IMG/VR virus record: IMGVR_UViG_3300002136_000006 | Span: 1-38,272 of that record | Strand: one strand, 5' to 3' | DNA length: 38,272 nucleotides | Source: a virus | Part shown: positions 1 through 38,272 of the stretch, in pieces | Position numbering within the stretch: the first letter of the stretch is position 1 | Layout of the letters: each line of letters opens with the position of its first letter | Made by a program: the position numbers and the translations under genes | The notes under the pieces: generated by a model | Database searches by the model: none | What the model was told of the DNA's origin: nothing | The model's input: the letters and a program-made list of their open reading frames with translations, nothing else

Positions 1-1
1 A

Positions 2-550
2 TGGGACACAGTAACCAAGATGATGTTCTCCATTGATAAGTTAAAAGCTGCTAACGGTAAGACTATGACTAAGCGTCTGTTCTACGAGCTATGTTATACA
101 GATCCCTCTCAGGCTGTCTTCACCTTAAAGGAAAGAGATATAGTTGTAAGAGGTAAGAACTTCTTGTCGTTACAGCAACTCTTCCTAAGCTTAGTACCTA
201 ACGACCCAACTGAGTATGAGTTTGCTATGACACTGTTTGGTTCATGGGAAGTGTGGTTAGATTTTAATAAGTCTCCAGTACTGAGGCCCTTCATTACTCG
301 TTGGCGTAAAGAGGCTGAAGTTAAAGTTAAGAGTGAAGCTATTAAAGCTATTGCGGAAGAGATGAGAAGTGGTGGTCGTTCCTCCTTTGGTGCAGCTAAG
401 CTTCTCTTAGATCGTGGTTGGTTAGATAAAGAAGCTGCTTCTCAGGCTAAGCGTAAGCTTCAAGAGAAGGAGGAGGAAGAGATGAATAAAGAAGCTCTCC
501 TCACTTTGAATGAAGATGCTGAGCGTCTAGGTTTAAACAAACTTAACTAA
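2..550 (+). CDS. Terminase small subunit-like DNA packaging protein (5' partial)
   Basis: The reading frame is open to the left edge: six sense codons precede the first ATG at 20, and no Shine-Dalgarno sequence lies before that ATG, so the true start is probably outside the window. The visible 176 residues after the ATG match the pattern I know from small-terminase-like proteins of marine podoviruses: a 'TEYEFAMTLFGSWEVW' segment, then 'PVLRPFITRWRKEAEVKVKSEAIKAI', split here as PVLRPFITRW and KSEAIKAI, then 'AAKLLLDRGW' and a charged helical tail rich in Lys and Glu. Such proteins recognise phage DNA and hand it to the large terminase. The large subunit is about 8.3 kb downstream, an unusual separation. 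The family call is from memory of sequence patterns; a general DNA-binding role is the alternative. Confidence 0.55.
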   Translation, partial: WDTVTKMMFSIDKLKAANGKTMTKRLFYELCYTDPSQAVFTLKERDIVVRGKNFLSLQQLFLSLVPNDPTEYEFAMTLFGSWEVWLDFNKSPVLRPFITRWRKEAEVKVKSEAIKAIAEEMRSGGRSSFGAAKLLLDRGWLDKEAASQAKRKLQEKEEEEMNKEALLTLNEDAERLGLNKLN

Positions 551-565
551 AAAGGTTAGAGAAAA

Positions 566-853
566 ATGACTGTAATAACAGCTTCCCTTACAGCAGAGAA
601 TACTTTTAGCGATGTCTTGGAGACTCGTGGTAGCTTCGGCTTCTCATTGAGTGGTACCTTTGCCGCTACGGTTACAGTACAACGTAGCCGTGACAATAGC
701 ACATGGCGTGATGTAGACTCCTGGACTGCCCCCTCAGAGGAGGTAGGCTTTGAGCCTAACCCAATGTACTACCGTGTAGGTATCAAGACTGGTGGGTACA
801 CCTCAGGGACTGCTGTAGTCGAATTGAATGACGACCAAGAGCGCATTGAATAA
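566..853 (+). CDS. Small beta-rich virion-associated protein, tail fibre cassette
   Basis: A 95-residue protein, 15 bases after the small terminase-like gene, with an AAGG-type ribosome site before the ATG. It has no signal peptide or membrane segment. It is rich in Ser, Thr, Val and Gly in an alternating pattern that suggests a beta sandwich, with 'GSFGFSLSGTFAATVTVQRS' followed by 'MYYRVGIKTGGYTSGTAVV'. I recognise this as a small conserved protein of podoviruses, usually next to tail fibre genes, with no proven role. Its place directly before the first spike suggests a fibre adaptor or decoration protein, which is inference. Confidence 0.55.
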   Translation: MTVITASLTAENTFSDVLETRGSFGFSLSGTFAATVTVQRSRDNSTWRDVDSWTAPSEEVGFEPNPMYYRVGIKTGGYTSGTAVVELNDDQERIE

Positions 854-889
854 GATAACTCCTGTACACAAGATTAGGATATAATCGCT

Positions 890-2935
890 ATGGCTAAGAA
901 ACCTACGATCTCAACGATCAGTTCTGGGTATGCGTCTAACACGCAACTGAATAATAACTTCTCAGCACTTAGAACTGGATTTGACAATACCTTGTCGTTG
1001 GATGGTAGCACACCTAACGCCATGAATGCTGACTTGGATATGAACGGTAACAATATCCTAAATGCTTCTCAGGTTAATGTTGACTCTCTTTACATTGATG
1101 GTATCTCAGTTGTTCCTGGTGATGTAACGCTTCAGACTACTTACCTCACAGCTTCTTATACAGGTGATGGTAGTCAAGTAGCTTATGCTCTAACTGCTAA
1201 TCCTCAGACTGAAGCTAATACTTCTGTCTATGTAGATGGTGTTTATCAAAACAAAGATACTTACTCCGTCTCAGGAGTTGTTGTAACTTTCAGTGAAGCT
1301 CCTCCTCTTAACTCAGCCATTGAGATTGTATACCCAACTAACACTGATACTCTTAATGGTACGACTGCTGATTTGATTACGTATAATCAAGGCAGTACTG
1401 GTGCACAGGATCGTACACTAACTAATAGGCTGCAAGAGTCAGTCTCGGTCAAAGACTTCGGTGCTGTCGGTGATGGTGTGACGGACGATAGTGCGGCATT
1501 TATCGCTGCGGCTGCTTTGGGCAAGCCAGTTATATTAATTGCTGACGAAACATATTTAATAAACAGCAGCGTAACCTGCTCGCAAGGCACAGGGTTTATT
1601 TGTGAGGGTGGTGTGGCCACTATTAAAAGCACTGCCACATCTGCGCTGGTTGTCATTGCCGCAACAAGTGTCAACGACATCATGCTGGAAAACATTTATT
1701 TCGACATGCCCACTGGGGTGGTCGCTTATGAAGTCAACCCGTTTGAAGCGATAACCGTTACAAATTTAACGATTAAGGGATGTCATTTTAACGAAGGATA
1801 CCACAGTGTTTACGTCAAGGATTGCACAGATGTCCGTATTCTCAACTGCGAGAGTGACACGCCCTACTCGTTTGGTTTTTACATTGACGATAGTGTGACA
1901 AATATTTGGATAGAGAACTGTTACGCACATGACTCAGCCGCGCACGATGGTTTCAAATTTGGCAGCACTGATAATAGTAAACAACTGCGCTCCGCATGGG
2001 TTCAAAACTGTCGCTCTGAAAACAATTTTAGAGACGGCATAGACATCGCTCACGTTGATGCCAGCAACGTGTTTATCAATAACTTCAGCACTAGCGGCAA
2101 CAGCCTGAAGGGTATTGATTTAAAACTGCCAAGCGGCGGCGTAGGGTACAACAACGTGTTTGTTGAAAACTGCTCGATACTGGTAACAGCCTCGCAGGTA
2201 GGTGCATCTTTCCTTGCATCAAACAAAGCAGATATTGCCAAGATCAAGGATGTTCACTTCACTGGTTTGTACGTTGTTGGAGCGAATAATACGAACACAG
2301 AAGCTATCCTAATAGACTCTACAACTGATGCAACAGTCACAGGTTGCAATATCCGAAACTGTAAAAATGCAGTTCGGCTCAACGGAACAAACGGAACTCT
2401 AGTCAGAAACTTAACAGCGATAGCATGTCAAGATCCGATCAACATCAGCTCTAATACTGGCACTGGATGTGTCGACACTCACATTAGTGATGTGTACTGC
2501 GAAGCATCAACCCAAACAGACATTGTAACTGATGGCGCTGATACAGGTACTAGGGTAGTCGCACTTCGTGGCACTGGTGACAGCGCGACAAACGGGATTA
2601 ACTCTTCATCTGATATAGCTTTTGCGCCCCGTGTGTTTAACATTACGAGCGGCACTAAATTCTTAATGCCTCAACATTCAGGCGCATTATGCTCAGACAC
2701 GGGCGCTAGTGGTAATGTCGAGTATCAATTACCAGCTGGCATAGATGGGCTAATTTATTACTTTGTCTCGAATGGTGCTGCGTTACTCAAGATTGACCCC
2801 GATGGTACTGAAGTAATTCAGGGCGGCACTGCGGGTCAGCAACTTCAAGGATCAAGCGGCGCACACTGCACACTTATGTATCACGTTGATAAGTGGACCA
2901 TTCAAGCAAAAGAAGGAACATGGTCTTATGCATAG
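890..2935 (+). CDS. Tail spike with pectate-lyase-like beta-helix
   Basis: A 681-residue receptor-binding protein. Residues about 1-180 look like a particle-anchor region: an 'NTQLNNNFSALRTGFDNTLS' opening and a small domain with 'VYVDGVYQNKDTYSV', common at the front of marine phage fibres. At about residue 183 the segment 'SVKDFGAVGDGVTDDSAAF' begins, the hallmark of pectate-lyase-like right-handed beta-helix spikes. It is followed by many short repeated strands rich in Asn, Cys and Val up to about 530, then a C-terminal domain. Such spikes bind, and often cleave, surface polysaccharide. The substrate cannot be read from the sequence. Codon choice changes near the domain boundary (more GCG, CTG and AAC downstream), suggesting module exchange. 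The -10-like TATAAT at 880 lacks a -35 box. Confidence 0.85.
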   Translation: MAKKPTISTISSGYASNTQLNNNFSALRTGFDNTLSLDGSTPNAMNADLDMNGNNILNASQVNVDSLYIDGISVVPGDVTLQTTYLTASYTGDGSQVAYALTANPQTEANTSVYVDGVYQNKDTYSVSGVVVTFSEAPPLNSAIEIVYPTNTDTLNGTTADLITYNQGSTGAQDRTLTNRLQESVSVKDFGAVGDGVTDDSAAFIAAAALGKPVILIADETYLINSSVTCSQGTGFICEGGVATIKSTATSALVVIAATSVNDIMLENIYFDMPTGVVAYEVNPFEAITVTNLTIKGCHFNEGYHSVYVKDCTDVRILNCESDTPYSFGFYIDDSVTNIWIENCYAHDSAAHDGFKFGSTDNSKQLRSAWVQNCRSENNFRDGIDIAHVDASNVFINNFSTSGNSLKGIDLKLPSGGVGYNNVFVENCSILVTASQVGASFLASNKADIAKIKDVHFTGLYVVGANNTNTEAILIDSTTDATVTGCNIRNCKNAVRLNGTNGTLVRNLTAIACQDPINISSNTGTGCVDTHISDVYCEASTQTDIVTDGADTGTRVVALRGTGDSATNGINSSSDIAFAPRVFNITSGTKFLMPQHSGALCSDTGASGNVEYQLPAGIDGLIYYFVSNGAALLKIDPDGTEVIQGGTAGQQLQGSSGAHCTLMYHVDKWTIQAKEGTWSYA

Positions 2936-2944
2936 GAGGCAAAC

Positions 2945-3841
2945 ATGACGATTAAACAAAATGGTGGCATCTTTGGGCGCAACCCAACATTTAACGATGT
3001 AACCATCGAGGGAGAGATTGAATCATCTGGCGATATTATTGTTGGTAGCGCTGGGAGAATTGGAGTTGGGGACACAAACCCAGTAAACGGTTATGTAACT
3101 GTTCGTGGTGCGTCTACTGTTGGCACTAAAAACGGCCACATAATGTTGACAGGTGACAGCGCAACTGCTGGACAAGGCCCACAGGTTGTTTTTAGCGAAA
3201 GCGGAAGCGGATCAAACTGGGTCGGTGCTGCGATTGGTTTTACTCGAACTGGTGGCAGCGGAATTGGAGACTTGTCGTTCAGCACCAGACAAACAGCGGG
3301 AAATGCTGATACGACTGCTGTTGAGGCGATGAAAATAAACAGCGCCGGAAATGTTTATGTATCAACTGGCAACCTAGTAATAAGCACATCTGGCAAAGGC
3401 ATCGACTTCTCTGCCACCTCTGGCACTGGCACAAGTGAACTGTTCGATGACTATGAAGAGGGGGTCTGGACGCCAGCAATTAGTGGGACAGCAGATACAA
3501 CATATTCAACGCAATATGGTTGGTACACAAAAGTGGGAAATCTTGTATCTGTTGGCTTTGAATTAACTGTAAATGTAGAGGGAACGATCACAGGAAATGC
3601 AGCTATTTTAGGTTTACCCTTTACATCTGGAGCATCAGATTCCAAATCATCTGGTAGTTTAAGTTACTCTGCATCAAGCGGTTATAGTTCTGTGTGGCAG
3701 GGAATTATGGTTGGGAATAATCAAACCCTGATTAGTATTTATGTTAAAAGTGCGGCAGGTGCTTCAACATTTTCATTAAATGGAAGTGATTTCTTTGCAA
3801 ACGGAACGCAGATTATTGGTCAATTAACATATAAGGTTTAA
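2945..3841 (+). CDS. Tail fibre / receptor-binding protein
   Basis: A 298-residue fibre-like protein starting 9 bases after the first spike, with an AGGAGG-like site before the ATG. The N-terminal half has 'GGIFGRNPTFNDVTIEGEI' and repeated short Gly/Ser/Thr-rich strands ('INSAGNVYVSTGN'), as in trimeric fibre shafts. The motif 'LFDDYEEGVWTP' followed by 'GWYTKVGNLVSVGFEL' marks a C-terminal domain that I know from many marine phage fibres. No peptidase or enzymatic motif is seen. It probably sits with the two beta-helix proteins at the tail tip. The role as receptor binder is inferred from family resemblance and context. Confidence 0.75.
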   Translation: MTIKQNGGIFGRNPTFNDVTIEGEIESSGDIIVGSAGRIGVGDTNPVNGYVTVRGASTVGTKNGHIMLTGDSATAGQGPQVVFSESGSGSNWVGAAIGFTRTGGSGIGDLSFSTRQTAGNADTTAVEAMKINSAGNVYVSTGNLVISTSGKGIDFSATSGTGTSELFDDYEEGVWTPAISGTADTTYSTQYGWYTKVGNLVSVGFELTVNVEGTITGNAAILGLPFTSGASDSKSSGSLSYSASSGYSSVWQGIMVGNNQTLISIYVKSAAGASTFSLNGSDFFANGTQIIGQLTYKV

Positions 3842-3845
3842 TGCA

Positions 3846-5300
3846 ATGGCACTTACTCGCACAACAAACAGGATGACATCTGGTGAGGTTGTAAATGTCT
3901 TTGACTTTATGACACAAGCACAAATAACTGCTGTTCAAGTTGCAAATTGGACTGAAGCTGCGGCACTAAACGTTGATTTAGCTGCCCCAATTCAAGCTGC
4001 TTTTGATTATGCTACAACCGTTGGTGTGCCACAGGGCGGGAAAGGATATGTAGTCTATTTCCCATCCGGTCGTTATTATATTGGAAGCACAATATCCATT
4101 CCCAATGCCACAATAATGAAAGGTGCAGGAAGAAACCAAACTGGTTTTAGGCCGCTATCCACATTTACAGGCGTAATGTTTACCGACAAAGGCAACGCCA
4201 GCAAAGTTGTTTTGCGTGATTTTAGAATAGACGGTATGGGGGTAGCTGGCGTTACTGACCTAATCAAGATGGGTTACAATGACGAGCCTCTTGGCGGTGG
4301 TGAATGGAATAATTTGTTCCTTTATGGTGGAGAAGTTGGCGCATCAGCAGCGCACATTACAGCAATTAACACAGTTACTAACGTGTTCTCCTTTACAGAA
4401 ATTGAAGCTGGTTTTAGTGGAACTGATTTTAAACTTGGACCTAATTCTGGTGTTACATTTTATAATCGTTGTTTAAGTATTAACTCAGTTAATTATGGAT
4501 TTTACGGTAATGGCACAATGTCTCTCAATAATTGTGAGATTGAAGCTCCACCAGCAACCTGCGTTGGTGTTTTTGTTAGCCGCGAAACAACGATTAATGA
4601 TCTAACTTATGCTCAAGCTGCAAGTGTAACTAACCCCTTTGCCATTGAAATTGATGCGTCATGCTCAATGTTTACGATACAGGGATTTATTAATACTCAA
4701 GCGGCTGGCTCTGTGTTGACAAATCTTTTAAAAGATAATCGTTCGTTAACGCCATTGAATTGGGGAGATAGAGGCGCAACACTAAAAAATATGCCAATGC
4801 TTGCAGATGATATTCATTTGGCAAATGGTGCAATTTACATTCAAGACTTAAAACGTCAAGCCTTTAGATTCAGACTGCAAAATAATTCTGGAACAATTCA
4901 ACACAGAGTTGGTCAAGTTCGTGATATTACTGCGGCACCAGTTATGGCTGATAAAATCACAGGAGCTAGTGAAACATTTACAGCCACTCCAACAGGCGCA
5001 GATAGTTCAACAGCGTTTGCTGCTGGTGCAAAAATATCTTCAGCAAACACATCAATATTAATTTTTAATACTGTCAGCCAATCAAATACTTATTTTTTTG
5101 GTCAGGCCACAATTAATTTTAACAGTAGCGGAACTGCTTTAAATGCATTTCTTACACAAAGCTCTTTTAATGTTAATGGAGTTACAAGGAATTATATGCT
5201 TCTGCAATTTACCGACGCAGCAACAGGGGCAAACTTTGACTTAACAACATTAGCATCTTCAAAGATTATTGATCTTACGATTGATGCTTATGTTCAATGA
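3846..5300 (+). CDS. Second tail spike, beta-helix (pectate-lyase-like)
   Basis: A 484-residue protein. Residues about 15-130 hold the pectate-lyase-like opening: 'VNVFDFMT', then 'APIQAAFDYAT', 'VYFPSGRYYIGSTISIPN' and 'MKGAGRNQTGF', where the host-surface binding helix normally begins. The C-terminal 200 residues are Thr/Ser/Asn-rich strands. Unlike the first spike it lacks an N-terminal anchor domain, so it may attach through another fibre. The DNA is clearly more AT-rich and uses ATT, AAT and TTT more freely than the neighbouring core genes, suggesting recent acquisition. Specificity cannot be deduced. It starts 4 bases after the preceding gene's stop. Confidence 0.8.
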   Translation: MALTRTTNRMTSGEVVNVFDFMTQAQITAVQVANWTEAAALNVDLAAPIQAAFDYATTVGVPQGGKGYVVYFPSGRYYIGSTISIPNATIMKGAGRNQTGFRPLSTFTGVMFTDKGNASKVVLRDFRIDGMGVAGVTDLIKMGYNDEPLGGGEWNNLFLYGGEVGASAAHITAINTVTNVFSFTEIEAGFSGTDFKLGPNSGVTFYNRCLSINSVNYGFYGNGTMSLNNCEIEAPPATCVGVFVSRETTINDLTYAQAASVTNPFAIEIDASCSMFTIQGFINTQAAGSVLTNLLKDNRSLTPLNWGDRGATLKNMPMLADDIHLANGAIYIQDLKRQAFRFRLQNNSGTIQHRVGQVRDITAAPVMADKITGASETFTATPTGADSSTAFAAGAKISSANTSILIFNTVSQSNTYFFGQATINFNSSGTALNAFLTQSSFNVNGVTRNYMLLQFTDAATGANFDLTTLASSKIIDLTIDAYVQ

Positions 5301-5315
5301 CAGGAGTAAATAACA

Positions 5316-5609
5316 ATGGCACTACAGCAAACAATCAATACCAGTGGCGATGGAATCGTGTATTCGCCTTTTGGTAAAATAGAAACAGGAACTCAACAAG
5401 TTTCTTTTTCAGCATACTGCAAAGTTATTTGCGTTTCTGGAAGCAAAGAAATGTTAACTGCAACAGTTAATTTTTCAAATGATGACAATCAGTATAGTAA
5501 AGATTATAGCTTCACACCAAGCGTTGCAGATAATTCTGATAATTTTATTAAGCAAGCATACGCACACTTAAAAACTCTTGATGAGTTTGCAGGAGCAACA
5601 GACGTTTAA
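5316..5609 (+). CDS. Small conserved protein of the tail fibre cassette
   Basis: A 97-residue protein with an AGGAG ribosome site about 9 bases before its ATG. It has no membrane segment or signal. The ending 'AYAHLKTLDEFAGATDV' is a pattern I know from small phage proteins lying beside tail fibre genes; the middle is beta-rich. Its function is unknown. It could be a small fibre-associated or assembly protein. AT-rich codon use resembles the spike just upstream, so the two may have moved together. Confidence 0.55.
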   Translation: MALQQTINTSGDGIVYSPFGKIETGTQQVSFSAYCKVICVSGSKEMLTATVNFSNDDNQYSKDYSFTPSVADNSDNFIKQAYAHLKTLDEFAGATDV

Positions 5610-5655
5610 AGTGCGCTTCGTGCGTGGACAGTCCAAACAGCCATAGGAGATAAAA

Positions 5656-5907
5656 ATGGCCTTATCTAAAACAACTACAAACGATAAGATTGAAGTGATG
5701 CAACTTGCTGCTGGATACCCAGTGGTTCAAGTCCGCACAGCAACCATCATTGCAGAGGATGATGTTGAGATTTCTCGCACCTTCCACCGTCATGTGTTAA
5801 CACCTGATGCTGACTTGTCTGGTGAGGACGCTGACGTCCAAGCGATTGCTGGAACAGTATTCACAGATGCAGCTAAGGCTGCTTACGCTGCTGCTTCACA
5901 AGAGTAA
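5656..5907 (+). CDS. Conserved small phage protein of unknown function
   Basis: An 83-residue acidic protein with an AGGAG site 5 bases before its ATG. The segments 'MALSKTTTNDKIEV' and 'FHRHVLTPDADLSGEDADV' are familiar from podoviruses, where the gene follows tail fibre genes. It has no membrane segment. Codon use has returned to the phage's normal style. Its stop overlaps the next start as TAATG. No function can be assigned. Confidence 0.6.
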   Translation: MALSKTTTNDKIEVMQLAAGYPVVQVRTATIIAEDDVEISRTFHRHVLTPDADLSGEDADVQAIAGTVFTDAAKAAYAAASQE

Positions 5908-6089
5908 TGCTCTGCACTCTGTCGTTAGTGTTGTACACTATGGTATATCCATCAACACTAATGGCAGTCTGCGTCTACTCCTGCCCACTCCCACTGCCTA
6001 TTGAACGTCCTTATGGTAATCGAACAGCTATACCCTACGGACTAAGTTGCCCAAATGAGAAGGTAATTAAAGTAAATGGAAATGCTTGA
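5907..6089 (+). CDS. Small exported Cys/Pro-containing protein
   Basis: A 60-residue protein that overlaps the previous stop by one base (TAATG), which favours translational coupling. Residues about 1-22 are hydrophobic and could be a signal peptide ('LSLVLYTMVYPSTLMAV'). The short mature part has 'SCPLPLPIERPYGN' and a further Cys in 'GLSCPNEKV'. There is no convincing lipobox. A short, exported, proline-rich protein just before a membrane/coiled-coil protein resembles an outer spanin subunit in shape only. The reading frame overlaps the next gene by 14 bases. I am moderately sure it is expressed. Confidence 0.5.
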   Translation: MLCTLSLVLYTMVYPSTLMAVCVYSCPLPLPIERPYGNRTAIPYGLSCPNEKVIKVNGNA

Positions 6090-6306
6090 CTCTATAATGA
6101 AATGGGTTGTAGCCCCAGTGACTGCATTCGTTTGGGTAATCTATCAGCGTCAAGCTGACCACCACACAGACATTGCCGTAATCAAATCACAGATCGACAT
6201 AGATAAGACTCATCATGATCGTGAGATGAAAGAGATGAGAGACACCGTTAAAGCTATCTTTACTAAGCTTGATAGTATAGAGGTTTCGTTTAGGAACAAG
6301 GTCTAA
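6076..6306 (+). CDS. Small membrane protein with coiled-coil tail (lysis region)
   Basis: A 76-residue protein with GAGAAGG 12 bases before the ATG; a second ATG at 6082 is possible. One N-terminal membrane segment ('MKWVVAPVTAFVWVIY', about residues 8-23) is followed by a charged helix ('HDREMKEMRDTVKAIFTKLDS') whose heptad-like spacing suggests a coiled coil. This shape fits an inner spanin subunit, a small XhlA-like holin accessory or another membrane-anchored phage protein. It sits upstream of the holin and muramidase. Its stop forms TAATG with the next gene. Confidence 0.5.
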   Translation: MEMLDSIMKWVVAPVTAFVWVIYQRQADHHTDIAVIKSQIDIDKTHHDREMKEMRDTVKAIFTKLDSIEVSFRNKV

Positions 6307-6776
6307 TGGACCCAATTACACTCATGGCAGCAGCTAGTACTGCCTTCACATACCTTAAGAAGGGTATTGAAGTTGGTAAAGAGCTGAGTGACATGGGGGC
6401 ACAATTAGGTTCATGGGCTAATGCTATCTCTGACTTAGACTTCATGGCTGCTCAGGCACAGAACCCACCGTGGTGGAAGTCCATGACAGGTTCAGCACAG
6501 GCAGATGCTATAGAGGTATTTGCAGCTAAACAGAAGGCCCTAGCTATGAGGGCTGAGCTTAAGCAATACATCCAGTACGCTTACGGTCAGTCTAAGTGGG
6601 AGGAGTTTGTATCACTAGAAGGTAAGATGCGTAAGCAACGTCAAGACCACGAGCATCGTAAACAAGAAATACGTAACAACATAATTAACTGGATAGTAGG
6701 TCTATTCTTTGGGACTATTGGCCTAGGATTAATAATCTTTCTAACCTGGTTCTCATGGACAAATAAAGCTATATAG
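6306..6776 (+). CDS. Conserved membrane-anchored phage protein (lysis region)
   Basis: A 156-residue protein coupled to its upstream neighbour by TAATG. The opening 'MDPITLMAAASTAFTYLKKG' and the segment 'AQNPPWWKSM' belong to a family I know from marine podoviruses and cyanophages, with no proven role. Residues about 20-125 look helical and soluble. A C-terminal membrane segment follows at about 128-150 ('WIVGLFFGTIGLGLIIFLTW'). A membrane-tethered helical protein near holin and endolysin suggests a role in lysis or envelope work, but that is context only. Confidence 0.6.
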   Translation: MDPITLMAAASTAFTYLKKGIEVGKELSDMGAQLGSWANAISDLDFMAAQAQNPPWWKSMTGSAQADAIEVFAAKQKALAMRAELKQYIQYAYGQSKWEEFVSLEGKMRKQRQDHEHRKQEIRNNIINWIVGLFFGTIGLGLIIFLTWFSWTNKAI

Positions 6777-6787
6777 GGATAGGTATC

Positions 6788-6976
6788 ATGTGGGTAGCAG
6801 TAATATTGTTATGTACTAATACGCTAGCTTCTAGTTGTGAGATGAGAGCTAATACAAGTAAGTTCTTCTTTAGTAAAAAATCGTGTGAAGCTAATGCAGC
6901 TAACTATGGTAGGATGCTAATAAGTAAAGGGTATGGCGTTGTACCTGTCTGTTTCAAAGTAGGCAAAGAAGCGTAA
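6788..6976 (+). CDS. Small exported Cys-containing protein
   Basis: A 62-residue protein with a short hydrophobic N-terminus ('MWVAVILLCTNTLASSC') that could be a signal peptide. If it is cleaved before Cys17 it could be a lipoprotein, but 'ASSC' is a poor lipobox. The mature part is basic with two further Cys, which could form a disulphide. The pattern 'MWVAVILLCTN' recurs in cyanophage and marine podovirus lysis regions as far as I recall. An outer-spanin-like role is possible but unproven. A GGGATAGG stretch (6776-6783) lies before the ATG. Confidence 0.5.
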   Translation: MWVAVILLCTNTLASSCEMRANTSKFFFSKKSCEANAANYGRMLISKGYGVVPVCFKVGKEA

Positions 6977-6990
6977 TAAGGATTAACACT

Positions 6991-7281
6991 ATGGCTAAGA
7001 CACTACAAGAAATAAAACGAAACAAGACTTTAAATGCAAATACAAAAGTGTCTAACCAAGCTTCTTCTGTTTCTGAAAAGGGAAGTCGTGCTCGTCAAGG
7101 TCTAGCTAATAAGTATCTTACAAAGGCTCCTAAACCAAAACCATCTTTAGGTCTTTTACCTATGGTTGCTGGTATAGTTCTTGCTCCTACTAAAGCTGGT
7201 GACGGTACACTTAAAGAAGGTACTATTAAGAAAGCTAAAGCTGAGGCAGCTAGAAAAGCTAAGAGACGACCAGCCAAATGA
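6991..7281 (+). CDS. Small basic hypothetical protein
   Basis: A 96-residue, strongly basic protein with an AAGGA site before its ATG. The first 50 residues are polar ('NANTKVSNQASSVSEKGSR'). A central apolar stretch ('LGLLPMVAGIVLAPT') may be a short membrane-interacting segment. The tail is Lys/Ala/Arg-rich ('KAKAEAARKAKRRPAK'). It is not recognised. It ends in an ATGA overlap with the EF-hand membrane protein, so the two are probably co-translated. Confidence 0.5.
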   Translation: MAKTLQEIKRNKTLNANTKVSNQASSVSEKGSRARQGLANKYLTKAPKPKPSLGLLPMVAGIVLAPTKAGDGTLKEGTIKKAKAEAARKAKRRPAK

Positions 7282-7604
7282 CACAGAAACAATTACAACA
7301 TGACTCTAAGTACAACGAGTTTGATACTGATGGTGATGGTATTGTAACTGACGAAGAGTTAGTTCGTTCTGAGCGTATGCTACAGATTGAGAACAACGAC
7401 AAGATGCAAGACCAACAAAGGCTCATGGCATGGGTAGCTATGCTATCTTCTATTTTGACCGTGGTGGCCCTTCTAACACCTCTTGTGGGCATAGACCGCA
7501 TGAACACTGCTAGCGGCTTCCTGAACACCTTCCTAGTGGCTCAGACGGGCATCGTAGTTGGCTTCATGGGGATGACAGCTTGGGCTAAGAAGAATGAACA
7601 CTAA
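7278..7604 (+). CDS. EF-hand protein with two membrane segments
   Basis: A 108-residue protein starting in an ATGA overlap. Residues 16-27 form a canonical EF-hand loop, 'DTDGDGIVTDEE', with Asp16, Asp18, Asp20, Thr24 and Glu27 at the calcium-binding positions. Two hydrophobic segments follow at about 46-70 ('WVAMLSSILTVVALLTPLVG') and 78-102 ('FLNTFLVAQTGIVVGFMGM'), ending in a basic tail. The family is known from marine podoviruses with no experimental role that I know. Position and topology suggest a holin-like or holin-regulating protein that could respond to calcium; that is inference. Only one EF-hand is present, so a partner or dimer would be needed for a paired EF fold. Confidence 0.65.
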   Translation: MTQKQLQHDSKYNEFDTDGDGIVTDEELVRSERMLQIENNDKMQDQQRLMAWVAMLSSILTVVALLTPLVGIDRMNTASGFLNTFLVAQTGIVVGFMGMTAWAKKNEH

Positions 7605-7722
7605 CCTAGTGTACCCAGATAAAGACGTACCTGTTAAAATAATAAATCTTAAGTACGGTCTTAAACTTTATCTAGCACAAGGGACACCTCAGATACGTTT
7701 CATAAACGTAAAAGGAAAATAA
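7594..7722 (+). CDS. Very small ORF, 42 residues, between EF-hand protein and holin
   Basis: An ATG inside the last codons of the EF-hand gene opens a 42-residue frame that fills the gap exactly up to the holin's ribosome site: 'MNTNLVYPDKDVPVK', then 'YGLKLYLAQGTPQIRF' and 'INVKGK'. It is basic and beta-like with no membrane segment. No strong ribosome site precedes it, but overlap with the upstream gene would allow coupling, as at many junctions here. It is not recognised; confidence rests on the otherwise gapless packing of this region. Confidence 0.4.
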   Translation: MNTNLVYPDKDVPVKIINLKYGLKLYLAQGTPQIRFINVKGK

Positions 7723-7724
7723 AC

Positions 7725-8126
7725 ATGGGACTACTTGATACACTTATCGGCCCAGTAACTAGCATCATTGATAAGATTATTCCTGACAAAGATCAAGCAG
7801 CTAAGTTAGCACATGAGATAGCTACTATGGCTGACACTCATGCACAGCAACTAGCCCTTGGACAGTTAAAAGTAAATGAAGCTGAAGCAGCCAGTGGTTC
7901 TTTATTCAAAGGTGGTTGGCGACCAGCTATCGGTTGGATATGTGGACTATCTTTATTCTGGGCATTTATCCTACAGCCCTTTATTGTATTCTTTCTGTTA
8001 GTGTTTGGGGTAGATCTTCCTCCGTTACCTCAATTAAATACATCTGACTTGATGCCAATCCTATTAGGTATGCTTGGTTTAGGTGGGCTAAGAACTTTTG
8101 AAAAGATACAGAAGGTAACTAAATGA
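7725..8126 (+). CDS. Holin (GTA-type three-TM holin family)
   Basis: A 133-residue protein with AAAGGAAA before its ATG. An amphipathic N-terminal helix is followed by a helical stretch and by 'SLFKGGWRPAIGWICGLSLFWAFI', here split as SLFKGGWRPAIGW and ICGLSLFWAFI. Hydrophobic segments lie at about 68-95 and 107-122. This matches the holin family also found in gene-transfer agents of Rhodobacterales (Pfam PF11351 from memory). It would form holes in the inner membrane and let the muramidase encoded next to it reach the wall. It overlaps that gene by ATGA. A link to gene-transfer-agent holins fits a Roseobacter-group host. Confidence 0.8.
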   Translation: MGLLDTLIGPVTSIIDKIIPDKDQAAKLAHEIATMADTHAQQLALGQLKVNEAEAASGSLFKGGWRPAIGWICGLSLFWAFILQPFIVFFLLVFGVDLPPLPQLNTSDLMPILLGMLGLGGLRTFEKIQKVTK

Positions 8127-8638
8127 AAAAGAACTTTGACCACTGCCTAGAGTTATTACTATCTCACGAAGGTGGCTTTGTTAATCACCCTAAAGATCCT
8201 GGTGGCATGACTAACCTTGGTGTTACCCGTGCGACATACGAGCAGTTTGTTGGTCGTCACGTAACTGAAGATGAGATGAGAGCCTTAACTCCTGAGATTG
8301 TAGCCCCACTATACAAAGCTAACTACTGGGATAAAGCTCGTTGTGATGATCTTTCAACTGGTGTTGATTGGACTGTATTTGATTGGGGTGTTAACTCAGG
8401 TATGAGCAGACCAGTTAAAGCTTTGCAACGGATTGTAGGAGTAGTTGCAGATGGGGGTGTTGGTCCTTATACTCTACGTGCTATTGGTGATAAAGACTCT
8501 ACGGAGCTAGTCGAGAAGATGTATGAAGCTAGACAACACTTCTACGAAAACCTAAGTACCTTTGCTACCTTTGGTAAAGGTTGGACTAGACGTAATAAAG
8601 AAACACTTGAGCAAGCTCTCAAACTAATTAAGGGATAA
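8123..8638 (+). CDS. Endolysin, GH108 N-acetylmuramidase
   Basis: A 171-residue cell-wall hydrolase of the glycoside hydrolase 108 family (ZliS-like), a normal length for the family. The catalytic glutamate lies in 'LSHEGGFVNHPKDPGG' (Glu16), followed by the family signature 'MTNLGVT'. 'FDWGVNSG' and the C-terminal part from about residue 105 ('VVADGGVGPYTLRAI') form the peptidoglycan-binding subdomain. It has no signal peptide, so it depends on the upstream holin for release. It cuts the glycan between N-acetylmuramic acid and N-acetylglucosamine to burst the host. Confidence 0.93.
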   Translation: MKKNFDHCLELLLSHEGGFVNHPKDPGGMTNLGVTRATYEQFVGRHVTEDEMRALTPEIVAPLYKANYWDKARCDDLSTGVDWTVFDWGVNSGMSRPVKALQRIVGVVADGGVGPYTLRAIGDKDSTELVEKMYEARQHFYENLSTFATFGKGWTRRNKETLEQALKLIKG

Positions 8639-8644
8639 TACACA

Positions 8645-8821
8645 ATGGCTATGCGTAACACAAGCTTCGGCTCCTCTAAGTATGGTGAAGCAATGTCTAA
8701 GCTAGGGGATAAGATAGAGAAAAAGGCTGCTCGTGCTCCTCAAGTAATCCGTAATGCTCGTATTAAAGCTTCTGGAGCTAAAGGTGGTATGGGTTCTAAA
8801 GGTCGTACTAAAGCTAAATAG
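8645..8821 (+). CDS. Small basic protein with GGMGSKGRTK tail motif
   Basis: A 58-residue basic protein directly after the endolysin. It reads 'MAMRNTSFGSSKYGEAMSKL', then a Lys/Arg-rich helix and a C-terminal 'KGGMGSKGRTKAK'. Nearly the same motif ('KGGMGSKGRTKTK') occurs near the front of the small protein at 12184, right after the portal gene, and the DNA of the two motifs is also close. No function is known. Positive charge and position suggest a nucleic-acid-binding or packaging-related peptide, by inference. It is the last gene before the promoter at 8832. Confidence 0.6.
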   Translation: MAMRNTSFGSSKYGEAMSKLGDKIEKKAARAPQVIRNARIKASGAKGGMGSKGRTKAK

Positions 8822-8831
8822 TCTCAAGCTA

Positions 8832-8860
8832 TTGACAAAGTAATAGAACTGTTGTATAAT
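8832..8860 (+). promoter_or_regulatory. Sigma70-type promoter before terminase
   Basis: TTGACA (8832-8837), 17 bases, TATAAT (8855-8860): a perfect match to the bacterial housekeeping consensus at ideal spacing, in the 76-base gap before the large terminase. The -10 box is followed by TGCA, giving TGTATAATTGCA, the same 12 bases as in the promoter at 14985. It would let host RNA polymerase transcribe the packaging and head genes. Confidence 0.85.
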
Positions 8861-8897
8861 TGCAACACATATAACGAATCAAGGTTATTTACACAAC

Positions 8898-10436
8898 ATG
8901 AACGCTACTGTAGATCAAATCAGAGCGGCTGCTGAAAATGACTTAGAAGTCTTTATTCGCCTAGTTTCACCTGACCAAGTATTAGGCCAGTGTCACGCAG
9001 ACTTACTATCTTGGTGGACTCGTCAAGACTCTAAGACCCACCAGCTAGTCCTCTTCCCTCGTGACCATCAGAAGTCACGTATGGTTGCCTACCGTGTAGC
9101 TTGGTCTTTAACCAAAGATCCTACTCTACGTGTCCTCTACATCTCAGCTACTGCTAACCTTGCTGAGAAACAACTAGGGTTCATTAAAGGTATTCTTACT
9201 TCTGAGATCTTCCGTAGGTACTGGCCCGACCATGTACTTGCAGATGAAGGTAAGAGATCTAAGTGGACTAACTCTGAGATTGCTTTAGACCATCCCCTAC
9301 GTAAGAAAGAGAATGTCCGTGATCCCTCTGTCTTTACTGGCGGCCTTACTACCTCCCTTACTGGTATGCATTGCGATATTGCTGTACTCGACGATGTGGT
9401 TGTGTACGAAAATGCTTACACTAATGAAGGAAGAAATAAGGTCAAGAGTCAATACTCGCTTCTATCGTCTATTGAAGGAGCTGAAGCAAGAGAGTGGGTG
9501 GTAGGAACTCGTTACCATCCTGCTGATCTATACAACGACCTTATGTCTATGTCTGAAGACATCTATGATAAGGAGTTCAACAAGATCGCTGAAGAGGGTA
9601 TCTACGAAGTCTTTGAGAGATCAGTAGAAGAAAACGGAGATGGTACTGGTGAGTTCCTATGGCCTCGCCAGCAACGTAGAGACGGTAAGTGGTTTGGGTT
9701 TGATGCTAAGATCTTAGCTAAGAAGCGTGGTCAGTACTTAGACAAAGGGCAGTTCCGTGCTCAGTACTACAACGATCCGTCTGACCCTGACAACGTGCCT
9801 GTAAGTAGCGATAAGTTCCAGTACTACGACCGTAAGTTCTTGAAGCTTGAGAATGGTTACTGGTTCTACAAAGATAGTCGCTTGAATGTTTTTGCTGCTG
9901 TAGACTTTGCCTTTAGTTTAAGTAAACGATCTGACTCTACAGCTATTGTCGTTATTGGTATTGACTCGGAGAACAATGTTTACGTCTTAGACATTGATCG
10001 TTTCAAGACTGATAGAATTGTTGAATACTTTGAACACATCTTAACTCTGTCTAACAAGTGGTCATTCAGAAAGATGAGAGCTGAGGTTTCTGTCGCTCAG
10101 ATAGCAATCGTTAAACAACTTAAAGAACTAATTAAACAACACGGACTATCCATAAGTATCGAAGAGTATCGTCCTAATAAATACCAAGGTAACAAACAAG
10201 AACGTATCGCTTCTATTCTTGAACCTCGTTATGACAATATGCAGATATGGCACTATCGTGGTGGAAACATCCAGATCCTAGAAGAAGAACTATCCACACG
10301 TAATCCTGCCCACGATGACGTAATTGATGCCCTAGCTTCCGTAGTTGATATGGCTATTGCACCAAGTAAGAATGTTCATAGACAAAGGAAGAGCAACGTG
10401 GTTTGGTCTACACATAAATTTAGAGGTGTTGCATAA
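8898..10436 (+). CDS. Terminase large subunit
   Basis: A 512-residue packaging motor. The N-terminal ATPase part shows an atypical Walker A region ('LFPRDHQKSRMVAYRVAW', about residues 52-69), 'RVLYISATANLAEKQLGF' and Walker B 'IAVLDDVV' with the catalytic acidic residues. The C-terminal nuclease part shows 'FAAVDFAFSLSKRSDSTA' for the first metal Asp and 'HDDVIDALA' for the last. Length and architecture agree with podovirus large terminases. It cuts concatemers and pumps DNA through the portal. It follows a strong promoter and overlaps the portal gene by TAATG. The small subunit-like gene is far upstream at the left edge. Confidence 0.93.
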   Translation: MNATVDQIRAAAENDLEVFIRLVSPDQVLGQCHADLLSWWTRQDSKTHQLVLFPRDHQKSRMVAYRVAWSLTKDPTLRVLYISATANLAEKQLGFIKGILTSEIFRRYWPDHVLADEGKRSKWTNSEIALDHPLRKKENVRDPSVFTGGLTTSLTGMHCDIAVLDDVVVYENAYTNEGRNKVKSQYSLLSSIEGAEAREWVVGTRYHPADLYNDLMSMSEDIYDKEFNKIAEEGIYEVFERSVEENGDGTGEFLWPRQQRRDGKWFGFDAKILAKKRGQYLDKGQFRAQYYNDPSDPDNVPVSSDKFQYYDRKFLKLENGYWFYKDSRLNVFAAVDFAFSLSKRSDSTAIVVIGIDSENNVYVLDIDRFKTDRIVEYFEHILTLSNKWSFRKMRAEVSVAQIAIVKQLKELIKQHGLSISIEEYRPNKYQGNKQERIASILEPRYDNMQIWHYRGGNIQILEEELSTRNPAHDDVIDALASVVDMAIAPSKNVHRQRKSNVVWSTHKFRGVA

Positions 10437-12181
10437 TGGCTGGTGAAACTTTAGACATCATGCACATACTAGGGCCAGACAACTTGGCTGTAGAGATTGC
10501 TAACCGTTGGCGTGAATGGTCAGAGCTTAAAGTTAAGTGGACTGAAGAGAAGAAAGAGCTTCGCAATTATCTGTACGCCACAGATACTAGCACTACAGGC
10601 AATGCTCTTCTCCCTTGGTCGAACACTACTACTACCCCTAAGCTAACTCAAATAATGGATAACCTTCATGCGAACTACTTTGCTACTTTGTTTCCTCAAC
10701 AGAAGTGGATGCGCTTTGAAGCTGAAACAACTGCAAGTAATGTCAAAGCTAAACGTGATGTCATCCAAGCTTACATGGATAACAAAGTACGTCAGTCTGA
10801 CTTCGTTAATATCTGTTCTGATCTCCTTTATGATTGGATTCAGTATGGGAATTGTTTTGCTACCGTAGCTTGGGAAGACAACTACCAGATCAAAGAGAGT
10901 GGTGAGCTTGTTACTCAGTACGTAGGCCCTAAGCTTGTACGTGTATCTCCTTACGACATCGTATTCAACCCTACTGCATCTTCATTTACTAAGACACCTA
11001 AGATCATTAAGAGTATCTTAACTCTAGGTGAGATTAAGAAGATGGTAGAAGCTGATCCTGCCAATGATTACTTCAAGCAAGTCTTGGACAAGATGCTTCA
11101 CGCTCGTGCTACTGTAGGTAACAGTGATGGCATGATGGACAAAGCTTCTGGCTTTATTGCTGATGGCTTCTCATCTATCCAACAGTACTACGAGTCTAAC
11201 TTCGTTGAGATACTTACCTTCTACGGTGACATCTATGACTACAACGAAGGTAAGCTGTGGACTGACCGTATCATCACAGTAGTTGACCGTGCGTACATCA
11301 TTAACAACGAAGAGAACCCTAGCTGGCTAGGACAGGCTCCTATCTACCACGCTGGCTGGAGGCCCCGTCCTGACAACCTGTACGCTATGGGACCACTGGA
11401 CAACTTAGTTGGTATGCAGTACCGTATCGACCACCTAGAGAACCTCAAGGCTGATGTGTTCGATCAGATCGCCTACCCCATCATGAAGATCCGTGGTGAC
11501 GTAGAGGACTTCGACTTCGAACCTGGTGCTCGTATTTATCTAGGTGAAGAGGGTGACGTAGGCTACCTACAACCAGACGGTACGGCACTTCAAGCTGACC
11601 TCCAGATCCAACTCCTAGAGAATAAGATGGAGGAGATGGCTGGTGCTCCTAAGCAAGCTATGGGTATACGTACTCCTGGTGAGAAGACAGCCTTCGAAGT
11701 ACAGAGCCTACAGAACTCAGCTTCTCGTATCTTTGAACACAAGACTGCTCATTTCGAACGTACCTTCCTAGAGCCAATCTTAAACTCAATGCTTGAGGTA
11801 GCTCGTCGTTACATGAACATGAGTGATACTATCCGTGTCATGGATGATGCTACAGGTGCTATGCTCTTTAAGGATGTCACTAAAGAGGACATCACTGCTA
11901 AGGGTAAGATCGTTCCAGTAGGTGCTCGTCACTTTGCTGAACGTGCTCGTCGTGTACAGAACCTTACACAACTGTACCAAGTTAAGTTGGCTGATCCTAC
12001 AGTAGCTGCTCACCTTTCAGGTAAAGAGTTTGCTCGTATCCTAGCTGAGGAACTTGGTGAACCTAGACTGTTCGGTGAGAACATAGCTATCACTGAGCAA
12101 CTTGAGACACAACAGACAGCACAAGACGCTGAGATGATTAACCAAGAGCAACTAATGGCTGCTCAACAAATGGGAATTTAA
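10436..12181 (+). CDS. Portal (head-tail connector) protein
   Basis: A 581-residue protein in the T7 gp8 position between large terminase and scaffold, slightly longer than T7 gp8. Features are 'LKVKWTEEKKELRNYLYATD' near the N-terminus, 'NLHANYFATLFPQQKWMRFE', and the helical region 'GAPKQAMGIRTPGEKTAFEV' around residues 403-422, typical of podovirus portals. It forms the dodecameric ring through which DNA enters and leaves and to which the tail tubular proteins attach. The start overlaps the terminase stop by one base. Confidence 0.92.
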   Translation: MAGETLDIMHILGPDNLAVEIANRWREWSELKVKWTEEKKELRNYLYATDTSTTGNALLPWSNTTTTPKLTQIMDNLHANYFATLFPQQKWMRFEAETTASNVKAKRDVIQAYMDNKVRQSDFVNICSDLLYDWIQYGNCFATVAWEDNYQIKESGELVTQYVGPKLVRVSPYDIVFNPTASSFTKTPKIIKSILTLGEIKKMVEADPANDYFKQVLDKMLHARATVGNSDGMMDKASGFIADGFSSIQQYYESNFVEILTFYGDIYDYNEGKLWTDRIITVVDRAYIINNEENPSWLGQAPIYHAGWRPRPDNLYAMGPLDNLVGMQYRIDHLENLKADVFDQIAYPIMKIRGDVEDFDFEPGARIYLGEEGDVGYLQPDGTALQADLQIQLLENKMEEMAGAPKQAMGIRTPGEKTAFEVQSLQNSASRIFEHKTAHFERTFLEPILNSMLEVARRYMNMSDTIRVMDDATGAMLFKDVTKEDITAKGKIVPVGARHFAERARRVQNLTQLYQVKLADPTVAAHLSGKEFARILAEELGEPRLFGENIAITEQLETQQTAQDAEMINQEQLMAAQQMGI

Positions 12182-12183
12182 AT

Positions 12184-12432
12184 ATGGCAATTAAACCTAA
12201 AACTAAGGGTGGCATGGGTTCTAAAGGGCGTACTAAAACTAAGCCTAAGTCATTTGCCAAAAAAGTTTATGAAGCAGGTGTTAAAACTATTCTTACTCCT
12301 GTCCTTGGTGCTGTTTATACTGCCGCTGGCATGGCCCAGTATGCAGATAAGTATTTTGGTACTGAAAACAAAACAATCTTTCCAACAGCAAGCACTACTG
12401 CATCACGAGTTGTAAAGAAAAAGAAACCATAA
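12184..12432 (+). CDS. Small basic protein with GGMGSKGRTK motif
   Basis: An 82-residue, Lys-rich protein two bases after the portal stop. Residues about 8-20 are 'KGGMGSKGRTKTK', shared with the 58-residue protein before the terminase. A mildly hydrophobic middle ('TILTPVLGAVYTAAGMA') could be a short membrane or helical segment, and the end is 'RVVKKKKP'. It is not recognised. Its place between portal and scaffold suggests a minor head protein or packaging factor, by inference. It ends in a TAATG overlap with the next gene. Confidence 0.55.
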   Translation: MAIKPKTKGGMGSKGRTKTKPKSFAKKVYEAGVKTILTPVLGAVYTAAGMAQYADKYFGTENKTIFPTASTTASRVVKKKKP

Positions 12433-12671
12433 TGCAAACCATTTGGCTCAAGGGTCTTAAAGGTGAAGAACGTGATCGTCGTAAAGGTGAGGTACTAAAC
12501 TACCGTAACGCCTTCGATGATCTTAGAGAGATTCTCGAACAACATTACTTAAAGCGTGATGCTGTTCGTGATTACTCCCCAGGTTGGGAGTACAAGCAAG
12601 TGGCTGTCAATGAGTACAATGCTGTACTTGACGACATCTTAAATTTAATAGACCTTAACCGTAAGGATTAA
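12432..12671 (+). CDS. Conserved small protein between portal and scaffold
   Basis: A 79-residue, mixed-charge, helical protein starting 'MQTIWLKGLKGEERDRRK' and containing 'YSPGWEYKQVAVNEYN'. I know the pattern 'TIWLKG...WAYKQA' from small proteins at the same place in marine podoviruses, with unknown function. The gene is coupled upstream by TAATG and is followed two bases later by the scaffold gene. A role in head assembly is plausible from position alone. Confidence 0.6.
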   Translation: MQTIWLKGLKGEERDRRKGEVLNYRNAFDDLREILEQHYLKRDAVRDYSPGWEYKQVAVNEYNAVLDDILNLIDLNRKD

Positions 12672-12673
12672 CA

Positions 12674-13459
12674 ATGAGTGTATTTGACCAAGCCCAACAA
12701 CCAGAGGGCCAGAGTCAGGCAGCAGAGCAACAAGCTGTGACTACTGAACAACAAGAGTCATTTTTAGCTAAGCTCGTAGCGGTAAAGGGCGACAACTGGA
12801 AAGACCCTGAAGTGCTAGCCAAAGGCAAACTAGAAGCTGATGGTTACATTAAAACTCTCGAAGATCAACTCACAGCAATGCGTGAAGATCTAGGGAAACA
12901 GGAGTACTCTAAACAGTTACTCGACCAACTACAGAATAAGGCCACGGCTCCTACCAACGTGAATACTGTAGCACCCACAAACAATAATAAAGATAATGGT
13001 AGCACTAATACTGACGGCAATACCCAGCCCCAAGTGAGTGAGGAATCCCTAAAGAGCCTTGTTGAACAGACACTGACTAAGCGTGACCAAGACAATACTG
13101 TAAAGCAGAATCTTGCAATCGTAGACGGAGAGTTGGAGAAGTCTTATGGCACTGAAGCTGTAAGTGTGATCCAGAAGAAAGCCTCTGAGTTGGGCATGAC
13201 AGTACAACGTATGCAAGAGATTGCTGCTGAGTCACCCACTGCATTCTTTGCTCTCCTAGGCGAACAGAAGAAATCCTTTAGCCCAATGGTTCAAGGTTCT
13301 GTTCGTACAGAAGGTGTCAATATGCAAGCTTCGACGGAACGTGACTGGAACTATTACCAGAACCTTCGTCGGGAAAACAAATCGGCGTACTATAGTCCCA
13401 AAGTACAACAACAACTGATGAATGATCGTCAGCGTCTTGGGTCTAAGTTCGGTCTTTAA
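12674..13459 (+). CDS. Capsid scaffolding protein
   Basis: A 261-residue, Gln/Glu/Lys-rich protein in the T7 gp9 position just before the capsid gene. It starts with a disordered Gln-rich stretch ('FDQAQQPEGQSQAAEQQ'), then 'FLAKLVAVKGDNWKDPE', a coiled-coil-like helix, an Asn/Thr linker at about 92-115, and helical and polar C-terminal parts. Low complexity, helices and position fit scaffolds that shape the procapsid and then leave. A GTAAGGATTAAC ribosome region precedes the ATG. Confidence 0.82.
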   Translation: MSVFDQAQQPEGQSQAAEQQAVTTEQQESFLAKLVAVKGDNWKDPEVLAKGKLEADGYIKTLEDQLTAMREDLGKQEYSKQLLDQLQNKATAPTNVNTVAPTNNNKDNGSTNTDGNTQPQVSEESLKSLVEQTLTKRDQDNTVKQNLAIVDGELEKSYGTEAVSVIQKKASELGMTVQRMQEIAAESPTAFFALLGEQKKSFSPMVQGSVRTEGVNMQASTERDWNYYQNLRRENKSAYYSPKVQQQLMNDRQRLGSKFGL

Positions 13460-13475
13460 TTTATGGAGAAGATAA

Positions 13476-14447
13476 ATGTCTGGTATGAATACTAGCAATA
13501 TGTCTCTTCTTACTCGCTCTGAAGTATGGTCAGGTGAGCTTAAGGAGATTCTGCGTGACGAAATGCAAGCCCAACGCTATGTGCGTATGCTTGATGGTTT
13601 CCCTGACGGGGACCAATTCACTATCCCATCAATCGGTCAAGCACAGGTTGATAACTATGTAGAAGATTCGGCTGTTGTATACCGCCCAATGGATACTGGT
13701 GAGTTCACATTCACCGTAGACAAATACTTGTCATCCGCTTCTTACATCACCAAAAAAGCTGAGCAAGATTCGTTCTACTCTGCTGAGTTGATGAGCCGCT
13801 TTGTTCCTGAGCAAGAACGTGCTATCATGGCACACTTCGAGACAGCAACATTTGCTACTCCTGAGACTGGTGTTTCAGCTAACTCTGCCGAAAACATCGA
13901 CAGTGTAGCTCACCGTTGGGCTGGTTCGGGTACAGGAGCTACTATCGCAGTAGCTGACTTTGCTCGTGCTCGTTTCTCCTTGAAAAAGGCTAACGTGCCT
14001 GACACAAACTTGATTGCTATTGTTGACGCTTCTTGCGAATACACTCTTAACACTTTGTCTGACCTCGTTACGGTTGCTAACAACCCAATGTGGGAAGGTA
14101 TCGTGTCTGCGGGTATCGCAACAGGTATGCGTTTCGTTAAGAACGTATACGGTTTCGACGTTTACACTTCGAACTACTTGGCTACTGCAACTGATAACGC
14201 ATTGGCTAACAAAGCTTCGTCTCCTGCAAACGTAGACTTCTCGTCTGTCAATGGTAAAGCTAACCTGTTCTTCTCGGCTAACTCTACTGCCAATCCTTTT
14301 GTTGGTGCATGGCGTCAAATGCCTGAAGTAGACTATGAGTACAGCAAAGACTTCCAACGTCATGAGTATGTAACTACTGCTCGTTACGGTGTTAAGTTGT
14401 ACCGTCCTGAAAACATGGTTCGTGTTATCACGAAAACCAACGTATAA
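13476..14447 (+). CDS. Major capsid protein
   Basis: A 323-residue protein, immediately after the scaffold, with GGAGA before the ATG. Features include 'LKEILRDEMQAQRYV', 'YITKKAEQDSFYSAEL' (the long-helix region of HK97-fold coats) and a C-terminal 'YGVKLYRPENMVRVI' as in T7-like coat proteins. Length is normal for the group. Codon use is strongly optimised (GCT, GTT, AAC, CGT), as expected for the most abundant virion protein. It assembles the icosahedral head. A 162-residue frame on the opposite strand is a shadow caused by this codon bias. Confidence 0.93.
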   Translation: MSGMNTSNMSLLTRSEVWSGELKEILRDEMQAQRYVRMLDGFPDGDQFTIPSIGQAQVDNYVEDSAVVYRPMDTGEFTFTVDKYLSSASYITKKAEQDSFYSAELMSRFVPEQERAIMAHFETATFATPETGVSANSAENIDSVAHRWAGSGTGATIAVADFARARFSLKKANVPDTNLIAIVDASCEYTLNTLSDLVTVANNPMWEGIVSAGIATGMRFVKNVYGFDVYTSNYLATATDNALANKASSPANVDFSSVNGKANLFFSANSTANPFVGAWRQMPEVDYEYSKDFQRHEYVTTARYGVKLYRPENMVRVITKTNV

Positions 14448-14460
14448 GGAGGGATAGAAA

Positions 14461-14931
14461 ATGTCTTACACTAACTCTGACGGCCTTTTGGTTCTTACCA
14501 ATGGCGCACAAGGTGAAGTTAACCTAACTGGTGGTGCTGAATACGGCGTTAAATACTTAGTAATTAACATCGCAGACGCAACTACTATCGGTTCTTCGGC
14601 TGCTGCTCCTGCTGCTAATGACTCGTTCATTCCTGCTGGTGCATACATCACACGGGCTAGCCTAATTGTTTCGGCTGCCTTTGCTGGTGCAACTGCTGCT
14701 CTGAACATTGGTTTGCAAACTGCTGCTGGTGTAGCTATTGATGCTGACGGTATTGATGTTGCTATTGCAGTGACTGCTATCGATGCTATCGGTGACGTAG
14801 TTGCTTGTAACGGTGCTGCTGTAGGTGGCATAGTAACAGTAGGTACTGCACCTGCTTACGTATCGCTAGACTACGATACCGCTGCATTCACAGCTGGTAC
14901 TGCTAAACTGGTTATCGAATATATCGGTTAA
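14461..14931 (+). CDS. Probable capsid decoration protein
   Basis: A 156-residue, Ala/Gly/Val-rich, acidic protein with a strong AAGGAGGG site before its ATG, 13 bases after the capsid gene. Alternating strands and 'SFIPAGAYITRASLIVSAAF' suggest an all-beta domain. Its highly biased codons, like those of the capsid gene, suggest high expression. I recall similar small proteins directly after the coat gene in marine podoviruses, thought to be head decoration. That is the best guess; the sequence has no enzymatic motif. It is followed by a hairpin and a promoter. Confidence 0.6.
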   Translation: MSYTNSDGLLVLTNGAQGEVNLTGGAEYGVKYLVINIADATTIGSSAAAPAANDSFIPAGAYITRASLIVSAAFAGATAALNIGLQTAAGVAIDADGIDVAIAVTAIDAIGDVVACNGAAVGGIVTVGTAPAYVSLDYDTAAFTAGTAKLVIEYIG

Positions 14932-14937
14932 GCTTAA

Positions 14938-14979
14938 CAAAGGGGGTGGTGCTTATAAAAGGTTCCACCCCTACACTTT
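14938..14979 (+). terminator. Hairpin after head genes, possible partial terminator
   Basis: GGGGTGG (14943-14949) pairs with CCACCCC (14965-14971) around a 15-base loop, and flanking AAAG/CTTT could extend it past a bulge. No T-run follows, so it may be a weak terminator or an RNA-stabilising hairpin. It lies between the highly expressed head genes and the next promoter. Confidence 0.35.
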
Positions 14980-14984
14980 ACCCC

Positions 14985-15012
14985 TTGACAAATTCTCTAA
15001 ACACTGTATAAT
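14985..15012 (+). promoter_or_regulatory. Sigma70-type promoter before tail genes
   Basis: TTGACA (14985-14990), 16 bases, TATAAT (15007-15012). Both boxes are perfect. It lies in the 131-base gap between the decoration gene and the next head/tail gene. The -10 area TGTATAATTGCA is identical over 12 bases to that of the promoter at 8832. It would restart transcription for the tail and ejection-protein block. Confidence 0.83.
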
Positions 15013-15062
15013 TGCATTATTGATTGCACCCCCTAGGTATATACTAATAGGATAGGCACACT

Positions 15063-15533
15063 ATGGCTAATGTAAACCATAATACTCTAACAGACCCATA
15101 CCTACATGAACCTAAGGGTGTAGCCTCTGCCGCTTCAGGTAAGGTCTACGTAGCCAATGGCGCAGGTTCAGGGGCATGGACAGCTAAAGAAACCCTTGTT
15201 GGAGAAACTCTGGCAGGTTATATCGACAATATTTCTGCTGTTTCTACAGTGTATGTACCTATCCCCTTTGCTGGCACTATAAGTAAAGTTGTCACAGTTC
15301 TTGAAGCTTCTATAGCTTCTGCCGACTCTACTATTACCGTTAAGAATTCAGCGGCTGCTTCTATGGGAACTATAACAGTAGCATATTCAGGATCAGCTGC
15401 TGGTGACGTAGATACGTTATCGCCTTCGTCTAACAACACAGTAACAGCAGATAGTTTTATTACCATAGCATCAGATGGTGGCTCTACCAACACAGCAGCC
15501 CTTCGTTTTGTAGTAGTATTGGATAGAACATAA
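15063..15533 (+). CDS. Probable virion decoration / head fibre protein
   Basis: A 156-residue, Ser/Thr/Ala/Val-rich beta protein. The N-terminal 'LTDPYLHEPKGVASAASGKV' with 'YVANGAGSGAW' is a short module I know from marine podovirus proteins near the capsid and from some fibres, where it is thought to bind the particle. The rest is regular beta strands ('ISKVVTVLEASIASADSTIT'). It is the first gene after the second promoter and overlaps tail tubular A by TAATG. Decoration versus head fibre cannot be decided from sequence. Confidence 0.6.
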   Translation: MANVNHNTLTDPYLHEPKGVASAASGKVYVANGAGSGAWTAKETLVGETLAGYIDNISAVSTVYVPIPFAGTISKVVTVLEASIASADSTITVKNSAAASMGTITVAYSGSAAGDVDTLSPSSNNTVTADSFITIASDGGSTNTAALRFVVVLDRT

Positions 15534-16264
15534 TGAAGACTACTCTCCTCTCTATGGTTCAGTCGATCCTGAGTGACATGGACTCAGAGGCTGTTAACTC
15601 CATTAGCGACACAGTAGAAGCTCAACAGATTGCTTCTGTAATTGAAGACACATACTTTAACATCATCTCTGCTCGTGAGATCCCTGAGCATAAGCGTCTT
15701 ATTAAGATGACTTCATTGTCGGATAGCGCTAAGCCTACTCATTTCTTATACCCTAATAACCTTAAAGAGATTGTTACGTTACGTTATAACACTGACTTGA
15801 ATGGTGGCTTGAACTACAGTGAAGTAGTGTTTGTTGAACCACTGCACTTCCTAGATCGTCAAGGATACAACACTGACAATGCTATCCTGGTTCCAGATCA
15901 GTCAGCAGGTACATCTCTAGTTATTTATAATGATCGTATGCCTAGCTACTACACAAGCTTTGATGACCAGTACGTTGTAATGAACTCTTACGATGCTACT
16001 GTAGAAGCTGTGTTACAAGAGAGTAAGACACAAGCATACGGAACTATCTACCCAACCTTTAATATTACAGATGCTTTCGAGCCTGACTTGGACGACACAA
16101 TGTTTCCATACTTGTTAGCTGAAAGTAAGTCTGTCTGCTTCTCTTTGTTTAAGAGTGGTAGTGATCCTAAGGTTGAGCAAGCAGCTCGTCGTCTGAAGTC
16201 ATACGTACAGAATGACCAGTACAAAACTAAACGAGCTAATAAACGCCCACACTACGGAAGGTAA
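15533..16264 (+). CDS. Tail tubular protein A (gp11-like)
   Basis: A 243-residue protein in the T7 gp11 position. The opening 'ILSDMDSEAVNSISDTVEAQ' and 'IEDTYFNIISAREIPEHKRL' is characteristic of this family, and the C-terminus is basic. It forms the adaptor ring between portal and nozzle and is the attachment place for fibres in T7. Length is a little above T7 gp11 (196). Coupled upstream by TAATG. Confidence 0.88.
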   Translation: MKTTLLSMVQSILSDMDSEAVNSISDTVEAQQIASVIEDTYFNIISAREIPEHKRLIKMTSLSDSAKPTHFLYPNNLKEIVTLRYNTDLNGGLNYSEVVFVEPLHFLDRQGYNTDNAILVPDQSAGTSLVIYNDRMPSYYTSFDDQYVVMNSYDATVEAVLQESKTQAYGTIYPTFNITDAFEPDLDDTMFPYLLAESKSVCFSLFKSGSDPKVEQAARRLKSYVQNDQYKTKRANKRPHYGR

Positions 16265-16269
16265 TCCCC

Positions 16270-16602
16270 TTGGAATTTATTGAAGACCCTGCAAAGCTAA
16301 CCTGCATTTGTAAGTCCGATAAGATGGTCACTCCCCTCACTATACGAAAGTCTCGTGATGGTTTTATATTCTTTGAAGTCATAACTGAGAAGGGAGCAGT
16401 ACCAGAAGAACTTAAAGGTAAGTTCTCTAATATGCCAAGCGCTAGAGAAGCTGTCGCTCAGTACTTCAGGACTATGCCAGAGACTGTAGCTGCTAGACGG
16501 GCTAGCTTCAACAAAGATTTTGATGAACGTAAGAAGGTAAAAAATGCCGCAAAGTCAGAGCCAGAAGACGATCAACACCTTCATCAAGGGCTTGATAACT
16601 GA
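16270..16602 (+). CDS. Small conserved protein with TTG start, between tail tubular A and B
   Basis: A 110-residue frame starting at TTG, with GGAAGGT nine bases before it and no better ATG until residue 19, so TTG is likely the real start. It contains 'LTCICKSDKMVTPLTIR' and a charged, Lys/Glu-rich tail. Its last 59 bases overlap the start of tail tubular B in another frame, an unusually long overlap for this genome. Its function is unknown. A chaperone or minor tail role is possible from position. Confidence 0.55.
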   Translation: MEFIEDPAKLTCICKSDKMVTPLTIRKSRDGFIFFEVITEKGAVPEELKGKFSNMPSAREAVAQYFRTMPETVAARRASFNKDFDERKKVKNAAKSEPEDDQHLHQGLDN

Positions 16603-18706
16603 GGCTGGTGAGCTTACTTTCCCACCTGATGCTTCCGTTGATGAACTTAATTGTGACCTTCGTCGTGATGGCTCTCGTCGTCGTCGTAAAGGGGCTATAG
16701 CTGAGGACAATAGTGTTCTCTCTACGTTTACTGTTGCTACTACTGACCTCGTACACACAGGTACTTGGCTTAACGTAGGCGGTCAGGCTGGCCTAGAGTA
16801 TTTAGTTATTCAAACTGGTGCTACTCTACGCTTTTATAACAAGGCATCAGCTCCTTATTCAGACAACCAACTTACTCAGACAGTTAACCTAGCTACGTAT
16901 GAAGTAGCAGGTAGTGTAGGAGCAGCTAACGTCAAGTGTCAGTTTGCATCCCTCAAGGGTGCCCTTATTGTGGCATCTCCAGCCATTGAAACTATCTACA
17001 TTGAGCGTGATAACATAACTGAGGTACTCTCAGTAAACCTTATCTCCTTTAAGATACGTGACTTTGAATGGCAAGGAACTAAAGCTGACTACTCAACAGG
17101 AATTGCAACAGGTTCTATTACTGATGTCCGTAAGTACGATACTTACAACTCAGGTTGGGTAGACACTAAAGGTGCTGCTGCTCTTGCTACTTACATTGCA
17201 GCTAATACTGAGTACCCTCCGCTTAACCTCCCTTGGTACGCAGGTAAAGATGCTAGTGGTGATTTCTCTGTAACAGAGTGGGAGAAGATCTACTCAGGTA
17301 CTAGCCTTATCGGTAACGGTCACTACATCCTTAACTTCTTTAACAAGGATAGAGCTACAGCTTCAGGTATTGCTGGTCTACCTACAGAGATTGAGACTTC
17401 TAGGTTTAAGTCAGTAGCAGCCTTTGCTGGTCGTGTATTCTACGCAGGTCTTCAAAGTTCTAAGAACTCAGGATCTATCCTATTCTCTCCTTTGATTGAT
17501 AACCTTGGTGACCTAGGTTTATGTTACCAGATTAACGACCCCACCTCAGAGGACATCAGTGACCTGCTAGACACCGATGGTGGTCGTATTATTATCCCAG
17601 ATGCAGTTAACATTAAGTACCTCTACGCCTACGGTGCTAACCTCTACGTGTTTGCTGACAATGGTGTGTGGTCGATCAATGGTGTTGATAACGTCTTCCG
17701 TGCTACTGAGTACTCTATCCAATCTATCTCTAGCGTAGGTATCCTAAGTGCTGAGACGTTTGTAGAGGCTGAAGGTATTCCCTTCTGGTGGTCTAGGTTT
17801 GGTATCCACGCTCTTACCTTTGACCAAGTATCAGGCTTAGCTAAAGAAGAAAACATAAGCGTTGGTACTATCCAAACCTTCTGGGATGACATCAGCCAGG
17901 ATTCTAAGTCTAGGGTTACAGCCCTATACGACAGGATCAATAAAGAGATTTACTGGACTTACCCTGAAGATGGTGAGACTAACGTAAACAAGTTTAATAA
18001 GTTCCTTATCTTAGACACTGTACTCCAAGCCTTCTACCCTTGGACAGTATCAGATGAGGCAACTAACACTGACTACATCATGGGCTTTAGCTTCTACTCA
18101 GGCTTCGGTTCAGATCAGTTAATCTTAGATGTCGTATCAGGAGCAGATGATGTCATCTCTAACAGTGACGATGTAATCAGCACACAGTACACTGACTACA
18201 TTACAGGTGATCCAGCTATCGTCTTGCTTATTAGAGATGGTGCTACAGGTAAAGTAACTATGGGTACCTTCTCAAGTAACACGTACTTGGACTGGGGTAC
18301 AACTAACTACTCCTCCTACGCAGAAGCTGGCTATGACTTCAAAGGGGATCTGTTCTACCAGAAGACTTCTCCTTACGTCATAACCTATATGCGTACTACT
18401 GAGACAGGTTGGACAGGTGACGAGATAGCAGGGTATGAGCCTATCAATCCCTCATCTCTGTTTGTATCTTCCTTCTGGGACTTCAAGAGTACACCATCTT
18501 CTGTTGCTCAACAGGCCTATAGATTTAAAACTATGCCAGTAGTAGGTGATCTAAATACTTGGGACTATCCTTCAAGTGTTATCTCGACAAGGCTTAAACT
18601 TCGTGGTAAAGGTAGATCAACCCGTCTGCGCTTTGAGAGTGAACAAGGCAAGGACTTCATCCTACTAGGCTATGGAGTTATTGATGCAAGTAACCAGCGT
18701 TACTAA
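16544..18706 (+). CDS. Tail tubular protein B (gp12-like nozzle)
   Basis: A 720-residue protein in the T7 gp12 position with AAGAAGGT before the ATG. The opening 'TINTFIKGLITEAGELTFPP' with 'DLRRDGSRRRRKG' is typical of tail tubular B. The remainder is beta-rich, propeller-like, with 'VADLNTW'-like strands near the end. Six copies form the tail nozzle through which DNA leaves. Length is near T7 gp12 (794). The 3' end overlaps the GNAT-like gene by 35 bases. Confidence 0.9.
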   Translation: MPQSQSQKTINTFIKGLITEAGELTFPPDASVDELNCDLRRDGSRRRRKGAIAEDNSVLSTFTVATTDLVHTGTWLNVGGQAGLEYLVIQTGATLRFYNKASAPYSDNQLTQTVNLATYEVAGSVGAANVKCQFASLKGALIVASPAIETIYIERDNITEVLSVNLISFKIRDFEWQGTKADYSTGIATGSITDVRKYDTYNSGWVDTKGAAALATYIAANTEYPPLNLPWYAGKDASGDFSVTEWEKIYSGTSLIGNGHYILNFFNKDRATASGIAGLPTEIETSRFKSVAAFAGRVFYAGLQSSKNSGSILFSPLIDNLGDLGLCYQINDPTSEDISDLLDTDGGRIIIPDAVNIKYLYAYGANLYVFADNGVWSINGVDNVFRATEYSIQSISSVGILSAETFVEAEGIPFWWSRFGIHALTFDQVSGLAKEENISVGTIQTFWDDISQDSKSRVTALYDRINKEIYWTYPEDGETNVNKFNKFLILDTVLQAFYPWTVSDEATNTDYIMGFSFYSGFGSDQLILDVVSGADDVISNSDDVISTQYTDYITGDPAIVLLIRDGATGKVTMGTFSSNTYLDWGTTNYSSYAEAGYDFKGDLFYQKTSPYVITYMRTTETGWTGDEIAGYEPINPSSLFVSSFWDFKSTPSSVAQQAYRFKTMPVVGDLNTWDYPSSVISTRLKLRGKGRSTRLRFESEQGKDFILLGYGVIDASNQRY

Positions 18707-19151
18707 AATTAAAAGAGTAACAGAAGAAGACATTGTTAATCTAGCTATACTAAGTAAACAGTTCTCTAAAGAAGCTAAAGAGAACGGTTACAACTTAGCC
18801 TTTAAACAAGATAAGTTTACTAAAAGTTTTGTAGCTATAATTAATAATCCAGACTACTACTACCTTGTAGCTGAGATAGATGACGAAGCAATAGGGTTCT
18901 TCTTAGGAGCTATCTTTCATCCTCTGTTTTCTGATGATACTATTGCTTCAGAAATGTTTTGGTGGGTAGATAAAGAACATAGAGGCCACAGTGCAGCCAT
19001 TAAAATGTTAAAGTCATTTGAGGATTGGGCTGAGAAATCTGGGGCTACACAAATAAACGTATCTGATCTACAAGGCGTTAAAAACTTAGATAAACTTTAT
19101 CAAAGACTAGGTTATAAAAGGTCAGAAGTTACTTACAGGAAGGACATATAA
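18672..19151 (+). CDS. GNAT-fold N-acetyltransferase in T7 gp13 position
   Basis: A 159-residue protein overlapping the end of tail tubular B; ATG at 18672 or 18684. It shows the GNAT layout: 'IKRVTEEDIVNLAILSKQF', 'YYYLVAEIDDEAIGFFLGA' (strands 2-4), 'MFWWVDKEHRGHSAAIKMLK' (strand 4 and the acetyl-CoA-binding R/Q-x-x-G-x-G/A loop, here R-G-H-S-A-A) and 'LDKLYQRLGYKRSEVTYRKD'. In T7 the gene at this place is gp13, needed for virion assembly and itself GNAT-related by fold to my knowledge. The loop differs from strict consensus, so catalysis is uncertain. Possible roles are modification of a virion protein or a non-catalytic assembly role. Confidence 0.75.
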   Translation: MELLMQVTSVTKIKRVTEEDIVNLAILSKQFSKEAKENGYNLAFKQDKFTKSFVAIINNPDYYYLVAEIDDEAIGFFLGAIFHPLFSDDTIASEMFWWVDKEHRGHSAAIKMLKSFEDWAEKSGATQINVSDLQGVKNLDKLYQRLGYKRSEVTYRKDI

Positions 19152-19549
19152 TGGTTATCGCTACAGGTACAGCAATTCTTATTGGGTTAGCTACAATAGG
19201 AACTGTTACTGCTCTTGAATCTGCTAAGCAGCAGAAGAAAGCTTCTCAGGCTGCTTCTAGGCAACAACAACTCCAGACACAACGATCACAACGTCAAGCT
19301 ATGCGTGAGGCACAGATTCTTCGTTCACAATCCCTTGCTACTACTCAGGGTATGGGTGTTGTTGGAGGCTCTGGGGTATCTGGAGGTCTTAGTTCTTTAG
19401 GCTCACAGCTTGGCAGTAACCTAGGCTATGCAGGTCAGTTGTCAGGCCTAGCCCAGCAACAAAGTATAGCTCAAAGTAGGGCTAATACCTACGGCGCTTA
19501 CTCAGACCTAGCGTTTACTGGGGCTAGCTTTGGTACGAAATTTATTTAA
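19151..19549 (+). CDS. Internal virion protein, gp14-like
   Basis: A 132-residue protein coupled by TAATG. An N-terminal hydrophobic helix ('VIATGTAILIGLATIGTVTA') is followed by a Gln/Arg-rich helix ('KKASQAASRQQQLQTQRSQR') and a Gly/Ser-rich C-terminus. This composition and the place before the large core proteins match T7 gp14, which is ejected and forms the outer-membrane part of the DNA channel. Shorter than T7 gp14 (196). Confidence 0.65.
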   Translation: MVIATGTAILIGLATIGTVTALESAKQQKKASQAASRQQQLQTQRSQRQAMREAQILRSQSLATTQGMGVVGGSGVSGGLSSLGSQLGSNLGYAGQLSGLAQQQSIAQSRANTYGAYSDLAFTGASFGTKFI

Positions 19550-19567
19550 TAGTCATAGGAATATAAA

Positions 19568-22500
19568 GTGGCCGACTTTATCGATCAAGGTATAAGCACT
19601 ACGTTCTTGGACGAAGGTGCTACTTATTCTCCTGTATATGACAGGCCAGAAAACTATGATGCTGTAGCTGTAGCCAATCAGGATGAAGGCCCTGATGATA
19701 CTAAATCTCGTATTGCACGGGATGCTAATCAAACATACCAGACAGATGTTACAACTGCTATTGATAATAAAGATGACCCAGTTGCTGTAGCTGACAAGAT
19801 AACCAATGGTGAGAGAAAACTATTTGGTGTCTATAGTTCAGATGAAGTTTACATTGAAGACAGTGTTATAGCTACTAGCCCAGGTTATAAAGCTGCTGAT
19901 CTACTCTACTACCGCAACCTTCAGATCATGTCTGAGGAGATTGAGAAAGCTTCTGTTGAACAACAAGATCGTACTTGGCTAGGTTACGGTGTCGACTTTG
20001 TTGACCGTGAGATTATTAGAGCTACTCTATTTGGTTGGTGGGAGAATGCTACTAACCGTACTGCCCGTGAAGGTGCAGACATTGCTAACACTCTATTCAA
20101 TCAGAGTGATCCTCGTGAAGTTCGTCGCTTTATGAAAGAGAAAGTAGATGCTGCTCGTTCTGAGGGTATCCTTGTTGGTGAGAACTTCTTCTCCTATAAT
20201 CAAATGCTACGTGAGGCTTATAGCTTAGGGTACAACCCTGACTTAGCTTGGGATCGTGTTTTTGCAGTTCTTGACTTTGCAGGGTTTGCTACTGGTGCAA
20301 GTAAGTTATCTAAACTAGCCTCTCTTAAATCAGCTACTGCTGCCACTCGTGCTGGTGCTTTAGGTGGTGTGGAAGAAGCTAATAAGATTGGTAATAACTT
20401 ACACGTAAGAGAGATTGATCCAATCAATACAGCTAATATGCAGTCTGCTGCTGTTGATCTTAATCCTGGTGTAGTCCGTCCTTCAACTGGCTTTGTTCAA
20501 AGAATAGTTTCTGAGAATAGGATTGCACAGAAGATTATGGCCTACATTAAAGGTGCAGTTCCTGACCCTGAAAGTATTCTTAACTTCGAAGCTGTTAAAG
20601 CTAAAGCTGCTACTGCCTTCGCTAAGGCTACTAAGACAACAGTATATAAAACTGACATAGTTAAAACATCTGAGAACATTACAGCGATAGAGTTTAGTAT
20701 TGGTAAGAAAGATGGTGTAGCCTTTAAACTTAATAAGAATGGTACTATTGAATCTGGTGCTCAGAAGATTGCTGATAGAGTAGGGGGAGAAGTAGTACCC
20801 CTTGATCCTCAGAACTTGTCGTTAGGTTACGTGGTTAAAGTACAGGAAGCAGCAGACACTCTTCAAGGTGTAGGCGGTGCCTTTAACATAACACTAGCTA
20901 AGACTATCTGGAATAGAACACTAGGCGCACTGCTTGATAACCCATTCGTAGGCTCAACAGCTTCTCGTGGTATCCGTGAGCTTAATGAACTTGCCCTACG
21001 TTCTGAGAATGCTAACAAATACCTACGTAATGCTGGTGCTAAAGCTGAGAAGAACATCTCTAAGCTTAGTGCAGACGAACGTAGTGTTATGGATAGTGTC
21101 TTAAAAGATCTAGTCGATGGGCCTGATTCTACCCTACGTAAACGGTGGGATGAGAGTGAGTTCTCCTCTCGTTGGAAAGCTGTTACTGGTACTAACCCTA
21201 ATAAGAAAGTCCTTGCTGCTTATCATTCAGCTGAAGACTTATCTGACATGGCCTACTTCTTTAACTCTATGGAAGCTTTGAAGTCTGCTGTAGCTAAAGG
21301 CTTTAAGAACTCAGTAGAAGTTGAGGCTGGAGTATTTGTTCCTGCTCGTCGTGTACGTCTAGCTACCCTTAAAGAAGGCACTAAAATCTTTGATGGTGCA
21401 GGTCGTGGTAAACTTCTTAAGGAAGACTATAAAGAGTTTGGTAATGACTTCAATGTGTGGGAACTATCGTCTCCTTGGAACGACCAAGAGTTTGTAGCAT
21501 TCCCTACATCTAACCGTGTCATTGGCCCAAGGGATGTGCTTGGTTACTCAGCCTATGGTCGTAGGTCTAACCCTGACATCAGGTACTTTACCTTTCTTAA
21601 GTTTACTAATGGTGACGTTAAGTCTATCTTAGGATCACTTACCGCTAAGCAAGCTGAACTTGCTAAGGCAGAGTTTAAAGCTATTCAAACAGCTTACAAA
21701 ACAGGTGGTACAACAGCACCTGTTACAAAAGGTTATCTAAAACCTATGCCTTCTACGCTTTCATCTTGGGATGAAACTATTCCTTACCAAGTGATTGGGG
21801 ATACTGAACCAGTTCTTCCTAGTAACCATTTCAGAATATATCGTGGTGAGGGGGGTAGCAAACAACAGTCTGTAAGTAACGGCGGTTGGTGGACAACAGA
21901 CCTCACTAAAGCTAAGGGGTTTTCTTCTGGTGGCGGTGAAGTTAAGTATATCGACATTGACCTAGCAGATAGAAAAACACTGATGTCTTTTGTGACAGGG
22001 CATGGTGGTGCTGATGAGCTGTTCACAACATCTAAGAGTGTTACACAAAAGTCTAAGAAGTTAGTTTTGACTAAACAGACTACTGTAGTAAAAGATATTG
22101 ATGAAGTTATCCAAGGTAACAACTCTTGGAACCCTAAGATCAATACTAAAGCTGAGATGGATGAGTTCCTAAAGGAGCATAAGATCAATATCTTTGAGGG
22201 TGAGATTGAAAGTCGTCTACGTGATGGCCCGTATCAAAACCCTAACGATAAGTTCTACAACGGTGATGCTATTGGTGATGTCATTGAACGTAGGAATGCT
22301 CGTGCTGAACTTCCGATAGCTCAGTACGGTGGTGGTGGTACGTATAACCCAGACCCTATTGACTCTATCATACAACAGTACGGCTCTGAGGCTCACCGAT
22401 ATGCCTTCTCCTTGTACAACTACAGGGCTATGCAAGGTTGGCTAGACACTGCTGATAACATGATGGCTAATAACTTGAACGTAGTTGTTCGAGTACCTGA

Positions 22501-24244
22501 TGCACAGAGCTTACGTCAGCGTTTCCTTAATGCTACCGTAGAAGGAACAAGTCCTGAAGCTCAACGTATGCGTGAAGTTAAAGATGTCATCATGCGTCAG
22601 GCTAGTATTAAGAGTGAAGGTGAACTTGCTCGTGAAAGCTTTGCTGAAAGTATGTCTGAGGCTTTGTTCGATCAGACTGGTATCAAGGCTAACTTTAAAG
22701 AACCTTCAGGTAAGCTTCTAAAGCTTGGCTTCTTTAGTGCCTTTGCCTTCAACGCATCTCAAATGTTCTTACAAGCATCTCAGGTAGCTAACGTCATTGC
22801 TGTCGCAGGTCGTGCAGGTATCAAAGGTACAGCACACTCTGTCCACATACGTAAGATACTCATGGGTTCAGATGATATAGCTACTGAAGCTTTAGGTTTA
22901 GACCGTCTAGCTAAGTCTATGGAGATGCCCCTTGGTACTGTCCAAGAAATAACCCGACTATTCCGTGAGACATTACCTAACGTAGTAATGGGTGACATCC
23001 TAGAGCTTGGTACCTCAGCTTCTGTTGGGCTGTCAACTAACGGTGCCTTAGGTAAAGCTGGTTACAAAGCTAAGAAGTTTGGTAAAGCTGTATACGATAT
23101 AGGTATGGTACCCTTTAATGCTGGGGAAGCTACAGCTAAGTCTTCTGCCTTTATGACTGCCGCTATTGAGTTCATTGAGAAGAACCCTAACATCTCAGTG
23201 CTATCTGAATCTGGTCGTAACTACATTGCTCGTCGTACCTCTACCCTTACACAGAATATGACGACAGCTACTAAGTCTAAACTTCAAACTGGTCTATGGC
23301 GTGTACCTTCGCAGTGGTTGAACTACTTCTTCCGTACATCTGAACAGGTATTTGTTGGTCGTGATCTTAACTTAGCTGAGCGTAGTCGCTTAGGCTTAAT
23401 GGTAATGCCCTTCTATGGCTTCACAGGCTTAGGTCTTGCCCCATTAGGTGCATCAGATGTAGTCTCTGAATGGCTAGGCTTAGATCCTACTGATGAGAAA
23501 GACCAAGCTACTTACATTGGCTTGAAGTATGGTGTACTCGATGGGTTCGTCAACTACTTCACTCCATTTGATGTAGCCCTAGGACAGCGTATGGCCCCTG
23601 CTACAGCCGTCTGGGACTTGTACGATAAGTTCACCCAAGAGAGTGTCTTAGCAGCCGCTGGTGGGCCTTCAGGGAGCATTGCATCTACAGGTGTAACTGC
23701 TCTGTTTAACCTTGTGTCTAACGTATCTAACGGGTATACTACAACTCTAACTGAAGACAGCTTACGTGTACTTCGTAACTTCTCAGGCATCAACAGTACA
23801 GCACAAGCTGCTGGTATTATGATGGATGGTGTGTACCGTAATAGGAAAGGCTTAGCTTTACCTATTGAGGTGGATGTAACAGATGCTATTATAACTGGGC
23901 TTGGCTTTACACCTATAGCAGCAACAGAAGTATACAGTAGAATTGGTGAGTATATTGATATACTTGATAATGAAAAGGCTATTGAGAAAATGGTACGTGA
24001 ACGTAGCCAACTTGCTTGGCAAGTATACCCTACTGATCCAGATAGAGCTTCTGCTATTCTTGAAGAAATGCAGACTATTGTTTCTAAAGCACCTCTGAGT
24101 GTATCTAAGAAACAAAACCTATTACGTATGGGTGGTCGTCCTTCTGGGCAAGACTTCTCCTACCTTGTAAGAAAAGCATATGAAGATGAGAGAACCTTTG
24201 CTGCGAAAAGCATGGAAGCTATCTTCGGTAAAGGAGTTGAATAA
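19568..24244 (+). CDS. Large internal virion (ejection) protein, 1558 residues
   Basis: Starts at GTG with AGGA upstream. It holds the T7 gp15/gp16 position and is similar in size to gp16 (1318). It is mostly helical with long Ala/Lys/Glu-rich segments and apolar stretches near residues 230-265 and 1050-1090 ('FFSAFAFNASQMFLQASQVA'). Residues about 711-850 look like an inserted module: 'FRIYRGEGG', 'GGWWTTDLTKAKGF' and 'VKYIDIDL' resemble the strands of ADP-ribosyltransferase-like folds. The flanks read as a continuous linker without it. No lysozyme motif is present; that is in the next gene. It is expected to be packed in the head and ejected ahead of the DNA. It overlaps the next gene by TAATG. 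Confidence 0.8.
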   Translation: MADFIDQGISTTFLDEGATYSPVYDRPENYDAVAVANQDEGPDDTKSRIARDANQTYQTDVTTAIDNKDDPVAVADKITNGERKLFGVYSSDEVYIEDSVIATSPGYKAADLLYYRNLQIMSEEIEKASVEQQDRTWLGYGVDFVDREIIRATLFGWWENATNRTAREGADIANTLFNQSDPREVRRFMKEKVDAARSEGILVGENFFSYNQMLREAYSLGYNPDLAWDRVFAVLDFAGFATGASKLSKLASLKSATAATRAGALGGVEEANKIGNNLHVREIDPINTANMQSAAVDLNPGVVRPSTGFVQRIVSENRIAQKIMAYIKGAVPDPESILNFEAVKAKAATAFAKATKTTVYKTDIVKTSENITAIEFSIGKKDGVAFKLNKNGTIESGAQKIADRVGGEVVPLDPQNLSLGYVVKVQEAADTLQGVGGAFNITLAKTIWNRTLGALLDNPFVGSTASRGIRELNELALRSENANKYLRNAGAKAEKNISKLSADERSVMDSVLKDLVDGPDSTLRKRWDESEFSSRWKAVTGTNPNKKVLAAYHSAEDLSDMAYFFNSMEALKSAVAKGFKNSVEVEAGVFVPARRVRLATLKEGTKIFDGAGRGKLLKEDYKEFGNDFNVWELSSPWNDQEFVAFPTSNRVIGPRDVLGYSAYGRRSNPDIRYFTFLKFTNGDVKSILGSLTAKQAELAKAEFKAIQTAYKTGGTTAPVTKGYLKPMPSTLSSWDETIPYQVIGDTEPVLPSNHFRIYRGEGGSKQQSVSNGGWWTTDLTKAKGFSSGGGEVKYIDIDLADRKTLMSFVTGHGGADELFTTSKSVTQKSKKLVLTKQTTVVKDIDEVIQGNNSWNPKINTKAEMDEFLKEHKINIFEGEIESRLRDGPYQNPNDKFYNGDAIGDVIERRNARAELPIAQYGGGGTYNPDPIDSIIQQYGSEAHRYAFSLYNYRAMQGWLDTADNMMANNLNVVVRVPDAQSLRQRFLNATVEGTSPEAQRMREVKDVIMRQASIKSEGELARESFAESMSEALFDQTGIKANFKEPSGKLLKLGFFSAFAFNASQMFLQASQVANVIAVAGRAGIKGTAHSVHIRKILMGSDDIATEALGLDRLAKSMEMPLGTVQEITRLFRETLPNVVMGDILELGTSASVGLSTNGALGKAGYKAKKFGKAVYDIGMVPFNAGEATAKSSAFMTAAIEFIEKNPNISVLSESGRNYIARRTSTLTQNMTTATKSKLQTGLWRVPSQWLNYFFRTSEQVFVGRDLNLAERSRLGLMVMPFYGFTGLGLAPLGASDVVSEWLGLDPTDEKDQATYIGLKYGVLDGFVNYFTPFDVALGQRMAPATAVWDLYDKFTQESVLAAAGGPSGSIASTGVTALFNLVSNVSNGYTTTLTEDSLRVLRNFSGINSTAQAAGIMMDGVYRNRKGLALPIEVDVTDAIITGLGFTPIAATEVYSRIGEYIDILDNEKAIEKMVRERSQLAWQVYPTDPDRASAILEEMQTIVSKAPLSVSKKQNLLRMGGRPSGQDFSYLVRKAYEDERTFAAKSMEAIFGKGVE

Positions 24245-26646
24245 TGGGTATCTTTAATATAGACCTACAAACAAATGTACAGCCACAACAAGCTGTCACT
24301 GACCAGTCTACAGGAACTGCATTAGGTGGTCTATCTAATCTTCTAAGTTCCCTAGGCAACCTTAAGGATGCTCAAGATATTAAGGCACGGAGAGAAGCTC
24401 CTACTTATACTGAGGTTAAAAACCAAAGGGATCAAGCTAATCTTTCAAACTACTCAACTGATCTGACACGAGTTGTTGAGCTACGTGATTCAGGTCAGAT
24501 CTCCCCTGCTAAATTCCAGATGGAACTTAAGAGAGTAAATACTAAGTGGCTTACAGAGGGTGTTGATATTTCTGGGGCTGACTTCGACCTTTCTCGTGAG
24601 TCCATTACTGGTATTAAGAGTGAGCTTGTAGGTCTTACAGAAACTGAAGTAGCTTTGAATGAGTTATCAGGTACTGTCCAAGGGCAGTCTCAACTAGCCT
24701 TACAAACATTTAATCTTCGTAATGAATTAGGTAGAGAGCCTACTCTTGAAGAAGTAGTAGGGGCTATTAAGTCAGTTCAACAAGAGCAGATTGCTTTTGA
24801 TAACTTGACTATTAAGAATCAGTCTGACCTTGCAGCTAAACGACCAATCATCCAAGACCAAGTTCTTAAAGCTAGCAAGCAGTTCACTACATCATTAGAT
24901 CTTCTTGAGCAGAATGGTGTTCAAGTAACACCTGAGATGCTACAGAAAAGCTACTTAGATTGGCGTGGGTTTAAAACTAATGTACTTGCTAAGCTTCCAG
25001 CTGATACCCCACCTGCTGTTAAAGATGACTTGTTTAAAGTTGTCGATGAGTTCTTTGTTCAGATGGGCATGGAAACAATCGGTGGTGAGATTAAGATCCT
25101 TAGCCAGACTGAGCTACAACTAAAGAATAAAGCTCAGTTAATTGTACAAGAGCTTGAGAAGAAGAGTGACCAAGCATCACAGCTTCTAGCCTTGGGTATC
25201 ATTAAGAATGGTTACTCCATTACTCCTATGGATTTCACAAGTATTAAAGCTGCCTTAGGTTCTACTGATCTTACTCCATCCACACCTGAGTGGGTCACTG
25301 AAGCTGGTATTGTATTGAGCAATGACATTATCACTGTTGCTCGTCAACTACAGTCACCAGAAGCTATGAGTATTAAGACAGCTAAAGGAGCTACTACTGC
25401 CTTCAAGTCTATTGTAGGCCCAGATAACTTTGCTAAGTGGGAAGGTTTAACTGCCGCAGCTGCTTGGAATAACGTAAGTGCTCGTGCTGCTATTGCTAAA
25501 GGCTTTGATCGCCAGTCAATCTCAGCAGGTAAAGCTGATACTACAGATGTATATACAAACATCGCAGGTCTAGCTATCGGTGTTGGTACTATTGACTTTG
25601 AGAATGAAGCAATCTCCTTTGATGGTGTAAGGTCTGTCGTTAGCTCAACACTTCCAGGTGTAGTAGATGCTCTTGAACAACGTGATCCTGAGAAGGGTAA
25701 GGCTGCACGTAGCTTGATGTACTTCTCCTTAGGTAAGGCTGCTCGTCAGTACGATGCTCAGATCCAAACAGGAGAGAGTAACTTAGGTATTAAGTTTAAT
25801 CCTCAGAAGGGTACTTATAACTTAGACATTGCTAAGATTAGTCCAGATAATCCAAGGGCTTTACTTGCTGCTACTATTGCAAACAAAAGATATGATGGCG
25901 ATATAATTGCAGCTATTGAAGATGACTTCTCTCGTGTTGACGCAACAGATCTTCCTGTCGAAGGCTTCGATGCACGTAGAGCACAAGCAAATCTTTCAGA
26001 TGCTATACCTGGAAAAGGTGAGTTGCTTAGGGTATTCAATCTACGTAACTCTGTCGTATACTTAGACAGCCTTGCAAGACAGCTTGAGCCTAAAGATCTT
26101 AAAGATGCTCGTCTTAATACACCAGCCAACCTAGCTGCTGAGACTACAGCTACTCTTACAGATACTGCATCTGCTCAAACTACTGTACCACCTGCTGCCT
26201 TTGACTTGGTACGTAACCTAGAGGGCTATCAGGAGAATGCTTACTACGATGTCAATGCCTATCGTACAGGTTACGGTAGCGATACAGTAACTAAAGCTGA
26301 TGGCACTGTAGTTAAAGTAACTGAGAGCACTATGGTTACTCGTGCTGATGCTGAACGTGATCTAGCTCGTCGCCTAAATGATTTCACAGCTAAGTCTGAG
26401 CGTAAAGTAGGAGCAGAATCTTGGTCAGCCTTAGATGAGACTACTCGTGCAGCACTAACGTCTATTGCTTACAACTATGGCAGTATCCCTGATCGTTTAA
26501 TGCCAGCCATTAAGTCAGGAGATAAAGAAACTATTGCTCTTGCTGTTGAGAAACTAGCTGGTGACAATGAGGGCATTAATAGAGATCGTCGTATGCAAGA
26601 AGCTGATGCAATCCGTACTGGTCAAGTATCACCTTATACGGAGTAG
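24244..26646 (+). CDS. Internal virion protein with C-terminal T4-type lysozyme domain
   Basis: An 800-residue protein. Residues 1-640 are helical and Gln/Ala/Lys-rich, like a core protein. From about residue 648 a glycoside hydrolase 24 domain begins: 'LVRNLEGYQENAYYDV' and 'RTGYG' place Glu660, Asp669 and Thr675 with exactly the spacing of the T4 lysozyme Glu11-Asp20-Thr26 triad. 'ALTSIAYNYGSIPD' is the typical helix before the C-terminus. It should cut peptidoglycan locally during DNA ejection, the job done by the N-terminal domain of gp16 in T7. Having the enzyme at the C-terminus of the last core protein is a rearranged architecture. Confidence 0.85.
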   Translation: MGIFNIDLQTNVQPQQAVTDQSTGTALGGLSNLLSSLGNLKDAQDIKARREAPTYTEVKNQRDQANLSNYSTDLTRVVELRDSGQISPAKFQMELKRVNTKWLTEGVDISGADFDLSRESITGIKSELVGLTETEVALNELSGTVQGQSQLALQTFNLRNELGREPTLEEVVGAIKSVQQEQIAFDNLTIKNQSDLAAKRPIIQDQVLKASKQFTTSLDLLEQNGVQVTPEMLQKSYLDWRGFKTNVLAKLPADTPPAVKDDLFKVVDEFFVQMGMETIGGEIKILSQTELQLKNKAQLIVQELEKKSDQASQLLALGIIKNGYSITPMDFTSIKAALGSTDLTPSTPEWVTEAGIVLSNDIITVARQLQSPEAMSIKTAKGATTAFKSIVGPDNFAKWEGLTAAAAWNNVSARAAIAKGFDRQSISAGKADTTDVYTNIAGLAIGVGTIDFENEAISFDGVRSVVSSTLPGVVDALEQRDPEKGKAARSLMYFSLGKAARQYDAQIQTGESNLGIKFNPQKGTYNLDIAKISPDNPRALLAATIANKRYDGDIIAAIEDDFSRVDATDLPVEGFDARRAQANLSDAIPGKGELLRVFNLRNSVVYLDSLARQLEPKDLKDARLNTPANLAAETTATLTDTASAQTTVPPAAFDLVRNLEGYQENAYYDVNAYRTGYGSDTVTKADGTVVKVTESTMVTRADAERDLARRLNDFTAKSERKVGAESWSALDETTRAALTSIAYNYGSIPDRLMPAIKSGDKETIALAVEKLAGDNEGINRDRRMQEADAIRTGQVSPYTE

Positions 26647-26653
26647 AAAGATA

Positions 26654-26914
26654 ATGGCTAAAGATCCTCGCTTAGAAAGAATAGGAGTATCAGGGTTTAA
26701 TAAACCTAAGGCTACTCCTAGCCACCCTACTAAGTCTCACGTTGTTGTGGCTAAAGAAGGGGATACAGTTAAGACTATACGCTTCGGTCAGCAAGGGGTT
26801 ACTGGTGATAAGCAGCCCACTGCTAGGCAGAAGTCTTTCAAGGCTCGTCATGCTAAGAATATATCCAAGGGTAAGATGAGTGCAGCTTACTGGGCAGATA
26901 AGGTGAAGTGGTAA
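26654..26914 (+). CDS. DUF6321-type small basic protein
   Basis: An 86-residue protein; the start chosen is the ATG at 26654, where the conserved sequence begins ('MAKDPRLERIGVSGFNKPK'), not the longer frame from 26561 that lies over the lysozyme gene. 'HPTKSHVVVAKEGD', 'IRFGQQGV' and 'RHAKNISKGKMSAAYWADKV' are the marks of a conserved phage family that I recall as DUF6321. It is very basic. The function is unknown; DNA binding is possible. Confidence 0.75.
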   Translation: MAKDPRLERIGVSGFNKPKATPSHPTKSHVVVAKEGDTVKTIRFGQQGVTGDKQPTARQKSFKARHAKNISKGKMSAAYWADKVKW

Positions 26915-26958
26915 TGCTAACGACAGGTAACACACAGCAACTAACAAGGAAGAAAGTC

Positions 26959-27090
26959 ATGGCTAAGAAAGTCAAGAAGAATAAGAAGGTAGCACCTAAG
27001 GGTTCACACTATATGCCTGACGGTTCTTTGATGAAGGACTCAGCTATGAAGCCTAGTAAGAAGAAGGGTAAGTCTAATGCCTCTTACTAA
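26959..27090 (+). CDS. Small Lys-rich protein
   Basis: A 43-residue protein with AAGGA before the ATG. Start chosen here rather than at 26908 because of the ribosome site and the usual 'MAKK' opening. It reads 'MAKKVKKNKKVAPKGSHYMP' followed by a Lys/Ser-rich tail. More than a third of residues are Lys. Its end overlaps the next small gene by 14 bases. Function unknown. Confidence 0.5.
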   Translation: MAKKVKKNKKVAPKGSHYMPDGSLMKDSAMKPSKKKGKSNASY

Positions 27091-27214
27091 AGGCTACTCT
27101 AAGAAGAGTGTAAGCAAGAACATTCGTCTTGAAATGAAACATGGTAAGCCACAGAAGCAAGCAGTAGCTATTGCATTAAGCGTAGCTCGTAAGGCTAAGG
27201 CTAAAAAGAAATAA
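27077..27214 (+). CDS. Small basic protein, DUF6496-like
   Basis: A 45-residue protein, the last rightward gene. 'MPLTKGYSKKSVSKNI' and 'GKPQKQAVAIALSVARKAK' match a small conserved helical motif ('...RKQAIAIALSEARKA') common in marine and other phages, often named DUF6496. It overlaps the preceding gene in another frame, so coupled translation is likely. No function is established; the amphipathic basic helix suggests nucleic-acid or membrane contact. Confidence 0.6.
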   Translation: MPLTKGYSKKSVSKNIRLEMKHGKPQKQAVAIALSVARKAKAKKK

Positions 27215-27246
27215 AGGGAACATCTCTTATGCTCCCCCTTACTTAG
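27214..27246. terminator. Convergent junction with weak hairpin
   Basis: The rightward and leftward gene blocks meet here with 32 bases between stop codons. AAGGG (27214-27218) can pair with CCCTT (27236-27240) over an 17-base loop, a short stem with no clear T-run on either side. A bidirectional terminator would be expected; this is only a weak candidate. Confidence 0.25.
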
Positions 27247-27609
27247 TTAGTCTTGTTCACGTTCTTCTATACTAGCAATCAACATCTCGGCGTAGTGGAT
27301 TACTTTACGTAAGTCTTCTACGCCGTTTTTCTGTTTGTACCTACAGGTATACTTGATGATGTTACCCTCACAGAATGCTAAGTTGTTAGCTAGGATGAAC
27401 TCAATAGGCTGGATGGCCATGTCCTTGTAGTGGCTACCACCTACCTGTTGAGCTAGAGGGTGGTCATCTTCATCCTCTTCGTCATCCTCATCATCCATGT
27501 AGTGGTCGAGGCATTCATGACACTCACCGAAGTTATCTAGTAAGTAGCCACATTCATTGCAGGAGTGGTCATCAAAAGGATTGAATGGTTTAGTTCCCCA
27601 TTTAGCCAT
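27247..27609 (-). CDS. Zinc-ribbon plus DUF3310 protein (gp1.7-like nucleotide kinase candidate)
   Basis: A 120-residue protein with three parts. Residues 17-33 have Cys17-x2-Cys20 and Cys30-x2-Cys33, a zinc-ribbon-like knuckle. Residues 37-49 are almost all Asp/Glu. Residues about 56-112 are the DUF3310 domain ('VGGSHYKDMAIQPIEFI', 'CEGNIIKYTCRYKQKNG', 'DLRKVIHYAEML'). DUF3310 is shared with T7 gp1.7, a phage nucleotide kinase that acts on dGMP and dTMP, so a nucleotide-pool role is likely but not certain. The N-terminal metal motif and acidic linker are extra. It is the last gene of the leftward block, three bases after PhoH. Confidence 0.75.
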   Translation of the reverse strand: MAKWGTKPFNPFDDHSCNECGYLLDNFGECHECLDHYMDDEDDEEDEDDHPLAQQVGGSHYKDMAIQPIEFILANNLAFCEGNIIKYTCRYKQKNGVEDLRKVIHYAEMLIASIEEREQD

Positions 27610-27612
27610 GTC

Positions 27613-28329
27613 TTATAGTCCTTCTTCTAGGAATGCAATCACCCAAGCCTTACATATATCAGAACGTACAATGTCGTCAACTGTAAACTCAATGACAGGT
27701 ATGTCCATGTTATACTTCTTAGCTAGGTGCATGATCTTACTCAAGCCTGACTGTTCCTTAATGTCAGACTGACGTAAGTCACCATTAATAATGATCTTAC
27801 AGTTCTCCCCGATACGAGTGAGGAGCATCTTAACTTCGTGGATGGTAAGGTTCTGTGCCTCGTCTACAATCACGAAGGCATCACGGAAGCTACGACCACG
27901 CATAGTAGAAAGAGGTGCCATCTCAATGTTCTTATTCTTGACTCCCGTCTCAACGACACCCTTGCCAAGTTGTTTCTCCAAGACTTCAAATACTGGTAGA
28001 ACCCAAGGTGCATACTTCTCCTCCAATGTTCCTGGTAAGTAGCCTAAGTCCTTACCTACGGATACGTTAGGTCTAGTGATTACGATCTTGTCGATCTTCT
28101 TTAAGGCGTAAGCGTTAGCTGCTGCTGTTGCTGCAATGTAAGTCTTACCTGTACCTGACGGGCCAAGGACTATGACTTGCTGACTACTATTTAAGGCGCT
28201 GATGTATGAACCTTGTCTGTTGTTCATAGGCGTGAGAGTGATTAGCTTACTCGTGCTTTCTACATCTGCTCCTTTATATTTAGTTGCTCGTTTAGTTCTC
28301 TTAGCGGCCCGTTCAGCTATTACTTCCAT
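27613..28329 (-). CDS. phoH: PhoH-like ATPase
   Basis: A 238-residue P-loop protein. Walker A is 'VLGPSGTGKTY' (residues about 53-63), Walker B is 'FVIVDEAQN', and the family signatures 'ITRPNVSVGKDLGYLPG' and 'NGDLRQSDI' are present. PhoH-like proteins are RNA/DNA-dependent ATPases; the phage role is not established. The gene is a frequent auxiliary gene of marine phages, first noted in roseophage SIO1. It follows RNR after 9 bases and precedes the DUF3310 gene, ending the nucleotide-gene run. Confidence 0.92.
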   Translation of the reverse strand: MEVIAERAAKRTKRATKYKGADVESTSKLITLTPMNNRQGSYISALNSSQQVIVLGPSGTGKTYIAATAAANAYALKKIDKIVITRPNVSVGKDLGYLPGTLEEKYAPWVLPVFEVLEKQLGKGVVETGVKNKNIEMAPLSTMRGRSFRDAFVIVDEAQNLTIHEVKMLLTRIGENCKIIINGDLRQSDIKEQSGLSKIMHLAKKYNMDIPVIEFTVDDIVRSDICKAWVIAFLEEGL

Positions 28330-28338
28330 GACTTCTTT

Positions 28339-30243
28339 CTAACCGTTGATGTCTACAATTTCACATACACCACCAGAGCAAGCGAAGGTGCTTGTACCTT
28401 TAGATGTATCTTCAGTTTCAAACTCAGCTAACTTAGCCCAATCAATACGGTCAGGCATAACAGATAGAAGTGTTTCGTAGTCAGTCTTGCTGCACTCTTG
28501 GTATGGTAGCTGTTGGTAGTTCATCTCAAAGTGTGGTAAAAATGACACACCTGATACTTCATCAAAGTTCTTATAGACCCAAGCACCAACTTCCATCCAC
28601 TCATGCTCACGTACTGTGATCGTAACAGATGGCTTATGCTCACACCAGTGACGTTGGTATGTCATCCACAAGTCTAGCTGCTCAATAGCCGTCATGTCAT
28701 TGCGTGTTACCGCACCTTCAGGTGACTTCTGAGGGAAGCTAAAGACCATAGTGCTGTCAGGTTTCATAACGCAAGGCTCAGCAGGAATGCCTTGGTCAAC
28801 CATGAACTGTGTCAGAGGATCTTTAATGTCACCACGAACAGTCCGAATATAATAGGCTGAATGCCTAGCGTGAATCCCACTAGCGGAGTCAACCAACTGA
28901 GATACGGTTCCCGAAGGTTTAACACAAGTAATAGCAGTAGACACAGGGATACCAAGGCGCTTAGCCCACTCAGCATTAGTAGCAATGGCAACATCACGTA
29001 ACCTCTCTAGTGTAGCTTCTAGTCCTGCGTTGGCATGGGTCAGTAGCTTGTTGTCCATGATACCAGTTAAGCTAACACCTAACAGACGTTCCTCTTCTGT
29101 GTTCTTCTGCCAGATCTTACGGAGGTAGGGGAAGTTAGTTAGTGTAGACTGGATAGTACCAATGATAGTAGCTAACTTAACCTTACGCTCAAGGTCATCA
29201 ATAGTATCAGTAGCACGTACTACAACTTCACTGAGGTTGCAGAATTGATAAGGACGTAGGATGATCTCACTGCAAGGGTTGGTTCCGAACTCAAAGTCTG
29301 TGTCACGTCTACCATTCTTAGCTGCTTGTTTCTTAGCTGCTACACGTGAGAAGATACCACGCTCACCTGACTTAGACTTAACCAAGGAAGTCCACTCAGT
29401 TAGGAATGTCTCCATGTCAGGACGTTCAGTGTATGCTACAGAGTTGTTAGCTAAGGCACGTTGCTTCTGATGCTCATGCCATTCACCTGACTTAGCATTA
29501 CGCATACGGTCATCTGATAGGTTAGACAAAGAGATCATAGCACTACGGCGTACACCACCTACTACTACCACTTCACCAATCTTACACATGATGTCATGGC
29601 ATTCAAGTGAGGTGAGACGACGACCTTGTGCCTCTTTAAACTTAATTACTGCGTAGTTAAATAGATCGACCAATGGTGCTGGGCCAGATGCACGACCACC
29701 GAATGTCTTAAGCTTAGCACCAGCAGGGCGTACCTTAGAGACATCCCATGTTGGTATCTCACCTGAGTATAGCATAGCTATCAGCTTACGTAGTCCTTTA
29801 GCCCAGCCTTCTTTGCTGTCATGTACTACAATTACATCATCACTGGTGAAGAGGTACTCAGGTACTTCAGGTAGCTTGCTGATGTAGTGACGTTCAACTG
29901 AGAAGCCAACACCAGTACCACATAGTAGGATGTACATAGCTTCATCAAAGGACTTAATGTCATCTACTGGTAGGTAGGAGCAGTTGTACCCTGCCGTGTT
30001 GTCACGAGTAAGAGCAGGGCCAGCAGTCATGACACTACGCATAGAAGGCATGACCTCTAGGTTAAGCATAGCAAATAGAATGTCATCCTCTGTACGTACA
30101 TCAGCTTTACCCTTCACTACGTTAGCAATGAAACGCTCCACTGTCTCACGCCAATTCTCACGGCGTTTCTCAGCCTCAATCCAACGGGCATAGCGTGAGG
30201 TAGCAATAAAGGATTGATAGTCTGTAGGTAGATAGTTGTTCAT
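28339..30243 (-). CDS. Adenosylcobalamin-dependent ribonucleoside-triphosphate reductase (class II RNR)
   Basis: A 634-residue monomeric class II RNR (NrdJ/RTPR type), about 100 residues shorter than the Lactobacillus leichmannii enzyme. Visible catalytic elements are Cys88 in 'AGYNCSY', Cys324 and Glu326 in 'TNPCSEI', Cys335 in 'YQFCNLSE' (the Cys/Glu/Cys centre), and the C-terminal redox pair Cys622/Cys627 in 'ACSGGVCEI'. 'VGGVRRSAMI' and 'CVKPSGTVSQL' are family motifs. It turns NTPs into dNTPs using vitamin B12 coenzyme, so it depends on cobalamin in the host. It overlaps MazG by ATGA. This gene is the defining trait of the 'cobavirus' group. Confidence 0.95.
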   Translation of the reverse strand: MNNYLPTDYQSFIATSRYARWIEAEKRRENWRETVERFIANVVKGKADVRTEDDILFAMLNLEVMPSMRSVMTAGPALTRDNTAGYNCSYLPVDDIKSFDEAMYILLCGTGVGFSVERHYISKLPEVPEYLFTSDDVIVVHDSKEGWAKGLRKLIAMLYSGEIPTWDVSKVRPAGAKLKTFGGRASGPAPLVDLFNYAVIKFKEAQGRRLTSLECHDIMCKIGEVVVVGGVRRSAMISLSNLSDDRMRNAKSGEWHEHQKQRALANNSVAYTERPDMETFLTEWTSLVKSKSGERGIFSRVAAKKQAAKNGRRDTDFEFGTNPCSEIILRPYQFCNLSEVVVRATDTIDDLERKVKLATIIGTIQSTLTNFPYLRKIWQKNTEEERLLGVSLTGIMDNKLLTHANAGLEATLERLRDVAIATNAEWAKRLGIPVSTAITCVKPSGTVSQLVDSASGIHARHSAYYIRTVRGDIKDPLTQFMVDQGIPAEPCVMKPDSTMVFSFPQKSPEGAVTRNDMTAIEQLDLWMTYQRHWCEHKPSVTITVREHEWMEVGAWVYKNFDEVSGVSFLPHFEMNYQQLPYQECSKTDYETLLSVMPDRIDWAKLAEFETEDTSKGTSTFACSGGVCEIVDING

Positions 30244-30590
30244 CTGTTGTCACCGTTTCCTTGCAAGGTTCCTCTAGCCTTACGGCTCTGTAGTTTAATT
30301 AAATTCATCTCAGCAATCTCAGATAGATCGTAGCCTAAGTCATTAGATAGTGCAGCTACGTACCACATGACATCACCAAGTTCTTTAGCTAACTCAATGT
30401 CGTCTAGTTCACCATCACGTAGCCACTTCTTAATCTTCTCAGCTACTTCACCTGCCTCACCACATAGACCTAGTGCAGTGTATAAGATCTTATCCTTGTA
30501 GATAGCAGTAGTCATTACTCTCTCTTGGTACTCATCTAGTGACAAAGGTTCCTTGTCTTGGAAGCTTTCAATGTCTTCTAATGTAATCAT
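30240..30590 (-). CDS. mazG: MazG-like nucleoside triphosphate pyrophosphohydrolase
   Basis: A 116-residue protein when started at 30590, where ATGA overlaps the upstream stop; the longer frame from 30608 has no better ribosome site. The MazG/all-alpha NTP-PPase motifs are clear: 'LGLCGEAGEVAEKIKKWL' (E-x-x-E) and 'ELAKELGDVMWYVAAL' (E-x-x-D) for magnesium binding. Such enzymes hydrolyse NTPs or dNTPs to monophosphates; in phages the target is debated (house-cleaning or nucleotide balance; the idea of ppGpp control has been questioned). It overlaps RNR by four bases. Confidence 0.9.
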   Translation of the reverse strand: MITLEDIESFQDKEPLSLDEYQERVMTTAIYKDKILYTALGLCGEAGEVAEKIKKWLRDGELDDIELAKELGDVMWYVAALSNDLGYDLSEIAEMNLIKLQSRKARGTLQGNGDNR

Positions 30591-30772
30591 TCTTCTATCC
30601 TTTTCCATTCTTCTAATTCAGCATCTAAATTAAAGTAGTCGCCAGTGTCAATCAGTCCTTCAAGTACTAACATCTTAATGACGAACTCTTCAGCTATATC
30701 ATTCTGTTCGAGGAGAAGCATCAGTCCATAGTTCTCAACCAATGCTAAAAGCTTACTCTCCAAGTCAAACAT
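30587..30772 (-). CDS. Small acidic hypothetical protein
   Basis: A 61-residue, acidic, Leu/Glu-rich helical protein ('MFDLESKLLALVENYGLML', 'DAELEEWKRIEE'). Its start overlaps the metallophosphoesterase stop by 8 bases and its own stop forms ATGA with MazG. It is not recognised. The tight coupling on both sides supports a real gene. A role with MazG or RNR is conceivable but only from position. Confidence 0.55.
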   Translation of the reverse strand: MFDLESKLLALVENYGLMLLLEQNDIAEEFVIKMLVLEGLIDTGDYFNLDAELEEWKRIEE

Positions 30773-31550
30773 TATTACCGTACTCCTTCTCCAAAGCAGC
30801 GAGACTTATCCATTGTAGATCATAAGATCCATTCTCAATGTACCGTTTAATAGCTACACCTTTAGTCCATTCAGAGTTAGCCTGTCCAGCCCATGATTCT
30901 TCTTTACCTTTAAAGCAACCAGCTACTAAGCCGTGCATAGGTGTAGGTCTAGCGTCAGCCTTGATGTAGTGGTGAAACTTATGGCTGTGTCCAACAGTAA
31001 CACTGCAAGCTAGCTTCTCAACAAGTGAGTAGCCGTGGTGCTTAGTAGATAGGGCACTGCCGAAGTTACCACTTGCTACGTAGTGTCCGTATAGAACTCC
31101 ATCGTACTCAGCTAGAGCTGGAGCAGAGTTCTTGTACTCATGGTACTCATCGAACCAGTGGTCAGTCTGAAGGTGAGCGAAGGAGATACCATAGCGAGAG
31201 CCTTGTAGTCGTGGGTCTTGAGCGATAGCTCTACGTAACCTGTTCTCATGGTTGCCTTCGAAGCCAATACGGTAAGGACGCTTCTTCTTCTTTAACTTAA
31301 ACCTATCCCAGATACGTGACTGGGAATCGTTGTAACAATCAATGTCAGCCTGATACGACTGAGCTACAATAGCTGCTGGGTAACGTGTGTCATAGGTGTT
31401 AAGGCTTCGCATATCTGCCCCGTCACCTAGGTCTATCACGTAGTCAGGTTTAATATCTTCAATGAGATTGCCTAGCCATGAGAAGCGAACATTGCTTACC
31501 CCAGGATCAGCGTGAGCGCAAGTATACACTATTGCGGTACGGTTTGTCAA
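30765..31550 (-). CDS. Metallophosphoesterase with altered first metal motif; TTG start
   Basis: A 261-residue calcineurin-like phosphoesterase. It starts at TTG, which overlaps the preceding stop as TTGA; the first strand ('TAIVYTCAHADP') begins within five residues, so no ATG is missing. Metal motifs are 'IDLGDGAD' (G-D-x-x-D), 'GFEGNHENR' (G-N-H-E) and 'VTVGHSHKFHHY' (G-H-x-H). The usual first Asp of D-x-H is Cys11 ('C-A-H'). It is probably a phosphodiesterase or phosphatase acting on nucleic acid or nucleotides in the replication block; the substrate is unknown. The Cys substitution may weaken or change metal binding. Confidence 0.8.
   Translation of the reverse strand: MTNRTAIVYTCAHADPGVSNVRFSWLGNLIEDIKPDYVIDLGDGADMRSLNTYDTRYPAAIVAQSYQADIDCYNDSQSRIWDRFKLKKKKRPYRIGFEGNHENRLRRAIAQDPRLQGSRYGISFAHLQTDHWFDEYHEYKNSAPALAEYDGVLYGHYVASGNFGSALSTKHHGYSLVEKLACSVTVGHSHKFHHYIKADARPTPMHGLVAGCFKGKEESWAGQANSEWTKGVAIKRYIENGSYDLQWISLAALEKEYGNNV
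31521..31550 (-). promoter_or_regulatory. Promoter-like site inside metallophosphoesterase start
   Basis: On the minus strand TTGACA (31550-31545), 18 bases, TATACT (31526-31521), followed by TGC. The -10 area TGTATACTTGC matches that of the two plus-strand promoters at 10 of 12 positions. The -35 box is the TTG start codon and next codon of the metallophosphoesterase. It could start transcripts for the downstream genes (MazG, RNR, PhoH). It may also be chance. Confidence 0.4.
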
Positions 31551-31768
31551 TGGTCTTCTCCACGTCCATAGTTAAGCTCAATAGGTTCAATAGATTTCTT
31601 GAAATGATTAGCAAAAAGAATAGCTTCTGCCATACTCTCAAAGTAAATCTCTTCGTCGTATAGCTCACCATCATCCTCAACTAGGCAGACACATATGATG
31701 AGTCCATCCTCATCTTCCAGTGGGCCATTAATAACTCGATGTGCTTTCATCATTTCTCTTTGATCCAT
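31547..31768 (-). CDS. Small acidic hypothetical protein
   Basis: A 73-residue frame from 31768, or 68 residues from the ATG at 31753, which overlaps the endonuclease stop as ATGA and is perhaps the better start. It is acidic, with 'VINGPLEDEDGLIICVCLVE' and 'ESMAEAILFANHFKKSIEP', an alpha/beta layout. It is not recognised. Both ends are coupled to neighbours (ATGA upstream, TTGA downstream). Confidence 0.55.
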   Translation of the reverse strand: MDQREMMKAHRVINGPLEDEDGLIICVCLVEDDGELYDEEIYFESMAEAILFANHFKKSIEPIELNYGRGEDH

Positions 31769-32160
31769 TCTTCAGGTATAAGTTTGTCAGCGTAGAGGAA
31801 GCCATGCTTGTCACACCAATCCCCGTAAGTAGTCTTAGAACCTTTAACTATCTTAGCCCTAGAGTTACTGAAGACAAACCTAATGTCAAGCTCTCTATGT
31901 TGTTTCTTTATGAGCAGGTGTTTCTTCCTATCCGCTGCTACAAACCTACCCTTACTCTCAATGATTATTCCATTGGGTAGGATGAAGTCAGGAGTGTACG
32001 ATCTAATCTCATTGACTTCGTACTTAATCTTCTGTGTCTCGTACAAGACAGGTACCTTCAGGGAGGTAAGTTGTAAGGAGATAGTCTCCTCTAATCCTGA
32101 ACGGTACCCTGCCTTGATTGCTCGTTGTCTTATTGTTAGCACTACCTTCTTCTTAGCCAT
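31750..32160 (-). CDS. Endonuclease I (T7 gp3-like Holliday junction resolvase)
   Basis: A 136-residue PD-(D/E)XK nuclease, close in length to T7 gp3 (149). Catalytic residues align with T7: Glu24 in 'YRSGLEE', Asp58 in 'YTPDFILPNG', Glu68 and Lys70 in 'IIESKGRF'. The region 'DRKKHLLIKKQHRELDIRFV' and the end 'GFLYADKLIPEEWIKE' are also strongly T7-like. It resolves branched DNA before packaging and helps to break down host DNA for reuse. Overlaps the upstream nuclease gene by 8 bases. Confidence 0.95.
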   Translation of the reverse strand: MAKKKVVLTIRQRAIKAGYRSGLEETISLQLTSLKVPVLYETQKIKYEVNEIRSYTPDFILPNGIIIESKGRFVAADRKKHLLIKKQHRELDIRFVFSNSRAKIVKGSKTTYGDWCDKHGFLYADKLIPEEWIKEK

Positions 32161-33007
32161 TCAGATGTTCCGCTACCCTTGGTTCAGTTACTACATTAAC
32201 CAAGAACAGGGGACCAAACTCATAGAGGAAGGTACGTACCTCAGGGTAGCAAGACTTCTTAAACTCACAGTAGGAGCAAGGCATAGCAAGCTTAGTGTTA
32301 GGGCTAGTCTTTGACTGAGGTACTGGAGGGATACGCTCAGCAGGGATAGGTCCAGCTACTAAGTCTTTAGCTGCTTGCATCTCTTGATCTTTAGTAGTCA
32401 GCTCATGTGTGAGGTCGTAGACATCTAGGCATATGTTACCTAAGGTCTTGTCTATTACAAGGAAGGCACCCTTAGTCTTATGCTCTACTAGGTTATCATC
32501 CTTACCACCGTAGACGTAGGAACTAAGCTGACTGATGTATCCAAAGGGATCATCCTCACGTAGCTTACCATCCTTAAACTTCTTAAAGGAAAAGGTAGAG
32601 GCTGACTTAACGTCAATGGTAACACCATCAATGACTGCATCTCTACTACCCTTGATACCGTTAACATCTAACCTGGACTGCATACCTGTGACACGATGTC
32701 CTGCTGCCATAGCTAACGACAAGACCAATGCCTCGATGATGTCACCGAAGAAGAACTTAAGGAGAGTGCTAGCTGGTAGGGGTTCAGCAGTCATAGGCTC
32801 GTTCACCTTGTACCATAGCTTACGCTTGCAGGGTGTGCCAATAGAGGACAGTGAGAGGTATCCTCGTGGCTCCTGAGGCTTTATGAAACGTGACTTAGCT
32901 AGGTCAGCGATAGTCTCTGATAGGTAGTGGGTAATCATATGATCCCATCCACCATTACCTTTAACTACTTCTTCGATGTCTTCTACTAGCGTATCAATAG
33001 TCTTCAT
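32153..33007 (-). CDS. Cas4/RecB-like PD-(D/E)XK exonuclease with Fe-S cysteines
   Basis: A 284-residue nuclease. The start at 33007 has AAGGAG five to six bases before it; an ATG at 33022 that overlaps the upstream stop is also possible. Motifs in order: 'IGTPCKRKLWY' (first cluster Cys), 'FGDIIEALVL' (nuclease motif I), 'GSRDAVIDGVTIDVKSAS' (motifs II/III, D...D-x-K), 'QLSSYVYG' (Q-x-x-x-Y) and 'CSYCEFKKSCYP' (three further Cys). Four Cys in this arrangement predict a 4Fe-4S cluster, as in Cas4 and AddB. It probably takes the place of the T7 gp6 exonuclease in degradation of host DNA or recombination. Nothing links it to CRISPR here. Confidence 0.82.
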   Translation of the reverse strand: MKTIDTLVEDIEEVVKGNGGWDHMITHYLSETIADLAKSRFIKPQEPRGYLSLSSIGTPCKRKLWYKVNEPMTAEPLPASTLLKFFFGDIIEALVLSLAMAAGHRVTGMQSRLDVNGIKGSRDAVIDGVTIDVKSASTFSFKKFKDGKLREDDPFGYISQLSSYVYGGKDDNLVEHKTKGAFLVIDKTLGNICLDVYDLTHELTTKDQEMQAAKDLVAGPIPAERIPPVPQSKTSPNTKLAMPCSYCEFKKSCYPEVRTFLYEFGPLFLVNVVTEPRVAEHLNG

Positions 33008-33021
33008 CTTACTCTCCTTCA

Positions 33022-33195
33022 TCACTTACCCTTGTACTCTACAACTACACCAGTTTTCCATGCCTTCGCATATAGCTCAGCCTGTGTTTTGTCAAGGAAG
33101 ATTACTGGCTCACTGTCGTAGGTGAAGGGGTTATTCATAGTAGCATACATACCCTCACTATCATCTACTTGAATCCATACGGCATACTTAGTCAT
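33022..33195 (-). CDS. Small hypothetical protein, 57 residues
   Basis: A short frame with GAGG six bases before the ATG. It reads 'MTKYAVWIQVDDSEGMYATM', then 'NNPFTYDSEPVIFLDKTQAE' and ends in 'VVVEYKGK'. It has alternating strands and one helix, compact and slightly acidic. Small proteins of this 'MxKYAVWxx' style, with a predicted substrate-like beta-alpha fold, are common in phage early regions; the role is unknown. It overlaps the upstream gene by 8 bases and touches the nuclease gene as TGATG. Confidence 0.6.
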   Translation of the reverse strand: MTKYAVWIQVDDSEGMYATMNNPFTYDSEPVIFLDKTQAELYAKAWKTGVVVEYKGK

Positions 33196-33349
33196 CCCTC
33201 ATCTCCTCTGATTCAATACCCTTCATGACAAGCTTTATGAAACCATACTCAAATATCTTTTGGTATGTTTCAGCATCCATGTCAAGGGTGAGTGTAGCTG
33301 ACCCATCGTCGTGATCTGTTATAGTTTCTACTTTAATAAGGTTCTTCAT
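33188..33349 (-). CDS. Small hypothetical protein, 53 residues
   Basis: It has an excellent ribosome site (GGAGGTGAAAG before the ATG). It reads 'MKNLIKVETITDHDDGSATL', then a 'TLDMDAETYQKIFEYGFIKL' helix and an acidic tail. I know this pattern, a strand pair followed by one helix, from small early proteins in many phages, without assigned function. It overlaps both neighbours by a few bases. Confidence 0.62.
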   Translation of the reverse strand: MKNLIKVETITDHDDGSATLTLDMDAETYQKIFEYGFIKLVMKGIESEEMRDD

Positions 33350-33497
33350 CTTTCACCTCCTTGTTATGCTTGCGAAACCTTTTGTTGTATGCACGTTTAA
33401 TCTTCTTTAACTGACCACTCTTCCATAGTAAAAACTTACGAGCTTTGGTAAGCCCATCATACTCGTCACCACCCTTCATTGGTATTCGTTTGGTCAT
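33333..33497 (-). CDS. Small basic conserved protein, 54 residues
   Basis: Start chosen at 33497 (or 33500), with GGAG just upstream, rather than 33524. 'MTKRIPMKGGDEYDGLTKAR' followed by 'KAYNKRFRKHNKE'-like basic helix residues ('IKRAYNKRFRKHNKEVK') is a pattern I recall from small conserved phage proteins. It is strongly basic, so nucleic-acid contact is likely. The role is unknown. It is the first gene after the repeat-containing spacer behind thyX. Confidence 0.62.
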   Translation of the reverse strand: MTKRIPMKGGDEYDGLTKARKFLLWKSGQLKKIKRAYNKRFRKHNKEVKDEEPY

Positions 33498-33510
33498 CAT
33501 TAATCTCCAC

Positions 33511-33574
33511 ATAAATAATATCATAGTATTAGTAAAGCTTATTTCAGGTTGATTAATAATACTATAATGTTAGT
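33511..33574. repeat. Imperfect direct repeat in AT-rich spacer
   Basis: Two 23-base copies, 33511-33533 and 33552-33574, agree at 18 positions and start 41 bases apart, close to four helical turns. The spacer between thyX and the next small gene is the longest and most AT-rich gap of the leftward block. It may be an operator pair or remnant promoter; no good -35/-10 pair was found. Confidence 0.45.
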
Positions 33575-33581
33575 AGTCGTA

Positions 33582-34202
33582 TCATAGTCCTCTCAATGCT
33601 TGCCATGATACAGGGAATAACTCCCACATCTTATCACTGATCTTATCAGCTACGATACGTGTCTCAAGTTGAGTGTCAGGCTTGCATCTTTCATTACACA
33701 TCTTAGCCCATGCCCCTATGGTACCTGACCACCACCATTCAGTCATAGTGAACTGCGGTAGGTAGCCACGTGCTTGCTCAGGGCAGACACCAGCCTCTAA
33801 CATTTCACGGTATGTCCTAAGAGAAGTGTAGTTTGCAAACTCTATTAAATCTTTACTGGGGTATACAACACCCTCACTACCTTGCTTCTTATCCTTAGCC
33901 CTACCCCTGAATACATCAGGCACATAGATCTCAGGCTCGTCATCAACGTAACGCCGTGACACTTCATTCCAAGGTAGGTACTCATGCTTAACTAAATGTC
34001 TAGCCACTACAATGGGTGCCTTAACTGTGAAGGTAGCATAGGCATGATTAAAAGGTGAGGTGTGCTTATGTTCAGACAAATACCTAACTAAATTAATATC
34101 TTTATCTGAGAGTTCATCACTCCTCTTGTTAAAACTAACACGAGCAGAGTTAACTGTTGCTAAATCTGTACCACCGTGATGTTCATACGTTACTTCAATC
34201 AT
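33582..34202 (-). CDS. thyX: Flavin-dependent thymidylate synthase
   Basis: A 206-residue ThyX with AAGGAG before the ATG. It converts dUMP to dTMP using methylene-tetrahydrofolate, FAD and NADPH. The family fold is clear: 'SARVSFNKRSDELSDKD', 'LSEHKHTSPFNHAYATF', the motif region 'VVARHLVKHEYLPWNEVSRRY' (given in two parts: VVARHLVKHE and YLPWNEVSRRY), and 'LPQFTMTEWWWSGTIGAW'. The signature R-H-R-x7-S is K72-H73-E74-x7-S82 here, so both arginines are changed. Related marine phages also show variants of this kind, to my knowledge. It works with RNR and MazG to supply dTTP. Confidence 0.92.
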   Translation of the reverse strand: MIEVTYEHHGGTDLATVNSARVSFNKRSDELSDKDINLVRYLSEHKHTSPFNHAYATFTVKAPIVVARHLVKHEYLPWNEVSRRYVDDEPEIYVPDVFRGRAKDKKQGSEGVVYPSKDLIEFANYTSLRTYREMLEAGVCPEQARGYLPQFTMTEWWWSGTIGAWAKMCNERCKPDTQLETRIVADKISDKMWELFPVSWQALRGL

Positions 34203-34216
34203 GCCCTTGCTCCTTG

Positions 34217-34699
34217 TTAAGCTGCTACTTCAGCATCTTTTTCATACTTAACGTGCTCAATAATCTTTACTGAGACGAGAGAAGTACGAGCATACATCTT
34301 ACCATCCTGACCCTTGAAGGTAGAGATAAGGTTACTGACCTCAGCTACTGAGCCATTGCCAATCAAGCCATGCTCATCAGTCCAAGCATTACCTTCAGCA
34401 TCAGTTACTACTGGTGCACCACCAGCCTGAGATACTACAGTACCATCTTTCTTAGTGACAGTATGCTTACGTTCAAACTTGATGACCAACTCACCGTCCA
34501 TCAGACGTTTCTGTACTGGCTTCTTAGTAGTCCCTGCTGTTTGCAGCTTAGTGAACTCTTCCTTGCTCAAGATCTGAGACACAGTGTAAGCACCATCACA
34601 CGCAGCATAGGCACCTTGGTAGCCCTCCATGTCACGGTTGCCTTCGAAGAGACGTGCCCATTCAATAGGGCCAGTAGTTTTAACTTCAGTGTAAGCCAT
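34217..34699 (-). CDS. Single-stranded DNA-binding protein (gp2.5-like role)
   Basis: A 160-residue protein with AAGGA before the ATG. 'GPIEWARLFEGNRDMEGYQG' and 'KRLMDGELVIKFERKH' followed by 'GLIGNGSVAEVSNLISTF' match a family I know as single-stranded DNA-binding proteins of marine podoviruses, with an OB-like beta core. The C-terminus is mildly acidic ('YEKDAEVAA'), which in such proteins binds polymerase and helicase. It lies directly after the polymerase, as expected. The function is by family resemblance. Confidence 0.7.
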   Translation of the reverse strand: MAYTEVKTTGPIEWARLFEGNRDMEGYQGAYAACDGAYTVSQILSKEEFTKLQTAGTTKKPVQKRLMDGELVIKFERKHTVTKKDGTVVSQAGGAPVVTDAEGNAWTDEHGLIGNGSVAEVSNLISTFKGQDGKMYARTSLVSVKIIEHVKYEKDAEVAA

Positions 34700-34717
34700 C
34701 TTTGTATTCCTTTTGTG

Positions 34718-35752
34718 TTAGTGGGTATCACCCCAAGTTCTGCCGATGTCGGTTGACCCAGCAAGTGGACACAGTATACTTAGTTTCTTTCCCGTGTCAA
34801 CAATAGATTGTCGTTGAATGTTACCTAATAGTTCAGCATCATTCATACTACCCTCTACTTCAGTCTGCCATTCATCGTGAGGCCAAGTAACTAACTTATA
34901 CTTGATGCCTAACTTACGAGCAGCAGTAGTCCAAGTGATAGCTGAGTGTTTCATAACGACAGCCTCACCATTCTGTAGCATCCCAGCCAATGCCTTATGC
35001 TCAGATGGTACGGGAACCTTACGTCCATCTAATCCTCTGAACCATCCACGCTTAGCAACGTGAGGTATAACCTTCTTCTTCAAGTCAGATAGCCCTTGGA
35101 TGGAGTTCATAAAGTTATCAATAGCTTCACCAGCTTCACGTTGATTAACCTTTAAGATCGTAGCTACCTTAGCCACACCTGCACCCAGTAGGAAGGCGTA
35201 GATAAAAGTCTTAGCCATATCTCTAGTAACATGAGAGATGCCCAAAGCTTTACGGTTAACATTATGAATATCAGTTTCATCCTCTTTCCTCCCACTTACA
35301 ATGGCGTGAATGTATTCATCTGACTTCATTAGGTGAGCAAGGATACGTAGTTGTATACCCTCAGCATCTGTACCTACTAAGTAGTTGCCATCCTCTACTG
35401 TCCATAGGCATCTCATACGTCCATCATACTCAGACTTCACTGTCTCAACAGCAGTCTTAGGTGTGCCGTGGAAGGCAGCAGGTATGTTAGCCTGGTTGGG
35501 TGCTGAGTGAGCCATACGTCCAGTCCATGCACCGATGTGTGTGAACCTACCATGAATACGACCGTCATCCTTAACGTGTTTGATCCACTCCTCTAGGCTT
35601 GAACGTCTACCCTCTAGGGTTAACCACTCAGCTAGGTTACGTCCACCTTCAGGTGCATCCTCAGGTAAGGTAGACAGGTTCATCTCGTTACACTGCCAGC
35701 CATACCTAAGAAACTTTTCTCCACGAGGATCTATTTGCTTGCTGTCTTTCAC
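34718..35752 (-). CDS. DNA polymerase A, polymerase domain (separate frame, GTG start)
   Basis: A 344-residue frame with the whole polymerase part: motif A 'YLVGTDAEGIQLRILAHLM', motif B 'RDMAKTFIYAFLLGAG' and motif C 'WPHDEWQ', ending as T7 gp5 does. The residue equal to E. coli Phe762 is Tyr, as in T7. The start is GTG at 35752 with GGAG (35763-35760) seven bases before it, an ideal ribosome site. It overlaps the exonuclease frame by 47 bases and lies one base forward of it (+1). The natural protein would be one chain if a +1 shift (or a one-base sequence error) joined the two frames, otherwise two subunits. Confidence 0.9.
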   Translation of the reverse strand: MKDSKQIDPRGEKFLRYGWQCNEMNLSTLPEDAPEGGRNLAEWLTLEGRRSSLEEWIKHVKDDGRIHGRFTHIGAWTGRMAHSAPNQANIPAAFHGTPKTAVETVKSEYDGRMRCLWTVEDGNYLVGTDAEGIQLRILAHLMKSDEYIHAIVSGRKEDETDIHNVNRKALGISHVTRDMAKTFIYAFLLGAGVAKVATILKVNQREAGEAIDNFMNSIQGLSDLKKKVIPHVAKRGWFRGLDGRKVPVPSEHKALAGMLQNGEAVVMKHSAITWTTAARKLGIKYKLVTWPHDEWQTEVEGSMNDAELLGNIQRQSIVDTGKKLSILCPLAGSTDIGRTWGDTH

Positions 35753-36608
35753 GTTCCCACTCCATATGTCCCTTAGTCTTATCCACTGGTGTCCATCCTG
35801 CTTCCCATAGCCTGTCGATCCTCTGCTGAGGTGACGATGGTTCGAATCTCTTCCAGTCGTAACAGACTAACTCATCATCTACTACGTAGCTAGTCACATA
35901 CTTATGCTTAGCAGCAGCTACGTTAGAGTACAGTTCTCCATCTGCCTTAGTCCTATACTTAATCCTATTAACTTCCTCTAGCTTAGGTGGGAAGTCATGT
36001 TGGAATCCATTCTCTAAGTCAGACATGGACAGCTTAACCTCAGCTAACATATCAGTAGCCTCATCTAGGTTAAACTTAAAGCCATTGCCTGTCATCTCCT
36101 CACATAAGATCTGTATGTCATGCTCACATCTTAGTGCCTTCTGCCATTCAGGATCATTGATAACACTCTCAAATTTTCTGAAAAGTTTTACTGTTACCTT
36201 CACATCCTGGATGCAGTAGTCAACCATCTCTTGCGAGTAGTTCGCAAAGTCTTTGAAGTCTCCCTTCCAACAGTTAAGTCTTACTCCCCACTCCTTAAGG
36301 CTATGCCCATCCTTGATACCGTAGTCTATAAGTCGACTAACAATAAGGGTATCAACAACAGAGCTAAGGCTAATGCAATCCTCTGCGACCAACCTGTTAA
36401 TAACGGGTACATCAAAACCAATACCATTGTGGAAAACAAAGGTGTCAACTGTCCTGCAGTATTCAATGAATCTCTCCTTCTCTTCTTGTACATGAGCTAC
36501 ATGGGTAAAGGTATTCATTTCCCCAGTGTCTATGTCCTCAGTGCAGATCACCCATATCCTATCAGGGGTAAGGTTCTCCGTCTCAATGTCCATTGCTACC
36601 CTACTCAT
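35706..36608 (-). CDS. DNA polymerase A, 3'-5' exonuclease domain and polymerase N-terminus
   Basis: A 300-residue frame when started at 36608, where AGGA lies six bases upstream and the conserved sequence begins; the longer frame from 36653 runs back into the upstream gene. DnaQ-like motifs are intact: Exo I 'MDIETENL' (Asp7, Glu9), Exo II 'FHNGIGFDVPVI', Exo III 'YCIQDVKVTVKLF'. After about residue 150 the sequence continues into the polymerase thumb region ('GNGFKFNLDEATDML', 'WEAGWTPVDKTKGHMEW'), then the frame stops at TAG 35706. Proofreading for the polymerase encoded by the overlapping downstream frame. Confidence 0.9.
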   Translation of the reverse strand: MSRVAMDIETENLTPDRIWVICTEDIDTGEMNTFTHVAHVQEEKERFIEYCRTVDTFVFHNGIGFDVPVINRLVAEDCISLSSVVDTLIVSRLIDYGIKDGHSLKEWGVRLNCWKGDFKDFANYSQEMVDYCIQDVKVTVKLFRKFESVINDPEWQKALRCEHDIQILCEEMTGNGFKFNLDEATDMLAEVKLSMSDLENGFQHDFPPKLEEVNRIKYRTKADGELYSNVAAAKHKYVTSYVVDDELVCYDWKRFEPSSPQQRIDRLWEAGWTPVDKTKGHMEWERERQQANRSSWRKVS

Positions 36609-36813
36609 CGTCATTCCTATTAAGTATAGCATTCCATATAATCTCAAGGACATTATAGGGCCATATGATAGACACTAACATAATTTTAAAGCCATTGTAT
36701 CCATCAGTATCTGTTAGCATGAGTACTGTAATGACGTGCCAGTAGTACAGGAAGAGACCTAAGAAGTAGAAACTTCCTGCTGCTGTAGCCATATAATTAA
36801 TTTCAATCATCAT
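36601..36813 (-). CDS. Small membrane protein between helicase and polymerase
   Basis: A 70-residue protein coupled by TAATG to the primase-helicase gene. It has two hydrophobic segments, about 10-34 ('GSFYFLGLFLYYWHVITVLM') and 43-63 ('KIMLVSIIWPYNVLEIIWNA'), ending with acidic 'NRNDDE'. It is not recognised. A two-segment membrane protein in the replication block might tether the replisome or affect the host envelope; this is only inference. Its stop region overlaps the polymerase start. Confidence 0.6.
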   Translation of the reverse strand: MMIEINYMATAAGSFYFLGLFLYYWHVITVLMLTDTDGYNGFKIMLVSIIWPYNVLEIIWNAILNRNDDE

Positions 36814-38270
36814 TAGTAGTTACCACCCTTCTCACTCAGTGTAAACGTATCGGAGTTAAAGAATAGCTGACCAGCGTATCCCGTTGAACCTGTCGGTCTG
36901 TTCTTTATTACTAACAATTCCGTGGTGTTACGGGCATCAGCATCGTCTGCCATCTTGTCCCTCTTTAGCTTGATAACAACGGAGGCTCTCTTGCCAATCA
37001 TACGAGAGTCACGGATAGCCCCATCATCATTCTCATGTGCGATAGTAACGATACCTACATTAAGTTCAGCCGATAGTCTAGCAAGTTTAGTAGCTAGCTG
37101 CGACAAGAATTGTTCTGCACTCTCATCACCCTGTCGTGAGTAGGCTAAGTCTTGGATAGGTTCAAAGAATATGTAGTGTACACCACACGCCTGAGATAGA
37201 AAGCGTATCTGTTCAAGGATAGAGTTAGGATCATCATCAACACCAATGGTAAACTGGTAGAGGTTCTCCTTCTCAGTCATTAACTTGATAGCATCATCGA
37301 CCTCAGTCTGATTAGTAATCAAGTCCCTACGAGTTACGTTCTTATCAAGTTGGTAGGAGGCTAAGCCTAATAGACTTCTCTTCTTAACCTCTTCCATGTG
37401 ACATATAGCAATAGGTATGTTGTCGTGGTGCATGAGTAGGTTAAACTCTAGGAACCTCATGAACTCAGTCTTACCTATGCCCTCAGGTGCTTGGAATACT
37501 GTGAAGTGTCCCCTCATTAGGCCCAGGATTACATCATCTAATGCTTGGATACCTGTAGATAGGTAGCTGCTATCATCTTCATCATGTATGATAGATAAGA
37601 ACTGTTCAGTCGTATTGAATATGTTCTCAGGTATATACTTCTGTGCATTCCACCATGCACTAGAGTATTCCTTAGTAGCACCAGCCTGAAGGAACTCATT
37701 GGCATCCTTATACTTATCATGAGGTACGTTATACACACGGTTAGGAAAGATGTTAGCTAACTTATGAGCGACACCATCTGACTTACCATCACTGTCGAAG
37801 GAGAGGTAGATCTTCTCGAAGCTACCAAGCCAGTCCTTACACTTCTCGAATAGCTTACCCGATGGGGTAGCTGATGGCAGTGATACGACAGGATACTTTG
37901 AACCTAACATCTGATAAGCTGACAGTGCATCAAGCTCACCCTCAGTGATGGTCACTGCCTTAGCACAACCAGCATTAAACTTATCCATACCAAAGAGTTC
38001 ATCCCCTTTGAAGCCACCCTCAGCACGGAAAGATTTAGGTAGTGTCCTTACCTTCTTACCACCAGCAGGGTAGATGTAGTCTTGCTTTACTGGCTCACCA
38101 TTAGCATCGACATATGTAGTGACGTTATAGTAAGCCATCACATCCTTGTTGATGTCACGGTATCCTCTAATGACTGGTGTTAGTAAGTTCTCTACGACAG
38201 ATAGCTTAGTCATAGTAGAAGTAGTAGTAGAGTTAACTGCTACTCTCTCCTCATTCATTGAGTAAGCAGT
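36813..38270 (-). CDS. Primase-helicase, T7 gp4-like (5' partial at right edge)
   Basis: The frame is open to the right edge: four sense codons precede the first visible ATG at 38258. The visible 481 residues start at the point that corresponds to about residue 65-70 of T7 gp4 ('VIRGYRDINKDVMAYYNV'), so the zinc-binding primase domain is outside the window. Present are the TOPRIM primase core ('TITEGELDALSAYQML' with Glu107, 'LSFDSDGKSDG') and the DnaB-type helicase with Walker A 'FQAPEGIGKTEF' (about 255-266), 'HYIFFEPIQD' and 'VGIVTIAHENDDGAIRDSRM'. The first Gly of the P-loop is Ala. It unwinds DNA and makes primers for the polymerase encoded downstream. Confidence 0.93.
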   Translation of the reverse strand, partial: TAYSMNEERVAVNSTTTSTMTKLSVVENLLTPVIRGYRDINKDVMAYYNVTTYVDANGEPVKQDYIYPAGGKKVRTLPKSFRAEGGFKGDELFGMDKFNAGCAKAVTITEGELDALSAYQMLGSKYPVVSLPSATPSGKLFEKCKDWLGSFEKIYLSFDSDGKSDGVAHKLANIFPNRVYNVPHDKYKDANEFLQAGATKEYSSAWWNAQKYIPENIFNTTEQFLSIIHDEDDSSYLSTGIQALDDVILGLMRGHFTVFQAPEGIGKTEFMRFLEFNLLMHHDNIPIAICHMEEVKKRSLLGLASYQLDKNVTRRDLITNQTEVDDAIKLMTEKENLYQFTIGVDDDPNSILEQIRFLSQACGVHYIFFEPIQDLAYSRQGDESAEQFLSQLATKLARLSAELNVGIVTIAHENDDGAIRDSRMIGKRASVVIKLKRDKMADDADARNTTELLVIKNRPTGSTGYAGQLFFNSDTFTLSEKGGNY

Positions 38271-38272
38271 AG

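Follow-up and report, generated by a model that had tools for sequence, protein, structure and literature searches.

A T7-type family-A DNA polymerase probably made as two chains, with a thumb–palm break shared by marine Cobavirinae-type phages

Phage replicases that work in pieces are already known. The replicase of the Aeromonas T4-like phages 25 and 44RR is split into two genes, gp43A and gp43B, whose products in phage 25 co-purify and polymerise, and a seg homing endonuclease is associated with them (PMC2988022); unlike the enzyme described here, it is an unrelated polymerase of family B. Phage Aeh1 carries a homing endonuclease (mobE) in its split NrdA, which is still a functional phage enzyme (PMC2988022) but is a ribonucleotide reductase and not a polymerase. 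The Methylophilales phages MEP401 and MEP402 (Zobellviridae) have a family-A DNA polymerase split into two ORFs that flank a small third one (PMC10580990). Their break lies elsewhere, in the palm just before motif A, and thus represents a separate event. The best solved match to our enzyme, in sequence as well as in fold, is T7 gp5, which differs in being a single chain and about 75 residues longer. The Veravirus split is also known in the form of GenBank ORFs: the records of the isolates Lentibacter phage vB_LenP_ICBM2 and Roseobacter phage CRP-5 list an exonuclease-part and a polymerase-part ORF that overlap, with the same break as in our sequence. The papers describing these two phages neither discuss the split nor contain the word 'split', and the ICBM2 paper counts one 'DNA polymerase' (PMC6775973, PMC6918029). 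Our literature search found no account of a polymerase split in the Cobavirinae.

The window, by which we mean the whole stretch of DNA analysed, is a virus record in itself, of 38,272 bases. Its polymerase locus (Table 1) very probably encodes a T7-type family-A replicative polymerase that is made as two separately translated chains and assembles into one enzyme. The palm and fingers (PF00476) with motifs A, B and C are present, as is a 3'-5' exonuclease with acidic motifs (PF01612; DIET/GFD/YCIQD) joined to a thumb that is seen in the T7-like model; in place of a single polypeptide, which is usual for family A and not strictly defining, there are two ORFs in different frames. They overlap and are broken between the KTKGH and YGW motifs, as in the Veravirus-type split. 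The sequence-only reading had proposed a break between exonuclease and polymerase frames here, with a GTG in the +1 frame opening the latter and GGAG seven bases ahead of it. The ORF boundaries, the overlap and the position of GGAG bear this out, and the GGG that it noted near the start is present, although at 35758-35756 and not at 35759-35757. For the upstream chain, ATG 36608 (or 36614) is the probable start in preference to the 36653 of the mechanical ORF.

Table 1. Coordinates of the split polymerase locus and its upstream context in the window
Feature	Coordinates	Strand	Remarks
Exonuclease+thumb ORF (upstream chain)	36608→35706	-	PF13482/PF01612 (Pfam); exonuclease motifs DIET, HNGIGFD, YCIQD
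Palm+fingers ORF (downstream chain), family-A DNA polymerase, GTG start	35752→34718	-	PF00476, E=6e-33; motifs TDAEG, KTFIY, HDE; T7 polymerase is the best solved match
Two-gene overlap, 47 nt, +1 frame, coding for the inter-domain linker	35706..35752	-	
GGAG, Shine-Dalgarno-like, 7 nt ahead of GTG	35760..35763	-	
GTG start codon of the polymerase chain	35750..35752	-	CGT+G at this place in 8/8 distinct junctions of the window's clade (not phylogenetically independent)
TAG stop of the exonuclease-thumb chain	35706..35708	-	
KTKGH codons, last conserved motif ahead of the break, corresponding to the 'KYTDKG' loop of T7	35766..35780	-	
Primase-helicase gene, upstream context	36813..38258	-	PF03796/PF13155

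The cut had been supposed to fall between the proofreading and polymerase domains, which is not the case. When the fused CRP-4 enzyme is aligned to T7 polymerase, the break falls in the loop that follows T7 'GWVPTKYTDKG', at the thumb–palm junction, with the thumb mostly on the exonuclease chain; the upstream chain ends in KTKGH-MEWERERQQANRSSWRKVS followed by its stop. When the window's two pieces were folded as one chain, joined at an arbitrary point of the overlap for folding only, the model had a mean pLDDT of 93 and a pTM of 0.88, and the two lowest ten-residue blocks (means 73 and 75) were residues 281-300, around the join. T7 polymerase was the best PDB match to this joined model (E=1.6e-36, TM about 0.77). 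The upstream product is thus predicted by the model to comprise the exonuclease and most of the thumb, rather than proofreading alone, and the downstream chain alone lacks most of the thumb because the break lies in the thumb–palm loop. Where relatives have a fused enzyme, a linker of 14 to 33 residues occupies this stretch and shares no sequence across clades, and such a variable linker would fit a place that tolerates a cut. The basic tail of the exonuclease chain gave no clear signal of a docking peptide, its mean charge being +2.0 in overlapping forms versus +1.5 in fused linkers. In the mechanism we propose, one chain would supply the 3'-5' exonuclease and thumb, and the other, comprising palm and fingers, would be initiated at GTG 35752, using a separate ribosome site within the end of the first gene. 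The two would then fold together non-covalently into one Klenow/T7-like enzyme, in which the sole missing covalent link would be the flexible, variable-length thumb–palm loop.

Among the classified relatives, 198 were fused, 109 were split with an overlap (109/109 in the +1 relation), 14 were split with a gap of 50-700 nt and 8 were split further apart, class counts that follow the choice of queries rather than natural frequencies and include some contigs under more than one locus. Three contigs from other samples that are 98-100% identical to the window (L008-L010) have the same break. The closest cultured phages are CRP-5 and ICBM2 (genus Veravirus, subfamily Cobavirinae, Zobellviridae), with 72-73% identity in the polymerase chain; Veravirus members are phages of Roseobacter-group bacteria. 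In CRP-4, CRP-13 and CRP-9, the polymerase is one fused ORF. Judged from sequence comparison, the break common to 109 overlapping relatives shows that the two-piece enzyme is real and long-lived and no product of faulty sequencing. An intact gene in relatives had been named as evidence that would speak against two chains; such relatives exist, but they fall mostly in separate clades, and many closer relatives are broken. The comparison supports the earlier leaning towards a genuine two-chain polymerase over an error or a frameshift.

The ribosome site had been judged better placed than chance, and an ATG or GTG in the +1 frame with a Shine-Dalgarno match of at least 4 nt at 5-10 nt indeed appeared in only 3.7% of synonymous shuffles of the exonuclease codons; by itself, the site is suggestive and not proof of two chains. 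Conservation of the start and of the break in relatives appears more telling than the shuffle statistic. In the sister clades, the exonuclease frame reads Tyr and then Glu or Asp, and TAT precedes the G in 42/42 distinct junctions (32% background among the Tyr codons of these clades), giving a polymerase-frame ATG; in the window's clade, Tyr is replaced by Trp and this ATG is lost, and the next Arg is CGT before G in 8/8 distinct junctions (21% background among the clade's Arg codons), giving GTG, although neither set of junctions is phylogenetically independent. The clades are, however, distant enough from one another that synonymous sites are well mixed (dS of about 0.6 or more between the main members of the window's clade). 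GGAG is absent from L011-L013, which have AAGGA 8 nt ahead of the GTG in its place. The purine-rich AAAGGA in the KTKGH codons, compared between forms as a putative ribosome site under selection, tends to occur in fused and distant forms too.

Programmed +1 ribosomal frameshifting in the overlap, which would yield one fused polymerase with or without a short product, is the alternative that survives best, and we consider it unlikely. Every overlapping member has the +1 relation, a constancy that is also expected of a frameshifted gene and to that extent counts against two chains; the joined product would make a complete enzyme, and one cognate-slip codon, AAA+G, lies near the stop of the window's exonuclease frame. 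However, the AAA+G of the window's clade is not found at the same place elsewhere, and the conserved slippery site in the overlap that, together with a stimulator, marks genes with programmed +1 frameshifting was not found among 21 overlapping representatives, for which slip codons only were considered: they have no cognate +1 slip codon in common, and L053 and L192 are without any. The stop contexts vary, and it is the start codon that is kept instead. The conserved start, strong purifying selection (dN/dS of 0.04-0.11 on both chains) and the lack of a conserved cognate +1 slip favour separate translation over both an error and programmed frameshifting.

The case for separate chains is made most decisively by relatives in which no shift could join the halves. 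Frameshifting is impossible there because an endonuclease gene is inserted or the halves lie kilobases apart. In L064, L067 and L069, an HNH+HTH gene occupies the junction, and in L079-L085 an Endonuclease_7 (endonuclease-VII-type) gene does; in both groups, the polymerase begins at a new ATG. Phage T5S1-k141_653015 has 2.7 kb, with the primase-helicase and smaller ORFs, between its exonuclease and polymerase genes, and in L006, L183-L186 and L201 a primase-helicase ORF stands between halves that are about 1.5-3.2 kb from each other. Across the T5S1-like clade, the distance ranges from about 0.25 to 3.2 kb, and the break still lies between the KTKGH and YGW motifs. With an endonuclease gene or, in this clade, the primase-helicase gene between them, the pieces must work in trans. 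The unlinking of the two genes in one clade could also be taken to mean that the upstream chain is a free exonuclease and that polymerisation by the downstream chain relies on a different thumb or on a partner from the host. This we regard as quite improbable, since the thumb is always kept up to KTKGH at the palm junction, which a free exonuclease would not need.

Two explanations that deny a working split have still less to recommend them. That sequencing or assembly put a single-base error into an intact gene would be conceivable for a metagenomic contig with fused relatives, but contigs assembled independently of one another and two sequenced isolates show the identical break, and the tails and start vary between clades like evolving sequence; for the clade, ICBM2, CRP-5 and many contigs rule it out, and for the window we give it hardly any weight. 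That a recent inactivating frameshift left a decaying pseudogene is just as hard to credit: compared with T7-type polymerases the gene is indeed interrupted, but both chains show the low dN/dS given above, every catalytic motif is retained, the break persists through the whole clade, and a search of the record with the polymerase chain returned one match and no second polymerase.

The history of the preferred two-chain arrangement can be partly followed in the tree. The window falls within a clade that comprises 21 split representatives (support 84/83) and whose sister is the fused pair L204/L219, and fused forms predominate outside this clade; the existence of a fused sister also counts against the two-chain model. 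The fused polymerases sister to the split Veravirus clade were L204, L206, L209, L210, L213, L214, L219, L222, L223 and L225-L228, and they may represent a re-fused gene, the tree being compatible with either history. Another split line, L207, branches outside a fused clade without significant evidence of an origin of its own (AU p=0.064), whereas a single origin of all splits is rejected once the T5S1-like splits are counted in (AU p=2e-80). That a homing endonuclease originally caused the split is unsupported for this clade: the inserts lie nested among overlapping relatives that have none (L056 beside L064, L063 beside L079) and are thus probably later than the split, although an older element may have been lost. 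The review of T4-like phages notes the same uncertainty for gene 43 of phage 25 (PMC2988022). More tentatively, the thumb–palm loop may be a recurrent split site, with at least two independent breaks, one lineage whose halves became separated around the primase-helicase, two different endonuclease entries and perhaps re-fusion in L204/L219; the split may allow separate amounts of exonuclease-thumb and polymerase.

Family-A replicases split in this way, the thumb staying with the exonuclease chain, appear to be long-lived and common in marine Cobavirinae-type phages. New here are the conservation of the split, its conserved start and structural site, its recurrence, its invasion by two kinds of endonuclease and the separation of its halves. 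Stages of a replicase becoming two subunits are thereby caught: overlap, endonuclease invasion, full separation and a fused sister. These phages offer a natural test of how far the coupling of polymerase domains depends on a covalent link, and the thumb–palm break is a ready-made split site for engineering.

Several further observations concern the junctions themselves. HNH+HTH_7 and Endonuclease_7 are two unrelated endonuclease families that were separately inserted into the same exonuclease/polymerase overlap. In L064, GATCGTGGAGATAA is present on either side of the HNH gene. Within L069:2729-3630, a frame change interrupts the exonuclease gene itself, and the HNH gene is frame-changed relative to L064 and L067; together these point to an assembly error or to a copy in decay. 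The exonuclease–polymerase gaps of L006:1252-3983, L183:1936-5001, L184:1781-5001, L185, L187, L193 and L194 hold runs of small ORFs (about 60-90 aa), which are otherwise different but nearly all end in '(hydrophobic)-P-x-E-F/Y-hydrophobic', for example VPKEFLS and LPGEFFG. In L006, the PKEF codons contain AAGGAG directly ahead of the next start, and the common ending may be a side effect of encoding the ribosome site of the following gene.
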